Below, in pieces: positions 1 to 64,000 of a DNA stretch of 64,000 nucleotides. Below the pieces are notes generated by a model that searched no databases, was not told where the DNA came from, and saw only the letters and a program-made list of their open reading frames with translations. The stretch lies in assembly GCF_003335215.1 (NCBI RefSeq), contig NZ_QPGB01000004.1, forward strand, positions 124,001 to 188,000. The letters run 5' to 3'. The first letter of the stretch is position 1, and each line of letters starts with the position of its first letter. A program made the translations under genes and the position numbers. Origin of the DNA: Parvibium lacunae. Its GTDB lineage: Bacteria; Pseudomonadota; Gammaproteobacteria; Burkholderiales; Burkholderiaceae_D.

Positions 1-1071
1 GAACTCCTCAAACGTCAATATATCAATGGCAGCCCGGACCAAATGCGGTCCCTCTTTAATGGTGATAATCCAAACCGCATTCAGCGGGAACTGCAATACT
101 TGAGCTATGTCTCCAAAGCCAATGCTACCGAGATTCAAGCCATGCGCGGTGATCTGTTACAACTGCAGCAATTGGCTCAAAATATTGCGCAACAACTAAC
201 TGAACTAGCCAGCCTGCGCGAGCAAGAAGAAACAGAGAAACAAACCTTATTGCGTGAGCAAGCCACCCGCCAACGCTTGTTAGCCGAGCTATCCCATAAA
301 ATCAGCGCCCAAAAACGGGAAGTGGGCGCCTTGCAACGCGATGAGGCGCGGCTATCCCGCCTGATTGATAACCTAGGCAAATTGCTTGCTGAGCAAGCCG
401 AAAAGGAACGTCAAGCCCGTTTGCGCGAACGGCAAAAAGAACGCGATGCTGCGCGGGAGAAAGAGCGGCAGGCGCGCTCCCCTGCGGCGGTGGCAGAGAA
501 AGCCGACAAAGGTAGCGACAAAGGTAGTGATAAAGCGCGCGATAAAACCGCCAGCAATAGTGAGCCATCACGCCACCGTCAATTAGCCGCAGAGACACCC
601 AGTGGCCCCAGCAGTGGCCCCGTTTATGATGCGGTGGCAGAAGGGGGCGGCATTGACTTTGAACAACTCAAGGGACGCCTGAAACTGCCGGTACGCGGCG
701 AGTTAATTGGCCGTTTCGGCACCGCCCGGAGCCAGATTGGCAGCCAAGGCGGGACCACCTGGAAAGGCTTATTTATTCGCACCCCCGCTGGGGCAGACAT
801 TCGGGCGATTGCGAATGGGCGGGTCGTCTTTGCCGAATGGCTGCGGGGATTCGGCAATTTGTTAATTATTGACCACGGCAATCAATATCTGAGTATCTAT
901 GGCAACAATGAAAGCCTGTATAAGCAGCCCGGTGAGCGCGTCAAAGGCGGTGAAACCATCGCTAGCGCTGGAAATAGCGGCGGGAATCCCGAAACAGGCT
1001 TATACTTTGAGCTGCGTCACCGTGGGCAGCCCTTTGACCCGATGAAATGGGCGGCCAGCCGCGCCCCTTAA
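1..1071 (+). CDS. envC: Murein hydrolase activator EnvC, 5' end outside window
   Basis: The reading frame is open from base 1 without a start codon, so the N-terminus lies upstream. What is visible is a long Gln/Glu/Arg-rich coiled coil, a basic and charged linker, then a C-terminal LytM (M23) fold from about codon 230. The M23 metal ligands are replaced: the HxxxD position reads WKGLFI and the HxH position reads ELR. That degenerate site is the mark of EnvC-type proteins, which activate periplasmic amidases (AmiA/AmiB) at the septum and do not cut peptidoglycan themselves. The gene is followed by a CtpA protease gene, an arrangement common in Betaproteobacteria. Confidence 0.88.
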   Translation, partial: ELLKRQYINGSPDQMRSLFNGDNPNRIQRELQYLSYVSKANATEIQAMRGDLLQLQQLAQNIAQQLTELASLREQEETEKQTLLREQATRQRLLAELSHKISAQKREVGALQRDEARLSRLIDNLGKLLAEQAEKERQARLRERQKERDAAREKERQARSPAAVAEKADKGSDKGSDKARDKTASNSEPSRHRQLAAETPSGPSSGPVYDAVAEGGGIDFEQLKGRLKLPVRGELIGRFGTARSQIGSQGGTTWKGLFIRTPAGADIRAIANGRVVFAEWLRGFGNLLIIDHGNQYLSIYGNNESLYKQPGERVKGGETIASAGNSGGNPETGLYFELRHRGQPFDPMKWAASRAP

Positions 1072-1163
1072 GGCTTACTTTCTGATAACGTCAGGCTAGA
1101 AGCCACCAGATAATCGTGATGCACTCGTAATGAATTGACCGCCGCACCCTACAGAAAGCTCGC

Positions 1164-2654
1164 ATGTCCAGTCCTACTTTACGCCGCCCTTTTCGTGATC
1201 TAGCCTTGATCGGCGCCAGTTTGAGCGCCGGTGTCCTGATAAGCCTCGGTATTGGGGCGTGGGCCCAGAAAGATACGCGTGCGCCTTTGCCGCTCGAGGA
1301 AATCCGGCAGTTGACCGATGTGTTTGGCTTGATCAAGCAAAGTTATGTCGAACCGGTCGAAGATAAAAAACTTATTACGGATGCGATCAATGGCATGGTG
1401 TCCGAGTTGGACCCGCATTCTTCGTATCTGGATGAAAAATCGTATAAAGAACTGAAGACCAGCATTAGCGGCAAATTTGGCGGCCTAGGCATCGAAGTGT
1501 CGATGGAAAACAAAGTGGTCAAAGTCGTTTCCCCGATTGAAGGAACGCCCGCGTTTCGTGCTGGTATTCGGGCAGGGGATTACATTATTCGCGTCGATGG
1601 GGCACAAGTCCGGGGCATGAGCTTGCAGCAGGCGGTCGATAAAATGCGTGGTGAGCCGGGCACCAAAGTCAAGCTGGGCGTGCTGCGTAAGGGCGAAGAA
1701 AAGCCGCTCGAGTTTGAGCTCACACGGGACATCATCAAGGTTGTGAGCGTGCGCAGTAAACTTATCGAACCCGGGTTTGGTTATGTGCGGATCACGCAAT
1801 TTACTGAGCCGACCACCGCTGATCTGGCCCGTGAGTTAGGCAAGCTCTATAAAGACGGTGAACTGAAAGGCCTGGTGCTCGACTTACGCAATAACCCAGG
1901 CGGTGTCTTGCAAGGGGCGGTTGGCGTGTCTGCCGCGTTTTTACCTCGCAATGTGCTCGTCGTTTCTTCCAAGGGACAGTTGCAGCAAGCCCAAACAAAA
2001 AGCTATGCGCGTGTTGAAGATTACCTGACTCGCGAAGATGGCAATCTTTTTCCCTCCGACCCCCTAAAAAATTTACCGCCCGCGGTCAAAAAAGTGCCCT
2101 TGGTCATTTTGGTGAACAGCGGTTCCGCGTCGGCCTCCGAGATTGTCTCTGGCGCCCTGCAAGATTACGACCGTGCGAAAATACTGGGCACGCCGAGTTT
2201 TGGTAAAGGCTCGGTGCAGCAGATTATCCCACTCGACGATAAAGACAAAGTCGCTATTAAGTTGACGATTTCCCGCTATTACACCCCCAAAGATCGCTCG
2301 ATTCAGGCTAAGGGGATCAACCCAGACTTTTATGTTGAAGAAACACCCGACGGCGAATTATTTGCCAATCCCCTGCGCGAAGCCGATCTCGATGGCCACT
2401 TGAGCAATGACAAAGTCACTGAAGATAAAAAACAAGAGAGTGAGAAATTTGTCCGTAATCCCAAGCGCACCAAAGCGATCGAGTTTGGCACAGCAGAAGA
2501 CTACCAGTTGCAACAAGCGCTGAATCATCTGAAAGGTCAGCCGGTGAAGCTATCGACCAAAGCTGACAATACCGAGTCAGAGGGCGCAGGCGCAAGTGGC
2601 ACGGCGAAAGACAAACCGTCTGACAAAGCGGCCACTCCTGACAAGAAAAAATAA
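1164..2654 (+). CDS. ctpA: S41 carboxy-terminal processing protease CtpA
   Basis: 496 residues. It opens with a signal or anchor segment (about residues 12-34), then a PDZ domain (about 100-190, with a GLGIEV carboxylate-binding loop) and the S41 protease core. The Ser-Lys dyad is visible as GSASASEI (Ser about 323) and SFGKGS (Lys about 348). A lysine-rich hydrophilic tail follows the core. These periplasmic proteases trim C-termini and degrade peptidoglycan hydrolases, which fits its place directly after envC. The MoeB-like gene starts 5 bases after its stop, so the two are probably co-transcribed. Confidence 0.93.
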   Translation: MSSPTLRRPFRDLALIGASLSAGVLISLGIGAWAQKDTRAPLPLEEIRQLTDVFGLIKQSYVEPVEDKKLITDAINGMVSELDPHSSYLDEKSYKELKTSISGKFGGLGIEVSMENKVVKVVSPIEGTPAFRAGIRAGDYIIRVDGAQVRGMSLQQAVDKMRGEPGTKVKLGVLRKGEEKPLEFELTRDIIKVVSVRSKLIEPGFGYVRITQFTEPTTADLARELGKLYKDGELKGLVLDLRNNPGGVLQGAVGVSAAFLPRNVLVVSSKGQLQQAQTKSYARVEDYLTREDGNLFPSDPLKNLPPAVKKVPLVILVNSGSASASEIVSGALQDYDRAKILGTPSFGKGSVQQIIPLDDKDKVAIKLTISRYYTPKDRSIQAKGINPDFYVEETPDGELFANPLREADLDGHLSNDKVTEDKKQESEKFVRNPKRTKAIEFGTAEDYQLQQALNHLKGQPVKLSTKADNTESEGAGASGTAKDKPSDKAATPDKKK

Positions 2655-2659
2655 GCGAC

Positions 2660-3451
2660 ATGGATGACGCAGCCCTAACGCGCTATGCGCGCCACATCTT
2701 GCTGGATGAAGTGGGGATTGAAGGGCAACAACGGATTCGCCAAGGCCGCGTTCTGATTGTTGGGCTGGGGGGCTTAGGCTGCCCAGCGGCGCAATACCTG
2801 GCCAGCGCCGGGGTGGGCGAGTTGCATTTGGTTGATCACGACACCGTTGACGCCAGCAACTTGCAGCGACAAATTCTGTATCGTGCCGCCGATTTGGGCC
2901 AGCCTAAAGCACGCGCGGCGGCGGCGTTTCTGCACCAGCTCAATCCCGATGTACTGATTCACGCCTACCCTGAAAAAGCCACCCTTGATCGACTGCACAC
3001 CCTCTGCGCCCAGGTTGATGTGGTGTTGGACTGTAGTGACAATTTTGCGACCCGGCACGCGATTAACCAGGCATGTGTCCAACATCGGGTGCCGCTCGTC
3101 TCGGGTGCAGCCGTGCGCTTTTCTGGGCAATTGACGGTGTTTGATGCCCGGCAAACCCAGGCCCCTTGCTACCACTGCCTCTTTCCGGGCGGTGACGAGG
3201 TGACCGAGGTTGCTGACATGCGTTGCGCCACCCTGGGCGTTTTTGCCCCGTTGGTTGCGATTATTGGGGCTGCCCAAGCCGCCGAAGCGCTTAAGCTCTT
3301 AGCCCCTTGCGGCGCGCCTAGCCTTGGCCGATTGCACTTATTTGATGCGCTACGACAAGAATGGCAAACCATTCGTTATGCGCAAGATCCTGCCTGCGCG
3401 GTGTGCCAACCGGATGCGGCTCGCCGCTCATCTGCGCGATCGGCATCCTGA
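2660..3451 (+). CDS. moeB: MoeB/ThiF/HesA-family adenylyltransferase
   Basis: 263 residues of an E1-like enzyme. The nucleotide-binding glycine loop GLGGLGCP is at about residues 35-42, followed by the VDHD acidic segment and the SNLQRQ arginine finger region. Two CxxC pairs (CYHC and CAVC) form the structural zinc site. The conserved MRCATLGVFAPL stretch matches MoeB, which adenylates the C-terminal glycine of MoaD in molybdopterin synthesis. ThiF and HesA share this fold, and no moaD or thiS lies nearby, so the exact sulfur-carrier partner is inferred. It is packed tightly behind ctpA. Confidence 0.82.
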   Translation: MDDAALTRYARHILLDEVGIEGQQRIRQGRVLIVGLGGLGCPAAQYLASAGVGELHLVDHDTVDASNLQRQILYRAADLGQPKARAAAAFLHQLNPDVLIHAYPEKATLDRLHTLCAQVDVVLDCSDNFATRHAINQACVQHRVPLVSGAAVRFSGQLTVFDARQTQAPCYHCLFPGGDEVTEVADMRCATLGVFAPLVAIIGAAQAAEALKLLAPCGAPSLGRLHLFDALRQEWQTIRYAQDPACAVCQPDAARRSSARSAS

Positions 3452-3557
3452 TTCTTGGCAAGCAGCACTGTCTTAATGCAGCCTGGTTTGCGCTAGCGCA
3501 GGGCAAGCAGCGACCTTTCTGCGACAATGGATTGGTGTTCTTCATGGGGTGAGCCTG

Positions 3558-5897
3558 ATGCAGCAAACCTTTCAAATCAGCGGCATGACCTGTACCGCGT
3601 GCGCCAGTCGCCTTGAAAAGCAACTCAATCGCTTACCGGGGGTGCAGGCCCAAGTCAATTTCGCCCTTGAACAAGCACAAATTCAGTGGCTGCAAGCCCA
3701 GCCTGATCTCGCCCAAGCCCAAGCCAGCATCCTCGCGCAAATTACACGCGCCGGTTTTAGCGGCAGCCCACTCGAACAAACGCAGCCGATAGCCTTGCCC
3801 GCGAGCCCCTATTCGAGCTGTTTATTGGCTTTCGCCCTATTTTGCACGCTGCCATTTTTACTCGAAATGACCGTGATGTTCCGCCATGGGTGGCATAGCG
3901 CCGCGCTCACCCCACACCTGGTCCCAGCGGGTCTTCAATTCCTCTTAGCAACCCTTTTGCAAGGCGTTGTTGGCGCCACCTTTTATCGTGCGGCCTGGCG
4001 CGCCTTAGCAAGCGGTGGCTGGCGGGCGGCCAATATGGATGTCTTGGTCGCCCTCGGTACGACCACCGCCTGGTTAGCCAGCACCGCAAGTTGGTGGTGG
4101 CAATGGCCCGCTCCGCTGTATTTTGAAACGAGTGCGATGGTGCTGACCTTGGTCTATTTGGGCAAATGGCTAGAGCAGCGCGCCAAACGCCATACCGCCC
4201 AAGCCCTGCAAGCATTGTTGGCCCTGGCACCGCAAACCGCCCAGGTTGAAACGCTGGATGCTGCCACCGGCCCGCAGGTGTTAACCCTGCCAGTAACGGC
4301 CATTCAGCCGGGCATGACTGTGTGCGTGCGGGCTGGTGAACGTTTACCCGTTGACGGGGTTGTCTTGAGCGGGTTGGGGCAGTGTGATGAAAGCACGTTA
4401 AGCGGAGAAAGTTTGCCGATCGATAAAGCGCCTGGCGATCGCGTTTATGCGGCGACCCAGTTACTCAGCGTTAGCCAGGGGCTCTTACGCGTAACAGCAC
4501 AAGCCGCAGGACAGCAAACCCACTTTGCCCAGATCGTTGCTTTGGTGAAGCACGCCCAAGCCAGTAAAGCCCCGATTGCGGCCCTGGCAGACCGGATCGC
4601 CGCGATTTTTGTGCCCACCGTGTTATTCATCGCTGGTTTGACTGCGGTCATTACCATCGCTTGGACTGGCAGTATCCTGACCGGCATGCTGCATGCCGTG
4701 GCGGTGTTGGTCGTTGCCTGTCCTTGCGCGCTGGGGTTAGCAACCCCAACGGCGCTCATGGTGGGGATGGGCCTCGCAGCACGCCACGGTATTCTGTTTC
4801 GTGATGCGGGGGCACTCGAACGAGCCGCCCAGCTAAAAACCCTGGTTTTGGACAAGACCGGCACCTTGACGCAGGGTCAGCCTCAGGTGGTCCAAACACA
4901 ACTCGCCCCAACCGCCCTGGCGCAGGCGGTGACTTTGGATGAGGCCCTGGCGCTGGCGGCGGCGTTAGAGCGCGGCAGCACCCACCCACTGGCGCAGGCC
5001 GTGATTCACCATGCCCGTGCCGCCGGCGTGCGACATATTGCTACCGAACAAATCAGTCAACTACAGCAGCATACTGCGCAAGGCGTCAGCGCATGTATCG
5101 AAGGGCGTTATTACGCTTTAGGCAAGCCCAGTTGGTTTGAGCTGGCGGTGCCCCCTGAGCTGCCGGCGACTGCCAGCATGATGGTCTTGGTGAGCCTGCC
5201 GCAGCCCCCAGTTGCCACGCTTTCCGCTAGCTATACGCCAACTAACGAGAACCGTTGCGAGGCCGTGCCGTGGTTGTGGTTAGCGCTGGCTGACACACTA
5301 CGCCCAAGCAGCGCCCCGGCGCTTGCGGCCTTGGGTGAAATCGGGATAGCCACAGTGATGTTAACTGGCGACAGGGCTACTGTTGCTGAACACGTCGCGC
5401 ACCAACTGGCCGCCGCCGGCGCGCCCCTTTCAGCCTGGGCGGCTGAGCAGCAGCCTGCCGACAAAGTGGCTTGGATTCAAGCTTACAAACAGCAGCATGA
5501 GCCTCACGGCATTCATAGGGAGAAGCCGCATTTGATTGGCATGCTGGGCGATGGTGTCAATGATGCCCCCGCCCTGGCGCACGCCGATGTCGGTCTTGCC
5601 ATGGGGGGTGGGCACACCGTCGCTTTGGAAACGGCACCGATCACTTTGTTGCAGAATGATGTGCAGGCCGCGGTCAAAGCGATTGTGCTCGCCCGCGCCA
5701 CCCAGCACAAAATCCGGCAGAATCTATTTTTTGCGTTCATCTACAATGTTTTGGGGATTCCGCTGGCCGCCTGCGGTTACCTAAGCCCGGTACTGGCAGG
5801 GCTGATGATGGCATTCAGCTCCGTGTCAGTAGTGACGAATAGCCTGTTACTTAACCGGCTTGATTTGACCCTTCCTGCAAGGAGAAAACATGACTAA
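3558..5897 (+). CDS. copA: Cu(+)-exporting P1B-type ATPase
   Basis: About 779 residues, inner membrane. One N-terminal heavy-metal domain carries the copper-binding GMTCTAC motif. The membrane CPC motif (Cys388-Pro-Cys390), phosphorylation motif DKTGT (Asp432), the HP dipeptide of the N-domain and GDGVNDAP of the P-domain are all present. CPC in this setting indicates Cu(I) or Ag(I) export. I chose ATG 3558 because a G-rich ribosome site sits just before it; GTG 3549 would add three residues. The stretches before LALADTLRP and before GMLGDGV look longer than in typical CopA. The copZ-like gene overlaps its 3' end by 8 bases. Confidence 0.93.
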   Translation: MQQTFQISGMTCTACASRLEKQLNRLPGVQAQVNFALEQAQIQWLQAQPDLAQAQASILAQITRAGFSGSPLEQTQPIALPASPYSSCLLAFALFCTLPFLLEMTVMFRHGWHSAALTPHLVPAGLQFLLATLLQGVVGATFYRAAWRALASGGWRAANMDVLVALGTTTAWLASTASWWWQWPAPLYFETSAMVLTLVYLGKWLEQRAKRHTAQALQALLALAPQTAQVETLDAATGPQVLTLPVTAIQPGMTVCVRAGERLPVDGVVLSGLGQCDESTLSGESLPIDKAPGDRVYAATQLLSVSQGLLRVTAQAAGQQTHFAQIVALVKHAQASKAPIAALADRIAAIFVPTVLFIAGLTAVITIAWTGSILTGMLHAVAVLVVACPCALGLATPTALMVGMGLAARHGILFRDAGALERAAQLKTLVLDKTGTLTQGQPQVVQTQLAPTALAQAVTLDEALALAAALERGSTHPLAQAVIHHARAAGVRHIATEQISQLQQHTAQGVSACIEGRYYALGKPSWFELAVPPELPATASMMVLVSLPQPPVATLSASYTPTNENRCEAVPWLWLALADTLRPSSAPALAALGEIGIATVMLTGDRATVAEHVAHQLAAAGAPLSAWAAEQQPADKVAWIQAYKQQHEPHGIHREKPHLIGMLGDGVNDAPALAHADVGLAMGGGHTVALETAPITLLQNDVQAAVKAIVLARATQHKIRQNLFFAFIYNVLGIPLAACGYLSPVLAGLMMAFSSVSVVTNSLLLNRLDLTLPARRKHD

Positions 5898-6096
5898 AAC
5901 CAAATTACTGATTGAAGGCATGACCTGTGGGGGTTGCGTCACCGCCGTGACCCGCGTATTAAGTGCTTTGCCGGGTGTTGCCGCGGTCCAGGTGATGCTT
6001 GATACGCACAGTGCAGACGTGGAATACGATCCTGAGCAAGTCACTGTCGCTGACTTTCAGCGCGTGGTTGAAGATGCCGGGTTCGAGGTGGTGTGA
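5890..6096 (+). CDS. CopZ-like heavy-metal-associated chaperone
   Basis: A 68-residue single HMA domain with the metal-binding GMTCGGC motif near the N-terminus and the usual beta-alpha-beta-beta-alpha-beta pattern. Such proteins carry Cu(I) in the cytoplasm and hand it to CopA or to a regulator. The start codon lies inside the end of copA (8-base overlap), after an AAGGAG ribosome site, so translation is probably coupled. The ATPase has only one HMA domain of its own, so this free domain may act as its second one. Confidence 0.88.
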   Translation: MTKTKLLIEGMTCGGCVTAVTRVLSALPGVAAVQVMLDTHSADVEYDPEQVTVADFQRVVEDAGFEVV

Positions 6097-6135
6097 GCAA
6101 CATACCCCATACCAGTGGCTAGCCCAGCCTGGCTC

Positions 6136-6984
6136 TCAAAAATTCAGTGCGGCGTGCAGGGTGCTACCTACTGTTAATGTGGTGCCTGCCCCGGCTTCAA
6201 TAATCAGATTTTGCCCAAACGTCACCCCTTGCACTCGGGGATCATGGCGAAAGTGAGTTAGGGTTGCGGTCGGCTCCGGGCCGGTGTGAACCCCGGTCTG
6301 TTGGTCCACGCTGGGGACACTGCAACGCGCACAAGGCTTCACCGCACGCAGAACCAAGCCCATGCTGCTCAAAGTCTCTAAATAATCTTCTTCAAATGCG
6401 CCCAGTTCGTCACCGCTGACAACGATATTGGCGCGAAAACGGTTCATGGGTATCGCTGTCGAGCCATTTGCCGCCAGGCGCTGATTCAGCTCAGCCAGGG
6501 AGGCGGTGTTGACCACCAAGATCGGGTAGCCATCGGCAAAATGTGTATAGGCCTTGCTGTCACCGGCCCATTGCGGATCACAAGCGCGCTGATACGGTTC
6601 GGCGTAGCGCATCAAGCGCACCGGCTGCGCGAGGAATTCACTGAGCCACTGCGCCGCCTGATTGCCTTCATCCCATGCCGGAATGCTGTCACGCCAGACC
6701 GTGACATTGCACGGGGAGTCCGGTTGCTTAGGGGGCTCGGTGCTCAGCACCAGGGGCGACATGCCGGGGGCACTGAGCTGTAGCTGTTGCTTGCTTAAGC
6801 TTGGCTGAATCAGGGCCATACGCGGATGTTGGCGCTGAGTCAGAAAATGCTGCTGGTGATCAACAATTACCCAGTGACGATCATATTGCAAGCCATGCGC
6901 GGTTACCAGTGCCGTTTCCAGTGTGATACCCGCACAAGACTTAATCGGATAAATAGACAGGTCAGTGATGGTTAATGTTGGCAT
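6136..6984 (-). CDS. MOSC domain protein, YcbX/mARC type
   Basis: About 282 residues. An N-terminal beta-barrel domain (LSIYPIKSCAG near the start) precedes a MOSC domain with the conserved RFRANIVV and KPCARC segments; the second Cys of that region is the expected molybdenum cofactor ligand. YcbX/mARC proteins reduce N-hydroxylated compounds using molybdenum cofactor. I prefer ATG 6984 over GTG 7005, because AAAAGG lies just upstream and family members begin close to the YPIKSC motif. It is the last gene of the gmhA-dolP-lemA unit, convergent with copZ. Confidence 0.85.
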   Translation of the reverse strand: MPTLTITDLSIYPIKSCAGITLETALVTAHGLQYDRHWVIVDHQQHFLTQRQHPRMALIQPSLSKQQLQLSAPGMSPLVLSTEPPKQPDSPCNVTVWRDSIPAWDEGNQAAQWLSEFLAQPVRLMRYAEPYQRACDPQWAGDSKAYTHFADGYPILVVNTASLAELNQRLAANGSTAIPMNRFRANIVVSGDELGAFEEDYLETLSSMGLVLRAVKPCARCSVPSVDQQTGVHTGPEPTATLTHFRHDPRVQGVTFGQNLIIEAGAGTTLTVGSTLHAALNF

Positions 6985-7001
6985 AAGACCTTTTTCAACC
7001 C

Positions 7002-7571
7002 TCACACTTTGGGTAAGCGAACGGCATCGGGTTCAAAGAGAGCAATCGGCCGATAACGTAACAGCCAAGCTAAGCAACTGGCGGGCGGGGTGGTCACGGC
7101 TCGATTATGGCGTTCTATCGCCCGATTAAACTCCTGCTGGCGTAAATAGATGGGCTCAACCTGCGCCTGTAATTGTTGCTGCCAGCGCTGCACATTCGGA
7201 TCGCCCAGCGCATCGGCTTGCTGTTGCAGGGTGTTGAGTAAGCCATTCAAGGCGAGTCGTAAACGTGCTTCGTGATGCAATAGCGTTGGCAGCGCATTAA
7301 AGCGCAAATGCTCTAACTCGGCATACAGTAAATCCAGGCTTTGCGTCGCTTGTGTGCGCAGGGCGATGAGCTGTTCGATTTGTTCGCGCTCGTGTTTCAG
7401 GTAGCCCGCCACGGCTTCCGCCAGGTGCGGAATGAGATCGTAGCGCTTGTATAGCGCCAGCCGTAATTCACGACACTGGCTGGCGGCTTCCAGTCGGAGC
7501 CTACGCAAACGCTGGTGCGCCCCAATTCCCCACAGCGCGGGGAAAATGAGGAGCAGCCAGAAACCCATCAT
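7002..7571 (-). CDS. LemA family protein
   Basis: 189 residues. One N-terminal hydrophobic segment (FWLLLIFPALWGIG) is followed by the LemA helical core with KRYDLIPHL and the GYLKHERE motif, and a C-terminal RYRPIALFEPDA close to the family ending. LemA proteins are membrane-anchored helical bundles with an N-terminus outside; their function is not settled. Its start touches the stop of the BON-domain gene (1-base overlap), so the two are probably translated together. Confidence 0.8.
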   Translation of the reverse strand: MMGFWLLLIFPALWGIGAHQRLRRLRLEAASQCRELRLALYKRYDLIPHLAEAVAGYLKHEREQIEQLIALRTQATQSLDLLYAELEHLRFNALPTLLHHEARLRLALNGLLNTLQQQADALGDPNVQRWQQQLQAQVEPIYLRQQEFNRAIERHNRAVTTPPASCLAWLLRYRPIALFEPDAVRLPKV

Positions 7572-8233
7572 TATTTTTCTTTCGTGGCGGGCTCTTCAGC
7601 CTTGAATTTGGCATTGATCTCCGCCAATTCTTTATCGCTGATTAATTCCATAACCTTAACCACCCGTTGGACGCCGCTAACGCGTGAGGCGACTTCAGCC
7701 GCGATCCGCGACTCTAACTCAGTGACCCGGCCCATCAAGTAGACAACCCCGCGTTCAGTCGTCACATGGAAAGCGTTGGCAGAGAGTTTTTTCTCATCCA
7801 CAAACGCCGCTTTGACTTTGGTAGTGAGCAGTGAATCGTTCGCCCGTTGCGTGGTGGTGCTTGGCCACATCACCGCCAGATCGTTGACAATCGCCCGCAC
7901 ATTATCAACTTTCGCGGCGATTTTTTCAGCTTCGTCTTTCATGCTGGCTTCAGAGACTTCACCAGTCAATAGCACTCGCAAGTTATAGACATTGACATTA
8001 ATGTGGGCCTTATCGCCAAACGCTTCTTTGAGTCGATTGGAGACTTTAATATCAATCGCTTTGTCTTCTACTTGAATACCCGAAGTACGGCGATCGGTGA
8101 CCGTGAGGGCGGTGCCCGCAACCACTCCACCGGCCAGCAGGGGAGGGATGACAACCGCACAGCCTGATACCGCACCACTGAGCGCACCCAGTAATACACT
8201 GTAACGAATCCAGGTTTGATAGCGAGGGGACAT
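7571..8233 (-). CDS. BON-domain lipoprotein, DolP/YraP-like
   Basis: 220 residues with an N-terminal signal and a lipobox (GAVSGC) making it a predicted lipoprotein. Two BON domains follow, each with the typical KVKAAF or RLKEAF start, GEV/GRV turn and VVKVMEL/VNDLAV end. DolP of E. coli supports outer-membrane integrity and division-site amidase control. Its position after a GmhA/DiaA-like gene and next to yraN and rsmI repeats the order found in E. coli (rsmI, yraN, diaA, dolP), which strengthens the assignment. The C-terminal tail is Glu/Lys rich. Confidence 0.85.
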   Translation of the reverse strand: MSPRYQTWIRYSVLLGALSGAVSGCAVVIPPLLAGGVVAGTALTVTDRRTSGIQVEDKAIDIKVSNRLKEAFGDKAHINVNVYNLRVLLTGEVSEASMKDEAEKIAAKVDNVRAIVNDLAVMWPSTTTQRANDSLLTTKVKAAFVDEKKLSANAFHVTTERGVVYLMGRVTELESRIAAEVASRVSGVQRVVKVMELISDKELAEINAKFKAEEPATKEK

Positions 8234-8252
8234 GACGGCTCCTTCCGTTGAA

Positions 8253-8867
<615 letters not shown>

Positions 8868-8921
8868 TTAGGGAAACACAGATCAAGCCTTAGTGGTCAT
8901 GCGTTCTCAGTGTTTTTTGCG

Positions 8922-8927
8922 ATTATA
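8922..8927 (-). promoter_or_regulatory. Likely -10 element for the gmhA unit
   Basis: The minus strand reads a perfect TATAAT about 80 bases before the gmhA start codon. No good -35 hexamer is seen 16-18 bases upstream, so the promoter may need an activator or another sigma factor. It would drive gmhA, the dolP-like gene, lemA and the MOSC gene. Confidence 0.4.
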
Positions 8928-8976
8928 CCGGTTGTCACGACAGCACTGGGCAGGCGCGTCGATCCCTACTGGATCA

Positions 8977-9372
8977 CTAAAATGCACCGGTGAGCCATTC
9001 TATGTCGTTGCCCGTGATCGCAACCACATCAAAACGGCAGGGCATCGATTGGTAAGCGGATTGCGCCTGCAAATAAGCCGCAGCGGCAGCCCTTACGCGC
9101 GCTTGCTTGGCCGGGGTAACGGAAGCGATTGCGCCACCATAGCGGGCAGATTGGCGATAGCGCACCTCCACAAACACCAGTGTGTCATGCTGTTGCATGA
9201 TTAAATCTAGCTCGCCATGGCGATAGCGCACGTTACTGGCGACCCAGCGTAGCCCGTGTGTTTCCAGATGCGCTCGCGCGGCAGCTTCTGCCGCCGCCCC
9301 GCGTGTCAGGTGCTCAGCGGGCATGGCTGCCTGGTTGGCGCGGTCGCCTGCTTTGCGTAGAATACGGATCAT
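8977..9372 (-). CDS. yraN: YraN family (UPF0102) endonuclease-like protein
   Basis: 131 residues of the UPF0102 fold, related to Holliday-junction resolvase-like nucleases. The nuclease-type motif is visible as GELDLI, then VFVEVRYR, and a Q-containing helix start; CRFDVV closes the core. Function is not established. Start choice is open: ATG 9372 has AGAGG seven bases before it, while the internal ATG 9324 gives a shorter family-like N-terminus. With the first choice, its start codon overlaps that of rsmI on the other strand. Confidence 0.82.
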   Translation of the reverse strand: MIRILRKAGDRANQAAMPAEHLTRGAAAEAAARAHLETHGLRWVASNVRYRHGELDLIMQQHDTLVFVEVRYRQSARYGGAIASVTPAKQARVRAAAAAYLQAQSAYQSMPCRFDVVAITGNDIEWLTGAF

Positions 9373-10333
9373 GACTCAACCTCTCCCTCCAAGCTTGTCT
9401 GGCCTGCCCAGCGCCGATTTCTTTGCACATCTGCAGCCGTGCGTAACCCAGCAATCATATCCCGCCCCAGCGCTCTACATGGTGGCGACGCCTATCGGAA
9501 ACTTAGGTGATATTACCTTGCGCGCCATGGCGGTATTACATTTGTGTGATGTGGTTGCTGCTGAAGATACCCGCACCAGCCAGCAGTTACTGGCCCGCTA
9601 TCGCTTGCATAAGACGATGCTAGCCGTACACCAGCACAACGAAAACGATGCGGCAGTCAAAGTGATTGCATATTTACAGCAAGGGCAACGGGTGGCCTTT
9701 GTTTCCGACGCTGGCACGCCGGGCTTATCAGACCCCGGCCAACGCTTGGTCGCTCAGGTGCGGCAAGCCGGTTTTCCGATCATCCCAATTCCCGGCCCCT
9801 CGGCGTTAGCCACCTTGCTGAGCGTGGCGGGCATAGACGATACCGATAGCGACCATCCGCTGCATTTCATCGGCTTTTTGCCGAGCAAAGCCACGCAAAG
9901 ACAAACCGTACTCGCACAGTTAGGGATGCTGCCTGGCGCCTTGCTGTTTTACGAAGCCCCACATCGCATCGCGGAGACGCTTGCCGCACTGAGCCAGCAA
10001 TGGCCTACGCGGCAACTGGTTATTGGACGCGAACTCACCAAGCAATTTGAACAAATTGCCGTGATGCCATTGGCCCAAGCCCCCGCTTGGTTGGCGCAAA
10101 ATCCCTATCATGCGCGTGGCGAATTTGCCTTGTTGGTGGCGGCGGTTCCCGCGCCTGCCGGACCCGATACCGCGATTCCAGCGGCAGCGAAACGAACCCT
10201 GGAAATACTGTTGGCAACGCTGCCTGATTTGCCCACAAAACAAGCGGCTCAGTTAGCGGCAGAAATTAGCGGCGGCAAGAAAAATCACTTGTATGATTAC
10301 GCCCTCCAACTTAAAACGACTCAGGAAAGATAA
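9371..10333 (+). CDS. rsmI: 16S rRNA (cytidine1402-2'-O)-methyltransferase RsmI
   Basis: About 320 residues of the tetrapyrrole-methylase (SpoU-unlike) fold. The signature YMVATPIGNLGDIT is near residue 36, followed by AAEDTRTS, FVSDAGTPGLSDPG and PGPSA. The enzyme methylates the ribose of C1402 in 16S rRNA with RsmH acting on the base. ATG 9371 is chosen; a further ATG at 9323 would add 16 residues not expected for the family. The next gene starts within the stop codon (TAATG), so they are coupled. Confidence 0.93.
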   Translation: MTQPLPPSLSGLPSADFFAHLQPCVTQQSYPAPALYMVATPIGNLGDITLRAMAVLHLCDVVAAEDTRTSQQLLARYRLHKTMLAVHQHNENDAAVKVIAYLQQGQRVAFVSDAGTPGLSDPGQRLVAQVRQAGFPIIPIPGPSALATLLSVAGIDDTDSDHPLHFIGFLPSKATQRQTVLAQLGMLPGALLFYEAPHRIAETLAALSQQWPTRQLVIGRELTKQFEQIAVMPLAQAPAWLAQNPYHARGEFALLVAAVPAPAGPDTAIPAAAKRTLEILLATLPDLPTKQAAQLAAEISGGKKNHLYDYALQLKTTQER

Positions 10334-11118
10334 TGCGCGCTTCAATCACCACCTCTCTGTTTACGGCACTGCTGCTCGGTTTCAGTGTTTCCGCCTTGGC
10401 CCAAGATAGCGTCGCCCTGCGGGTTAATGGCGTACCGATCCCCCAAGCCCATATCGACTTTATCGTCGCACAACTCAAAGAACGCGGCACACCAGACAGC
10501 CCTGAGCTACGCGCCAAAATTCGTGAAGATTTGATTATTAAAAACCTGTTGTTACAAGAAGCCAATAAAACCGCGGTTTCCCAAGACCCTGCTGTCCAGA
10601 CTGAATTAGCGCTGAGCCAGCAAAATATTGTGCTCAAAGGGTTTGTGCGTGACTATCAGAAAACCAATCCCATCACCGATGAGAAACTGCAAAACGAATA
10701 TGAGCGGATTAAATCAACCCTGCAGCGCACCCAGTATCTGGCTCGGCATATTTTGCTGAAAACAGAAAAAGAAGCCCAGGCTGTGTTGGCCGCGCTGAAA
10801 CAGGGCAAGAAATTTGAGAGTTTAGCCAAACAGTCAGCAGACCCTGGCAGCAAAGATAAAGGCGGCGAGCTGGGTTGGGCGGCCGCAGGTGATTTTGTGC
10901 CCGAGTTTGCGCAGGCCTTACTCGCTTTGAAAAAGGGCCAAACGACCACGGCGCCAGTGCAAACCCAATATGGTTTCCATATCATCCGCGTTGATGACAC
11001 CCGCAATTTGCCGCCGCCTTCACTGGAAACTATCAAGGACGAGCTGCGTCAAGAACTAGAAGCGTTGCAGCTCGACCAATTCGTCAAATCACTGCGTGCC
11101 CGTGCCGTCGTTCAATAA
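10333..11118 (+). CDS. Periplasmic parvulin-type peptidyl-prolyl isomerase
   Basis: 261 residues. A clear signal peptide ends in LAQ (about residue 24). A SurA/PpiC-like N-terminal helical chaperone part follows, then one parvulin domain (about 130-225) with ARHILLKT, ADPGSKDKGGELGW and QTQYGFHIIRVDD. Such proteins assist folding of exported proteins, especially outer-membrane ones. Translationally coupled to rsmI. It is shorter than SurA, which has two parvulin domains, so PpiC-like is a better name. Confidence 0.88.
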   Translation: MRASITTSLFTALLLGFSVSALAQDSVALRVNGVPIPQAHIDFIVAQLKERGTPDSPELRAKIREDLIIKNLLLQEANKTAVSQDPAVQTELALSQQNIVLKGFVRDYQKTNPITDEKLQNEYERIKSTLQRTQYLARHILLKTEKEAQAVLAALKQGKKFESLAKQSADPGSKDKGGELGWAAAGDFVPEFAQALLALKKGQTTTAPVQTQYGFHIIRVDDTRNLPPPSLETIKDELRQELEALQLDQFVKSLRARAVVQ

Positions 11119-11154
11119 GTTCTTCGCCTAAGCCAACAACAGGGATTCCCCTAG

Positions 11155-11173
11155 CCGGGGGAACTTCCCCCGG
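11155..11173. terminator. Perfect palindrome between the parvulin and antiporter genes
   Basis: Nine-base GC-rich arms (CCGGGGGAA / TTCCCCCGG) surround a single C. There is no T-run on either side, so it is not a canonical intrinsic terminator. It ends about 21 bases before the antiporter start, so it may instead fold in the leader of that mRNA. Confidence 0.35.
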
Positions 11174-11194
11174 GCCATGCCTGTCCATCAGTGT

Positions 11195-12889
11195 ATGGCC
11201 CATTCACTTAATCTGATCACCACCCTCGCTGCCTCCCTTGCCCTGGCTTTGCCGCTCGGGTTGCTGGCGCATGCCTTGCGCATGCCCACCATCTTGGGCT
11301 ATTTGCTCGCCGGGGTCTTGCTCGGTCCTGGCACCCCCGGCTTTGTGGCTGACCAGGTGCTGTCAGCGCAGCTAGCGGAAATTGGCGTCATGCTGCTGAT
11401 GTTTGGGGTAGGCTTACATTTCTCCGTGGGTGATCTGATGGCGGTGCGTCGAATCGCCATTCCTGGTGCGGTGGTGCAGATTGCAACGGCGACCCTACTC
11501 GGTCTGGCCGTGGCGCTCGCGTGGGGGTGGCCTTGGGGCACTGGCCTGATTTTTGGACTGGCACTGTCAGTTGCCAGCACCGTGGTGTTAATTCGCGCTT
11601 TGGAACAAAACCAGCAATTACATAGCACCAATGGTCAGATTGCTGTTGGCTGGCTGGTAGTGGAAGACTTCGTGATGGTGCTGGTGCTGGTCTTGTTACC
11701 CGCGCTGGCGGGTTTATTGGCGCCAGCAACCGGCAGCCCACAGCCGACCCTAGACTTAAGCAGCGCCCTGCTCAAAACACTGGGGCAGATTGTGCTCTTT
11801 GTCGCGCTGATGTTACTAATTGGTCGGCGCTTTTTACCTTGGTTGTTATGGCATGTCGCAAGTCGCGGCTCACGTGAGCTGTTTACGTTGTGCGTGGTGG
11901 CGCTGGCGCTTGGAATCGCCTATGCCGCTGCCCATTGGTTTGGGGTTTCGTATGCCCTGGGGGCTTTTTTCGCTGGCATGGTTATGCGTGAGTCGCATCT
12001 GGCGCAACGCGCGGCGGAAGACTCCTTGCCATTGCGGGAAGCCTTTTCGGTCTTGTTTTTTGTCGCGGTTGGCATGTTGCTTGATCCGCAGATTCTCTTA
12101 CAATCCCCCGGCAAGGTAGTGGCGGTATTGGCCATTATCGTGTTCGGTAAATCGTTGGCAGCAGCGCTATTAGTGTTGTTGTGGCGCTATCCGCTCAATA
12201 CAGCTTTAACGGTGTCCGCCAGCCTGGCGCAAATTGGCGAGTTTTCCTTTATTTTGGCGGGCTTAGGCTTAACCTATGGCTTGCTTTCGCCGGAAGCCAA
12301 CAGTTTGATCGTGGCTGGGGCGTTATTCTCGATCGCCTTCAACCCAGTGTTATTTCGATTGATTCAGCCGTTGCAAACGTGGCTGTGTCGACATTCCAGC
12401 CGTGCGCGGCAGATGGCAATGACGCAAGACCCCTTGGCGGTTTTACCCGATACCACGCCAGCCGCGCAGCTCACTGCCCACACCATTATTGTGGGCTATG
12501 GCGCCATCGGCGCGCAGCTAGGGGCGATGTTGCGCGATGCCGGCCAACCTTGGGTCGTGATTGAGCGTAATCGACAGAGCGTTGAGGGGCTGCGACAACA
12601 AACCGTGTCAGCGGTAGCCGGCGATGCAACCACCCCTGAAGCCCTGATTCAAGGGCACGTGATGCGTGCTGCGCAGATGGTGGTAACGGTGCAAGACGCA
12701 GCCTGCGTTCAAGCGGTACTGCAATTAGCGCACACGTTAAATCCCAACCTACCCTGTCTTGTGCTGAGCGATTCTGCGGAAGACGCGAGCCATTTTGCCT
12801 TGTTGCCAAATACAACCGTGATACAGACACCGCATGCCCTGGCACAAACGGTACTGCACTTCATTCATCCCATCACGAGAAAGCAATGA
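11195..12889 (+). CDS. ybaL: YbaL/Kef-type monovalent cation:proton antiporter
   Basis: 564 residues. An N-terminal CPA2 sodium/hydrogen exchanger domain with about 12 membrane helices contains LAELG/LAEIGVMLLMFGVGLHFS and WLVVEDFVMVLVLVLLP, close to E. coli YbaL. A soluble TrkA-N (RCK-like) domain follows, with the nucleotide loop VGYGAIGAQLG at about residue 435. Likely role is K+ or Na+ efflux for protons, gated by a nucleotide. I start it at ATG 11195 because YbaL proteins begin right before the LITT helix; ATG 11177 is also in frame. The next gene overlaps by 4 bases. Confidence 0.88.
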   Translation: MAHSLNLITTLAASLALALPLGLLAHALRMPTILGYLLAGVLLGPGTPGFVADQVLSAQLAEIGVMLLMFGVGLHFSVGDLMAVRRIAIPGAVVQIATATLLGLAVALAWGWPWGTGLIFGLALSVASTVVLIRALEQNQQLHSTNGQIAVGWLVVEDFVMVLVLVLLPALAGLLAPATGSPQPTLDLSSALLKTLGQIVLFVALMLLIGRRFLPWLLWHVASRGSRELFTLCVVALALGIAYAAAHWFGVSYALGAFFAGMVMRESHLAQRAAEDSLPLREAFSVLFFVAVGMLLDPQILLQSPGKVVAVLAIIVFGKSLAAALLVLLWRYPLNTALTVSASLAQIGEFSFILAGLGLTYGLLSPEANSLIVAGALFSIAFNPVLFRLIQPLQTWLCRHSSRARQMAMTQDPLAVLPDTTPAAQLTAHTIIVGYGAIGAQLGAMLRDAGQPWVVIERNRQSVEGLRQQTVSAVAGDATTPEALIQGHVMRAAQMVVTVQDAACVQAVLQLAHTLNPNLPCLVLSDSAEDASHFALLPNTTVIQTPHALAQTVLHFIHPITRKQ

Positions 12890-13674
12890 CTATGTCAATA
12901 CCCTCCCTGACCGCCCCTGTTTCTCTACCCTTGCTGACGACGTTACTGGCCGCTTTCTGCACGGCCGCTAATGCCAACCCATCGGCGCGTGCCAGCTCGG
13001 TAGAGCTGGAAGTGGGCGGTTATCAAGCCAGCCGGAACCAGATTGAATCGCCCAACGACGGCAGCGCGAGCCGGATCGACTTAGCAAGCGCCACCACGGG
13101 GACCGCCTGGATGCCGCGTTTAACCGTGACCTTGCCGAGTGGGCGTGAGTCGCAGTGGCGGCTGGTTGCCGCGCCGTTACGGCTGAGTGGTGAACACACC
13201 TATTCGCAATCCCAACGTTACGAAGGGCAAACTTTTCAGGCCAATCAACCCACCCAAGTTGATTACCGTTTTGATTCTTATCGGGCGACCTGGCGCACCC
13301 CATTTACCCCGTTCGCGGGTTTGCCAAACTGGCAGTTATGGCTGGGCGGTACGCTCTTTATCCGCGATGCAGAGGTCACCCTACGCCAAGGCGGCAGCCA
13401 GGCACGACGTGCTGATACCGGCCTGGTGCCGTTGTTACATGTTGGGCTTACTGGCCAGTTAGCGACGCGCTGGCATCTTTATGCCGACATGGATGCTTTG
13501 GGTAGCTCGCGCGGCCGCGCGATTGATGCCAGTGTGCGGGTGGGTTACGCCTTGAGTCCCAATTGGCAAGCGCTGGTGGGGGCGCGCATGATTGACGGCG
13601 GCGCTGACAATCGTAGCGTCTATAACTTTGCCACCTTTTATGCCACCACGCTTGGGTTGCAGTATCGTTTCTAA
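12886..13674 (+). CDS. Predicted outer-membrane beta-barrel protein, unknown function
   Basis: 262 residues, not recognised by family. A signal peptide ends near ANA (about residue 30). Alternating hydrophobic/polar stretches, a wealth of aromatic girdle residues, and a C-terminal LQYRF ending are typical of small outer-membrane barrels. It starts with an ATGA overlap to the antiporter gene, which links their translation. A porin-like or membrane-stability role is possible but not shown. Confidence 0.65.
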   Translation: MTMSIPSLTAPVSLPLLTTLLAAFCTAANANPSARASSVELEVGGYQASRNQIESPNDGSASRIDLASATTGTAWMPRLTVTLPSGRESQWRLVAAPLRLSGEHTYSQSQRYEGQTFQANQPTQVDYRFDSYRATWRTPFTPFAGLPNWQLWLGGTLFIRDAEVTLRQGGSQARRADTGLVPLLHVGLTGQLATRWHLYADMDALGSSRGRAIDASVRVGYALSPNWQALVGARMIDGGADNRSVYNFATFYATTLGLQYRF

Positions 13675-13710
13675 GCGTCGCGCCAGGCGTTGAAATGGTA
13701 TGCTGTACGC

Positions 13711-14982
13711 ATGAAGATAACTCGTTTTTATGGCTGGACTGCATGCCTTGCCTTGGCCGTATTGGCCGGGGCGTTTTTTTATTTTTCTGGCCGCAGTAAA
13801 GCGGTTGAAACGCGCACCGTAGAGTCCGGCGAGCTACAGCAAACGATTGTCGCCACCGGTCGGGTGGTGACGCCAGCGCGGGCTGAATTGGGTGCTCAAG
13901 TCACCGCGACAATTCATCAAGTGCTGGTGCGTGAAGGGGAGGTTGTTGAAGCGGGGCAACGCCTGTTGACCTTACGCGACGGTGAAAGTGAAGCCAGCTT
14001 GGGGCAAGCCCAAGCCGCCGTGCGCGAAGCCCAAGCGCGGTTGCAGCAGTTGAAGGGCGTCAGTGAGCCAGTCAGTCAGCAGGCCGTTCGCCAGGCGCAG
14101 GCCAACTTGCAAGTAGCCCAAGCTGATTGGCAGCGCACCCAACAATTAACCCAACAAGGCTTTTTTTCTCAAGCGCGGCTGGATGATGCCCAGCGTAACC
14201 TTGATACAGCCCGCGCCGCACTGGCAAGCGCCCAAACGCAAGCTGCTGCAAATCAGCCTAACGGCGCCGAGACCCTATTGGCGCAGGCGCGTTTAGCCCA
14301 AGCCCAAGCCGCTTTGGCGGCAGCGCAAGTGCGGCAGACTTACATGCGCTTGGAAGCCCCCTTTCCTGCCACCGTACTAAGCCGCAGTGCCGAGCCCGGT
14401 AGCATTGCGCAACCCGGCAAAGTATTACTGACCTTAGCGCAGCGGGGGGAGACGCGGCTCTATGTGAATGTGGATGAGAAACAATTACCTTACTTACGGC
14501 CTGGGCTGGCAGCCGTGGCGGTGGCTGATGCCTACCCGAGCCAGCCGATAGCCGCACAGCTTTATTTTGTGGCGCCTGCTATCGACCCCCAGCGTGGCAC
14601 GGTGGAAGTGCGTCTGCAAGTGGCCGACCCGCCTGCCTTTTTGAAAGCGGATATGACCGTGTCAGTCGAAATGTTGGTGGGTAAGAAAACCCAAACCTTG
14701 AAACTGGCGAGCGATGCAATTCGAGAGCGGGATAGTGCCCAGCCTTACGTCTTGGCGATTCAGGCCGGTAGAGTGGTACGGGTGCCCGTACAGTTAGGCT
14801 TGCGCGGCGTCGGCATGGTTGAGATTTTGCAAGGGTTAGCAGCCGGCGATCAGGTGATTAGCGCCACGGCCAACGTGAAACCCGGCGAACGTGTGCGGCC
14901 ATTAACCGTGAGCAAACTTGGCGAGGCCCCGCTTTCCTTGCTGAGCCATTACCATGCGCCACCCGCACTGGGGCAGGCATGA
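13711..14982 (+). CDS. Membrane-fusion (HlyD/MacA-like) adaptor of an ABC exporter
   Basis: About 423 residues with one N-terminal membrane segment (TACLALAVLAGAFFYF). The lipoyl/barrel-sandwich halves flank an Ala/Gln-rich coiled-coil hairpin (about 90-210) containing repeated QAQ-type heptads. The C-terminal beta-barrel region includes PGERVRPL. The architecture is that of MacA-type adaptors. ATG 13711 is used; a TTG at 13690 would add seven residues before the membrane segment. The permease gene overlaps its end by 4 bases, so adaptor, permease and ATPase form one unit. Confidence 0.85.
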   Translation: MKITRFYGWTACLALAVLAGAFFYFSGRSKAVETRTVESGELQQTIVATGRVVTPARAELGAQVTATIHQVLVREGEVVEAGQRLLTLRDGESEASLGQAQAAVREAQARLQQLKGVSEPVSQQAVRQAQANLQVAQADWQRTQQLTQQGFFSQARLDDAQRNLDTARAALASAQTQAAANQPNGAETLLAQARLAQAQAALAAAQVRQTYMRLEAPFPATVLSRSAEPGSIAQPGKVLLTLAQRGETRLYVNVDEKQLPYLRPGLAAVAVADAYPSQPIAAQLYFVAPAIDPQRGTVEVRLQVADPPAFLKADMTVSVEMLVGKKTQTLKLASDAIRERDSAQPYVLAIQAGRVVRVPVQLGLRGVGMVEILQGLAAGDQVISATANVKPGERVRPLTVSKLGEAPLSLLSHYHAPPALGQA

Positions 14983-16256
14983 ACTGGCATTTGCCATTTG
15001 CTTGGCTGGTTGCGATTCGTTTTCTGCGCGAAGGCCGCATGCAAACCTGGCTGATCTTGGCGGGCGTGACAGGCGGGGTAGCCGTGATCATCTTCTTAAC
15101 ACAACTGATCAACCAACTCCAGGCAACCATCATTGACCGCGTGTTGGGCTCGCAAGCCCACATCGTTATTCGCCCCGCCGAAGACCTGACGCGGCGGGGC
15201 TTGCTCGACACGAATCCAGAATCGTCTCCTGCCGCCGACGCTATCCCTGGCCCCGATGCCGTGAGTGCGGTGGTTCAGCCCCGCGCTCAACGCCTACGTA
15301 GCGTCGATCAGTGGGAGAAAATCGCCCAATTAGCCGCCCGCAGCCCGGGGGTCGTCGCGGTTTCTCCCGTTGTTTCCGGGCCGGGGTTTGCGATCCGTGG
15401 CGGTGCCAGCAAATCCATCGCGCTGCTTGGCGTGCAGCCGGAGCATTACACGCGCGTAGTGAAAATGACCAGCTACATGGTGCGCGGGCAATTTCAACTC
15501 AGTGGGACAGAGACAATTATCGGGACCGAGTTAGCCAAAGATCTGGGGGTCAGTGTGGGCGATAAAATCCGCATCTTAACCGCGACCGGCTTCGAGGCAC
15601 GCCGTGACGATACCCTCACGATTGTTGGCTTATTCGACATGGGCAATAAAGATCTCAACCGACGCTGGGTATTTACCACCTTGAAAGTCGCGCAAAATCT
15701 GCTTGACCTGCCGGGAGGTGTCTCGAACCTCGACCTGACGGTCAGCGATTTGTTCAGCGCCAACACCATTGCCATGCGCCTGCAGGCGCAAACCGGGTTG
15801 ACCGTAGAGTCTTGGATGCAAACCAATTCAGGGCTGTTAAATGCCTTATTCAATCAGAGCGTGAGCAATAACTTGATTCGCACATTTGTAATCCTGATCG
15901 TGGCCTTGGGGATTTCCAGTGTGCTGGTCGTCTCGGTGGTGCAGAAGCAGAAAGAAATTGGCATTTTGCGGGCAATGGGCGCACCACGCGATCGCATCAT
16001 GCTGATCTTTTTATTGCAGGGCGGCATAGTGGGCCTGTTCGGCTCGTTGCTCGGCTCAGCCTTATCGTATTCACTTCTGTGGCTGTTCTCCCATATTTAC
16101 CGCTCACCCGACGGCTCAGCGCTGTTTAATCCACGTCTAGACCCTAAATTGGTTTTGTTGGCTTGGCTAATCGCGGTGTTGGTGGGGGTTTGTGCTGCTG
16201 CCCTGCCGGCACGCCGAGCCGCACGCATGGACCCCGTGCAAGCTATTCGAGCGTAA
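14979..16256 (+). CDS. FtsX-like ABC permease (MacB/Lol type)
   Basis: 425 residues. First membrane helix at about 22-45, then a long periplasmic domain (about 45-290), then three more helices: the FtsX/MacB_PCD layout. The cytoplasmic loop after helix two has [14 protein letters not shown], the coupling segment typical of this family, and the C-terminus ends in [14 protein letters not shown]. It overlaps the adaptor by 4 bases and is followed 4 bases later by its ATPase. The substrate is unknown; DevC-like or lipoprotein/macrolide exporters have the same layout. Confidence 0.87.
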
Positions 16257-16260
16257 CGGC

Positions 16261-16989
16261 ATGAGCTTGGTAGAGACGCCGATGACGACCCCGATTCTCA
16301 CGCTACAAGGGATCTATAAACGCTACCAGATTGGCACAGCGGTCGAAACCGAAGTGCTGCACGGGATCGACTTGAGCCTCCAAGCCCAGGAGTTTGTGGC
16401 GCTTACCGGGCCTTCCGGTTCGGGTAAATCAACTTTGCTGAATATTATTGGTCTGCTTGAGCCACCGACCAGCGGCACCCTGCAAATTGCAGGGCAAACC
16501 ACCCAAGGGCTTGATGAAGCAGCGTTAACCCGATTACGGGGCGTAACGATTGGATTCGTCTTTCAGTTTCACCATTTGCTACCCGCATTTAGTGCGCTGG
16601 AAAATGTCATGCTGCCAGCCATTATCGAACAAGGCCGCGCCAGTTCGGCCCTTGAAAAACAGGCTCTTGCCTTGCTGGAACGGGTCGGCTTGGGCAACGC
16701 TGCGCACAAAAAACCCAGTGAGTTGTCGGGCGGTATGCAACAGCGAGTTGCCATTGCACGGGCGCTGCTGTTACAACCCAAGCTCATTTTGGCCGACGAA
16801 CCGACCGGTAATCTCGACACCAAAACTGCCGATGAGGTCTTTGCATTACTACAGGAGTTCAACCAGACCCACGGCAGTGCGTGCTTGATTGTGACCCACG
16901 ATCCACGCTTGGCCGCCCGTTGCGATCGCCAATTAACCTTGGTGGATGGCCGCTTGCAGAAAGACTTTGCGCAAGCCAGTAGGGTTTAA
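16261..16989 (+). CDS. ABC transporter ATPase, LolD/MacB-like
   Basis: About 242 residues. Walker [11 protein letters not shown]-loop FQFHHLLP, signature [15 protein letters not shown] and Walker [13 protein letters not shown] are all intact, and the H-loop is THD. The Q-loop and signature are those of the LolD/FtsE/MacB class that pairs with FtsX-like permeases, as here. ATG 16261 (four bases after the permease stop) is chosen; ATG 16282 is a second option. The 3' end overlaps convergently with the next gene by 4 bases. Confidence 0.9.
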
Positions 16990-17474
16990 TCGAGCGGCTT
17001 CACCCCATAGCGCCGGTGCGCGCTTGCCACTTTTTCTGCTTGCGATTGGGCTGGAAAGAGTCGGTAGCTTGGCGCCACAATCGGACTGCTTTGTGTAAGG
17101 GTCACCACAATAATGCCGTGAATGGGGAAGGCGCCACCCGTCATGGCGGTAAGCGGGGCTAGCCATTCGTGATATTGCGGTTCGCTCATTGCGGCTTGCG
17201 CGGGAACGTAGCGTGCCTGCCCATACAGCTTGAGTCCTTTTTGCGTAAAGATATCAATCAGGGAAACACAGACAGCCGGTTGGGCCTGGAGATTACGGAC
17301 GCTTTGCGGTGAGGCAATATTGGCGATGACCAGTTGCTGCGGGTTCAAAAACGCAAAGATTTCTTTGGGCGAGACGTTGGGCTGCCCCTGATTATCAACC
17401 GTGGCTAACCAGCAAAGCACGGCTTGTTGGGCTAAATCGGCTAAATCAGCGAAGTCAGGAAGAAGTGTCGTCAT
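16986..17474 (-). CDS. Pyridoxamine 5'-phosphate oxidase-like flavin protein
   Basis: 162 residues. The PNPOx split-barrel start is visible as [22 protein letters not shown], followed by [13 protein letters not shown] and a [18 protein letters not shown] strand pair. These small proteins bind FMN or F420 and act as reductases or general stress proteins. A specific substrate cannot be named. Its start overlaps the Lrp-type regulator's stop by 4 bases, so they form one unit that reads away from hppD. Confidence 0.78.
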
Positions 17475-17998
17475 GGTAAGGGCAGGGCGGTGGTTTCTTT
17501 AATGGCTTGTAAGGCAAAACTCGATTTAACATCAACGACAGCAGGATGGGTCATCAGGCGCTGCATAACAAACTCTGAAAAATGGGCCATGTCTTGCACA
17601 TGCACGCGCATCAGATAATCGGCTTCACCGGTCATCACGTAGCAACTCACCACTTCTTTCCAGGTTGCGACGGCTGCTGCAAAATCTTCAATCGGTGATT
17701 TGGCATGGCGCAAGCGTCCGTCAAATTTTTGTAGCCGCACAGAGACAAACGCAAGCAAACCTAAACCGATTTTTTCTGGGGCCAGCAGGGCCACATAACG
17801 TTTGATTAGCCCGGCTTCTTCCAGGCGCTTAACGCGCCGCAAGCAGGGGCTGGGGCTGAGCGCGACCGCATCTGCCAGGGCTTGATTACTCATGCGGCCA
17901 TCTTGTTGCAATTGCTCAAGGATGGCGCGATCAAAGCGGTCAAGACGATCAAGGTGATCAGCAGGCAAGGTTAGCGATGAATCATCAAGGCTTGGCAT
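17471..17998 (-). CDS. Lrp/AsnC-family transcriptional regulator
   Basis: 175 residues. An N-terminal winged HTH (about 20-75: FDRAILEQLQQDGRMSNQALADAVALSPSPCLRRVKRLEE) is followed by the RAM effector domain (about 85-165, with YVMTGEADYLMRVHVQD). Lrp/AsnC proteins sense amino acids. It is divergent from hppD with 194 bases between the starts, which makes tyrosine or phenylalanine breakdown its likely target (inference). Confidence 0.9.
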   Translation of the reverse strand: MPSLDDSSLTLPADHLDRLDRFDRAILEQLQQDGRMSNQALADAVALSPSPCLRRVKRLEEAGLIKRYVALLAPEKIGLGLLAFVSVRLQKFDGRLRHAKSPIEDFAAAVATWKEVVSCYVMTGEADYLMRVHVQDMAHFSEFVMQRLMTHPAVVDVKSSFALQAIKETTALPLP

Positions 17999-18192
17999 AA
18001 TCTATCAATAAATTGATTGAATAAAATGGAATATTGCGCCATAAAACCAATTTAGGCAATTTTTTAGCATTATCTTGCGAGCCATTTGACTATACTGAAA
18101 ACAAGTTTGATTCGGCCCCAGCGTGTCTTTAAGGCTGACCTCGCCACAACCCGATTTCTTATTACCTACTGCCTATTGATCAAGGAGTACGT
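17999..18192 (+). promoter_or_regulatory. AT-rich divergent promoter region of lrp-like gene and hppD
   Basis: The first half is strikingly AT-rich with several TTGATTGA/ATAAAAT-like runs, as Lrp-type operators often are. TATACT at 18091-18096 is a good -10 for hppD but has no clear -35 at 17-18 bases, which would suit an activator-dependent promoter. AAGGAG at 18182-18187 is the hppD ribosome site. Confidence 0.45.
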
Positions 18193-19335
18193 ATGACCCA
18201 GCAGACCCCCACTGCAACCTCGGCCCAGCGTGATTTGTGGGAAAACCCCATGGGCACAGCCGGCTTTGAATTTGTGGAATATGCCGCGCCGGACCCGCTT
18301 GCGCTGGGCGCGCTGTTTGAGCAGTTAGGCTTCAAAAAAATTGCCCGTCATCGACACAAGCAAGTGTGGTTGTATCGACAAGGCGAGATCAATTTCATTA
18401 TCAATGCTGAGCCGGATTCTTTTGCACAGCGCTTTGCCCGCCTGCATGGGCCGTCGGTGTGTGCGATGGCTCTGCGTGTTCAAGATGCGGCTGCAGCCTA
18501 TCAGCGGGCCTTAGCACTCGGCGCTTGGGGGTTTGAGGGTAAAGGCGGCCCAATGGAATTAAACATCCCGGCCATCAAAGGCATCGGCGATTCATTGTTG
18601 TATCTGGTTGATCGTTGGCCGGGCAAAAATGGTCAGCAAGGTGGCATTGGCGATATTTCAATCTATGACGTTGATTTTGAAGCGCTTGACCCCGATAACG
18701 CCGCGCGCGATGCCAGCCATGTTGGCGCAGGCTTGTTGGAGATTGACCACTTGACCCACAACGTCCATCGTGGGCGCATGAAAGAGTGGGCCGAGTTTTA
18801 TGAACGCTTTTTTAATTTTCGAGAGATTCGTTACTTCGATATCGAGGGCAAACTGACCGGCTTGAAGTCGAAAGCGATGACCAGCCCGTGTGGCAAGATT
18901 CGGATTCCGATCAATGAAAGTTCGGACGACAAATCGCAAATTCAAGAATATCTCGATCAATATCACGGCGAGGGCATACAGCACATTGCTCTTTCTACCC
19001 AAGACATTTACCAATCGATTCGTCATTTACGGGCGCAGGGCGTCACCTTTCTGGAAACACCAGACACTTACTATGAAGCCATTGATCAGCGGTTGCCCGC
19101 CCACGGTGAACCCTTGGCGCTATTGCGAGAGTTGCGTATATTGATCGATGGTGCCACCCATCAAGGCGCACCGAATGAATTGCTCTTGCAGATTTTTACG
19201 CAAACGGTGATTGGCCCTATTTTCTTTGAGATTATCCAACGCAAAGGCGATCAGGGTTTTGGTGAAGGCAACTTCCGAGCCTTGTTTGAATCGATTGAAT
19301 TGGATCAAGTGCGGCGCGGTGTGCTACAAGCTTAA
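18193..19335 (+). CDS. hppD: 4-hydroxyphenylpyruvate dioxygenase
   Basis: 380 residues with two VOC-type domains. The non-haem iron ligands are in place: His186 (EIDHLTHNV), His264 (GIQHIALST) and Glu346 (FFEIIQRKG). The C-terminal helix region GFGEGNFRALFESIE that gates the active site is also present. The enzyme turns 4-hydroxyphenylpyruvate into homogentisate. It leads an operon with FAA hydrolase, a VOC protein, maiA and a Bug protein, and an Lrp-type regulator faces it. Confidence 0.96.
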   Translation: MTQQTPTATSAQRDLWENPMGTAGFEFVEYAAPDPLALGALFEQLGFKKIARHRHKQVWLYRQGEINFIINAEPDSFAQRFARLHGPSVCAMALRVQDAAAAYQRALALGAWGFEGKGGPMELNIPAIKGIGDSLLYLVDRWPGKNGQQGGIGDISIYDVDFEALDPDNAARDASHVGAGLLEIDHLTHNVHRGRMKEWAEFYERFFNFREIRYFDIEGKLTGLKSKAMTSPCGKIRIPINESSDDKSQIQEYLDQYHGEGIQHIALSTQDIYQSIRHLRAQGVTFLETPDTYYEAIDQRLPAHGEPLALLRELRILIDGATHQGAPNELLLQIFTQTVIGPIFFEIIQRKGDQGFGEGNFRALFESIELDQVRRGVLQA

Positions 19336-19349
19336 TCTGGATAACGTGT

Positions 19350-20333
19350 ATGAAACTGGCTACTTTACAAAATGGGCAACGCGACGGACGCTTAGCCGTG
19401 GTCAATCGAACCCTGACCCAGGCTGTTTGGGCGCCGGCCCCTTACCTCACCCTACAGCTCGCCCTCGATGATTGGCAGCAAGCCAGCCCGATATTGACGG
19501 CGCTCAGTCAGCAGCTAGAGGCAGGCGCCCTAGCCAGCTTTGCGTTTGCGAGCGAGGCCTGTCTGGCCCCGTTACCCCGCGCTTATCAATGGGCCGATGG
19601 CTCGGCCTATGTGAATCATGTCGAGCTGGTACGACGCGCACGGGGCGCCACCATGCCAGACACTTTTTGGACCGACCCGCTGATGTATCAGGGCGGCAGT
19701 GACGACTTACTGGGCCCCCGTGCGCCCATAGTTTGCCCGCAAGTCGATTACGGCATTGACTTTGAAGCCGAGCTGGCAGTGATTACCGATGATGTGCCGA
19801 TGACCTGCCCGCCCGCTGACGCTGCCAGCCACATCAAGCTCATCATGCTCGTCAATGACGTAAGCTTGCGCAATCTGATCCCCCCCGAGTTAGCAAAGGG
19901 TTTTGGTTTTTTTCAGAGCAAACCCGCCAGTGCATTTAGCCCCGTCGCTGTCACCCCAGACGAACTCGGTGAAGCCTGGCAGGACTGTAAGGTTCATTTA
20001 CCGCTCTACGTGCATTGGAATGGCCAACAGGTGTGCCAGGCGAATGCCGGGGTCGATATGGTTTTTAATTTTGCCCAGTTGATCGCCCATGTGGCCAAAA
20101 CCCGTCGGCTTGGCGCGGGCAGTATTATTGGCTCTGGCACCGTGAGCAATACCGATCGGCGCCAAGGTTATGCCTGTATTGCCGAACAGCGCGCACTGGA
20201 AATGATTGAATACGGCGCACCGCGTACCCCCTATTTGCAGTATGGCGATACGGTGCAGATCGAGATGTGCGATGCGCGCGGGCAAAGTATTTTTGGCCGC
20301 ATTGAGCAGGTCGTGCAGCCATTGGGCCAGTAG
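19350..20333 (+). CDS. Fumarylacetoacetate hydrolase family protein
   Basis: 327 residues. The FAH fold shows its metal-binding acidic residues in YGIDFEAELAVITDD, then IMLVNDVSLRN and the GAGSIIGSGTVSN segment; the N-terminal domain is that of the roughly 330-residue bacterial FAA hydrolases. In this place it should split fumarylacetoacetate to fumarate and acetoacetate, the last step of tyrosine breakdown. It starts 14 bases after hppD. FAA-hydrolase relatives act on other acyl pyruvates, so the substrate rests on context. Confidence 0.88.
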   Translation: MKLATLQNGQRDGRLAVVNRTLTQAVWAPAPYLTLQLALDDWQQASPILTALSQQLEAGALASFAFASEACLAPLPRAYQWADGSAYVNHVELVRRARGATMPDTFWTDPLMYQGGSDDLLGPRAPIVCPQVDYGIDFEAELAVITDDVPMTCPPADAASHIKLIMLVNDVSLRNLIPPELAKGFGFFQSKPASAFSPVAVTPDELGEAWQDCKVHLPLYVHWNGQQVCQANAGVDMVFNFAQLIAHVAKTRRLGAGSIIGSGTVSNTDRRQGYACIAEQRALEMIEYGAPRTPYLQYGDTVQIEMCDARGQSIFGRIEQVVQPLGQ

Positions 20334-20400
20334 CCCCCGTAACATGACCCGCGCCGTGCGTATGAGCAAGCGCAACGCGCGTGATAGAGAGGAGCCAGGC

Positions 20401-20931
20401 ATGAACCAAACCCCGTTACCGCCCATCTTGGGTTTGCACCACGCGGCGTATCGCTGTCGCGACGCCGAAGAAACCCGCGCTTTCTATGAAGACCTGCTCG
20501 GCTTACCTTTATTCCACTACATAGAGGCCGATCATGTTCCCTCAACGGGCGAATATTGTCCGTATGTTCATATTTTTTTCAGGTTGGCCGATGGCAGTTG
20601 TATCGCCTTTTTTGATTTAGGCGACAACCAAGCCGCCGCGCCCTCACCCAATACCCCTGCATGGGTCAATCACATTGCTTTTGCCGTGCCAGATCTGGCC
20701 GCCTTGGAAACCATTCGCCAGCGCTTGCTGGCACAAGGCGTCGCGGTATTGGGCCCGACTGACCATCATATTTTCCAATCCATTTATTTTTTTGATCCCA
20801 ATGGCATCCGGCTTGAGCTCACGGCACAGTTAGCCAGCCCCGCGCAAATGCAGGAAAAATCGACACAGGCTCGGCATAAACTGGCGGCCTGGACACAACG
20901 TAAAGCCGCGCGGCAGACAACCGCGGGTTAA
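20401..20931 (+). CDS. VOC-family (glyoxalase-like) protein
   Basis: 176 residues. One VOC domain (LGLHHAAYRCRDAEETRAFYEDLLG through FDPNGIRLELTAQL), with His, His/Glu positions suited to binding a metal. ATG 20401 has AGGAG just upstream; a much longer frame reading (from 20206) would run through the FAH gene and is not needed. It sits between FAH and maiA. Its reaction is unknown; a ring-cleaving or isomerase role in the tyrosine path can only be guessed. Confidence 0.82.
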   Translation: MNQTPLPPILGLHHAAYRCRDAEETRAFYEDLLGLPLFHYIEADHVPSTGEYCPYVHIFFRLADGSCIAFFDLGDNQAAAPSPNTPAWVNHIAFAVPDLAALETIRQRLLAQGVAVLGPTDHHIFQSIYFFDPNGIRLELTAQLASPAQMQEKSTQARHKLAAWTQRKAARQTTAG

Positions 20932-20934
20932 CCG

Positions 20935-21582
20935 ATGGATCGTCTTTATACCTACTTTCGCAGCTCGGCCGCCTACCGCGTGCGGATTGCGTTGAATATA
21001 AAAAACCTACCCTATGAAGCGATACCGGTTCATTTGGTGCGCGCAGGTGGTCAGCAATTCAGCCCGGCCTACCGCGCACGCAACCCGGAAGCGCGGGTGC
21101 CAGCCTGGGAGACCACACAGGGCGTCTTAACGCAGTCGCTGGCGATCATGGAGTATCTGGAGGAAGTTTTTCCTCACCCCTCACTGTTACCCGGCGACGC
21201 CTGGCAGCGGGCGCAGATTCGGGCTTTTTGCCAAGTCATTGCTTGCGATATTCACCCGCTCAACAACACCGGCGTATTAAACTACCAGCGTGCCCAGCCT
21301 GGGTTTACCCAAGCCGCGCAAACAGCCTGGATACACCATTGGATTTTGCGTGGTTTGCAGGCCCTGGAAACACGGCTGGCCGGCCAGGCGCAACAGCCAT
21401 ATTGTTTTGGCCCAGCCCCAACGATGGCCGATTGCTGTTTGATCCCACAAATTTTTAATGCCTTACGTTACGATTGCCCCTTGGAGACGGTGCCGCAGTT
21501 GGTCCGCATTTATCAGCATGCGATGACCAACCCTATTTTTATTAACGCATCGCCGGCCCAGCAGCCCGATGCAGAAACCTGA
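20935..21582 (+). CDS. maiA: Maleylacetoacetate isomerase (zeta-class GST)
   Basis: 215 residues. The zeta-class signature with the catalytic serine is YFRSSAAYRVRIALN at the N-terminus, followed by NPEARVPAW and TQSLAIMEYLEE of the glutathione site; the C-terminal helical part has CDIHPLNN. The enzyme isomerises maleylacetoacetate to fumarylacetoacetate using glutathione. It starts 3 bases after the VOC gene. Glutathione synthesis genes gshA and gshB lie further along in the same window. Confidence 0.94.
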   Translation: MDRLYTYFRSSAAYRVRIALNIKNLPYEAIPVHLVRAGGQQFSPAYRARNPEARVPAWETTQGVLTQSLAIMEYLEEVFPHPSLLPGDAWQRAQIRAFCQVIACDIHPLNNTGVLNYQRAQPGFTQAAQTAWIHHWILRGLQALETRLAGQAQQPYCFGPAPTMADCCLIPQIFNALRYDCPLETVPQLVRIYQHAMTNPIFINASPAQQPDAET

Positions 21583-21596
21583 CGGAGCGATTCCCC

Positions 21597-22577
21597 ATGC
21601 TTAAAACCCTGTTTGCCGCGATCTTGATAACCCTTGCGCACTACCCAACGCTAACGGCAGCGAGTGAGGCTTACCCAACCAAGCCGATTAAATTTATTGT
21701 GCCCTACCCCCCTGGTGGGCCACTCGATACCACCGCCCGGATACTGGCAGACAAATTACGCGACAGCCTGGCGCAGCCCGTGATCGTTGAAAACCGCCCG
21801 GGAGCGGGCGGCAATATTGGCGCAGACCAAGTGGCTAAGGCGAATGCTGATGGTTACACGATCGGGATCGGCGCGGTTGCCACACATGCCATTAACCCCA
21901 GCCTGTTCGCCAAAATGCCCTATAACGCACAAAAAGATTTCACGCCCTTGAGCTTGATCGCCCAAGTGCCGAATGTGCTGGTGATGAACACCGAAGTCGC
22001 GACCAAACTCAATATTCGCACTGCGCAAGATCTCATTCAATACGCCCGCGCTAACCCGGGTCGCCTCAATTACGCCTCCGGTGGCAATGGTAGTGGGGGT
22101 CATTTGGCCGGCGAGTTATTTAAGGCAGCCGCTAAAGTCAGCGCGGTTCATATTCCTTACCAAGGCGCATCCCCGGCGCAACTGGGCCTGATTGCCGGCC
22201 AAACTGACTTTATGTTTGATAACCTGGCGTCTGCAAACGCCAATATTCAAGCCGGTAAACTCAAACCACTGGCAGTCACCAGCGCGCAACGCCAAGCCGG
22301 CCTAGATGTGCCCAGTTTACAAGAGCTGGGGTTTAGCGGTTTAGAGATTAATACCTGGTGGGGCGTTTTTGCGCCCGCCAATTTACCCCCAGTAATCACA
22401 CAGCGCTTGGTGACAGAAATCCACAAAGCCCTGGCGCAGCCTGACCTCAAAGAACGGTTTGCCAAACTCGGTGCCAGCCCCAGCCCAATGGCACCAGACG
22501 CCTTTGCCCGCTTCATTCAACAAGAAGCCACGAAATACGCAAAAGTGATCCAGAGCGCTGGCATTAAACCCGATTAA
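21597..22577 (+). CDS. Bug/TctC-type periplasmic substrate-binding protein
   Basis: 326 residues with a signal peptide ending near AAS-EA (about residue 24). The Bug signature is clear: YPTKPIKFIVPYPPGGPLDTTAR, VENRPGAGGNIGAD and SGGNGSGGHLAGELF. These proteins bind carboxylates and feed TctAB-type transporters, but are hugely expanded in Burkholderiales, often without a transporter beside them, as here. Its position at the end of the tyrosine operon suggests an aromatic or organic-acid ligand (inference). Confidence 0.93.
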   Translation: MLKTLFAAILITLAHYPTLTAASEAYPTKPIKFIVPYPPGGPLDTTARILADKLRDSLAQPVIVENRPGAGGNIGADQVAKANADGYTIGIGAVATHAINPSLFAKMPYNAQKDFTPLSLIAQVPNVLVMNTEVATKLNIRTAQDLIQYARANPGRLNYASGGNGSGGHLAGELFKAAAKVSAVHIPYQGASPAQLGLIAGQTDFMFDNLASANANIQAGKLKPLAVTSAQRQAGLDVPSLQELGFSGLEINTWWGVFAPANLPPVITQRLVTEIHKALAQPDLKERFAKLGASPSPMAPDAFARFIQQEATKYAKVIQSAGIKPD

Positions 22578-22642
22578 TACAAGCAGTGCGCTTTAACCAG
22601 CCCTGCGCCTAATTGCCCTATTTAGGCTAACGCCAGCTTGAC

Positions 22643-23746
22643 TCAAACCGGTCGTTCAACCACGACTGGTTTGAGGTTAAGCGCTTCTCGAATTTTTTCT
22701 GCAACGGCTTGTGCAGCGGCGCGATCGGGGTAGGGGCCGAGGTGTAAACGATGGAGCCCCGCTGCATTCGGCACAATCTCAATCGGCTCGTTGAGCCAAT
22801 CCAGCAAGCGGTATAAGTGTGCGCGAAAATTATCGGCGGCTTCCGCGCTGCTAAATGCCGCAAGTTGAATGAACAACCCACTCCCTTGGCGCACCGTGGG
22901 TAATGCCGGCGGCGGCGTGGTGGTGTTTTGAACAATAGGCGCTACCGGGTTGGGCGCTTTGGCGGCGGACGTAGCTGCGGGCGCATTGCCGCGATTGGCG
23001 AGCAGTTGCTTAATGTCTTCAGTTCGCAGGTGTTCTACTTCAACCGGGCCGCTGCCTCGTTGGGCGATACCGAGTTTATGGGCGGCGGTGTAGCTTAAAT
23101 CAATAATACGGTTATGTAAAAACGGCCCCCGATCATTGATGCGCACAATCACCTGTTTGCCATTGACCAAGCTGGTGATGCGGGCGTAGCTGGGAATCGG
23201 CAGGGTCGGGTGAGCAGCGCTCATGCCATACATGTCATACAGCTCACCGCTGGAGGTTTTTTGGCCGTGAAATTTGCGGCCATACCAAGAGGCGATGCCG
23301 CGTTGCTTATAGGGCCGGTCACTTAAATCAGGCACATATTCTGTTCCAAAAACCACATAGGGTCGATTCGGGCCGCGCAACAGCGGCTCGATGCGGGGTG
23401 TGGCGTCGGGAATGCTATCAAGGTCGGCAGGGGGGTTATCGCCCGGCCCATCGTCTTGGTAAAAAGCGCCGCGCCGGGCGGGTGGGCTGGTTCGTCCGGC
23501 TTCAGCGTTGGCTGGGTCTTTGCTGGTTGTTGTGCGGCTCGCGGGCGTATTCTCTGTGCGGCTGGGCGCGCTGGTACTGGTTGGCGGCGTAGGGCTGGGT
23601 GTGGTTGGGCCACTGGCGCAGCCCCCGATTATGCTCAGGCTGGCGCAACAAAGTGCGCATGATAGCCAACGTTGAGCAAGCGTTAACACGGGAATTGAGC
23701 GCGCTTGGCAACAGGTGGGTTGCTGCGCGGCGTTATGGTGCGTCAT
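22643..23746 (-). CDS. rlpA: RlpA septal-ring lipoprotein, lytic transglycosylase with SPOR domain
   Basis: About 367 residues. Lipobox SIIGGC follows a signal segment; a Thr/Ser/Pro-rich linker leads to the double-psi beta-barrel (RGIASWYGRKFHGQKTSSGE, AAHPTLP, RINDRGPF with the Asp needed for cleavage in Pseudomonas RlpA), and a C-terminal SPOR domain (FIQLAAFSSAEAADNF onward) binds denuded glycan at the septum. I take ATG 23746, which is 14 bases inside the SDR gene, because it gives a normal signal peptide; the longer frame upstream is unlikely. Confidence 0.9.
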   Translation of the reverse strand: MTHHNAAQQPTCCQARSIPVLTLAQRWLSCALCCASLSIIGGCASGPTTPSPTPPTSTSAPSRTENTPASRTTTSKDPANAEAGRTSPPARRGAFYQDDGPGDNPPADLDSIPDATPRIEPLLRGPNRPYVVFGTEYVPDLSDRPYKQRGIASWYGRKFHGQKTSSGELYDMYGMSAAHPTLPIPSYARITSLVNGKQVIVRINDRGPFLHNRIIDLSYTAAHKLGIAQRGSGPVEVEHLRTEDIKQLLANRGNAPAATSAAKAPNPVAPIVQNTTTPPPALPTVRQGSGLFIQLAAFSSAEAADNFRAHLYRLLDWLNEPIEIVPNAAGLHRLHLGPYPDRAAAQAVAEKIREALNLKPVVVERPV

Positions 23747-24587
23747 GGTGTGCTGCGGCCCCGCTGTTGGCTTGGTTGTTGGTGTGGCTGTTAGTGTGGG
23801 CTTGCGCATGGGTCTGGTAGGCTGCCAACTCATGTGCCCGTGGTTTGCGCCCGGCGTGCTGAAAGAGCCGGTCATAAAGCCAGTTTGGCAGTAAGCGCAG
23901 CCCTTTGGCAACTACCCCCATTTGCCATGGAATCACCGTGTAACTGGTGCCGCGGGCGATTTCGCGCTGCGCCCGTCGTGCAAACTCATCCGCATCCAAC
24001 ATAAACGGCATGGGGTAAGGGTTATGTGCGGTCATGGGGGTGCGAATGTAGCCAGGGGCCAGGGTAACAACCTCAATGCCGCTGCCACGTAACTCGACCC
24101 GTAAGCTTTCGGTGTAAGCAATAACCGCTGCTTTCGCGGCAGAGTAGGCCCCGGCACCGGGCAAGCCGCGAATCCCGGCGACACTGGCAATGCTGACCAG
24201 CGTCCCGCCACCCCGCGCTTTCATGGGCTGAATGAAGGGCTGAAAGGTGCGAATCAGGGCCAGTAGGTTGGTCTGGATGACCTCTTCAGTCGCTTGCAGG
24301 TCATCGGCATACTCGGTGAGGGTGCCCACGCTGACCCCGGCATTGGCGATGACGATATCCGGAACCCCCGTACTCAGGCAGGCCTGAGCAGCCTGTTGGA
24401 GACTGGCGGCTACCGTGACATCCGCCACAAAAATTTGATGACGATTGGGCTCTGGCAGACTTTGTCGCACGGCTTCCAAGGCCGCGGCGCGCCGCGCCAG
24501 CAAATAAACTTGCGCCCCTTGGGCGGCATAAGCACGGGCAAGTGCCGCCCCTATCCCGCTGGAGGCACCGGTAATCAGCACCCGCAT
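23733..24587 (-). CDS. Short-chain dehydrogenase/reductase
   Basis: 284 residues. Rossmann loop TGASSGIGAAL, NAG at the end of strand 4, catalytic Ser (VSIASVAG), and YSAAK (Tyr and Lys) are intact, so it should be an active NAD(P)-dependent oxidoreductase. The substrate is unknown. After about residue 255 there is a His/Asn/Thr/Gln-rich tail with repeated QAH/HTN-like units not seen in ordinary SDRs; its last codons overlap the start of rlpA. DsbA lies 3 bases upstream of its start. Confidence 0.88.
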   Translation of the reverse strand: MRVLITGASSGIGAALARAYAAQGAQVYLLARRAAALEAVRQSLPEPNRHQIFVADVTVAASLQQAAQACLSTGVPDIVIANAGVSVGTLTEYADDLQATEEVIQTNLLALIRTFQPFIQPMKARGGGTLVSIASVAGIRGLPGAGAYSAAKAAVIAYTESLRVELRGSGIEVVTLAPGYIRTPMTAHNPYPMPFMLDADEFARRAQREIARGTSYTVIPWQMGVVAKGLRLLPNWLYDRLFQHAGRKPRAHELAAYQTHAQAHTNSHTNNQANSGAAAHHDAP

Positions 24588-24590
24588 GAG

Positions 24591-25253
24591 TTATTTACGT
24601 TTTTTGCGAATATCGTCAATCAACTGGCTGGCAACTTCCAGCGCACGCTCATGGCGCCCACCAGCAATGCTGGCTGACGTGAGGTATTTGCCCTGAATGC
24701 CGAGGGTAGGCACCCCACGGATTTTCCAATTGTCGCTGGCTTGCTTGGCCGCAGCACATTTGCTGTTGATAGAAAACGAGTTATACATATCCAGGAAGGT
24801 TTTCTTATCCAAGCCTTGCTGGCTGGCCCATTGGGCAATTTGATCGGCATTGTTCATGGGCAGACGCTGAACATGAAACGCTTCAAAGGCTTTTTTATGA
24901 AGCTCTGGCAATTTGCCGAGTGCTTCTAGGGTATAAAAGAGCCGTTGGTGTGGCACGAAATCATCACGGAAGGCGACATGAATGCGGCGGAAGGCCACAT
25001 CGGCGGGCAGCTTTTTCAGCCAAGCCTCTAGTTGCGGATCAAAGTCAAAGCAGTGTGGGCAGCCGTACCAAAAAAACTCTACCACTTCAATTTTGCCGGC
25101 TGCATCAGTCGGCTGGGCAGGTTTTACCACCAAATAATCATAGCCTTCGCGCAGCTCATCTTTTTTGTCGGCCAGTACAGGAAATGACGCGCTGATACCG
25201 GTTAAGCCAATCAGGCTGAGCCATTGGCGGCGTTGATGAGAGAAAAAAGACAT
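24591..25253 (-). CDS. dsbA: Periplasmic thiol:disulfide interchange protein DsbA
   Basis: 220 residues with an N-terminal signal ending at ADK (about residue 30). Thioredoxin fold with an inserted helical domain; active site Cys65-Pro-His-Cys68 in FFWYGCPHCFDF and the cis-proline loop RGVPTLG. It oxidises cysteines of exported proteins. A strong ribosome site (AGGAG) precedes the ATG. It belongs to the argS-SPOR-dsbA-SDR order common in Burkholderiales. A further cysteine (in NSKCAAAKQ) lies in the helical domain. Confidence 0.95.
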   Translation of the reverse strand: MSFFSHQRRQWLSLIGLTGISASFPVLADKKDELREGYDYLVVKPAQPTDAAGKIEVVEFFWYGCPHCFDFDPQLEAWLKKLPADVAFRRIHVAFRDDFVPHQRLFYTLEALGKLPELHKKAFEAFHVQRLPMNNADQIAQWASQQGLDKKTFLDMYNSFSINSKCAAAKQASDNWKIRGVPTLGIQGKYLTSASIAGGRHERALEVASQLIDDIRKKRK

Positions 25254-25270
25254 AAGACACTCCTGTTGCG

Positions 25271-25831
25271 TTATCGAACAATCGTACTTTCTAATCCTGC
25301 TTCGAGTAGCTTAATGCGCAGTTGGTTCGCCTCTTCCTCACGGGTGAAAGGGCCGAGCCTGACTCGATGCATGGGTTTGCCTCCCACGTCGGCTTTGTAA
25401 ACCTTCGCTTCAAAGCCGGCGAAAGCCAATTTGGCGCGTTGGTTATCGGCCTCTTGTTGAGTGCTGAAGGCGCCCGCTTGGACAAAAATAGTGGCTGCTA
25501 TTTCTGCGGGTTTTTCGGTAGTGGTGCCGCTCGTGCGTTGATTGCTGGGGCTGGGGGGCGGCGCTTTTTCAGTGCCGAGGGCCGGGGCCTCCGCCGTTTG
25601 CGGTTTGGCGGTGCGCGCTAGCAGCGGGGCATTCGGGTCAGGGAGTTCGTCCGTCTCCCCGTTGGCGGTTTTGTTGCGATTGGCAGGTTCCGCTGCTTTC
25701 GGTATGGCGGGGGCAGTAAAGGGATTCGCCCCCTTGTTAATGTAAAAAGCGACAACCACTGCAATCGCTAAACCAAGCACCAGCCCGAAAATAAAACCAG
25801 TGAGGGTGCTGCCTTGTTGGTTGGTGTTCAT
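25271..25831 (-). CDS. SPOR-domain membrane protein (FtsN-like)
   Basis: 186 residues. A single N-terminal membrane helix ([20 protein letters not shown]), a Pro/Ala/Thr-rich periplasmic linker, and a C-terminal SPOR domain ([21 protein letters not shown] to [13 protein letters not shown]). The domain binds glycan strands lacking stem peptides at the division site. FtsN has the same layout, but this is shorter. The start overlaps the argS stop by 4 bases. Confidence 0.85.
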
Positions 25832-27528
25832 GCCACTCTCTCCATCCGCTCAGGGGCGCTTACGCCTAATATCGCTAAACCATTTTTCAGAACCTGCCGC
25901 GTGGCGGCCAACAAAGCGAGGCGCGCTTGGCGCAGCGCGGTATCGTCTACCAAGACCCGTTCAGCGTTGTAATAGCTGTGTAGCTCGGCGGCCAAATCTT
26001 TCAAATAATACGCCACACTGTGCGGGGCTAAATCGTTAAACGCATCCTGTAACAATTTGGGATAGGCAGCGAGCTTGGCCATCAGCGCATATTCACGCTC
26101 ACTCGTCAGTGGGGCGAGGTCTGCCTGGGTATCCAGGGCATGGCCTTCTTGTGCGGCTTTTTCAAACACGGAGCAAATCCGCGCATGGGCGTACTGCACG
26201 TAAAAGACTGGATTGTCTTCAGACTGGCTGAGGGCCAGATCAATATCAAATACAAATTCGCTGTCCGCTTTGCGGGAGACGAGGAAGAAGCGCACCGCAT
26301 CGCGCCCCACCCATTCAATCAGATCGCGCACCGTCACATAGCTGCCAGCGCGCTTGGAGATTTTGACTTCCTCACCATTGCGCATGACCTTAACCATGCT
26401 GTGCAGGATGTAGTCGGGAAAGCCTTGCGGAATGCCGACATTGGCCGCTTGCAAACCGGCCCGCACCCGTGCAATCGTGCCCGCATGATCGGTGCCCTGG
26501 ACGTTGATGACTTTGACAAAGCCGCGCTGCCATTTGTTAATGTGATAGGCCACATCCGGCACAAAGTAGGTGTAACCGCCTTCGCTTTTGCGCATCACGC
26601 GGTCTTTGTCGTCACCGTAATCCGTGGTGCGCAGCCACAGCGCGCCTTCTTGTTCAAACGTTTTGCCAGCGTCAATCAAGGCTTGTACGGCTTGTTCAAC
26701 TTTGCCTTCGGTGTAGAGTGAGGATTCAAGGTAATAGTGATCAAACTGCACGCCAAAGGCCTGTAAATCAAGGTCTTGCTCGTGGCGCAAGTAAGCCACG
26801 GCAAATTGGCGAATATTGTCTAAATCCTCGGGGTTGCCATTCGCAGTAAAGCTGCGGTCATCGGCTTGCACGGTTTTTTGCGCCAGAAAGTCTTGCGCAA
26901 TCTCGGTGATGTAATCGCCGCGGTAGCCGTCGGCGGGCCAGTCGGCACTTTCGGGTGTCAGACCTTTGGCGCGACACTGTACAGAAATCGCCAAGTTATG
27001 AATTTGGTTACCGGCGTCGTTGTAGTAAAACTCGCGCCAGGGGGTGTAGCCATTGGCGGCAATCAAGTTACACAACGCATCACCTAGCGCGGCCTGGCGG
27101 CCATGCCCGACATGCAAGGGGCCGGTGGGGTTGGCGGACACAAATTCCACCATGACTTTTTGCGCTTGCCCAGCCGTGCTGCGGCCAAATTCGTTGCCTT
27201 GCAGCAAAATTGCTTGCACCACTTGTTGTTTGGCGGCAGGGGTCAGGCGCAGGTTAATGAAGCCAGGGCCGGCAATCTCGGCGCTGGCAATGAGCGCAGC
27301 ACTGTCTGGTTGCGCCAGCAGATGCTGGATCAGTTGTTCGGCCACCAATCGGGGGTTTTGCTTTAGCGGTTTGGCAATCTGCAGTGCAACCGTACACGCG
27401 ATGTCACCATGCTCTGCTTGCTTCGGCTTTTCTAAGACCAGGGTTGGTTGCAGGTCGGTGCCAGCCAGAATCGGCTGCAGTGCATGGCTCAGCAGAGCCC
27501 GGAGGGTATCGAGTTGTGTGGACAGCAT
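25828..27528 (-). CDS. argS: Arginyl-tRNA synthetase
   Basis: 566 residues, class I. The N-terminal additional domain (about 1-110), HIGH motif as HVGH ([19 protein letters not shown]), the Rossmann core and the C-terminal DALR-type anticodon-binding domain are complete. A KMSKS-like loop is seen as [11 protein letters not shown]. It charges tRNA-Arg. I use ATG 27528, where the family N-terminus begins ([10 protein letters not shown]); a further in-frame stretch upstream to 27612 has no family character. Confidence 0.96.
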
Positions 27529-27706
27529 AGTGTAATGGTCAGGCAGTCTGGCGCGGGCAGTCAGCGAGCGCGTTGATATGGATGAATTTGTGCAAGTGTA
27601 ACTGATCACCAAAGAGCGATTGCATGAATGTGACTTGTGTCAGCATTTAATTTTCCCGATTTGCGCCGATAGAAGTAAAGTCTTACCACCGCCACTGACT
27701 CATCTC

Positions 27707-29665
27707 ATGCAACTATCTAGCAGCCTTTTTTTTACGCAAGCCCTCACGCCCTATTTGATTCTGGATCCGCAGACGGGCAAGGTATTGCATGAGAATAAGG
27801 CCTATGCCGGGTTGCCTGCGGGCTTTCAGACCGCGCTCCAAGCTTGGTTGACCAATGCCATTGAGCAAAAGCTACCGGGGTTCACGAGTCTGGATGAGGC
27901 CGCGGCTGAAATCGCGACGCAGCATTATTTGGATTGTGAAATCAGCCTACAACGCTTAGCACCTGAGACTTTGCTGGTGCAGATTAAGCCCCACGGGGTG
28001 TCTGGCCTGCCGGATTTGCTGACGTTGCGTAATCAGCATCGGCGCTATCAAGCGATCTTGGACAGCATTGTCGGCACCGCCGTGTATGGCTATGACGCGC
28101 AGCAGCGTATCATTTTCTGGAGTGTGGCGTGCGAAACGTTATATGGCTGCCCGGCGGAGGAAGCCGTGGGCCGGATTGTCAGTGAGATCATGCCGGAAGC
28201 GGGTGGGACAGCGGCCAGCTACATACAGCGGCAGCGAGCCATTGAGCATCGTGAATGCTTACCCAATTATGAATTCCGTTTGCAACGCTGGGATGGCAAG
28301 CAGGTCGAAGTTTACTCCACGCAAACCATGATCAATAACGCGGACGGTGAACCAGAGTGGTTCTGCTTTGATCTGGATTTAACGGCGCTGCGCCAACTTG
28401 AGCGAACGCTACAAATCACCAATCAGCGCCTCGCCAGTATTTTCGATTTAGCCCCTGCTGCGATGGCAGTCGCAACCAATCATTACTTCACTGAGGTCAA
28501 TCAGCATTGGTTGAATTTATTTGGCTTTGAGCGTTGGGAAGTGCTTAACAAGCATGCCGAGGAGATCGGCTATTGGGTCGATTTGCAAGCGCGGGCGCAA
28601 ATGTATGCCGATTTGGCGCAGGATGGCGAAATCGCGCCCCGCGACATGCTGTTTCGTAAGCGCGACGGCTCTTTGGTGGAGTGCGTCTTAACCGCCCGTA
28701 TTTTGTTAGATGGTGAAAATCGGGTGGTGATTACCAGCATTGTTGATGTGTCTGAATTGCGGGCCACTCAGCGGGCCTTAGAAACGCTGAATCATGAGTT
28801 GGAGTTGCGTGTGGCGAATCGCACGGCAGATCTGGAACAGGCGGTGAACTCGCTAGAGGCGGCGAAAGATGAATTAGTTCGAACAGAGAAGCTCGTCGCG
28901 CTCGGCTCAATGGTGGCTGGCATTGCTCATGAACTGAATACCCCGATTGGCAACAGTGTCACGATTGCCAGCACCTTGCAAGATAAAACGCGTGAGTTAA
29001 ATCAAGCTCTGCAGGGGGGTGGGCTGAAAAAATCACAGTTAGAAGGTTTTGCGACAATCAGTCTGCAATCGGCTGAATTGTTACTGAGAAACTTGAACCA
29101 AGCCAGACAGTTGATGACCAGCTTTAAGCAAGTCGCGATGGATCAGTCTAGCGCCCAGCGACGACAGTTTGATTTACGGCAGACGATCGAAGAACTGCTT
29201 GAGACTGCCCGCCCGATGTACAAAAAAAGCCCCTACAACTTGGTCTGTGATTTGGCGCCAGGGTTGATGATGGATAGCTACCCGGGCCCATTAGGGCAGA
29301 TTTTGACCAACTTTATAGCCAATGCGTTATTGCATGCCTTTGAGGGCCGCGACGCCGGCGAGATGTCATTAACAACCGCGCCGCTCGGCGAGACGCATGT
29401 AGAGCTCTTATTCAAAGACAATGGGCAAGGGATTCCTGCGCCGCACTTATCTCGCTTATTTGACCCTTTTTTCACTACCAAGCTGGGCAAAGGGGGTAAC
29501 GGCCTGGGGTTAAATATCGTTTATAACTTAGTCACACAAGTGTTAGGGGGCAAAATTCGAGTTGAGAGTCGGGAAGGGTTGGGCACTACCTTCACGCTAC
29601 AACTACCGCGGTGCGCCCCCGCACAACAAACAACGCCAGCTTTAGCTACGGGAGTGGACGCATGA
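27707..29665 (+). CDS. Cytoplasmic PAS-domain histidine kinase
   Basis: About 652 residues, no membrane helix. Two PAS domains (about 110-225 and 240-355), a coiled coil (about 360-395), a dimerisation/H-box with His408 (MVAGIAHELNTPIGNS) and an ATPase domain with N-box FIANALLHAF, G1 DNGQGIP and G2 GKGGNGLGL. The signal input is unknown. The first ATG is at 27707; TTG 27620 would add 29 residues without a recognisable fold. The stop overlaps the start of the partner regulator by 4 bases, so this is a cognate pair. Confidence 0.88.
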   Translation: MQLSSSLFFTQALTPYLILDPQTGKVLHENKAYAGLPAGFQTALQAWLTNAIEQKLPGFTSLDEAAAEIATQHYLDCEISLQRLAPETLLVQIKPHGVSGLPDLLTLRNQHRRYQAILDSIVGTAVYGYDAQQRIIFWSVACETLYGCPAEEAVGRIVSEIMPEAGGTAASYIQRQRAIEHRECLPNYEFRLQRWDGKQVEVYSTQTMINNADGEPEWFCFDLDLTALRQLERTLQITNQRLASIFDLAPAAMAVATNHYFTEVNQHWLNLFGFERWEVLNKHAEEIGYWVDLQARAQMYADLAQDGEIAPRDMLFRKRDGSLVECVLTARILLDGENRVVITSIVDVSELRATQRALETLNHELELRVANRTADLEQAVNSLEAAKDELVRTEKLVALGSMVAGIAHELNTPIGNSVTIASTLQDKTRELNQALQGGGLKKSQLEGFATISLQSAELLLRNLNQARQLMTSFKQVAMDQSSAQRRQFDLRQTIEELLETARPMYKKSPYNLVCDLAPGLMMDSYPGPLGQILTNFIANALLHAFEGRDAGEMSLTTAPLGETHVELLFKDNGQGIPAPHLSRLFDPFFTTKLGKGGNGLGLNIVYNLVTQVLGGKIRVESREGLGTTFTLQLPRCAPAQQTTPALATGVDA

Positions 29666-31950
29666 CCTTACCACACGAGTCTAACCAAGCCTCTGCGGAT
29701 GATGAACTGATTTTCGCCGAGGAAGAGATTGCAGACGCACCTGGATTGCAGGATGCCTGGACAATTTTGATTGTGGATGACGATCAAGAAGTCCATCAAG
29801 CGACCTTGCTGGCATTGCAAGGCGAAGTAATTTTGGGCAAGCCTTTGATTTTTTGTCATGCCTACAGCGCGGAAGAAGCCCGAACAACGTTGCAAGGTAT
29901 GGTGCAGCCTGCGGTTATTTTGCTCGATGTGGTGATGGAGAGTGATGATGCCGGTCTCAAACTTGTCCGCGTTATTCGCGAAGAACTGCAACTGACCGAA
30001 ACCCGGATTATTTTAAGAACCGGTCAACCAGGCTATGCGCCGGAGCTAACCGTCATTCGCGACTATGACATTAACGACTATAAAGCCAAAGATGAACTGA
30101 CCCGGATTCGGTTAATTACGACCCTCACGGCCGCACTGCGCTCCTACCGCCAGATTCGGATGATCGGCGCCAGCCGGCGTGGGCTGGAAATGATTGTTCA
30201 ATCCGCGGCAAAATTATTTGGCCAGCAGCAGGCCATGGAGGAATTCGCGGATGGGGTGCTGACGCAACTCGCCGCACTGTTGGATTTACCGCCGGAAGGG
30301 CTGTTATGCGCACAGCGCGGCCATCCACTTCACCCACAGCAGTCTGATGATTTGTTTATCGTTGGTGCTGCAGGCAACTACCGTTCCTTGATGAGTCGCC
30401 AGTTACATGAAATTGGGGAGCAGCGGGTTATTGATGCTGTGCATACCGCATTCAAACGTGAGCAACACTATTTTGGCCCCAATGAGACGGTGCTTTATAT
30501 TTGCCTCAGTGATTCACAGCGTGTTGCGGTGTTTCTTGATACGCCGAAAAATCTCGAAGAGGGCGACAAGAATCTACTCGAATTATTTTCTGTCAATATT
30601 GGGATCGGCATCGAAAATGTTTCCTTGGTTGATCGGTTGCATTTTGCTGCCTATTACGATCCACTCACGCACTTACCCAACCGTACCAGCTTCATCACCG
30701 CGTGTGATCAGGCCATGGCCCAGCGGCTGGATCACCACACCAACCAAGCAGCGATTGCCTGTTTGTTGGATATCAATCAGTTTTCCGTGATTAATGATGC
30801 CTTGGGTCACCACTACGGTGACGCACTCTTGCAGATGATTGCAGATCGGCTACAGCGACAGTTGCCCAAAGGCATGACTTTGGCACGCGTGGCAGGGGAT
30901 AACTTTGCGATGCTGGCCGCAGATTTTGATTTGCGGGCGGAGCAGGTATTACAGGTTTTCGCGGCCCCTTTTCGGATTAACAATGTTGACTTACCTGTTC
31001 GGGTTACTTTGGGCTTAACCCAACTCGCAGAAGTGGAGGGAGGCGGTAGCGATGTTCTCAAGTGTGCCAATATCGCGTTGAATCGCGCCAAGGCGACCGG
31101 GCGGCGGCGTTATGAGTGGTACGCCAAGAAAATGGCGGAGGAAACGCGTGAGCGTATTTCGTTACTGGCTGATCTCAAACTAGCGCTCGATACCGGCTTC
31201 TTACAACTTTACTACCAACCTAAAATTCACTTGGCGTCCGGCCGGGTAGTTGGGGCAGAGGCCTTATTGCGTTGGCGGCATCAACAAAATTATGTTGCCC
31301 CAGATTTATTTATTTCAGTAGCGGAATCTTCAGGTCTGATCGTTGAAATAGGGAGCTGGGTTTTACAGCAAGCGTGTTTACAGAGTAAACGCTGGCGGGC
31401 GTTGATTGACCCTGACTTTAAAATGGCGATTAATGTTTCGATGGGGCAATTACAGCAGGGCAGTTTCGCGAATGAGGTCGCCCATTTGTTGGTAGATCTG
31501 GCGATTGCGCCCAGTGCGCTGGAAGTCGAGATCACTGAAACGATGGCGATGTTAGATGCCGATAGCATTTTGCCGGATCTGCGGAAATTGCAGCAGATGG
31601 GGGTCAGTATCGCGATTGACGATTTTGGAACCGGCTTTTCGTCTTTAGGTCACCTGCAAAATATGCCACTTAATACGTTGAAAATTGATCGGGCGTTTGT
31701 GCAAGAGCTGGCGTCACCAGAGATGGCCAGTAATGGCAAGAAAGCGATTGCGGATACGATCATGCAATTAGGCAGTAATCTCCGCTTAAGTTTGGTTGCC
31801 GAGGGGGTCGAGCAGCAGACACAAGCCGACTATCTGAAACAGGCGGGCTGTGATTTTGCGCAGGGCTATCTGTACTCGCCTGCATTACCCGCTGCTGCCT
31901 TTGAACAATGGGCGGTGCAGTGGCAAGAAGAGCAAAACCATCGAGATTGA
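29662..31950 (+). CDS. Response regulator REC-DUF3369-GGDEF-EAL
   Basis: 762 residues. Receiver domain (about 30-150) with acceptor Asp89 in ILLDVVMESDD; a DUF3369 module (about 155-320, QIRMIGASRRGLEMIVQSA); a degenerate GGDEF domain reading AGDNF at 411-415; then an EAL domain with ALLRW start (Glu533), NVSMGQL, EITETMAM, DDFGTGFSSLGHLQ and AEGVEQ. The EAL metal and catalytic residues look intact, so net cyclic-di-GMP hydrolysis is likely, with the GGDEF half perhaps binding GTP. It overlaps the kinase by 4 bases. Confidence 0.9.
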   Translation: MTLPHESNQASADDELIFAEEEIADAPGLQDAWTILIVDDDQEVHQATLLALQGEVILGKPLIFCHAYSAEEARTTLQGMVQPAVILLDVVMESDDAGLKLVRVIREELQLTETRIILRTGQPGYAPELTVIRDYDINDYKAKDELTRIRLITTLTAALRSYRQIRMIGASRRGLEMIVQSAAKLFGQQQAMEEFADGVLTQLAALLDLPPEGLLCAQRGHPLHPQQSDDLFIVGAAGNYRSLMSRQLHEIGEQRVIDAVHTAFKREQHYFGPNETVLYICLSDSQRVAVFLDTPKNLEEGDKNLLELFSVNIGIGIENVSLVDRLHFAAYYDPLTHLPNRTSFITACDQAMAQRLDHHTNQAAIACLLDINQFSVINDALGHHYGDALLQMIADRLQRQLPKGMTLARVAGDNFAMLAADFDLRAEQVLQVFAAPFRINNVDLPVRVTLGLTQLAEVEGGGSDVLKCANIALNRAKATGRRRYEWYAKKMAEETRERISLLADLKLALDTGFLQLYYQPKIHLASGRVVGAEALLRWRHQQNYVAPDLFISVAESSGLIVEIGSWVLQQACLQSKRWRALIDPDFKMAINVSMGQLQQGSFANEVAHLLVDLAIAPSALEVEITETMAMLDADSILPDLRKLQQMGVSIAIDDFGTGFSSLGHLQNMPLNTLKIDRAFVQELASPEMASNGKKAIADTIMQLGSNLRLSLVAEGVEQQTQADYLKQAGCDFAQGYLYSPALPAAAFEQWAVQWQEEQNHRD

Positions 31951-32041
31951 CGTTTTGTAGACAGGATTGAGATTGCCCCGTAAATGGCAGTTTTGGTAAA
32001 CTAGCCTCATTGACGTTATTCAAATTTAGTCGGAGACATCG

Positions 32042-32644
32042 ATGTTAAAAGCGATTGCCACGATACTGCTGGTCTTATCAAACGCGGCCCTAGCGCAACT
32101 CCAACCCCCGAAAGAACGCGGTGCATATATTGGTCTCGGTTTCGGCCAGGCCAAAAATAACTTGGATTACCGGATTGGTTCCAACATCTCCAAAGATGAC
32201 AGCGATGCCTATTCAAAACTCTATGCGGGTTATCAATTCAACCGGCTATTTGGCGCAGAGCTTTTCTATGCGAATTTAGGGACCTCAACCTATAAATCGA
32301 CCCTCAACAACGCGCCTTCTCAAGACCAATTCAAAAATAGTGTCATTGGGGTTAATGGGGTGTTATTCCTACCGATCCGGCAGCCACTCAGCTTTGTTGG
32401 TAAGCTCGGCTTGGGTGCCGCTACGAGTAAATACACCTGTGTTCAAGCCTGCAACAATGTCGCGAACAACAGCACCACCAGTACGTCGGCCCAGCTCGGG
32501 CTTGGGTTGCAATATCAGCTCTCCAGCGGCCTTGGTTTGCGAGTTGAGTATGAACGCTATGGCGGTATCAATCATAAAATCAATACTAGTGAAGCCACGG
32601 CAAGTTTTGATGCGGTGGCCGCGTCTATTCAATACAAATTCTAG
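32042..32644 (+). CDS. Small outer-membrane beta-barrel protein (OmpW/OmpA-barrel like)
   Basis: 200 residues, signal peptide to about residue 19 (LSNAALA). Eight short amphipathic strands with aromatic ends, and a terminal SIQYKF typical of outer-membrane barrels. One disulfide-like pair CVQAC sits in a loop. A GGAG ribosome site is eight bases before ATG. It stands alone, convergent with comM. Function unknown. Confidence 0.72.
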   Translation: MLKAIATILLVLSNAALAQLQPPKERGAYIGLGFGQAKNNLDYRIGSNISKDDSDAYSKLYAGYQFNRLFGAELFYANLGTSTYKSTLNNAPSQDQFKNSVIGVNGVLFLPIRQPLSFVGKLGLGAATSKYTCVQACNNVANNSTTSTSAQLGLGLQYQLSSGLGLRVEYERYGGINHKINTSEATASFDAVAASIQYKF

Positions 32645-32673
32645 TGATCGAGTTGCCGGCTTTGCTGCGGCAG

Positions 32674-34185
32674 TCAGCCATTCAAGCCGCGGCGATATTG
32701 CAGCGCCTCGGCTAAATGGGGCAGCGCTACCTCTGGGTTGTTTCCAAGGTCGGCGATTGTCCGGGCCAGCTTCAGGATTCGATGGTAGGCGCGGGCAGAT
32801 AAATTCAAGCGCTCAATCGCTTGCCGAACAAACGCTTCACTGGCTTTCTCGAGTGGCACCAATGCTTCTAATTGCGCGTTGGTCAGTCGTGCATTCAAGA
32901 CCGACTGGCGACCACGTTGGGCTTGCTGCGTTTGTTGAACCCGTGCCGCAATCACGCTGGAGGCTTCTCCTTGTGGCAGTTGCGTGAGTTCACTCGCTGT
33001 CAGGCTGGGGACATGACAGACCATATCGATCCGATCCAGCAGGGGGCCTGACAGTTTATGCTGGTAGCGTTGTATTTGGTCGGGAGTACAGCGGCACCGC
33101 GCTTGGCCAAAGTAACCGCAAGGGCAGGGATTCATGGCTGCGACCAGCTGAAAGTCAGCAGGAAACTCAACTTGACGGGCTGCCCGGGAGATCGTAATCC
33201 GTCCATTTTCAAGCGGTTCCCTGAGCACTTCCAAGGCACGGCGATCAAACTCTGGCAACTCATCTAAAAACAAAATGCCTTGGTGGGCCAGTGAGATTTC
33301 GCCTGGGCGCGGGTGGCTGCCACCGCCAACCAGGGCCACGGCCGAAGCGGTATGGTGCGGTGCGCGAAAGGGTCGCATCCCAAAAGAATCCGGGTCGAAT
33401 TTGCCAACAAGGCTCAACAAGGCTGCCGATTCTTGTGCAGCACTTTCGCTGAGAGCGGGCAGTAAACCGGGAAGTCGATTGGCCAACATGGACTTGCCAC
33501 TGCCTGGCGGCCCGACGAGTAGCAGGCTATGTCCGCCAGCCGCCGCAATTTCCAATGCGCGTTTAGCTTGGTTCTGGCCTTTGATATCTTTTAGGTCGAG
33601 CCCGTTGTGATTGTGGCGCGGGGTTGTCTGCCGTACCGTGGGCGTCAAGGGTTGTTGTCCACTTAAATGCCCGACCACGGCAACCAGGCTCGTCGCGGGC
33701 AAAATCGTCAGCCCTTGAATTAAGGATGCTTCTGTCGCGTTGGCGGCGGCAAGGATGAATTGCCGCTTGTCTTGGCTGGCTTGCATCGCTGCCGCAAAGG
33801 CTAAAGCGCCACGCGTGCCCAGCAGCTCACCACTGAGCGAGAGCTCACCGGCGAACTCATACTCATTTAAGGCGGCGAGCCCTGTTTGACCCAAGATTAG
33901 TTGCCCGCTGGCGGCCAAAATGCCGAGCGCAATCGGTAAATCATAGTGGCCAGACTCTTTGGGCAGATCGGCGGGCGCCAGATTAACGGTGATGCGCCGT
34001 TGCGGAAATTCAAAGCCACTGGTTTGAATCGCGGCGCGAACCCGATCACGGCTTTCCTTGACTTCCGCTTCCGGCAAACCTACTAGGGTAAAACCTGGTA
34101 GGCCATTCGCTAAATGAACTTCTACGCGAACAGGCAGCGCGCTGACCCCGAGCACTGCACGGCTGTGCAAGACAGCAAGGGGCAT
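32674..34185 (-). CDS. comM: ComM/YifB-type Mg-chelatase-like AAA helicase
   Basis: About 503 residues. An N-terminal Lon-protease-like ChlI domain (about 1-160; GLPGFTLVGLPEAEVKESRDRVRAA), then an AAA+ module with Walker A GPPGSGKSM and a Mg-chelatase-type C-terminal domain; a Cys cluster (CGYFGQARCRC) is typical. In transformable bacteria ComM drives branch migration of incoming DNA. ATG 34185 matches the family's short N-terminus; the frame continues into ubiK upstream but this is not needed. One base separates it from ubiK. Confidence 0.93.
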   Translation of the reverse strand: MPLAVLHSRAVLGVSALPVRVEVHLANGLPGFTLVGLPEAEVKESRDRVRAAIQTSGFEFPQRRITVNLAPADLPKESGHYDLPIALGILAASGQLILGQTGLAALNEYEFAGELSLSGELLGTRGALAFAAAMQASQDKRQFILAAANATEASLIQGLTILPATSLVAVVGHLSGQQPLTPTVRQTTPRHNHNGLDLKDIKGQNQAKRALEIAAAGGHSLLLVGPPGSGKSMLANRLPGLLPALSESAAQESAALLSLVGKFDPDSFGMRPFRAPHHTASAVALVGGGSHPRPGEISLAHQGILFLDELPEFDRRALEVLREPLENGRITISRAARQVEFPADFQLVAAMNPCPCGYFGQARCRCTPDQIQRYQHKLSGPLLDRIDMVCHVPSLTASELTQLPQGEASSVIAARVQQTQQAQRGRQSVLNARLTNAQLEALVPLEKASEAFVRQAIERLNLSARAYHRILKLARTIADLGNNPEVALPHLAEALQYRRGLNG

Positions 34186-34186
34186 G

Positions 34187-34420
34187 CTAGGACTGACTAT
34201 CGAGTTTTTCGATACGGGCTTCGAGCGCGGCGATCCGCTGCAGGGCGCGTTCCAGTAATTGTTGCTGCAACTCGAATTCTTCACGGGTCACTAAGTCGAG
34301 TTTGTTAAACCCCTGTTGTAGCAAGGCTTTGAGGTTTTTTTCAATATCTTTTGCGGGGCTGGCAGCGTATAGATCAGCGATTCGCTTTTGCATATCTTCG
34401 AATAGCGCATGAGGTTGCAT
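34187..34420 (-). CDS. ubiK: Ubiquinone biosynthesis accessory factor UbiK
   Basis: 77 residues, BMFP/YqiC family. An amphipathic N-terminal part (FEDMQKRIADLYAASPAKDIEKNLKALL) is followed by VTREEFELQQQLLERALQRIAALEARIEKL, a trimeric coiled coil. UbiK helps the late soluble steps of ubiquinone synthesis with UbiJ. It is the first gene of the ubiK-comM unit, divergent from the torF-glnK-amtB operon. Confidence 0.92.
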   Translation of the reverse strand: MQPHALFEDMQKRIADLYAASPAKDIEKNLKALLQQGFNKLDLVTREEFELQQQLLERALQRIAALEARIEKLDSQS

Positions 34421-34501
34421 AAGAGGCTCCTTGAAATTGTTTTGAATTTCCCCCAGCAGTCTAACAATTTATTCGAGGATTTTGTTACCCATCTCTTGTC
34501 T

Positions 34502-34518
34502 CGCACTGATTTGGTGCC
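34502..34518 (+). promoter_or_regulatory. NtrC-type activator site 1
   Basis: GCAC-N7-GTGC at 34503-34517, with TGATTTG between, matches the NtrC consensus half-sites and spacing known from the E. coli glnA enhancer. It lies about 120 bases upstream of the sigma-54 promoter, a normal enhancer distance. Confidence 0.7.
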
Positions 34519-34541
34519 GATATCAAAATAGACAGCGATAG

Positions 34542-34558
34542 TGCGTTGTCTTGGTGCA
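34542..34558 (+). promoter_or_regulatory. NtrC-type activator site 2 (one degenerate arm)
   Basis: TGCGT-N6-TGGTGCA at 34542-34558 keeps the 3' half-site and the spacing; the 5' half reads GCGT in place of GCAC. It is centred 40 bases downstream of site 1. Paired sites are usual for NtrC enhancers. Confidence 0.55.
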
Positions 34559-34629
34559 GCCTTATCATCCCAGTCCATGATTATGCTTTTTTTGCATCGA
34601 TTTTCGGCATAAAGTCTGCCTGCTTAGCC

Positions 34630-34645
34630 TGGCACGGAATCTGCT
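34630..34645 (+). promoter_or_regulatory. Sigma-54 (RpoN) promoter of torF-glnK-amtB
   Basis: TGGCACGGAATCTGCT gives the -24 TGGCACG exactly and the -12 TTGCW with one change (CTGCT), with correct GG-GC spacing. It is 47 bases before the porin start codon. Together with the two NtrC-type sites this indicates nitrogen-limitation control of the whole operon. Confidence 0.8.
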
Positions 34646-34692
34646 CAGTCCCACTCAGTTGCACTTCAACTTTATATAAAGAGAGGAATACG

Positions 34693-35577
34693 ATGAATAC
34701 TCGACTCCAGAAAACACTATTGTCAGCAGCCTTGTTGGCCGCCGCCAGTGGCGCTTATGCCGCTGATGCGCCTGCCTCTGACCATACTTTTACCGGCAAT
34801 TTCGGCTTGTACAGCGACTATCGGTTTCGTGGCATCTCCCAAACGTATTTGCAACCGGCACTCCAAGGGGGGCTGGATTACAGCCATAGCAGCGGTGTTT
34901 ACATTGGGCTATGGAGTTCGAATGTATCGAGCAATCTTTACCAGAATGGTAACGGTCAAGAAGTGGATCTGTATTTGGGCTTTAAGAAAGAGTTGGTAAA
35001 AGACTTTACGGTAGATGGCGGGTTTTTGCAGTACTACTACCCCGCCGCTAAATATGGCAATGGGGCAACGGTTCAACCGCAGGGGGCAGGACAAAAATAT
35101 GACAACCGTGAGCTGTATGTGGCGATGACCTACAAGTGGCTAGCGCTCAAATACAGCCATGCAATTACCGATTATTTCGGCGTCAATCAAAATACTTATG
35201 GCGGTTATTGTGGACTCAATGGCGATGGATCGGCTCCAACAACCGGGTGTATTGCAACCAATCGTGGGGGCTCCAAAGGGTCTGGTTATATTGATTTAAC
35301 CGGTACTTTCCCGATAACGGATAAATTCTCTCTAGTGGCTCACTATGGCCATACGAAAGTCAAAAACTACGGTGAACTGAGTTACAGCGATTGGAAGCTG
35401 GGGGCTACCTATGATCTCGGTGGCTGGATCCTAGGCGCAAGCTACATTGATACCAACGCAAAAGAGCGTTTTTATCGTTACGGTCAGGCAGCGGCAACAC
35501 CAACTGGCGCGAACACCGCAGGTGTTAAAGATCCCAGTAAATCGACGGTTGTTCTGAGTATCAGCAAAACTTTTTAA
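34693..35577 (+). CDS. TorF-family putative porin
   Basis: 294 residues. A signal peptide ends in AYA-AD (about residue 23). The family start FTGNFGLYSDYRFRGISQTYLQPALQGGLDYSH and the C-terminal VVLSISKTF are those of TIGR02001 (TorF-like) barrels. These are outer-membrane channels often placed before glnK-amtB in Betaproteobacteria. A sigma-54 promoter lies directly upstream, so the channel probably admits ammonium or small nitrogen compounds when nitrogen is short (inference). GAGAGG serves as ribosome site. Confidence 0.88.
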   Translation: MNTRLQKTLLSAALLAAASGAYAADAPASDHTFTGNFGLYSDYRFRGISQTYLQPALQGGLDYSHSSGVYIGLWSSNVSSNLYQNGNGQEVDLYLGFKKELVKDFTVDGGFLQYYYPAAKYGNGATVQPQGAGQKYDNRELYVAMTYKWLALKYSHAITDYFGVNQNTYGGYCGLNGDGSAPTTGCIATNRGGSKGSGYIDLTGTFPITDKFSLVAHYGHTKVKNYGELSYSDWKLGATYDLGGWILGASYIDTNAKERFYRYGQAAATPTGANTAGVKDPSKSTVVLSISKTF

Positions 35578-35970
<393 letters not shown>

Positions 35971-35985
35971 GGAACGGAGCGCCCA

Positions 35986-37542
35986 ATGAAAAATTTCTTC
36001 TCACGCTGTTTATTCAGCCTGCTACTCGGGCTTACTGTCATCAGTCAGCCTACGTTCGCGCAAGATAAACCTGCGGCAGAGGCGGCCACTGCCATGCCCA
36101 CTGCCAGCCCAGACGCCAAGCCTGCCGAAGCAGTAGCTGCAGCGCCGGCAGCGGTCGCCGCGGCAGCGCCTGCTGCACCCGCTGAAGCAGCCCCAGCAGC
36201 AGCGCCTAACTTTAATAAAGGCGATACGGCTTGGATGATGGTGGCGACGCTGCTGGTCATTATGATGACCGTCCCTGGTTTGGCCTTGTTCTATGGCGGC
36301 TTGGTTCGCAAGAAAAACATGCTGTCGGTTCTCATGCAGGTGATGGTAACTTTTTCCCTGATTGTGGTTCTGTGGGCGGTCTATGGCTATTCATTGGCCT
36401 TTACCGAAGGCAGTGCCTATATTGGCGGGTTCGATCGCCTTTTCCTGAATGGCATTTTCAATCCTGCCGATGGGAGTTTTTCTGCGGCAGCAACATTCAG
36501 TAAAGGGGTGCCCATTCCTGAGATTGTGTTTGTCGCTTTCCAGGCCACCTTTGCCGGTATTACCTGCTGTCTGATCGTTGGTGCTTTTGCTGAGCGCATT
36601 AAATTCTCTGCGGTGTTGCTTTTCATGGTGCTGTGGTTTACGTTCAGCTATCTGCCCATTGCGCATATGGTGTGGTTCTGGATGGGGCCTGATGCATACA
36701 CCGATGCCAAGTTAGTGGATGAGTTGACCAGCAAAGCAGGCTTGATTTGGCAGTGGGGTGCGCTGGATTTCGCAGGTGGTACGGTGGTGCATATCAATGC
36801 TGCGGTTGCCGGCTTGGTGGGCGCTTACTTGGTTGGCAAGCGGATTGGCTATGGTAAAGAAGCGATGACCCCGCACAGCTTAACCCTCACGATGGTGGGT
36901 GCGTCTATGCTGTGGGTCGGTTGGTTCGGTTTTAATGCGGGTTCCGCGTTAGAAGCGAATGGCACGGCGGCATTGGCATTCATCAATACTTTTACGGCAA
37001 CCGCTGCCGCGGTGTTGTCCTGGAGTTTTGGCGAGTGGCTGGGTAAAGGTAAACCTTCCATGCTGGGAGCCGCATCGGGTGCGGTAGCAGGCTTGGTCGC
37101 CATTACACCGGCGGCGGGTAATGTCGGCTTGATGGGGGCAATCGTCATTGGCTTGTTGGCCGGTATTGCTTGCTTGTGGGGGGTGACAGGCTTGAAACGG
37201 TTGCTCGGCGCCGATGATTCACTCGATGTGTTTGGGGTTCACGGTGTTGGCGGTATCCTCGGCGCCTTGTTGACGGGTGTCTTTAACTCGCCCGCCTTGG
37301 GCGGCCCTGGTTATGTGAGTGATTGGGTCACCGGTACCGTGATTAAAGCGGCAGAGTATTCAATTGCCGCCCAAGTCTGGACACAAGCTAAGGGGGTGCT
37401 CGTTACCATCGTTTGGTCCGCTGTTGTCTCCTTCGTCGCCTACAAGATCGTTGATTTGGTGATCGGCTTGCGGGTGAGCGAAGAAGAAGAGCGCGAAGGC
37501 CTGGATATTAACTCGCACGGCGAAACGGCTTACCACGACTAA
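35986..37542 (+). CDS. amtB: Ammonium transporter AmtB
   Basis: 518 residues. A signal peptide (ends near FAQ, about residue 26) and an Ala/Pro-rich periplasmic extension of about 55 residues precede 11 membrane helices. The pore histidines are in GGTVVHINAAVAGL and FGVHGVGGILGAL; the Phe gate region and the C-terminal tail (EEEEREGLDINSHGE) that contacts GlnK are present. It conducts ammonium across the inner membrane. It follows glnK by 15 bases and is closed by a strong terminator. Confidence 0.95.
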   Translation: MKNFFSRCLFSLLLGLTVISQPTFAQDKPAAEAATAMPTASPDAKPAEAVAAAPAAVAAAAPAAPAEAAPAAAPNFNKGDTAWMMVATLLVIMMTVPGLALFYGGLVRKKNMLSVLMQVMVTFSLIVVLWAVYGYSLAFTEGSAYIGGFDRLFLNGIFNPADGSFSAAATFSKGVPIPEIVFVAFQATFAGITCCLIVGAFAERIKFSAVLLFMVLWFTFSYLPIAHMVWFWMGPDAYTDAKLVDELTSKAGLIWQWGALDFAGGTVVHINAAVAGLVGAYLVGKRIGYGKEAMTPHSLTLTMVGASMLWVGWFGFNAGSALEANGTAALAFINTFTATAAAVLSWSFGEWLGKGKPSMLGAASGAVAGLVAITPAAGNVGLMGAIVIGLLAGIACLWGVTGLKRLLGADDSLDVFGVHGVGGILGALLTGVFNSPALGGPGYVSDWVTGTVIKAAEYSIAAQVWTQAKGVLVTIVWSAVVSFVAYKIVDLVIGLRVSEEEEREGLDINSHGETAYHD

Positions 37543-37608
37543 GCGGTAACAAACAGAAGGATTCGGAGGAGACCCTTTCCTGAAAGTTAGCAGATTCGTC
37601 TGCCATTT

Positions 37609-37636
37609 GGCCCCACCCCGGTGGGGCCTATTTTTT
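37609..37636 (+). terminator. Intrinsic terminator after amtB
   Basis: GGCCCCACC/GGTGGGGCC arms around a short CC loop form a 9-base-pair stem, followed at once by TATTTTTTAT. This is a canonical Rho-independent terminator ending the torF-glnK-amtB operon. Confidence 0.9.
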
Positions 37637-37857
37637 ATGCTGATTGGGCGGGTTTGTGTTGTCGGACGTCACAAAACTGTCAATTTTTGCGACGCAGGCT
37701 ATACAGCGCGAGGCTTTTAACGCAGAATTTATGCTCTAGGGGGCGCAGGCAGAAGCGGGTCTCTGTCAGCGCAAATCTATTTCCTTGGCTCGATACGTTG
37801 AGGAAATGGTTGGGTTAAAGAGGCATAAAAATTGAGACAAATCCAAAGGAATCGATC
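37637..37857. other. Gap between amtB terminator and GTPase cassette
   Basis: About 220 bases without a supported gene. It must hold the promoter of the GTPase cassette. I see no confident -35/-10 pair; AAAGGA at 37845-37850 serves as ribosome site for the gene starting at 37858. Confidence 0.5.
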
Positions 37858-38805
37858 ATGGCGTCGGATGTGAAAGCACGGCGCTTAGGCTGTCATGGAT
37901 TGAATGAACATGAAGTGATGGTACTGCGTTCGATGTTGCGCTTATTTGGCGCTCGTGGCCAAACGCCATGGGAGTTGCAACCACAGCCACCCTTTGATGC
38001 GGTGATTGTGCCTGATATGCGCTCTGAGTTAGATCAAGAAGGTTTGCCTTCACGTCTGTTCATTCGCACGGGCCTGAACCCGGCGACCGTCAATGGTGAG
38101 CGACGGACCAGTGAAGATTTCATTGTGCGACCGATCCGGGCACTGCCCCTGTTTGAGAAGCTGAATGAAATTGATCGCTTAATCAGCATGAAAGAACCCC
38201 AACACGCCCCAGCGCAGCGTGAATGGGCCGATGTCTTGATGGACTATTGGGATAACGGCGGCGGCTTTCTGGTGAAGACGGCGGCGACGAAAGTCATTAT
38301 TTTCCCTCAGGCGCGGCGTTTTTTACCGGAGCGTCCCGATTTATCAGTAGCTGAAATTGTTCGTTCCCCGGTATTGAGTATCAAGCCGATCGAGCAGGAG
38401 CGGGCAGAGCAAATTCTGAAAGAGCGGCGCACCCGTGGCTTAGGCTGGCTGGGTTGGTATGCGGGCCACTATTACCCGCTGGAAGTCCTACTGGTTCCCA
38501 CCTCAGCGGACGTGCCGATTCAACTGCGCCGCTGGCCAGATTTTGGTACTTTAGACCATTTGCCAGAATATTTTAATCTGGCGGGCTTGCTCAATCGTTA
38601 TTCCATGACCGTGGCACAGTTGATTGAAGCGTCAGCGTTACCCCCTGAGACTGTTTATCGATTCTTGAACGCGACTTATTTGTCGGGCCTCTTGGTAGAA
38701 GCCCGTGAGAAAGGTTGGTTAAGCTGGTTGAAGCGCGGCTACAACCCCCAAGCGCAGGAAAAACTTGGGGTCATTGCAGCGATACGTCGAAAATTGGGGC
38801 TCTAA
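37858..38805 (+). CDS. Unrecognised protein heading a GTPase/Roadblock cassette
   Basis: 315 residues, soluble, no signal or membrane helix. I do not recognise the family. The first 115 residues have a pattern like a receiver-fold remnant (FDAVIVPD, RLFIRTG, FIVRPIRALPLFEKL) but no acidic pocket with a clear acceptor Asp. The C-terminal part (about 240-300, FNLAGLLNRYSMTVAQLIEASALPPETVYRFLNATYLSGLLVEA) looks like a winged helix. It starts an operon with a Ras-like GTPase 2 bases downstream and a Roadblock protein, so it may be the effector or adaptor of that switch. Confidence 0.6.
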   Translation: MASDVKARRLGCHGLNEHEVMVLRSMLRLFGARGQTPWELQPQPPFDAVIVPDMRSELDQEGLPSRLFIRTGLNPATVNGERRTSEDFIVRPIRALPLFEKLNEIDRLISMKEPQHAPAQREWADVLMDYWDNGGGFLVKTAATKVIIFPQARRFLPERPDLSVAEIVRSPVLSIKPIEQERAEQILKERRTRGLGWLGWYAGHYYPLEVLLVPTSADVPIQLRRWPDFGTLDHLPEYFNLAGLLNRYSMTVAQLIEASALPPETVYRFLNATYLSGLLVEAREKGWLSWLKRGYNPQAQEKLGVIAAIRRKLGL

Positions 38806-38807
38806 CA

Positions 38808-39350
38808 ATGACCGCCGCTCAACATTACAAAATCGTTTTTACTGGCACCATGGGGGCAGGTAAGACAACCGCAATTACCGCAATCAGTGAAATCCCCCCC
38901 GTTGTCACCGATGTGGCCAATCTGGATCAAGCTGCGTTTGCCAAGGAAACGACCACCGTGGGCCTAGACTATGGTGAACTGACCCTCGATGGGCAAGCCA
39001 AATTATTGCTCTACGGCACCCCGGGCCAAGATCGCTTCGATTTCATGTGGCCTATTTTGGCGCAAGGCGCGCTCGGGGTAATTTTACTGGTGGACAACAG
39101 CCGCCCTGATCCGTTGGAAGACGTGAGTTATTACTTAAAGCATTTTCGCGAGCATGCAGAAGAGGGTGCGGTCGTCCTGGGGATAGGACGTACAGAAACA
39201 CATCGGCGACCAAAGGTAGAACAGTATGCCCAGGCCTTGCAGAGCAAAGGCTGGCGCCTGCCCATTTTGCAGGTCGACGTCCGCCGCAAAAAAGATGTGT
39301 TGATCCTATTGCAAGCACTCATGAGTTCCCTAGAGGCAGGAGCGCGCTGA
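38808..39350 (+). CDS. MglA/Ras-like small GTPase
   Basis: 180 residues. P-loop GTMGAGKT (13-20), switch I Thr region TTTVGLDYG (about 48-56), and switch II as YGTPGQDRF (69-77), the form used by bacterial MglA-like GTPases. The guanine-specificity motif (N/TKxD) is replaced by GRTET at 127-131. Such GTPases work with a Roadblock-domain partner that controls GTP hydrolysis (MglA/MglB, conservons of Streptomyces). The stop codon overlaps the ATG of the Roadblock gene by one base. Confidence 0.85.
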   Translation: MTAAQHYKIVFTGTMGAGKTTAITAISEIPPVVTDVANLDQAAFAKETTTVGLDYGELTLDGQAKLLLYGTPGQDRFDFMWPILAQGALGVILLVDNSRPDPLEDVSYYLKHFREHAEEGAVVLGIGRTETHRRPKVEQYAQALQSKGWRLPILQVDVRRKKDVLILLQALMSSLEAGAR

Positions 39351-39781
39351 TGCAGATCAGTAAGGTCCTGACAGCGATTTGTCAACAGCAACTCAGCAAG
39401 CTGCGCCAGCAAATCCCCCCCATTCAAGGGTTGCTGTTGGCAACGGTAGATGGGTTTCAGATCGCCTTTGAGTGGTCTGATCCACAAGCAGGTGGGCGCC
39501 TGTCTGCCATGACTGCCTCCCTGCATGCGCTCAGCCATACCCTGGCGCGGGAGGCGGGGGCGGGCGTTTGTCAGTCGATTGTACTGAATGGCCCACACGC
39601 CCGCGTGTTAGTGGTTGAGGTACCGAATCTGAGTCAAGCCGCATTAACCAAAGGCCGACAAAACTCCCCCTTGCTGTTGACGGTCGTGGCTTCCCTAGAG
39701 GCGGATTTAACTGAACTGGCCCACGCTGGTCAGGCGATTGCGCAAGAAATTGGGCAAAAGTTCTCTCTTTTGCATGAATAA
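39350..39781 (+). CDS. Roadblock/LC7-domain protein
   Basis: 143 residues with the alpha-beta-beta-alpha-beta-beta-beta-alpha pattern of Roadblock/LC7: IQGLLLATVDGFQIAFEW, a long Ala/Leu helix with SAMTASLHALSHTLAREAG, then SIVLNGPHARVLVVEVP and LLLTVVAS. In MglB-type pairs this fold dimerises and speeds up or sets nucleotide turnover of the adjacent GTPase. The start is fused to the GTPase stop (TGATG), showing tight coupling. Confidence 0.8.
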   Translation: MQISKVLTAICQQQLSKLRQQIPPIQGLLLATVDGFQIAFEWSDPQAGGRLSAMTASLHALSHTLAREAGAGVCQSIVLNGPHARVLVVEVPNLSQAALTKGRQNSPLLLTVVASLEADLTELAHAGQAIAQEIGQKFSLLHE

Positions 39782-39899
39782 AGCCCGTCCTGCGATGAGG
39801 CGTTGATCCGCGGTCTCTCCACGATGCAATCAGCTTCCTGGTTGAAATCGAGATTTCTGGCACAATCTAATGCCTTTGACTCAATCAGGGAAAGAAAAT

Positions 39900-41195
39900 A
39901 TGGTGCCGCATCTTGTTACTGCACTGCATGGCCCGCTGCTCGCATTAGAACAAAAAATTCTCGACGCGGCGCCAGCAGTCGAACGCTGGTTTCGGTTGGA
40001 GTGGCAAGAACACACCCCACCGTTTTATTGCTCCGTCGATTTACGCAATAGCGGTTTCAAAGTGGCGCCCGTCGACACCAACCTGTTTCCGGGTGGCTTT
40101 AATAATCTGGCCCCGGATATGTTGCCCCTCGCCGTGCAGGCGGCGATGGCGGCAATTGAGAAAATTTGTCCAGACGCGCGTAACCTCTTGCTGATCCCTG
40201 AGCGGCATACCCGCAATCAATTCTATTTGCAGAATGTGCAGCGCCTAACTCAAATTTTGCGCCAAACCGGGTTAAATGTTCGCTTGGGCTCGCTTTCTGA
40301 AGAGATCACCGAACCGACTACCTTGACATTAAATGATGGCAGTGAGTTACTGCTAGAGCCCTTAGTGCGCCAAGGGCGGCGCTTGGGTCTCAAGGATTTC
40401 GACCCCTGTACGATTTTATTGAATAATGATTTATCGGCAGGCGCACCACGCGTATTGCAACATTTAAACGAACAATTCGTCTTGCCCCCCCTGCATGCGG
40501 GCTGGACAGTGCGCCGTAAATCGACGCATTTCTCTGCCTACGACGATGTCGCAAAAAAGTTTGCCAAAGCGTTTGACCTTGATCCTTGGATGCTGAATCC
40601 TCTCCATGCCGCTTGTGATGAAGTGGATTTTCATGCGGGCGTCGGGATTGATTGTTTAGCCACTCAAGTAGAAACCTTATTGAAAAAAATTCGCAGTAAA
40701 TACCGCGAGTACGGCATCAAGGAAACGCCTTACGTGGTTATTAAAGCTGATGCGGGTACCTATGGCATGGGCATTATGACGGTGCGTGACCCGATTGAAT
40801 TGACCCAACTCAATCGCAAACAGCGCAATAAAATGGCGGTCGTTAAAGAAGGTTTGAATGTCAGCCAAGTGATTCTGCAAGAAGGGGTTCACACCTTCGA
40901 GTCGATTAATGAGGCCGTCGCTGAGCCAGTGGTCTATATGATTGATCGTTATGTCGTGGGAGGCTTTTACCGCGTGCATACAGAACGTGGCGCCGATGAA
41001 AACTTAAATGCCCCCGGGATGCATTTCCAACCGCTGGCTTTTGCCAATAGCTGTAATTTGCCAGACTGTAATTCCGCATTGAGCGCTGGCCCCAATCGTT
41101 TTTATATGTATGGCGTGATTGCGAGACTGGCGCTGCTCGCGGCGTCGCTGGAGCTGGAAAGAACCGATCCTGATCAAGAAAAATATACAGGTTAA
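39900..41195 (+). CDS. gshA: Glutamate-cysteine ligase, TIGR02049 type
   Basis: About 431 residues. It is unlike E. coli GshA and matches the ferroxidans-type ligase found in Betaproteobacteria: CSVDLRNSGFKVAPVDTNLFPGGFNNL near the start and YVVIKADAGTYGMGIMTV, an ATP-grasp-like region. It makes gamma-glutamylcysteine. GGAAAG eight bases before ATG 39900 supports this start over ATG 39870. gshB follows after 2 bases. Confidence 0.92.
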   Translation: MVPHLVTALHGPLLALEQKILDAAPAVERWFRLEWQEHTPPFYCSVDLRNSGFKVAPVDTNLFPGGFNNLAPDMLPLAVQAAMAAIEKICPDARNLLLIPERHTRNQFYLQNVQRLTQILRQTGLNVRLGSLSEEITEPTTLTLNDGSELLLEPLVRQGRRLGLKDFDPCTILLNNDLSAGAPRVLQHLNEQFVLPPLHAGWTVRRKSTHFSAYDDVAKKFAKAFDLDPWMLNPLHAACDEVDFHAGVGIDCLATQVETLLKKIRSKYREYGIKETPYVVIKADAGTYGMGIMTVRDPIELTQLNRKQRNKMAVVKEGLNVSQVILQEGVHTFESINEAVAEPVVYMIDRYVVGGFYRVHTERGADENLNAPGMHFQPLAFANSCNLPDCNSALSAGPNRFYMYGVIARLALLAASLELERTDPDQEKYTG

Positions 41196-41197
41196 TC

Positions 41198-42130
41198 ATG
41201 GACTTGCTTTTTATCATCGACCCACTGCCCAGCCTGAAAATCTACAAAGATTCTAGCTACGCGATGATGCGTGAAGCAGCCCAGCGTGGGCACCAGCTGC
41301 ATATTGCTTATTTAGAGGACTTAGCGGTGCAGCAAGGTCAGGTGGTGGCGCGAGCAACTCCACTAGCTTTACAGGAAGGGCCTGACTGGTATCACTGTGG
41401 CGCGGCGACTCACCGCACTTTGGCCAGCTTTGATGCGGTGTTGATGCGGAAAGACCCACCGTTTGATCTGGAATACTTGTACGCCACCCATTTGTTGCAA
41501 CAAGCGGTGCAGGCGGGGGCAAAGGTCTGGAACGACCCGCAGGCGTTGCGGGACCACAATGAAAAATTGGCCATTCTGACCTTTCCCCAATTCACCGCGC
41601 CGACCTTGGTCGCCAAGTCGGCCACGACACTGAAAGCGTTTATCGCCGAGCAGGAAGAGGTGGTGTTGAAACCCCTGGATGGTATGGGGGGGAGCGGCAT
41701 TTTTCGGGTGCGTGTCAACGATCCGAACCTCAGTGTGATTCTCGAAACCATGACGCGCCAAGGGCAACAAACCATTATGGCGCAGCGCTATTTGCCGCAG
41801 ATTGAAGCGGGTGATAAGCGGATTTTATTGATCGCAGGCAAGCCCGTTCCCTATTGCCTGGCACGCATTCCTGCTCCCGGCGAAACCCGCGGTAATCTCG
41901 CCGCTGGTGGTACCGGACGCGCCCAAGCTCTCTCTGCAAGCGATCTCGAGATCGCCAACACGCTCGGCCCGATTCTCTGGGCGCGCGGGTTGTTTTTAGT
42001 TGGTTTGGATGTGATTGGTACGCACTTGACAGAAATCAACGTAACCAGCCCCACCTGTTTTCAAGAAATTACACAACAAACCGGCTTTAATGTCGCCCAG
42101 CACTTCATAGAAGCACTAGAATTAGTCTAA
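41198..42130 (+). CDS. gshB: Glutathione synthetase
   Basis: 310 residues, ATP-grasp. The N-terminal MDLLFIIDPLPSLKIYKDSSYAMM, the substrate motif LMRKDPPFDLEYLYATHLL, the ATP-lid region VLKPLDGMGGSGIFRV and the metal ligands in TEINVTSPTCFQEI are present. It joins gamma-glutamylcysteine with glycine. Glutathione from this pair would also serve MaiA in the tyrosine operon. Confidence 0.95.
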   Translation: MDLLFIIDPLPSLKIYKDSSYAMMREAAQRGHQLHIAYLEDLAVQQGQVVARATPLALQEGPDWYHCGAATHRTLASFDAVLMRKDPPFDLEYLYATHLLQQAVQAGAKVWNDPQALRDHNEKLAILTFPQFTAPTLVAKSATTLKAFIAEQEEVVLKPLDGMGGSGIFRVRVNDPNLSVILETMTRQGQQTIMAQRYLPQIEAGDKRILLIAGKPVPYCLARIPAPGETRGNLAAGGTGRAQALSASDLEIANTLGPILWARGLFLVGLDVIGTHLTEINVTSPTCFQEITQQTGFNVAQHFIEALELV

Positions 42131-42150
42131 TTTCCTAACTGGCGATATCC

Positions 42151-42642
42151 ATGATCGGTATTCTTATCATCAGCCATGCGCCCCTTGGCGCGGCGCTCGT
42201 GGCGTGTGCCAAGCATGTTTTTAGTGAGCCACCAGAACACTTTGCCGTCTTGGATGTTGTCCCCGATACGGAACCACAGCTTTTGATGCAGCAGGCGACA
42301 ACTTTGACCAAACAAGTGAATGCCGGCCAAGGGGTGCTGGTCCTGACCGATTTGTTTGGCGGGACCCCTTCTAACATTGCAACCCAGCTCGGTGCAGCGG
42401 CGGCAGCGGGCGGCGCCAGCGAACGGGTGGCGGTGATCACCGGCGTGAATCTGCCCATGTTGCTGCGAGCAATTACCTACCGACATACGGACCTTGCAAC
42501 CGTTGTTGAAAAAGCCATGAGTGGGGCGACCAATGGCATAGTGAACTTGGTTTCCAAGGCACCCCAGGCACAAACTAGAAAATTCAATGATTCTTCAGGA
42601 GGAGATGGCAATGGTGCAAGCGGAAACGACCATAGTCAATAA
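42151..42642 (+). CDS. PTS EIIA(Man)-type component
   Basis: 163 residues. The EIIA(Man) fold with phospho-acceptor His9 (ISHAPLG), LTDLFGGTPSNIA and VITGVNLPMLLRA. The last 25 residues are a Gly/Ser/Asn/Asp-rich tail whose DNA doubles as the ribosome site and first codons of the HPr gene (32-base overlap). No EIIB or EIIC gene is near, so it likely passes a regulatory signal and does not import sugar. This set next to gshB is common in Burkholderiales. Confidence 0.9.
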   Translation: MIGILIISHAPLGAALVACAKHVFSEPPEHFAVLDVVPDTEPQLLMQQATTLTKQVNAGQGVLVLTDLFGGTPSNIATQLGAAAAAGGASERVAVITGVNLPMLLRAITYRHTDLATVVEKAMSGATNGIVNLVSKAPQAQTRKFNDSSGGDGNGASGNDHSQ

Positions 42643-42880
42643 ATTGGGCTTACACGCTCGGGCGTCAGCGAAATTAACCCAAACTGCCGGCAAGTTCCAA
42701 TCGGAGGTATGGATCGCCAAGGGCAGTCGCAAAGTCAATGCAAAAAGCATTATGGGTGTGATGATGCTGGCGGCCGGTAAAGGGTCGGTGGTTCAGCTCG
42801 AAGCCAGCGGGGTCGATGAACAGGCGGCGGTTGACGCCTTGTTGGCGTTGATTGCCAATAAATTCGACGAAGGCGAATAA
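42611..42880 (+). CDS. ptsH: HPr phosphocarrier protein
   Basis: 89 residues. Active His15 in NKLGLHARASAKL and regulatory Ser46 in NAKSIMGVMML, so both the PEP-dependent and the HPr-kinase-type sites are present. A perfect AGGAGGAG at 42597-42604 places the start at ATG 42611; ATG 42605 is too close. It lies between EIIA and EI with overlap or tight spacing to both. Confidence 0.94.
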   Translation: MVQAETTIVNKLGLHARASAKLTQTAGKFQSEVWIAKGSRKVNAKSIMGVMMLAAGKGSVVQLEASGVDEQAAVDALLALIANKFDEGE

Positions 42881-42883
42881 ACG

Positions 42884-44623
42884 ATGGCGTTTACCCTCCA
42901 CGGCATTGCAGTATCGCGCGGGATCGCGATTGGACGTTCACATTTACTCTCGTCCGCGACGGCGGAGGTCGCCCATTATCTAATTCAGGAAAATGCCGTT
43001 GAAGATGAAATTGCGCGCTTTAATGCGGCAGTTGGATCCGTCCATGAAGAGTTAGCCACCCTCAAGGGTGAACTGCCTGCAGATGCCCCCCCGGAATTAG
43101 CCGCTTTTCTCGAGTTGCATTCATTAATTCTGTCAGATCATTTATTGTCCGCTGAACCACGCCGCTGGATTCAAGAGCGACACTACAACGCCGAATGGGC
43201 ACTGACAACCCAAATGGAAGCGGTGGTCGCGCAGTTTGATGCGATTGAAGATGAGTATATGCGCGAGCGTGGCAATGATGTGCGACAAGTGGTGGATCGG
43301 GTCTTAAGGGCACTCACCGGGATGTATAACACCCTGCCAGAGCATGACGAAACGGCCGCTGCAGAGATGCTGTTAGTCGCGCACGACATTGCGCCGCATG
43401 ACATGCTGCAATTTAAAGATCACCGATTTGCCGGTTTTGTCACTGACCTTGGTGGCGTAACCTCGCATACCGCGATTGTTGCGCGTAGCCTGGGCATTCC
43501 TGCGGTCGTTGGCTTGCAAAGCGCGCGGCATTTGATCAAGCAAGACGAGTGGATCATTGTTGATGGTGATGCCGGCGTGGTGATTGTCGATCCAGATCCG
43601 CTGGTGCTGGAAGAATATCGCGTTCGTCAAAGCGAGCTCGAGCTTGATAAAAAGCGTTTACGCCGTTTGCGTGGCATGGCCGCGCAAACGATGGATGGCA
43701 CCACGGTTGAGCTACATGCCAATATTGAACTACCCGCAGATGTGCCGGCGGCGCTCGATGCCGGCGCAACTGGGGTGGGCTTATTCCGCACCGAGTTTTT
43801 ATTTATGAATCGCGAGACTTTGCCGGATGAGGAAGAGCAGTTCGTCGCTTACCGGCAAGTAGTCGAGCAAATGCCACACTATCCGATTACCATCCGTACG
43901 CTGGATATTGGCGCTGATAAATCCTTTGGCAGCAGCCTGGATGCAGGGCATGCGGTTTCAATTAATCCAGCGCTTGGTTTACGGGCGATTCGCTATTGTT
44001 TAGCCGAACCACCGCTGTTTTTAACGCAACTGCGGGCGATTTTACGGGCCAGCGCGTTTGGCAAAATCAAGTTATTGATTCCGATGCTGGCGCATGCCCA
44101 TGAAATCGATCAAAGCTTGGCCTTAATTGAGCAGGCCAAAGCCCAGCTGCGTAAACGTGGCCAGGCCTTTGATGACACGATTCCGGTCGGCGGCATGATT
44201 GAAATTCCAGCAGCGGTGCTGGCGATTGGCTTATTTACCAAGCGTCTGCAATTCCTGTCTATTGGCACCAATGACCTGATTCAATATGCCCTCGCCATTG
44301 ATCGTGCCGATAATGCGGTCGCCCATTTATACGATCCATTACACCCGGCGATTTTGCAACTCTTAAGCCTTACCATCCAAGCCGGTGCGCGGGCCGGGCT
44401 GCCCGTTTCCGTTTGTGGCGAAATGGCGGGTGAACCAAAATTGACGCGCCTGCTGTTGGGGTTGGGCTTGCGCCAATTTTCTATGCATCCCTCGCAACTG
44501 CTGATGGTCAAGCAGGAAATCTTGCGCGCCGACTTGCCCAGCATTGAGGCGATTGTGAAAAAGATGCTGAAAGCCCAAGAGCCAGACAAGATTCGGGAGT
44601 GGGTGCAGCAGCTTGTTACTTAG
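42884..44623 (+). CDS. ptsI: PTS enzyme I (phosphoenolpyruvate-protein phosphotransferase)
   Basis: 579 residues. Swivelling domain with phospho-acceptor His195 (GGVTSHTAIVARSLGIPAVVG), PEP-binding barrel with VGLFRTEFLFM, IGTNDLIQYALAIDRAD, and the catalytic Cys in VSVCGEMAGEP. It starts the phosphorelay EI to HPr to EIIA. It begins three bases after the ptsH stop. Convergent with the DUF2237 gene; no terminator is visible between them. Confidence 0.95.
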   Translation: MAFTLHGIAVSRGIAIGRSHLLSSATAEVAHYLIQENAVEDEIARFNAAVGSVHEELATLKGELPADAPPELAAFLELHSLILSDHLLSAEPRRWIQERHYNAEWALTTQMEAVVAQFDAIEDEYMRERGNDVRQVVDRVLRALTGMYNTLPEHDETAAAEMLLVAHDIAPHDMLQFKDHRFAGFVTDLGGVTSHTAIVARSLGIPAVVGLQSARHLIKQDEWIIVDGDAGVVIVDPDPLVLEEYRVRQSELELDKKRLRRLRGMAAQTMDGTTVELHANIELPADVPAALDAGATGVGLFRTEFLFMNRETLPDEEEQFVAYRQVVEQMPHYPITIRTLDIGADKSFGSSLDAGHAVSINPALGLRAIRYCLAEPPLFLTQLRAILRASAFGKIKLLIPMLAHAHEIDQSLALIEQAKAQLRKRGQAFDDTIPVGGMIEIPAAVLAIGLFTKRLQFLSIGTNDLIQYALAIDRADNAVAHLYDPLHPAILQLLSLTIQAGARAGLPVSVCGEMAGEPKLTRLLLGLGLRQFSMHPSQLLMVKQEILRADLPSIEAIVKKMLKAQEPDKIREWVQQLVT

Positions 44624-44649
44624 TGGCGCAAAGATAGCGTGAAGGTTGG

Positions 44650-45075
44650 CTAATCCTGATTCGATTGATCTTCGGGCAGATAGCCCGCCGGATCGTCGGC
44701 GACATGATCTGCATGCGCAATCAACAGCGCCAAGGGAATCGTGTCTAATGCCGCCAGATGCGTGGCTTCTAAGACGACGCGCGGGGCACACCCCCCTTCA
44801 TAGGCTTCCAACCAGCGGCGGGCGCATAAGCACCAGCGATCACCAGGTTTTAGCCCTGGAAAGTCATACGCCGGGCGTGGGGTCGATAAATCGTTACCCC
44901 GTAACATTGAATAAGCCAGAAACGCCGCCGTCACAATCGCACACACCGTATGCGACCCAGAATCGCCAGCCACAGCCTGACAACAGCCATCGCGCAGATA
45001 CCCGGTGCGCGGCGTTAATCCACATAATTTGAGTGGCCCACCCAAGACATTTTTTGCTGTTTCTGTTGCCGCCAT
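44650..45075 (-). CDS. DUF2237 family protein
   Basis: 141 residues. The N-terminal NVLGGPLKLCGLTPRTGYLRDGCC and GSHTVCAIVTAAFLAYSMLRGNDLSTPRPAYDFPGLKPGDRWCLCA make this family easy to recognise, with several conserved cysteines. Function unknown. I start at ATG 45075, 7 residues before the motif; the longer frame to 45153 lacks conservation. Confidence 0.85.
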   Translation of the reverse strand: MAATETAKNVLGGPLKLCGLTPRTGYLRDGCCQAVAGDSGSHTVCAIVTAAFLAYSMLRGNDLSTPRPAYDFPGLKPGDRWCLCARRWLEAYEGGCAPRVVLEATHLAALDTIPLALLIAHADHVADDPAGYLPEDQSNQD

Positions 45076-45109
45076 GCTGACTCCCTTGACCGATTTACCA
45101 GTGCGTCGC

Positions 45110-45760
45110 TTAGGTAATGCCATTCGCGCTGCGCTTGAAGCACAGCACGCCAATTCCCGCCACCATTAAGACCCCACCGAAGAAACGTTGCTGAATTTTC
45201 TGTGCAGCACTGCTTTTAAACCAGCGCTGCAAGTGGGCAGCCAGCAGGGCATAGCCATGCATGACGATTAGGTCAACCGTCGTCATGGTGAGGGCCATAC
45301 AAATAAACTGATTGAGTTGCGGCGCATTCGGATCAATGAACTGTGGGAGCACCGCCACCATAAAAACAATTCCTTTGGGGTTCGTTGCATTGGTTAAAAA
45401 GCCATACAAAAAGCGTTGTCGCGCGCCTAAAATCTGCTTATCACCAGCCGCTGATGATTCAGCTTGAGGTTGTCTGCTGGCTTGGCGCCATTGCTGCCAG
45501 CCAATATAAAAAAGATAGCCTGCGCCAATCCATTTGACGGTACTAAAAGCCATTTCAGACGCTAACAGTAATGTGCCGACCCCCGCCATGGCGAGCGCCA
45601 TGATCAACAACAAACCCGCTTGCAACCCTAAAATCGTGATGCTGGTTTGACGCAGGCCGTAATTCAGGCCGTGGTTCATCGAAATAACCGCACCATTGCC
45701 CGGTGATAAGGCAATTACCCAGCAAGCAAAAAAATAGGGTAGCCAGAGGTCCAGTGTCAT
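45110..45760 (-). CDS. LysE/RhtB-family amino-acid exporter
   Basis: 216 residues with about six membrane helices. The family start is LPYFFACWVIALSPGNGAVISMNHGLNYGLRQT, and TNATNPKGIVFMVAVLPQF appears in the middle, as in RhtB/LysE exporters. ATG 45760 is the correct family start. Substrate unknown. It is 28 bases after the MFS gene and upstream of DUF2237. Confidence 0.9.
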   Translation of the reverse strand: MTLDLWLPYFFACWVIALSPGNGAVISMNHGLNYGLRQTSITILGLQAGLLLIMALAMAGVGTLLLASEMAFSTVKWIGAGYLFYIGWQQWRQASRQPQAESSAAGDKQILGARQRFLYGFLTNATNPKGIVFMVAVLPQFIDPNAPQLNQFICMALTMTTVDLIVMHGYALLAAHLQRWFKSSAAQKIQQRFFGGVLMVAGIGVLCFKRSANGIT

Positions 45761-45788
45761 GTGATCTTTCCTCGCTCTCGTTGATGAA

Positions 45789-47087
45789 TCAAGCGCTACC
45801 AAGTCTAGCCGGGTTTGCGCGCTGCCGGCGGGCGATAAACCATAGCAGCGCAGCAAGTTGACACGCCAATAGCGCGCCAAAGCTGGCTTGATAAGCAATA
45901 CCCTCCGCCCAGCCGCCCGCACGCAGCGCATCAATCCCGATACCTAACCCCCATTGCACGACAAAGGCACCAAAGAAAATCATGAAATTCAAGGCGGTTG
46001 TTGCCCGCCCACTCATGTGTATCGGGAAATGTAAGTTGATCGCGGTGTAGCCCAGCGACATGACACAGGTACTCACACTATACCCAATCCACCACGCTTC
46101 CGCGTGTTGCGGTCCAAACCAGATAATCCCCGCCAATAAGCCCTGTGATAAAGCCATGCCGGCTGTCATCGCGTGCGCCAAGGGGATCTGCCGTTGCATC
46201 AGCCAGCGTGCGAGCCAGCCTAAAAAGAAATAACTCACGAGCAGCGCAATGCCCATATGGAACAGCGTTTGCGCGCTGGCATGGGCGTTTAAGCCGCTGA
46301 CCCGCTGCATCCATGGCCCTGCCCATAGCCCTTGAATCGCCATAAAGCCCCCGTGGATAAAAAAGGCAGGAGGCGCATAACGCCAGAAAGTAGCGCTACG
46401 TAGAATCTGTTGAAATCCTTGCCATTGCTGATGCCATGATTCCTGCTGTTTAGGCAGAGAGCCATGCGCTGATGCCGCTGCATGATTAGGTAGCAGCGTA
46501 GCTTGCAAACAGAGGGCAAGTAACAGCAGGCCTGCGATCAACCAAAATAGTCCACGCCAACCCACGATTGGTAAGGCATAGCTCACGGGTAGGGTGGCTG
46601 AGAGCGCCCCAGCGGTACCGACCATCAACATCCAAGAAGAAAGAGGCGCTTGCCATTTTTCTGCAAACCATTGGCGGTAGCCCTTATAAGGGGCCATCAG
46701 ACATGCCGACACCCCAACCCCGATCGCGGCCCGCGCCAAACACAGCATGAAAAAATTAGGCGCCAAAGCGAATAGCACGCTCCCTGCTGCCGCGACCAGC
46801 AGCAAGCAGACTTCCACCCGCTTGGGACCATAACGATCAAGCAGCAGACCCAACGGTAATTGCATGCTGGCAAAGGTCAAAAAATACAAACTGCTTAAGA
46901 AACCCAATTGTGCGCTACTGACGCCCAGCTCGAGTTGAAGCGGCACCCCAATGACAGCATTAACCGCCCGGAGTCCGTAAGATAGCCAGTACGCAAGGGC
47001 AAAACTGACAAAAATAGCGACTGAGCGTGAGCGCGTAAAAGGGGGCAGAGCGGTAGGCAGAGACGGGGTTGAGAAGGGGCTTAACAT
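45789..47087 (-). CDS. MFS transporter
   Basis: 432 residues with 12 predicted helices. The MFS loop 2-3 motif is LPLGLLLDRYGPKRVE, and helix 5 has GTAGALSATLPVSY. It resembles the NarK/ACS-like, sugar-phosphate or nitrate-type MFS families but no specific substrate is apparent. Upstream lies a lipoprotein gene (25 bases away), downstream LysE and DUF2237, all on the minus strand. Confidence 0.87.
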   Translation of the reverse strand: MLSPFSTPSLPTALPPFTRSRSVAIFVSFALAYWLSYGLRAVNAVIGVPLQLELGVSSAQLGFLSSLYFLTFASMQLPLGLLLDRYGPKRVEVCLLLVAAAGSVLFALAPNFFMLCLARAAIGVGVSACLMAPYKGYRQWFAEKWQAPLSSWMLMVGTAGALSATLPVSYALPIVGWRGLFWLIAGLLLLALCLQATLLPNHAAASAHGSLPKQQESWHQQWQGFQQILRSATFWRYAPPAFFIHGGFMAIQGLWAGPWMQRVSGLNAHASAQTLFHMGIALLVSYFFLGWLARWLMQRQIPLAHAMTAGMALSQGLLAGIIWFGPQHAEAWWIGYSVSTCVMSLGYTAINLHFPIHMSGRATTALNFMIFFGAFVVQWGLGIGIDALRAGGWAEGIAYQASFGALLACQLAALLWFIARRQRANPARLGSA

Positions 47088-47112
47088 TATTTATCGGCGC
47101 TTGCTGGAGAGC

Positions 47113-47736
47113 TTAATGGGGCTGAATCAATTCAAAACCTTGTAAAAAGGTGTCGACTTGGTCGGGCAGCCAAGCTGCTGCTGGTCCGATGACGAGAGCG
47201 GCATAGACGCCCCCACCGGTTGCCGACGTTGCCGAGGCAGGTGAGATAGGCCCGATAAGCCCAGCGGGCAGCAATCCACTGCGCAGCTGCAGCCGGTAGG
47301 GTTGGCCTTGGTGTTCCCCTCGCGCTTCTTGCCAAATTTCATGCAGGATCGGTTGCCCCGCGCGGGTCGGTGCCGTCAGCGGCAAGACGGCGTGTTGGGC
47401 ACGAATATTGGTTGACCATGACAACAACAGCGCTTGCTGAATCTGCTCTAGCTGAGCGCGATCCGTTGGCGCGGGGCTGGTCACAATCGCTACCGCAAAT
47501 AAGGTATCGCCAATTTTTGCCGATTGCAGTGAGAGCGGGTAGTCGGCCCCAGCCAAGGGTATGGCCCGGGTTGCACTGACGGGCTTCGCCGGAAACAGCG
47601 CACGATAGGGATAGGTAGGATGCTGCAGCTGTCGCCAATCATAAGTTGGGCTGCAAGCAGATAATGCGATCAAAGTGCCGATCGTCAAACAGCCTTGAGC
47701 CAACCATCGCCACAGCGGTGAGGAGAATAAGCGCAT
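47113..47736 (-). CDS. Predicted lipoprotein of unknown function
   Basis: About 207 residues. A signal peptide with lipobox IALSAC is followed by a soluble domain with YDWRQLQHPTYPYRALFPAKPV, a pattern also seen in small bacterial lipoproteins of unknown role. Three in-frame ATGs (47736, 47760, 47772) could start it; none has a good ribosome site. I choose the shortest signal peptide. It lies 25 bases upstream of the MFS gene and diverges from a hydrolase. Confidence 0.62.
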   Translation of the reverse strand: MRLFSSPLWRWLAQGCLTIGTLIALSACSPTYDWRQLQHPTYPYRALFPAKPVSATRAIPLAGADYPLSLQSAKIGDTLFAVAIVTSPAPTDRAQLEQIQQALLLSWSTNIRAQHAVLPLTAPTRAGQPILHEIWQEARGEHQGQPYRLQLRSGLLPAGLIGPISPASATSATGGGVYAALVIGPAAAWLPDQVDTFLQGFELIQPH

Positions 47737-47939
47737 CAATAAACGGGGTAGAAACAACATGGGCAGACACATCAAGCAGACAAGTTACAATCATACGCGT
47801 TCGTGCCACTGCGCGTAGTCCGCTTGCGTAAAATTCGTTGCGGCGCATTGCCGCATTGTCGCCAAGCCGCTGCGCTAACAAAGACACCTTCCCGCCTTCC
47901 TCACCGAGGATTAGGCCGCCTCTTTTTCTAACAGGTATC

Positions 47940-48644
47940 ATGTCTTTTCATTACTGGTTTTTTGATCTTGACAATACGCTGCATCACGCTGGGGTGGCGA
48001 TTTTTCCGCGCATTAATCAGATGATGACAGCCTATGTGGCTGAAAAGCTTTGTTTAGACCTGGTGTCGGCACAGTCACTGCGCCAAGCTTACTGGCAGCG
48101 CTATGGGGCGACCATGCTCGGGCTGATTCGCCATCACGCGATTGATCCCCATGAATTTCTGGCCGCGAGCCATACTTTTCCTGATCTGGCCACCTTAATT
48201 CGCAGTGAGCGCGGCTTGCGGGACAGTTTACGGCGCTTGCCTGGGCATAAACGCTTGTTGACGAACGCCCCCTATGGTTATGCAACGCGGGTTATTCAAC
48301 ATTTGGGCTTGCACATGCAGCTCGGCCGGCTCTATGCGATTGAGCATATGCGCTTGCACGGGGAGTATCGCCCTAAGCCTTCCCGGCGCATGTTACGCGC
48401 CATCCTGGCGCGCGAGCGGATTCCTGCCCGTCGGGCTGTTTTAATCGAAGATTCACTGGAAAATCTCAAGGCAGCGCGGGCATTAGGGATGCGTACCGTT
48501 TGGGTCACTGGATTACTTGGTCCAGGGCAGATCGGCGCGAATGGACGGGTGCAACCACGTTTGAAGCCAAAATGGTGTGATGTTCAAGTAAAATCTATTC
48601 AACAATTAGCCCGGGTCAGTCAACGTCTGGCCTCTCCCTCTTAA
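47940..48644 (+). CDS. HAD-type pyrimidine 5'-nucleotidase
   Basis: 234 residues. HAD motif I is WFFDLDNTLHHAG, motif II LLTNAPYGYA, motif III RPKPS with LIEDSLENLKAAR. The SDT1-like subgroup of 5'-nucleotidases has this DLDNTL form and a helical cap, as here. In Burkholderiales this gene usually sits before slmA, which follows 34 bases downstream. Start ATG 47940 has AGG a few bases upstream. Confidence 0.85.
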   Translation: MSFHYWFFDLDNTLHHAGVAIFPRINQMMTAYVAEKLCLDLVSAQSLRQAYWQRYGATMLGLIRHHAIDPHEFLAASHTFPDLATLIRSERGLRDSLRRLPGHKRLLTNAPYGYATRVIQHLGLHMQLGRLYAIEHMRLHGEYRPKPSRRMLRAILARERIPARRAVLIEDSLENLKAARALGMRTVWVTGLLGPGQIGANGRVQPRLKPKWCDVQVKSIQQLARVSQRLASPS

Positions 48645-48678
48645 CCTTCAGTAACCTAACCGACTTAGGTGGAACGCG

Positions 48679-49248
48679 ATGACTGCGCAACCCAGCGAAA
48701 AAAAGCTCCGCATTTTGCAAGCCTTGGCCACCATGCTTGAAGACCCTAAGGGGGAGAAAATTACCACGGCTGCCTTAGCTGCCCGCTTGGATGTTTCAGA
48801 GGCCGCGCTCTATCGGCATTTCGCCAGTAAGGCACAAATGTATGAAGGCCTGATCGAGTTTATTGAAAGCAGTATTTTTGGGCTGATTAATCAGATTACC
48901 ACCAGCGAAGAAGCAGGTTTGCGGCAAGCCCAGGCAATCGTTTCCATGTTACTTAACTTTGCGGAAAAAAATCCGGGGATGACCCGCGTCATGACTGGCG
49001 AGGTCTTGCTACACGAGAACACCCGATTGCAAGAGCGGATGAACCAGTTTATCGATCGCGTGGAACTTTCTTTAAAGCAAGCACTCCGAATTGCAGCCAG
49101 TCAGGGCAATGGCACTGAGGCCCAAGCAGTCGTTCAAGCCAATATCTTGATTGCTTTCGTGCTGGGCCGCTGGCAGCGCTATGCCAAAACCGCTTTCGCT
49201 AAAAAGCCGACTGAGCCTGGTGAGGCTATTGCCATCCTGCTGCGCTAG
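48679..49248 (+). CDS. slmA: Nucleoid occlusion factor SlmA (TetR family)
   Basis: 189 residues. An N-terminal TetR-type HTH (ITTAALAARLDVSEAALYRHFASKAQMYEGLIEF) and the SlmA-specific middle and C-terminal parts (EKNPGMTRVMTGEVLLHENTRLQ, ALRIAA, NILIAFVLGRWQRYAKT). SlmA binds DNA and blocks FtsZ ring formation over the nucleoid. Confidence 0.94.
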   Translation: MTAQPSEKKLRILQALATMLEDPKGEKITTAALAARLDVSEAALYRHFASKAQMYEGLIEFIESSIFGLINQITTSEEAGLRQAQAIVSMLLNFAEKNPGMTRVMTGEVLLHENTRLQERMNQFIDRVELSLKQALRIAASQGNGTEAQAVVQANILIAFVLGRWQRYAKTAFAKKPTEPGEAIAILLR

Positions 49249-49295
49249 CTCAGAGATCCCTTCGCTATCATTCATTCTTGGAGTTCAGAGTGGCC

Positions 49296-50084
49296 ATGTT
49301 TGTATTCAGCTTATCGCCCGTTACCCTCAGTCGGTGGCTCACCACGGCATTACTGGCGATAAGTTTGCCTGGTTGGGCCAATGAGAGCTTGCCGTTGCAG
49401 CTTGATCGTAGCCCACACTCCACCCTGCTTGGGGCCAGCACACTGGCGTCAGCAACCTCACCGCGCGTTGAAGAGCAATCCCGTACCCAAGCGGTAGCGG
49501 GATCGGCGCCTGGGGTAGTCAATGCGACTGTGCGGCGAGATGCTTTTGCTCCCTATCTATTTACGCCAGCCGAAAACCCGGGCCAGGGGCTCACCGGTTA
49601 TTGGAATAAAAGTAAGCATTTCCTTGGGCAGATTTGGGATCAAGGCCGCGAGGAGATTTTTCTGAGTGGGTATGCTTACCATGACCCCGGTACTTATACT
49701 GATGAAAAACTAAAAACCCTTAATAACAATGCTTGGGGCGGTGGCTATGGCCGCACGGTTGTATCAGAGCGTGGGAATGAACATACGGTCTATGCCATGG
49801 CATTCTTGGAGTCACACAAAAAAGTACAACCGATGGCCGGCTACGCCTATCAAGCTATCTGGGGCGACCGCATCCGTTTTGGGGCTGGGGCATCGGTATT
49901 GGTGACGCAGCGCCCGGATATTTTTGGCGGCGTACCCTTCCCAGCCGCGTTCCCCTTGTTTAGCATTGGGACGAAAAAAGCCACCCTGAATCTGGTTCCC
50001 ATCCCTAAGCTGAGCAACAGCAAAAACGCGAACAATGGCAATGTGCTCTTTGCCTTTGTCCGCGTTCATTGGGACCGAGAATGA
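49296..50084 (+). CDS. pagP: PagP-like lipid A palmitoyltransferase
   Basis: About 262 residues. A signal peptide ends near GWA-NE. An extra stretch of roughly 70 residues follows, then the PagP barrel: QGREEIFLSGYAYHDPGTYTDEKL, NNNAWGGGYGRTV, YAMAFLESHKKVQPMAGYAYQAIWG, PFPAAFPLFSIGTKKATLN and NNGNVLFAFVRVHW. The catalytic His (YHD) and Ser (ESH) remain, but the Asp next to the Ser in E. coli is Glu here. The enzyme moves palmitate from phospholipid to lipid A in the outer membrane. TTG 49278 is an alternative start. Confidence 0.87.
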   Translation: MFVFSLSPVTLSRWLTTALLAISLPGWANESLPLQLDRSPHSTLLGASTLASATSPRVEEQSRTQAVAGSAPGVVNATVRRDAFAPYLFTPAENPGQGLTGYWNKSKHFLGQIWDQGREEIFLSGYAYHDPGTYTDEKLKTLNNNAWGGGYGRTVVSERGNEHTVYAMAFLESHKKVQPMAGYAYQAIWGDRIRFGAGASVLVTQRPDIFGGVPFPAAFPLFSIGTKKATLNLVPIPKLSNSKNANNGNVLFAFVRVHWDRE

Positions 50085-50100
50085 GGCCCGATAAAAAAGC

Positions 50101-50823
50101 CTACTTCAACGCGCCGAAAACCTTGCTCAACACGGCACTGCCAGCGGCAACCGGATTGGCGCGAATTTTTTGCTCTTCTTCCGCGATCATGACATACAGC
50201 CCATCCAGGGCTTTTTGTGTCACATAGTGATCGATAGAGGCTTGCTCTTGGCTGACGATACCAAGTTTAGCCCCTTGCCCTGCCAATTGATCATACTTGC
50301 TGGCAAGCTCAACCTTGGCTGTTTGCTGTTTCACAATCGGTAAAAATTTTTCAGCCAGGGGGGCCGCTGTTTTTTCGCGGAAGAACTGCGTTACAGAGCC
50401 TTCCCCGCCGCTCAATATTTTTTTAGCATCTTCGACAGACATTGATTTGACCGCATTGCTGAGTAACGTTTTGGCTTGTGGTACCGCTTGCTCAGCCGCT
50501 CGATTCATGGCGACAACCAGCTCATCAGCGCGCTTTTGTTGGCCAAACATGCGCAGGCCAGCCTCAATCTTTTGTAGGCTTTCTGGCAGCGGAATTTTGA
50601 CTTTGTCATTGCCCAAAAAGCCATTCTCTTTACCCAGCAAACCAACTGCAGCATCCGCCCCTTTTGCCAAGGCCGCCTTAACAGCGGCACCCGCCTCTTT
50701 TTCATTCACGGATGCCAAGCCCGACGCTTGCGCTTGTGCGAAACCTGTGGCAGTCAATAGCGCGGACACGGCAGCGATGCGCAGTGCTTTTATAATACGG
50801 TGATCATTAATGTGTTGTAGCAT
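50101..50823 (-). CDS. DUF4197 domain protein
   Basis: 240 residues with a signal peptide ending near AQA-SG. The DUF4197 pattern is seen: AAVKAALAKGADAAVGLLGKENGFLGNDKVKIPLPESL, then ILSGGEGSVTQFFREKT and LDGLYVMIAEEEQKIRANP. Periplasmic, function unknown. AAGGAAAAG is the ribosome site. It is divergent from the TlpA-like gene with only 26 bases between start codons, so its promoter must lie inside that neighbour. Confidence 0.85.
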   Translation of the reverse strand: MLQHINDHRIIKALRIAAVSALLTATGFAQAQASGLASVNEKEAGAAVKAALAKGADAAVGLLGKENGFLGNDKVKIPLPESLQKIEAGLRMFGQQKRADELVVAMNRAAEQAVPQAKTLLSNAVKSMSVEDAKKILSGGEGSVTQFFREKTAAPLAEKFLPIVKQQTAKVELASKYDQLAGQGAKLGIVSQEQASIDHYVTQKALDGLYVMIAEEEQKIRANPVAAGSAVLSKVFGALK

Positions 50824-50849
50824 GTCTTTTCCTTTCTGATGGAGCTGTG

Positions 50850-51362
50850 ATGTTGCGCCGAAAATCTTCTTGGTGGTTGGCAGTCTGTGCTGGATTGATC
50901 GTGCTCGGCTTTATCTGGCAAGCCTTTCGCCCTGCTGCCAATGCCCCGGCTTTGACCTATACCACCCTGAGTGGCAGCCCACTCTCCACGGCCAGCTTGC
51001 GGGGCAAAGTGTATCTCGTCAACTTCTGGGCGACTACTTGTACCACTTGCGTCGCTGAAATGCCAGAATTGGTGACAACATTTAACAAATATCAGCCACA
51101 GGGGTTTGAGTTGATTGCGGTGGCAATGCAATATGACCGCCCTGATTATGTGGTGAGCTTTACCCAGCAGCGCCAGCTTCCATTTACCGTCGCGCTTGAT
51201 ACACAAGGGCAAGCGGCCGAGGCGTTTGGCCAGGTCGTCATGACGCCCACGACTTTTCTGGTTGATAAAGAAGGTCGTATTTTGAAGCGCTATTTGGGCA
51301 AACCCAATTTCGCTGAATTGCATGGTCTGATTGAGTCGGCCCTCGCTGCTCCCCATGCCTGA
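50850..51362 (+). CDS. TlpA/ResA-like thiol-disulfide protein
   Basis: 170 residues. An N-terminal membrane anchor (LAVCAGLIVLGFIWQAF) and a periplasmic thioredoxin fold with active site Cys64-Thr-Thr-Cys67 in NFWATTCTTCVAEMPEL and cis-Pro loop VMTPTTFLVD. Likely reductant of periplasmic cysteines, for example in cytochrome c maturation. GGAG precedes ATG 50850; GTG 50847 is possible. tcdA overlaps the end by 8 bases. Confidence 0.88.
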   Translation: MLRRKSSWWLAVCAGLIVLGFIWQAFRPAANAPALTYTTLSGSPLSTASLRGKVYLVNFWATTCTTCVAEMPELVTTFNKYQPQGFELIAVAMQYDRPDYVVSFTQQRQLPFTVALDTQGQAAEAFGQVVMTPTTFLVDKEGRILKRYLGKPNFAELHGLIESALAAPHA

Positions 51363-52152
51363 TGTAACCCGTGCCTTTGGCGGTCTAAATCGCCTCTATG
51401 GGGCTGAAACCCTGGCTATATTGCAAACCAGTCACGTCTGTGTGATTGGTATTGGCGGCGTCGGTTCATGGGCCGCCGAAGCCCTCGCCCGCTGTGGGGT
51501 GGGCACGCTGACCTTGATTGATCTTGATCATATCGCCGAATCGAATCTCAACCGGCAAATTCATGCGCTAACCCATACGCTAGGACAAGCCAAAGTCACC
51601 GCCATGCGTGAACGGATTGCGCTGATTAACCCCGATTGCCACGTGCAAGAAGTAGATGAATTTATTGCTGCGGAGAATGTCGCCACACTGATTGGCGCAC
51701 TGCCGAGCCATGCTGTCGTCGTCGATGCCTGTGACGATGGCCGCGCTAAAACCGTCCTGCTGGCATACTGCAAACGCAATGGCTATCGCATCATTACTTG
51801 CGGGGCCGCCGGGGGCCGGCGCGACCCCACCCGCTTGCGAGTCGATGACTTGGCCCGCACGCAAGGCGATCCGATTGCGGCTAAGCTCCGTGCGAATTTG
51901 CGTCGGCTGCATGGTTTTAGCCGTGACCCAAAAAAGAAATTTGGGATTCCCTGTGTGTATTCGGATGAACCCATTGTGCAACCCAAAACCCAGCAGGCCT
52001 GCGATATAAACAGCACAGCGCAAGGTGTAGACGCAGCCCCGCAAGGCTTGAGTTGCGCAGGCTATGGTTCCAGCGTGATGGTGACGGCCAGCATGGGAAT
52101 GGTGCTCGCGCAGCAAGCGCTAGCACAGCTCTTGAGTAAAGCGGCAAGTTAA
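51355..52152 (+). CDS. tcdA: tRNA cyclic t6A synthase TcdA
   Basis: 265 residues. E1-like fold with nucleotide loop VIGIGGVGSWAAEALARCGVG and LIDLDHIAESNLNRQ; RFG-type family features YRIITCGAAGGRRDPTRL and RDPKKKFGIPCVYSDE mark the TcdA/CsdL branch. It dehydrates t6A to its cyclic form at tRNA position 37 with CsdA/CsdE as sulfur partners. It starts inside the TlpA-like gene. Confidence 0.93.
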   Translation: MPDVTRAFGGLNRLYGAETLAILQTSHVCVIGIGGVGSWAAEALARCGVGTLTLIDLDHIAESNLNRQIHALTHTLGQAKVTAMRERIALINPDCHVQEVDEFIAAENVATLIGALPSHAVVVDACDDGRAKTVLLAYCKRNGYRIITCGAAGGRRDPTRLRVDDLARTQGDPIAAKLRANLRRLHGFSRDPKKKFGIPCVYSDEPIVQPKTQQACDINSTAQGVDAAPQGLSCAGYGSSVMVTASMGMVLAQQALAQLLSKAAS

Positions 52153-52164
52153 ACAAGGCACTCT

Positions 52165-52542
52165 ATGCTCAAAGCGCTCACCCTGATTTTGCTCTTTCAA
52201 CTCGCGGGGGAAACCATCACCCTGCTGTGTGGATTACCTATCCCCGGCCCAGTGATTGGCATGGCGTTATTGTTTGCGGCATTGCTCTGGCGTGGCCGCA
52301 AGCATCAGAACATTCCACTCCCGCTGCGTCAAACCGCACAGCAACTCCTGCAACATTTATCGCTATTGTTTGTACCCGCTGGGGTTGGCGTGATGCTGCA
52401 CATAGAACGTATTACTCACGAGTGGCTACCCATCACCCTGGCGCTGGTTGGCAGCACCCTTGCTGCGATTGTTGTCACTGCCTGGGTCTTGCAACGGGGT
52501 ATGCGAGGCCATGAGCAGATTGAGCCGGGAGAATCTTCATGA
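52165..52542 (+). CDS. lrgA: CidA/LrgA family membrane protein
   Basis: 125 residues with four membrane helices; LAGETITLLCGLPIPGPVIGMALLF and LSLLFVPAGVGVM are the family hallmarks. Works with LrgB; described as holin/antiholin-like in Gram-positives and linked to pyruvate uptake in some. The 3' end overlaps lrgB by 4 bases. Confidence 0.88.
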   Translation: MLKALTLILLFQLAGETITLLCGLPIPGPVIGMALLFAALLWRGRKHQNIPLPLRQTAQQLLQHLSLLFVPAGVGVMLHIERITHEWLPITLALVGSTLAAIVVTAWVLQRGMRGHEQIEPGESS

Positions 52543-53270
52543 GCCCGCGCATTACCGAAGTGTGGGTGTATTTATCCGCCACGCCTTTGCTGGGGCTCAC
52601 CCTCACGCTGGTGGTATACCAAGCGGCGGTATGGCTCAGCGCTCGCTGTGGGCAACATCCCCTGGTCAATCCAGTCCTCATCAGCATTCTGGTGTTGGTG
52701 GGTTTACTCAGTGCGACCGGAACACCTTATAAAACCTATTTTGATGGTGCGCAATTCGTCCACTTCCTGTTAGGACCAGCGACGGTCGCCCTTGCCATTC
52801 CGCTATACGCGCAATTCAATCAAGTTAAACGCCTGCTAGGGCCACTGCTTGTCGCGCTAATTGCTGGCTCGCTCGCTGCCGTCATGGTGGCATTACTGAT
52901 TGGCAAACTCTGCGGCGCTAGCCTGCCAACCTTGCTTTCCCTTGCCCCCAAATCCGTTACCACGCCGATTGCCATGGGCATCGCCGAGCGGATTGGCGGC
53001 TTACCCTCGCTCACCTCCGTCTTGGTGATTTTGACGGGCATCCTCGGCGCAGTTCTCGCACAACCGCTCTATCGCCTGATTCATTGCCCACAGCCTGCCG
53101 TGCAGGGCTTTGCGTTGGGTGTGGCCTCCCACGGCATTGGCACGGCCCGCGCCTTTCAGCTCGGTGAACGTGAGGGTGCTTTTGCTGCCCTCGCCATGGG
53201 TCTGCATGGCATGGTGTGTGCGCTGTATTTGCCGGCACTGATCGCACTGCTACGGGATTGGTTAATCTAA
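52539..53270 (+). CDS. lrgB: LrgB/CidB family membrane protein
   Basis: 243 residues, about eight helices. NPVLISILVLVGLL, FLLGPATVALAIPLYAQ, SLAPKSVTTPIAMGIAE and GVASHGIGTARAFQ are the usual LrgB blocks. Partner of the upstream LrgA. Convergent with the lipid cassette; only 19 bases separate the two stops. Confidence 0.9.
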   Translation: MSPRITEVWVYLSATPLLGLTLTLVVYQAAVWLSARCGQHPLVNPVLISILVLVGLLSATGTPYKTYFDGAQFVHFLLGPATVALAIPLYAQFNQVKRLLGPLLVALIAGSLAAVMVALLIGKLCGASLPTLLSLAPKSVTTPIAMGIAERIGGLPSLTSVLVILTGILGAVLAQPLYRLIHCPQPAVQGFALGVASHGIGTARAFQLGEREGAFAALAMGLHGMVCALYLPALIALLRDWLI

Positions 53271-53289
53271 TCCAAAACCCTCAATCCTT

Positions 53290-54033
53290 TCAACGATCGG
53301 GCATGCTGAACTGCTCCGCTTGGTGCACGTCCTGGTAGGTCAACATCGCTATTAGGGCTTGCTCTTTCTCGTCATCAAAGCCACACGCCCCATCCCATTG
53401 GGTTGGATTTTCATACGTCCCAAACAGCATGTCCCACCAGACAATATCCCCATAGTTATTTTTATGCCGCCCATACTCATGATGAATACGATGCATTTCA
53501 GGACGCTGGAAAATATAACCAATCCACTGCGGAGTGCGGATATTCGTATGGTAAAAAAATTCACCCAGTGCCGTACATGCTGTGTAGACGGCTGCGGCTT
53601 CAAGATTGAGGCCAAGCAAGGTATACACAAGTAGACTTCCAATGATTGAGTTCGCCACCATTTCACCGGGGTGTTTATAGAACGAGGTAATCACCTCTAA
53701 GCGCTGTGGGCTGTGATGTATTTGATGAAAGCCGCGCCACAAGCAATCGTACTCATGCCGCCAGCGATGCCACCAATAAAAAACGAATGTCGCAATAAAA
53801 TATGCAAACAGCCCAGCCCCCCACGTGGGCAAATAGTGAGATACATGAAATAGCGAATTTCCAAACAACCATTTTTCCCAAGTCACCCCTGCCAGCAACA
53901 CCACCCCCAGTTGAACACAGTTAACCAGAGCCACTCTGAGCGGCCAAGTTTTAACCTTGGGCAGTGTCCAGCCCGGCTTGAATCGTTCGATGAGGATACA
54001 CGCCACGCCCACCCCTAAAATAAGATTCAACAT
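53290..54033 (-). CDS. Sterol desaturase/fatty-acid hydroxylase family protein
   Basis: 247 residues with about four to five membrane helices. The di-iron histidine boxes are complete: HRWRH (89-93), HQIHH (103-107), HTN (162) and HRIHH plus HKNNYG (181-195). The family includes alkylglycerol monooxygenase, C4-sterol oxidase and carotenoid hydroxylases. It is translated with the YiiX/YebB-like gene (7-base overlap) and sits last in a cassette with a PEDS1/CarF homologue, so an ether-lipid or acyl-chain substrate is plausible (inference). Confidence 0.9.
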   Translation of the reverse strand: MLNLILGVGVACILIERFKPGWTLPKVKTWPLRVALVNCVQLGVVLLAGVTWEKWLFGNSLFHVSHYLPTWGAGLFAYFIATFVFYWWHRWRHEYDCLWRGFHQIHHSPQRLEVITSFYKHPGEMVANSIIGSLLVYTLLGLNLEAAAVYTACTALGEFFYHTNIRTPQWIGYIFQRPEMHRIHHEYGRHKNNYGDIVWWDMLFGTYENPTQWDGACGFDDEKEQALIAMLTYQDVHQAEQFSMPDR

Positions 54034-54629
54034 GCAACCTCCATATCGTTCTGATTGGATTCATAGACATTTACCACTTGGGCACTCCGCAACATACTCG
54101 CCGGGGTAACGGTACGACGCTGCCAAGGAATCCAACCAAAGTACCAGCAGCGCCAAAAACCTAATTTGGCGCGGGGGTTGTGTTGCAATAGGGTGGCGAA
54201 ATTTTCGACCTCGCCCACAGTCAGCCCCACCGCTTCTTGCAACACTTCGTACACCAAGCGTGAACAAAATTGCCGGCGGGAATACAGATCAAAACCGGTG
54301 TCGTACAAAATCCCCATGCGCTTATCGGCCGCCGCCACAATCGCTTGTGTTTGTTCTGCGGTAAAGCTCATGCGTGGGCGCTTAACGGCGACGCGCCCCT
54401 GTGTGCTGCGGTTAATGAATGTATCCAGCGAGGTGCGTTTGGAAAAGGGAAAAGTGCTTTCTGCAATTACCACCGCGCTGCCGTCTGCCTGAACCACGAT
54501 GCCAACGTGGTTTGTCCATGATGCAGTGGCATCTGAAACCATTTTGAATGGTTTGGCACACACATCAATAAAGACCAAATCGCCAATCTTTAATTGCCGC
54601 GCCAATTCTTGTATTGCTGCTGTATTCAT
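54027..54629 (-). CDS. Permuted NlpC/P60 cysteine hydrolase, YiiX/YebB-like
   Basis: 200 residues, no signal peptide seen. The circularly permuted papain-like order is clear: His41 in WTNHVGIVV, Glu57 in VIAEST, and Cys122 in RRQFCSRLVYEVL. This permuted group also contains lecithin:retinol acyltransferase-like enzymes, so the substrate might be a lipid ester or amide, not only a peptide. ATG 54629 has AGGAG at good distance. It lies between two membrane lipid oxidases and overlaps the next gene. Confidence 0.8.
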   Translation of the reverse strand: MNTAAIQELARQLKIGDLVFIDVCAKPFKMVSDATASWTNHVGIVVQADGSAVVIAESTFPFSKRTSLDTFINRSTQGRVAVKRPRMSFTAEQTQAIVAAADKRMGILYDTGFDLYSRRQFCSRLVYEVLQEAVGLTVGEVENFATLLQHNPRAKLGFWRCWYFGWIPWQRRTVTPASMLRSAQVVNVYESNQNDMEVAC

Positions 54630-54664
54630 CGTCTGCTCCTGATTTATATTTACAAACCGCCAAT

Positions 54665-55213
54665 TCATTGCGCGGTTTCATTAAAACGCTTAAGGCCAAA
54701 TACTTTCGTCATGACCCAATCCAACACTTTCCAAAAACCCATTTTTTCTAAAACTGGGTTGGTAAAGTTGGTAATCACACAGTAGTGCGTATCCTTCTCG
54801 CCAGTGTGGTGGCGCCCATGTTCACGGGGCGTTTGCAGGATTCGTAGCTTTTGTAAGCTGTGGACTAACCAGCCTTTTTCTTTTGGGTTTTGGTGCGCCC
54901 ATTTATGTATTTGGTTTGCATTCGCAACCAAAATCGCAAAGACCCATACACCGGCATTCAATACTTTTAACCAGGCGGCCCCCGCCAAGACCAGCAACGC
55001 AGCGAGGCATAAATCCGCAGAGCTTTGCCACCAACTCTTACTCAAAAATGCACGGGGCTTGCTGTGGTGCAGGCGGTTATCTTCCGCTACTTGGCCAAAC
55101 CACTTGCCGAGTATCGGCATTTTTTTATGAATATAGCCATCCTCAAACCAATGAAACAATCCTGACACGAGATCAGCGATTACCACACCAACAATTACTT
55201 GGATTACCAGCAT
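54665..55213 (-). CDS. CarF/PEDS1 (TMEM189)-family lipid desaturase
   Basis: 182 residues with hydrophobic helices and many histidines. The family blocks are easy to align with human TMEM189: ADLVSGLFHWFED (His21), LHHSKP (49-50), NQIHKWAH (His103, His107), PREHGRHH (132-136) and THYCVITNFTNPVLEKMGFW. CarF and PEDS1 form the vinyl-ether bond of plasmalogens. The second block differs from the usual REHHxxP. ATG 55213 has GGGAG before it; an upstream ATG 55231 would add six residues encoded by that ribosome site. Confidence 0.87.
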   Translation of the reverse strand: MLVIQVIVGVVIADLVSGLFHWFEDGYIHKKMPILGKWFGQVAEDNRLHHSKPRAFLSKSWWQSSADLCLAALLVLAGAAWLKVLNAGVWVFAILVANANQIHKWAHQNPKEKGWLVHSLQKLRILQTPREHGRHHTGEKDTHYCVITNFTNPVLEKMGFWKVLDWVMTKVFGLKRFNETAQ

Positions 55214-55304
55214 TGTCTGCTCCCTATTCAATATTTAACGAGTTGTCATACACAGCGCTGGCAGTGTGGTGCATAGTTATTTAATTTCCAATACCTTTGA
55301 TGTA

Positions 55305-55325
55305 GAGTATCGTTTTTCAATACTC
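55305..55325. promoter_or_regulatory. Inverted repeat in the XRE-desaturase intergenic region
   Basis: GAGTAT-N9-ATACTC lies 21 bases before the XRE gene start, and a further CAATAC half-site is at 55289-55294. It is a likely operator for the XRE regulator and could serve both divergent genes. Confidence 0.45.
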
Positions 55326-55345
55326 GGCGTTTTGCTATTCAAGCC

Positions 55346-56113
55346 ATGAGCCAGACTACCCAGCTACTTGATGCCCTAAAGCGTGTGCTCAAATCACGCG
55401 GACTGACCTATCAGCACATCGCCGACCGGATTGGCTTGAGTGAGGCGAGCGTGAAGCGGCTATTCGCTGAAGAGAGCTTCACGTTGCAAAAACTGGAGAA
55501 TGTTTGTCTCGCGCTAGAGATAGATTTTTTTGAGCTGGCCAAGCTAGCGCGAGGCTTGCGTGACAGCGCTGATGTGCTGACACCAGAGCAAGAACAAAAA
55601 CTCGCGAGTAACCCGAAGTTGCTCGCCATTTTTTACTTGCTGTATAACGAATGGGATATTCAACAGATTCAAGCGCACTACGACATCACCGAAGCCGACT
55701 GCATTCGGCTCATGGCCCAATTAGAAAAAATCGGGGTGTTAGATTTACTCCCTAACAATCGCGTTCGGCTAAAAGTCAGTCGTAATTTACGCTTAAGAAT
55801 GGATGGCGCGATTCGTAATCGTTACGGGCAAGAAGCCATGCAAGATTTTTTAATGGTACGCTTTGAAGAATATGGCGGGCTATTCCGTTTTGAATTCCGC
55901 GAACTCTCCGCCGCCTCGGTAGAAATTATCAAACGCAAAATCGAACGCCTAGCCGCTGAATTTAATGAGCTAGCGGAGTTAGACAGCACCCTCCCGCCGC
56001 AACGTCGAAAAACGATTGGCGTGGGGCTGGGCATTCGGCCTTGGACGATTAGTTTTGTGACGGGGTTGAGAGAACGAGCTAAACCAAAAAACCATCCGCG
56101 TGCAGCGCATTAA
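55346..56113 (+). CDS. XRE-family transcriptional regulator
   Basis: 255 residues. An N-terminal XRE HTH (about 8-65: LTYQHIADRIGLSEASVKRLFAEESFTLQKLENVCLAL), then a longer helical C-terminal region with no family I recognise (NEWDIQQIQAHYDITEADCIRL looks like a second DNA-binding or sensing part). It faces the lipid cassette with 132 bases between the starts and an inverted repeat in that gap, so it likely controls it. Confidence 0.85.
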   Translation: MSQTTQLLDALKRVLKSRGLTYQHIADRIGLSEASVKRLFAEESFTLQKLENVCLALEIDFFELAKLARGLRDSADVLTPEQEQKLASNPKLLAIFYLLYNEWDIQQIQAHYDITEADCIRLMAQLEKIGVLDLLPNNRVRLKVSRNLRLRMDGAIRNRYGQEAMQDFLMVRFEEYGGLFRFEFRELSAASVEIIKRKIERLAAEFNELAELDSTLPPQRRKTIGVGLGIRPWTISFVTGLRERAKPKNHPRAAH

Positions 56114-56123
56114 CTGACACCAT

Positions 56124-56510
56124 TTATTCGCCGTGGGTCTTATTCCAGGTCTGTAAAACGCGGCGATCCCGTTTCGTCGGCCTGCCCTTAAACGCTTGCA
56201 TTGGCTCAGGGGCAAGGCGGCGCTGCTCGGCTTGTTCGTGCCGTCGCGCCATGCTGACGACCGTTTCTTCGTAGAGCAACCTTGCTTCTGGGGCTGGGCC
56301 ACGTTTATCGCTAAGGGCGCGCACAAATACATCGTATTCGGTAGGGCCGATGCGAATTTTTAAACGGTCGCCCAACTTGATTTCTTTAGCTGGCTTGGGG
56401 CGCTCGTCATTTAAGAAAATTTTGCCGCCATCAATGGCTTGCGTCGCGAGGCTGCGGGTTTTGAAAAACCGCGCGGCCCATAGCCATTTATCTAAGCGCA
56501 CGCTACTCAT
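56124..56510 (-). CDS. hslR: Hsp15-like S4 RNA-binding protein
   Basis: 128 residues. The S4 domain is VRLDKWLWAARFFKTRSLATQAIDGGKIFLNDERPKPAKEIKLGD, with a basic C-terminal tail. Hsp15 binds 50S subunits carrying stalled nascent chains. Convergent with the XRE gene, with 10 bases between the stops. 28 bases downstream of the heptose adenylyltransferase. Confidence 0.9.
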   Translation of the reverse strand: MSSVRLDKWLWAARFFKTRSLATQAIDGGKIFLNDERPKPAKEIKLGDRLKIRIGPTEYDVFVRALSDKRGPAPEARLLYEETVVSMARRHEQAEQRRLAPEPMQAFKGRPTKRDRRVLQTWNKTHGE

Positions 56511-56538
56511 ACCCCTTCACCTATTTTCTACCGGGCAG

Positions 56539-57030
56539 TTACGCGCCAGGGCCTGCTTGGCGGATTTTATTCAGCGTTGCCGTCGTTGATCGTTCAAACT
56601 CAAAGGGAATGGAATGCACTTGTCCACCCCAGGTGATGACCTCTTTTGCCCCCACCATTTTTTCAATCGGCCAATCCCCGCCTTTTACCAAGATGTCGGG
56701 CTTGACTTGCAAAATGGTATTGAGTGGCGTGTCGTCGGTAAACACGGTGACTAAACTCACCGACTCCAACGCCGCCAATACCGCCATGCGATCGCCTTCA
56801 TTGTTAATCGGACGATCATCGCCTTTGCCCAAGCGTTTGACGGAGGCATCGCTATTCGCTGCAACTACTAGGCTCGCTCCCAATGCGCGGGCTTGTGCAA
56901 GATAGGTGGCATGACCACGATGCAGAATGTCAAACACCCCGTTGGTAAACACAATGGGGCGCGGAAGTTCGGCAACGCGGGCGGCGAGTTGGGTGGGATC
57001 ACAGATTTTTTGTTCGAAGCGCACTTTCAT
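56539..57030 (-). CDS. rfaE2: D-glycero-beta-D-manno-heptose 1-phosphate adenylyltransferase
   Basis: 163 residues, the C-terminal half of HldE as a separate protein. Nucleotidyl-transferase fold with HRGH (TNGVFDILHRGHATYLAQA) and NSDASVKRLGKGDDRPINNEGDR, then VKGGDW. It activates heptose 1-phosphate for LPS core. The start overlaps the AAA ATPase stop by 4 bases (TGA/ATG), so the two are cotranslated. Confidence 0.94.
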   Translation of the reverse strand: MKVRFEQKICDPTQLAARVAELPRPIVFTNGVFDILHRGHATYLAQARALGASLVVAANSDASVKRLGKGDDRPINNEGDRMAVLAALESVSLVTVFTDDTPLNTILQVKPDILVKGGDWPIEKMVGAKEVITWGGQVHSIPFEFERSTTATLNKIRQAGPGA

Positions 57031-58214
57031 GATTTATCCCAAGTCGGCATAACGCGTTTCATATATTGATCAAAGAGCGGTACGGTAAAGCTATTGTCAC
57101 CATGGGCGCGGCTGTAAATCATGCCTTTGTTGATGAGCTTGGCCCGCACTGGGGCAACTTCATTGACTTGCTTTTTTAATAGCTTAGCAATGTCGCCAGA
57201 GCGATGTGGCCCGGCACCCAGTTGGGCCATGGCACGCAAGTACCGTTTTTCGGAAGGCGTGAGTCGATCAAAGCGTACCCGGAAGAAACTGGCATCGAGT
57301 TCACTAATCGCGAGATCGGTCGCTGCTTCAACATCATTCAACGTAATCGGCGACAATGCTGCGGTTAACCAACTGTGTTTACCCCACTCCTGCAAAAAGT
57401 AGGGATAGCACTCGGTTTTTTTCAAAATTGCGGTTAAGGCTTTGGGTTCAAATGCCACCCCATGTTTGACGGCAGGTGCCGTTAGGGCTTTGGCGCCTTC
57501 TTCATGCGTAAGCGGCCCAATTTCAGGGTATTCAAATAAACGCTCCGCATAAGATTTGGCGCGCCCGGCTTGCCCCACGAGTTGCGGCAAACCCGCTCCA
57601 ATGAGCGCGACCGGTAATTGCTTTTGGGCACACCGATGCAGCGCGGTGATTAAAGACGCAAACTCTTCTTCCGCGACGTATTGCAGTTCATCAATAAAAA
57701 AGGTGATGGCGGTTTGTTTTTCTTGGGCGGCCACCCCCACCGCAATCAGCAGATCAGCCAGGTCGTGTTCTAAATCGCCAGTATCGGCCACGCCTGGCTC
57801 GATACCGAGGTCCAGACCAAACTCAATGTCCTGATATTTCAATTTCATGCCTTGGACAAAGCCCCCCAAGGCGCGCAGGGCACGCTTGGCATGGTCGCCA
57901 ACATGGGCGAGTCGGTCCAATTGCAGCAGGGCTTTACGTAAGGATGGAATGAGCAAAGCCGGTAGCGAACGCTTCTCTGGGGCCTCGATCTGGACCACGA
58001 TAAAGCCACGGTTTTCAGTTTCAAGCGCGATTTTATTGAGTAAAACGGTTTTGCCAACCCCGCGCAGCCCCACTAGCAACAGGCTACGGGCAGGCAACCC
58101 TGCTCGGAAACGATCTAGGGCTATCGCCGCCTTTTCAATAATTTCATCGCGCCCCGCTAATTCCGGCGGTAAGGTACCGGCACCGGGGGCGTAGGGATTG
58201 GTTCTTGGGTCCAT
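57027..58214 (-). CDS. AAA-type ATPase of unknown role
   Basis: 395 residues. Walker A GLRGVGKTVLL (about 48-58), Walker B FFIDELQYV, sensor ALIGAGLP, a C-terminal helical/winged part (LDASFFRVRFDRLTPSEKRYLRAMAQLG). This AAA_16/STAND-like layout is widespread in Proteobacteria; the role is not known. It heads a unit with rfaE2 and hslR and has its own promoter with a TTGACA -35 and a 7-base inverted repeat at the transcription start. Confidence 0.82.
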   Translation of the reverse strand: MDPRTNPYAPGAGTLPPELAGRDEIIEKAAIALDRFRAGLPARSLLLVGLRGVGKTVLLNKIALETENRGFIVVQIEAPEKRSLPALLIPSLRKALLQLDRLAHVGDHAKRALRALGGFVQGMKLKYQDIEFGLDLGIEPGVADTGDLEHDLADLLIAVGVAAQEKQTAITFFIDELQYVAEEEFASLITALHRCAQKQLPVALIGAGLPQLVGQAGRAKSYAERLFEYPEIGPLTHEEGAKALTAPAVKHGVAFEPKALTAILKKTECYPYFLQEWGKHSWLTAALSPITLNDVEAATDLAISELDASFFRVRFDRLTPSEKRYLRAMAQLGAGPHRSGDIAKLLKKQVNEVAPVRAKLINKGMIYSRAHGDNSFTVPLFDQYMKRVMPTWDKS

Positions 58215-58234
58215 GTATAAAAATGTTATTTAAA

Positions 58235-58253
58235 GTTATCTAAAAAAGATAAC
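58235..58253. promoter_or_regulatory. Inverted repeat overlapping the ATPase promoter start
   Basis: GTTATCT-N5-AGATAAC (all A between the arms on the plus strand) lies just downstream of the -10, across the predicted first transcribed base and 20 bases before the start codon. Position and symmetry suit a repressor operator; as mRNA it could also hide the ribosome site. Confidence 0.5.
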
Positions 58254-58255
58254 CC

Positions 58256-58285
58256 ATATTAATTATTTTATAAATGGACTGTCAA
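58256..58285 (-). promoter_or_regulatory. Sigma-70 promoter of the AAA ATPase-rfaE2-hslR unit
   Basis: On the minus strand a perfect TTGACA (58285-58280) is followed after 18 bases by TAATAT (58261-58256). The spacer and downstream region are AT-rich, unlike the rest of the window. Confidence 0.6.
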
Positions 58286-58337
58286 GCAGAAAATCGGGCG
58301 TTAGAAGAGGCGTTAATCAGCCTCTTTCAGATAAAAA

Positions 58338-58361
58338 TTAACCCCACCAGGGTGGGGTTAA
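58338..58361 (-). terminator. Intrinsic terminator of the lipid operon
   Basis: TTAACCCCACC and its complement form an 11-base-pair stem with a two-base loop. Read on the minus strand it is followed by TTAATTTTTATC, a T-rich run. It lies 34 bases past the stop of the ferritin-like gene, so it ends the minus-strand operon that enters from the right. Confidence 0.88.
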
Positions 58362-58394
58362 TCGATATCCGACGAGGTGGGCAGCGAATGACGC

Positions 58395-59264
58395 CTAGGC
58401 CGTTTGTGCGGATTGCTCAACGCCTGTGAGTTTTGCGACGCGCGCCAGTGCATCCTTGCGGAAGCGGTTCAAGTCCTGCACTGAAGCGAAGCTGTGTTCA
58501 AACAACAGGCTCAAATTATGCAAAATGCGATCCACCACTTTGCTTTCCCAGACGCTATCAAATTTGATCTGGCTATCCAGCCAGTTTTCTAGCCAGCCAG
58601 GTTCGGGGGTGCGGCTTTGAATCGTGTCATTCGGGAACAGGGCTTCATTCACATGCAGGTTAGTTGGGTGCAAGGCTTGCTGCGTACGTTTGGCCGAGGC
58701 CATCAGTACGCCAATTTTGGCAAACGCGGCACGCGCTGTATCCCCCGCTTCTTGCAGGGCGCGTTTCATGTAGCGCAGGTAGGCGCCGCCATGGCGGGCT
58801 TCATCTTGCGCGAGGGTTTTGTAGATTTGTTGAATCACGGGTTCAGTGTGCCATTCTGCGGCACAGCGATACCAGTGATTTAGGCGAATTTCGCCGCAGA
58901 AATGCAGCATCAGGGTTTCCAGCGGCGGGGCTGGATCGAACTCAAAGCGGACAGCATGCAATTCTGCTTCTGTTGGCAACAATTCTGGGCGAAAGCGCCG
59001 CAGGTATTCCATCAAAACCAGCGCATGCTTTTGTTCTTCAAAAAACCAAACCGACATAAAGGCCGAAAAATCGCTGTCGTGCCGGTTATCGCGCAAAAAC
59101 ATTTCCGTCGCGGGCAGTGCCGCCCACTCGGTAATGGCATTCATTTTGATGGTTTTAGCCTGCTCATCGCTGAGTTTGCTGGCATCGAAACGGTCCCATG
59201 GGATATCTTTTTCCATATTCCAGCGGACGGCTTCGAGGGCTTTGAAGAGTTCCGGGTAAAGCAT
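58395..59264 (-). CDS. Ferritin-like di-iron protein
   Basis: 289 residues, all-helical. Di-iron ligand motifs are visible as E46/E54, WFFEEQKH (Glu76/77, His80), Glu125 and DEARH (154-158), in the order found in acyl-ACP-desaturase/AurF-like oxygenases. The spacing suggests an oxygenase or desaturase, not iron storage. AGGAACAC is the ribosome site. It lies 57 bases after the NTF2-like gene and before the terminator, so it likely belongs to the lipid operon. Confidence 0.78.
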   Translation of the reverse strand: MLYPELFKALEAVRWNMEKDIPWDRFDASKLSDEQAKTIKMNAITEWAALPATEMFLRDNRHDSDFSAFMSVWFFEEQKHALVLMEYLRRFRPELLPTEAELHAVRFEFDPAPPLETLMLHFCGEIRLNHWYRCAAEWHTEPVIQQIYKTLAQDEARHGGAYLRYMKRALQEAGDTARAAFAKIGVLMASAKRTQQALHPTNLHVNEALFPNDTIQSRTPEPGWLENWLDSQIKFDSVWESKVVDRILHNLSLLFEHSFASVQDLNRFRKDALARVAKLTGVEQSAQTA

Positions 59265-59321
59265 AAGTGTTCCTAAATGAAAGTAGGCAGATTTTACCAG
59301 TTTCGCATCATGGCAAGACGA

Positions 59322-59756
59322 TTAGCGCCGGGCCGCCGCTTTCAGTCCGCGCATCAGGCTGCCTAAGAGGGGTAGTTTCTCGTACAACTCCTCGGCAACA
59401 TCCCAATAGTCACGGTGATAACTCACTTTACCGTCAGGGGCGAATTTGATATGACTGCTCCCACGTACCGATTGTTCCGTTGAATTCCAACGTCGCATGC
59501 GAAAACGAAATTCCCAGACCAAAAAGGCAGCAGACCCTTGCAAGACGGTTTCCAGCACAATAAAGCGCGGCGCTTCCACTTGCACGAACATGTGCTTGAA
59601 AAGGGCGACAATCGATTCAATCTCCCGTACTTCATTGAACGGGTCTTTGAAGTAGGCGTCGGCACAATACAAGTCACGTAACTGCAACACGCTATCAGGA
59701 CTCAGGGTAACAAAGAATTGTTGCAGTTTTGTGAGAGCAGGGCTGAAGTCGGTCAT
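59322..59756 (-). CDS. NTF2/SnoaL-like protein
   Basis: 144 residues with the cone fold pattern: LQQFFVTLSPDSVLQLRDLYCADAYFKDPFNEVREIESIVALFKHMF and the strands ending in KVSYHRDYWDVAEELYEKLP. Nuclear-transport-factor-2-like folds in such clusters serve as small enzymes or ligand binders. It starts 5 bases after the SDR stop. Members are regularly found beside SDR and DUF1365/Cfa-type genes. Confidence 0.8.
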   Translation of the reverse strand: MTDFSPALTKLQQFFVTLSPDSVLQLRDLYCADAYFKDPFNEVREIESIVALFKHMFVQVEAPRFIVLETVLQGSAAFLVWEFRFRMRRWNSTEQSVRGSSHIKFAPDGKVSYHRDYWDVAEELYEKLPLLGSLMRGLKAAARR

Positions 59757-59761
59757 GGCAG

Positions 59762-60541
59762 TTAGAGACCTGTCATTTTATGAACAAGATAAAAATACAG
59801 GCGATACGGTAACAGCCGCAGAAATTTTAGCCAATAGGTAAAACGGCGCGGGAACGTGATTTCAAACTGTCCACGCGCCAAACCCCTTAGTAAGGCATGC
59901 GCCGCCTGGGCCGGCGTAATCAGCGCGGGCATTTTGAAATCATTTTGCGCCGTAAGCGGCGTTTCGACAAAGCCGGGGTTGATCAAATACACGCCAATCC
60001 CTTTGGGAGCGAGGTCGAGATACAAAGTTTCGGCCAAGTTAATCAAGGCTGCTTTGCTGGGGCCATACACCAGGGCTTTGGGCAAACCACGGTAGCCTGC
60101 CACGCTCGACACAATACCCAAGCCACCGTGCCCTTGCTGCTGCAGTTGCGGCAGCGCCAGCGGTAAAACATTAAACACCCCTTGTACATTCAGTTCCAAC
60201 AAGGCGCGAGCGGCCTCGGCATCAAAACTATCGGCCCGCATTGGGGTGTAGCCCCCCGCCAGAATCAGGTACAAATCCACCCCACCCCACGCGGCACAGA
60301 GCTGGGCATGGGCTTGTGCAAGTTGCGCGGGTTGTGTGATATCAAGCGGCAAAATCTGGACTTGAGCGGCGGGTGTCCCTGCTGCCAAAGCCGCCAGCTT
60401 GTCCTCTGATCGGGCTGATAAGGCAACCCGCGCACCCAAGGCAAGCAACTGCTGGGCGGTGGCGGCACCAATGCCGGTTGACGCGCCAATCAGCCAGACG
60501 CGCCGGCCCTGCCAAGTTTGTATTTTAGGATTCATGGCCAC
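59762..60541 (-). CDS. Short-chain dehydrogenase/reductase of the lipid operon
   Basis: About 259 residues. Nucleotide loop IGASTGIGAATAQ, LAGG in place of the usual NAGG, catalytic Ser (VSSVAG) and YGPSK (Tyr, Lys), then PGFVETPLT. The tail ends in a hydrophobic KMTGL. Start is GTG 60541 (AAAGG at good spacing) or ATG 60535. The gene begins inside the DUF2256 gene, which overlaps by up to 17 bases. Confidence 0.88.
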   Translation of the reverse strand: MAMNPKIQTWQGRRVWLIGASTGIGAATAQQLLALGARVALSARSEDKLAALAAGTPAAQVQILPLDITQPAQLAQAHAQLCAAWGGVDLYLILAGGYTPMRADSFDAEAARALLELNVQGVFNVLPLALPQLQQQGHGGLGIVSSVAGYRGLPKALVYGPSKAALINLAETLYLDLAPKGIGVYLINPGFVETPLTAQNDFKMPALITPAQAAHALLRGLARGQFEITFPRRFTYWLKFLRLLPYRLYFYLVHKMTGL

Positions 60542-60680
60542 GCCGGCACCTTTCTGAACAGTATTTCACCTCGTCCCACACTTTTTCCCATTTCTTCCGC
60601 CAAGTCATCGGCCTGCCGCAACGCATGCAGGGCTTGGCAGGCAAGGTTTGTTTATTGCCCCTGAAAGAACCTTTATTCAA
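60525..60680 (-). CDS. DUF2256 family small zinc-ribbon-like protein, TTG start
   Basis: A 51-residue gene, easily missed. The translation from TTG 60680 starts MNKGSFRGNKQTLPAK and continues CMRCGRPMTWRKKW, then WDEVKYCSERCRRG, the whole DUF2256 family pattern with two CxxC-like pairs (CMRC, CSERC) for a probable metal. The in-frame stop TGA sits four codons before the TTG, so no earlier start exists. It lies between DUF3833 and the SDR. DUF2256 proteins often stand near photolyase or Cfa-type genes in other Proteobacteria. Confidence 0.88.
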   Translation of the reverse strand: MNKGSFRGNKQTLPAKPCMRCGRPMTWRKKWEKVWDEVKYCSERCRRGHES

Positions 60681-60697
60681 GGTTTGTCACCCCGGGG

Positions 60698-61237
60698 TCA
60701 GTCTTTGGGCCGGAACGACAAGGTGACTTGCCCCAGCTTAAAGCCGAATTTGGTCATCGTCGCTTGGTTTAACATCACTTTGTCATCAATTAAGTACATC
60801 CAATCATCAAACTGGACATGGTAAGTTTTACCATCAACCGGCAGGGCCAAGGTGTACTGCCAGTTTAGCGCATTGCCTGAGACGACGCCGATGGCTTCAC
60901 CGACGACATCCGCTGCTGTGCCGATATAACGATTGGGGCCAACCTTGCGTAACGTCCATACCCGCTTTTGCTTTTCACCATCAGACCAGACAAAATCTTC
61001 GTCTAAGGTGCCAACATCGCCTTCCCATGTGCATTTGATCGTCACATAAAAGCGGCGTGCGACTTCGCCCGAGCGTTTTTGAAACATCCCCCAGCCCTCC
61101 AAGGTGCCACTGAAATAGCGCTGTAGATCGAGCACCGGGGTTTGATTAGCATATTGTTCAACTTTCACGTTAGCGCAACCTCCTAATAACAGGGCAACAC
61201 CCAACAAGAGACTGAGTGGCATAAAGCGAGAGATCAT
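60698..61237 (-). CDS. DUF3833 family lipoprotein
   Basis: 179 residues. Signal peptide with lipobox LLLGGC, then YFSGTLEGWGMFQKRSGEVARRFYVTIKCTW, the DUF3833 start, and FGFKLGQVTLSFRPKD at the end. Probable periplasmic lipoprotein of lipocalin-like make-up, perhaps a lipid carrier. The start overlaps the MFS stop by 4 bases. Confidence 0.88.
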   Translation of the reverse strand: MISRFMPLSLLLGVALLLGGCANVKVEQYANQTPVLDLQRYFSGTLEGWGMFQKRSGEVARRFYVTIKCTWEGDVGTLDEDFVWSDGEKQKRVWTLRKVGPNRYIGTAADVVGEAIGVVSGNALNWQYTLALPVDGKTYHVQFDDWMYLIDDKVMLNQATMTKFGFKLGQVTLSFRPKD

Positions 61238-62655
61238 GGGGACTTCCTTTCAGAAAGGACATCTGGGCGGACGATGGATTCAAATTGGGCGAGTGGTGAG
61301 CGCAGAAGCAAGCCCCACGCCGCTAATTTGAGTAAACAGGGTAGGCCAGCATAGGCCCAGATCAGGGCCTGCAAACCATCACTACCTGCCGCAAGGGGAG
61401 CGCTGCCCGGGGCTTGGCTTACATAGCCAGCCCATTCGAGCATGGGCAAAGCCAGCCCGGCGGCGATGGCCAGGTTAAGCTTGGTGACGCAATGCCATAA
61501 GCCGATTGCCTGTGTACCCGCTTGTGGTGAATTGGCTGGCTCGAGGGCCGACGCATCATTCTGTTGGCGAATCCAGTTTGCCAACAGGGTAGCGGGCATC
61601 GCCAAATCTGCACCCAAGACACACCCTGTCAGCGCGCAGACGAGGATGTAGCCCGGTAATTCCCAACCGCTGTGGGGCAGAAAAGCCGCCCATAAAAAAG
61701 CGACCACGGATAAACCCATGCCCAAGCCCCACATCGGGGTTTGGCCGTAGCGATCAGCGAGCTTGACCCACACCGGTAAGCCGAGTGCGCCCAGCAGAAA
61801 GTAGAGCATTAATAAGGGGCCGGCGTACTCCGCCAGACCCAGCGCATCTTGTACATAGAACAAAAAAAGCGTGGCAGGAATGCTCGCGGCAATCCCATTA
61901 ACAATGTAAACCCCAATCAACCAGCGGAAGCTGGCTTGCCGCAAGGGGGCGAATAATGCTTGTCCATAACCCACCAGGTTGCGTGTTGGGGGCGGGGCTG
62001 TTTGCGCTGGTGAGGCCATCAGGTTCACGCTGCCAAGTTGGGGCGCAGGACAGTAATAGAGCAATGCCCAAAGCGCGATACCCAGGCTCAGGTTAAACAA
62101 CCAAACCAAGGTGGATAAGCCCGCAATGGTGGGTACGATGGCCGCAATGATCACCCCGAGTAGCCCGAGGCCCTCACGGGCACTCACCCAGCGTAACCGT
62201 TCCGCTGCGTTGTTGCCTAGCCATGCGCCCCAGGCTTGATGGGCAATGCTGGCTAAACTGTAGCCGCCATAGGCCAGTACCAGACCCAGTGTTAACCATA
62301 TCCAGGTGAGGGTAGGTTGGTGGCTGAAATGGGGTGTGAACCAGGCGGGTATGAGTAAGGGTAAAAAGACCCCGGTTAAACCAAGGCAGAGCAGGGGGGT
62401 GGCCCATTGAATAGTGCGGCGTAGGCGGTGGGCGGTGCTGATGGGCCCGCTTTGATTCAGATAATAACCAATCCAGGGATCGAACAGCGCATCCAGTAGG
62501 CGAATGGCGAGCAGCAGAAAGCCGATGGTGCTGAGAGAGAGTGCGAAATGATCGACGTAGTATTTAGGCACATACAGATACACGGGCAACGCTAACACAG
62601 CGAGGGGTAAGGCCAGACCGCCATAGGCGAGCTGAGCCAATATGCCGTTTTTCAT
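61234..62655 (-). CDS. MFS transporter (GPH/MFS_2-like) of the lipid operon
   Basis: 473 residues, 12 helices. The start AQLAYGGLALPLAVLALPVYLYVPKYYVDHFALSLSTIG and RLLDALFDPWIGYYL with the DPWIG motif are typical of the GPH/MFS_2 family. In related clusters such a carrier sits next to Cfa and chalcone-isomerase-like genes; lipid or lysolipid movement is conceivable. It overlaps both neighbours by 4 bases. Confidence 0.88.
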   Translation of the reverse strand: MKNGILAQLAYGGLALPLAVLALPVYLYVPKYYVDHFALSLSTIGFLLLAIRLLDALFDPWIGYYLNQSGPISTAHRLRRTIQWATPLLCLGLTGVFLPLLIPAWFTPHFSHQPTLTWIWLTLGLVLAYGGYSLASIAHQAWGAWLGNNAAERLRWVSAREGLGLLGVIIAAIVPTIAGLSTLVWLFNLSLGIALWALLYYCPAPQLGSVNLMASPAQTAPPPTRNLVGYGQALFAPLRQASFRWLIGVYIVNGIAASIPATLFLFYVQDALGLAEYAGPLLMLYFLLGALGLPVWVKLADRYGQTPMWGLGMGLSVVAFLWAAFLPHSGWELPGYILVCALTGCVLGADLAMPATLLANWIRQQNDASALEPANSPQAGTQAIGLWHCVTKLNLAIAAGLALPMLEWAGYVSQAPGSAPLAAGSDGLQALIWAYAGLPCLLKLAAWGLLLRSPLAQFESIVRPDVLSERKSP

Positions 62656-63239
62656 GGTGTGCTAGCCGCCCCGTTGACCGTTTGGCCGAGTAGCGCGGCG
62701 CGTAAATTGGGGGCACGGGTGCGTGGGTCGAGCCAGATCGCAAAAAAAGCTTGTGTAAAAGCCGGGTCGGCGATGGTGCCGAGTTCGCGGCCATTGAAAT
62801 AGAAGCGGGTGGCCTGCCCTGCCAGATTAATGCCGGTAATACGGTCACCTGCTTTCACGTTCGGAAAAAGGCTTTGCATGCGCTTTTGCCATTCTTGGCG
62901 CTGGGTAGGCGTACCAAAACCGAGTCGCTCGATTTCTTCGGCACTGCTATCTGCAATTTTCTCTCCATCTAGATTCCGCGCGTAGGTGAGACGTAAAGCG
63001 AAACCTTGCTGTAGCGAGGCCGGATTCTTTGCCCACAAGGCGGCATCATAAATCGCTAAACCAAACCAGCGAAATTTGCCACTGCCCATGAATTGGTTTG
63101 TTGATAGCTCTTCTTGCACATAACTTGGTGAGGGCAGCGCGGTGGCCTGATTGACCGAGAGCAAACAGCCGACACTAATGAATAACAAGCAGTAACTGAT
63201 TTTACGAATCCAACCGGGATTGATTGCTAGCAATTGCAT
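62652..63239 (-). CDS. Chalcone-isomerase-like exported protein
   Basis: 195 residues. A signal peptide (ends near ATA-LP, about residue 35) and a chalcone-isomerase-like domain: GKFRWFGLAIYDAALWAK, GFALRLTYARNLDGEKIADSSAEEI and VKAGDRITGINLAGQATRFYFNG. Bacterial members bind fatty acids or haem and are not flavonoid enzymes. It precedes MFS with a 4-base overlap. Confidence 0.87.
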   Translation of the reverse strand: MQLLAINPGWIRKISYCLLFISVGCLLSVNQATALPSPSYVQEELSTNQFMGSGKFRWFGLAIYDAALWAKNPASLQQGFALRLTYARNLDGEKIADSSAEEIERLGFGTPTQRQEWQKRMQSLFPNVKAGDRITGINLAGQATRFYFNGRELGTIADPAFTQAFFAIWLDPRTRAPNLRAALLGQTVNGAASTP

Positions 63240-63294
63240 GACGCACCTCCTAACCGCAATGATTCAATAATCAGTTTACGCAGGGGCCAGGTAA

Positions 63295-64000
63295 TCAGTT
63301 TTTCTGCAGGGTGTATTGGTAAACATCGGTGTTGCCTTGGCGGAAGGCGCTTTCGCAATAGGCAAGATAAAATTCCCACATGCGAATGAAGCGGTCATCA
63401 AAGCCCTGCCGGCGAATGGCATCGAGTTGCCCCATGAAGTCATGCCGCCATTGTCGCAGCGTACCGGCGTAGTCTTGGCCAAAGGCCCGTTGATTGACAA
63501 CACGCAGCCCGGCTAGTTCTGCTTCCTGGCAGAAACGGCTCGGGCTAGGCAACATGCCACCGGGGAAAATATATTGTTGAATAAAATCCGTGCTGCGGCG
63601 ATAGCGCTCAAATAGCGCATCGGCAATGGTGATGGTCTGAATGACAGCACGCCCGCCAGATTTCAGGTTACGCGCAATCGCTGCAAAATAGGTGGCCCAA
63701 TATTCTTCACCTACTGCCTCGAACATTTCAATCGAGGCAATCCCATCGAATTGCCCCTGGGTATCGCGATAATCTTGTAGACGAAATTCCGCTTGCTCTG
63801 CTCGCCCTAGGCGGGCCAAGCGCTGCTGCGCATAGTGTTGCTGCTCGGTTGAGAGAGTTAAGCCAACAACCGTTGCGCCTTGCGCCGTGGCTAGCTCGGC
63901 AAAGCCGCCCCAGCCGCAGCCGACTTCCAAAACCTTGGCATGATCGCTAAGTTGCAGCTCATTCAGAATACGTTGATATTTCGCCTGTTGTGCCGCTTCG
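63295..64000 (-). CDS. Cfa-like SAM methyltransferase, 5' end outside window
   Basis: At least 235 residues; the frame runs open to base 64000, so the N-terminus is missing. SAM site VLEVGCGWGGFAEL, VGLTLSTEQQHYAQQRL, IASIEMFEAVGEEYW, IQTITIAD and FIQQYIFPGGMLPS match cyclopropane-fatty-acyl-phospholipid synthases. Such enzymes methylate acyl double bonds; in clusters of this make-up the relative is linked with furan or methylated fatty acids. An in-frame ATG is absent within the visible region upstream of the SAM loop. Confidence 0.9.
   Translation of the reverse strand, partial: EAAQQAKYQRILNELQLSDHAKVLEVGCGWGGFAELATAQGATVVGLTLSTEQQHYAQQRLARLGRAEQAEFRLQDYRDTQGQFDGIASIEMFEAVGEEYWATYFAAIARNLKSGGRAVIQTITIADALFERYRRSTDFIQQYIFPGGMLPSPSRFCQEAELAGLRVVNQRAFGQDYAGTLRQWRHDFMGQLDAIRRQGFDDRFIRMWEFYLAYCESAFRQGNTDVYQYTLQKN

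Follow-up and report, generated by a model that had tools for sequence, protein, structure and literature searches.

Three enzyme genes on the minus strand of the window, the 64,000-nucleotide stretch of Parvibium lacunae DNA analyzed here, probably constitute an operon for O2-dependent remodeling of acyl chains and lysophospholipids under a dedicated, lipid- or envelope-responsive XRE regulator, a reading that we hold with moderate confidence. At the sequence level, the analysis establishes a regulator gene, a palindrome conserved between divergently transcribed genes, and enzymes whose catalytic residues are intact. The conserved element is the regulator rather than the combination of the three enzymes.

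The trio comprises a CarF-like PF10520 membrane di-iron lipid desaturase of what we term the N-type clade (54665–55213; assigned by Pfam, NCBIfam, alignment and a structure model), a YebB-type permuted papain-like (C92) enzyme (54027–54629; Pfam, NCBIfam and alignment with 2if6), and an integral membrane di-iron enzyme of the FA_hydroxylase family, PF04116 (53290–54033; Pfam, NCBIfam and histidine boxes), all on the minus strand. The XRE-type regulator is transcribed divergently on the plus strand (55346–56113; Pfam HTH_26 and a fold search with the model). The four genes were confirmed as real, and the open reading frames and Pfam assignments bear out the sequence-only reading of three lipid-type genes behind a divergent XRE gene. 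The trio is packed as one operon. The overlapping ends that had been claimed are present between the C92 and hydroxylase genes (7 nt), whereas the CarF-like and C92 genes overlap, by 4 nt, only if the latter starts at 54668; its start with a good ribosome binding site, 54629, leaves a 35-nt gap. The CarF-like gene most likely starts at ATG 55213 rather than at TTG 55231. Beyond the operon lies a convergent LrgB-family gene, the end of which is 19 nt from that of the operon. The GC content of the trio (48.8%) and of the XRE gene (49.5%) is below that of the window (54.2%, standard deviation 2.5% for windows of equal length), and this shared low GC content means that the four genes may have been acquired as one unit. 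No Rfam match was obtained in 52500–56600, and a sigma-70 scan revealed no promoter-like site in the trio/XRE intergenic region. Located 2.3 kb past the regulator is a gene (58395–59264, minus strand) for a ferritin-like di-iron protein, which weakly matches the acyl-ACP desaturase and AurF families.

When 84,980 species genomes were scanned, 48 CarF-like loci emerged, none of which has a C92 gene or a hydroxylase of the window type beside the CarF-like gene; a single weak PF04116 neighbor was seen (3e-16, L040). Among 399 genomes of the order, the window genome alone carries the trio. The trio as a conserved operon was thus rejected, the exact combination having been seen in the window genome only, and no description of it was found in the open-access literature, as the sequence-only reading had anticipated. 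The co-occurrence check proposed in that reading fails for the exact trio beyond the window genome but succeeds for each gene separately, in that each partners the same regulator family. A homologue of the XRE gene adjoins 12 of the roughly 21 proteobacterial CarF-like loci, mostly in divergent orientation and in three cases in line. In the scan of the order, four of seven N-type CarF genes have a regulator within 1 kb, compared with an estimated frequency of ~ 2e-4 for a random gene, with relatedness uncorrected.

The regulator contains an N-terminal Cro/C1-type helix-turn-helix domain (HTH_26, 6.3e-07 in Pfam), a middle helical/beta segment and a C-terminal helical domain. The fold search superposed the helix-turn-helix domain on ClgR and C.Esp1396I and matched nothing else, so it gives no hint of a ligand. 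Homologues occur in 99 of the 399 genomes of the order, often in one or two copies. Divergent neighbors were read for about 122 distinct regulator copies, a sample uncorrected for relatedness in which the gene calls for high-GC relatives are mechanical; the partner assignments are backed by Pfam and NCBIfam. Each of the three window genes appears, in some other genome, as the partner of this regulator family. The divergent partner is CarF-like in the window and at L006, L013, L015, L016, L018, L032, L035, L041, L050, L062, L125 and L126, a hydroxylase at L101, L102 and L104 (and at L097, downstream of a ceramidase-like gene), and C92 at L143, where Aas follows, and L161. In one genome (G301), CarF-like (L126) and C92 (L161) each have a regulator copy of their own. 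LplT/Aas is the partner in 17 divergent operons and a PF00487 acyl desaturase at L072 and L073. The commonest partner, at 22 loci, is a ceramidase-like protein of the CREST/alkaline ceramidase superfamily, which retains the SxxxH, Asp and HxxxH motifs in most examples; these proteins of the relatives score below the Pfam ceramidase cutoff, and none is encoded in the window operon. At 68 regulator loci, about half, the partner has no assignment or is not a lipid enzyme. One regulator copy (L127, G300:C46) is divergent from a gene that reads as PspA-like phage-shock, a neighbor that hints at an envelope-stress signal. The window genome has a second regulator copy (L136, G000:C6:42109–42813) with no clear operator and no lipid partner.

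The predicted operator at 55306–55324, AGTATCGTTTTTCAATACT, with the consensus RGTATCR-N5-YGATACY, lies between the regulator and CarF-like genes. The palindrome RGTATC-N7-GATACY recurs between the regulator and its divergent partner, usually 20–50 bp before the regulator gene. A perfect GTAT-N9-ATAC is present in 42 of 125 regions upstream of the regulator compared with 0.22 expected, and 82 of the 125 have a site with at most one mismatch compared with 5.3 expected; these expectations derive from first-order Markov shuffles, a model that does not cover promoters and relatedness. In total, the window genome contains four perfect operator-like sites, one of them at the window locus, and a genome-wide scan that allowed one mismatch was at background (14 sites versus 10). 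A genome-wide regulon defined by the operator was rejected on these counts. Another of the perfect sites (C2:473212–473230, L206:1501–1519) precedes a rubrerythrin-like gene by ~ 130 bp, with a pirin gene in divergent orientation. Homologues of the rubrerythrin-like gene adjoin the closest regulator orthologues (L068–L070), which together with the upstream operator suggests that it is a second regulon member.

An independent check with named replicons was drawn from a plasmid collection. Plasmid pMTS1 of Cupriavidus sp. P-10 carries the regulator divergent from C92 and hydroxylase genes with a perfect operator between them, the window arrangement without CarF, and its C92 and hydroxylase proteins are 57% and 70% identical to those of the window. 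The regulator also faces C92 in Burkholderia stagnalis, B. cenocepacia and B. arboris, with a perfect operator, a one-mismatch site and a two-mismatch site, respectively. In Comamonas odontotermitis it faces a ceramidase-like gene followed by an LplT-acyltransferase gene, with no clear operator. The C92 gene of B. cenocepacia CMCC(B)23006 is split across two frames and apparently broken (L243:2305–2880), and a further C92 copy lies elsewhere on that replicon. The collection contains no copy of the CarF-like protein. Plasmid II of Legionella fallonii encodes a hydroxylase 72% identical to that of the window, alone beside traI (L239:4923–5642), a mobile copy on a conjugative plasmid.

The CarF-like protein matches Lipid_desat (PF10520) with an E value of 2.1e-36 and 126 bits against a gathering threshold of 26.4 in Pfam, and falls well short of the NCBIfam CarF equivalog cutoff (75 versus 500 bits). 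Its structure was modeled with a pLDDT of 91, and neither sequence nor fold searches identified a solved homologous structure. The sequence blocks NQIHKWAH, PREHGRHH and NPVLEKMGFW that had been read as CarF/PEDS1 hallmarks were located in the protein. Signature residues were assessed in an alignment of the window protein, its relatives and a human PEDS1 sequence that we take to be the reference and that agrees with the published functional positions at 11 of 11 (PMC8960569). All eight iron-binding histidines are retained in the window protein, along with the essential aspartate (mouse D100); the same holds for the complete N-type relatives, except that L018 has Asn for one His. A ninth His (CarF H113, mouse H131) is replaced by Lys in the window protein and mostly by Lys, Arg, Asn or Leu across the clade, with His in some Verrucomicrobia, and the Phe118 position is Asn in the window protein and in every N-type member. 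The ninth His is present in true CarF/PEDS1, and plant and alphaproteobacterial homologues without it did not complement in M. xanthus (PMC9131029). Phe118 is common to PEDS1 and the plant phosphatidylglycerol delta-3-trans desaturase FAD4, and its mutant keeps 6% activity (PMC8960569). Because the catalytic histidines and aspartate are kept and the ninth His and Phe118 are replaced, the window protein belongs to a third PF10520 clade that retains the catalytic center and lacks the PEDS1 signature. It shares with the plasmanylethanolamine desaturase CarF/PEDS1 (TMEM189) the PF10520 fold family and a membrane location, but differs also in having no N-terminal extension, other neighbors and no visible ether-lipid pathway. 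FAD4, compared here by its published description, likewise has the eight histidines and lacks the ninth, but differs at the Phe118 position. Hence not every PF10520 protein should be annotated as a plasmalogen desaturase, since the N-type clade is without two residues that this activity needs. Another Burkholderiales genome encodes a PF10520 protein in which every PEDS1/CarF signature residue is present, the ninth His and Phe118 included (L061:1474–2139, G410). To our knowledge, true CarF homologues have been reported only from myxobacteria and Leptospira.

The C92 protein matches Peptidase_C92 (PF05708, 1e-33 in Pfam) and exceeds the NCBIfam YebB cutoff (250 versus 227 bits). It aligns with YiiX (2if6) at 1.2e-14, which matches His41, Glu57, Tyr109 and Cys122 as the catalytic residues, so that the His/Glu/Tyr/Cys set shared by YebB/YiiX and S. 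aureus LnsA is all there. The YiiX crystal structure contains a co-crystallized fatty acid, and acyl-chain transfer or phospholipid hydrolysis is described for its relatives (PMC3142127, PMC7387801). The window enzyme differs from YebB/YiiX and LnsA in its operon setting, beside genes for di-iron lipid enzymes and under a regulator dedicated to the operon. No signal peptide is evident in it, whereas the C92 homologue at L143 looks exported. The hydroxylase (PF04116, 1.8e-30, 106.5 bits against a gathering threshold of 31 in Pfam) has the boxes HX3H, HX2HH and HX2HH, and thus resembles OlsE, AGMO and sterol desaturases in its three-box histidines and membrane character. OlsE is its best named match, a weak one far under the NCBIfam cutoff (67 versus 475 bits).

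A link to lysophospholipid reacylation emerges from the relatives. At 13 verrucomicrobial loci LplT (and Aas) comes immediately after the CarF-like gene (L012, L017, L019–L022, L025, L027–L029, L031, L034 and L044), and one gammaproteobacterial locus combines the regulator with a divergent CarF-like gene and LplT-Aas. This adjacency argues strongly for a functional connection. LplT/Aas flips and reacylates lysophospholipids (PMC11416262, PMC8926400); the system shields E. coli against phospholipases, and aas contributes to the defense of P. aeruginosa against a phospholipase toxin (PMC8926400). In relatives LplT/Aas partners CarF-like, hydroxylase, C92 and ceramidase-like genes, but it is absent from the window operon. 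The window genome encodes a fused LplT-acyltransferase elsewhere, next to a patatin-like phospholipase, and no operator-like site is present at that locus.

The chemistry of these enzyme families is established; what the cassette acts on, what it makes, in which order its steps run and which signal it answers are inferred. The regulator would bind the palindrome and, following a membrane or lipid signal, govern both its own gene and the operon, which would be switched on through loss of XRE binding. The CarF-like enzyme would then desaturate (oxidize) a glycerophospholipid chain, the PF04116 enzyme would hydroxylate a lipid chain, and the C92 thiol enzyme would take off or transfer an acyl chain via an acyl-cysteine intermediate. 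Lyso-lipids could be reacylated by the LplT/acyltransferase protein, whose gene lies elsewhere in the window genome but belongs to the corresponding operon in many relatives. In the simplest scheme, acyl chains would be edited by oxidation at the inner membrane, and this editing would be coupled with their removal or transfer and with reacylation. The substrate is more probably an ordinary acyl phospholipid, or its lyso form, than an ether lipid.

The remodeling reading is preferred because the regulator recurs beside lipid enzymes, the operator is conserved, CarF-like genes adjoin LplT and YiiX bound a fatty acid. It is weakened by the restriction of the trio to the window genome, by the half of the regulator partners that are unassigned or non-lipid, by the lack of an operator at the LplT/acyltransferase locus and by the one-mismatch scan at background. 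The trio's uniqueness among the loci found would also fit unrelated housekeeping enzymes clustered by accident, but tight packing, a low GC content shared with the regulator and the recurrence of each gene elsewhere with the same regulator and operator make chance proximity very improbable. The sequence-only reading of lipid-editing genes grouped behind a divergently transcribed regulator is supported, but the ether or vinyl-ether product it had suggested is not. In such a cassette the CarF-like enzyme would make vinyl ethers and the hydroxylase would be AGMO-like, perhaps acting on scavenged ether lipids; PF10520 and PF04116 membership and the full set of eight histidines and aspartate agree with this, and scavenging via LplT/Aas would bypass the need for AGPS. 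However, the two changed positions, both functionally tested, are needed for full PEDS1/CarF activity, and homologues without the ninth His failed complementation (PMC9131029). Searches of the window genome with FAD-oxidase_C and FAR-domain models revealed no host supply of alkyl-ether substrate: no AGPS was seen, since the FAD-oxidase_C matches were interpreted as GlcD/GlcE and D-lactate dehydrogenases, and the FAR-domain matches, all epimerase-like, include no clear FAR. Ether-lipid synthesis was ruled against on these grounds. The same-order homologue at L061, which has the PEDS1 residues, reaches 152 bits with the CarF model compared with 75 for the window protein. With the PEDS1 signature residues missing and neither AGPS nor a clear FAR in the genome, the ether-lipid reading appears unlikely, and we give it little credence.

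Two other accounts, each rather doubtful, keep the regulator and change the lipid or the purpose. Amide-linked aminolipids such as ornithine lipids could be the target, with C92/CREST amidases cleaving, and the hydroxylase and CarF-like enzyme modifying, N-acyl amino-acid lipids. This would accommodate the hydroxylase matching OlsE best among named proteins, albeit under the cutoff, an OlsB-like N-acyltransferase in the window genome (159 bits, cutoff 350), the many ceramidase-like partners and the fatty-acyl amide proposed as YiiX substrate (PMC3142127). Nevertheless, the scores fall under the curated cutoffs, no ols gene is found in the neighborhoods examined, and the recurring partner, LplT/Aas, acts on lysophospholipids. 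The regulon might instead be induced by lysophospholipid or phospholipase attack, with toxic lysolipids being repaired or removed. Here the frequency of LplT/Aas as partner counts in favor, together with the protection it affords E. coli, the role of aas in P. aeruginosa (PMC8926400) and the PspA-like neighbor of one regulator copy, but reacylation does not need oxidative lipid enzymes and the window operon itself lacks LplT/Aas.

A broader form of the remodeling reading can be advanced tentatively: an undescribed XRE family with a GTATC-N7-GATAC operator might govern interchangeable membrane-lipid enzymes in beta- and gammaproteobacteria, among them a third PF10520 clade, neither PEDS1 nor FAD4, that would introduce a new double bond into (lyso)phospholipids for lysolipid remodeling or repair. 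The analysis provides a testable regulon and an operator sequence for YebB, bacterial CREST/ceramidase-like, non-CarF PF10520 and orphan PF04116 enzymes. Elsewhere in the window genome, a LuxI-like autoinducer synthase is encoded adjacent to a LuxR-type gene (L238, G000:C1:192658).
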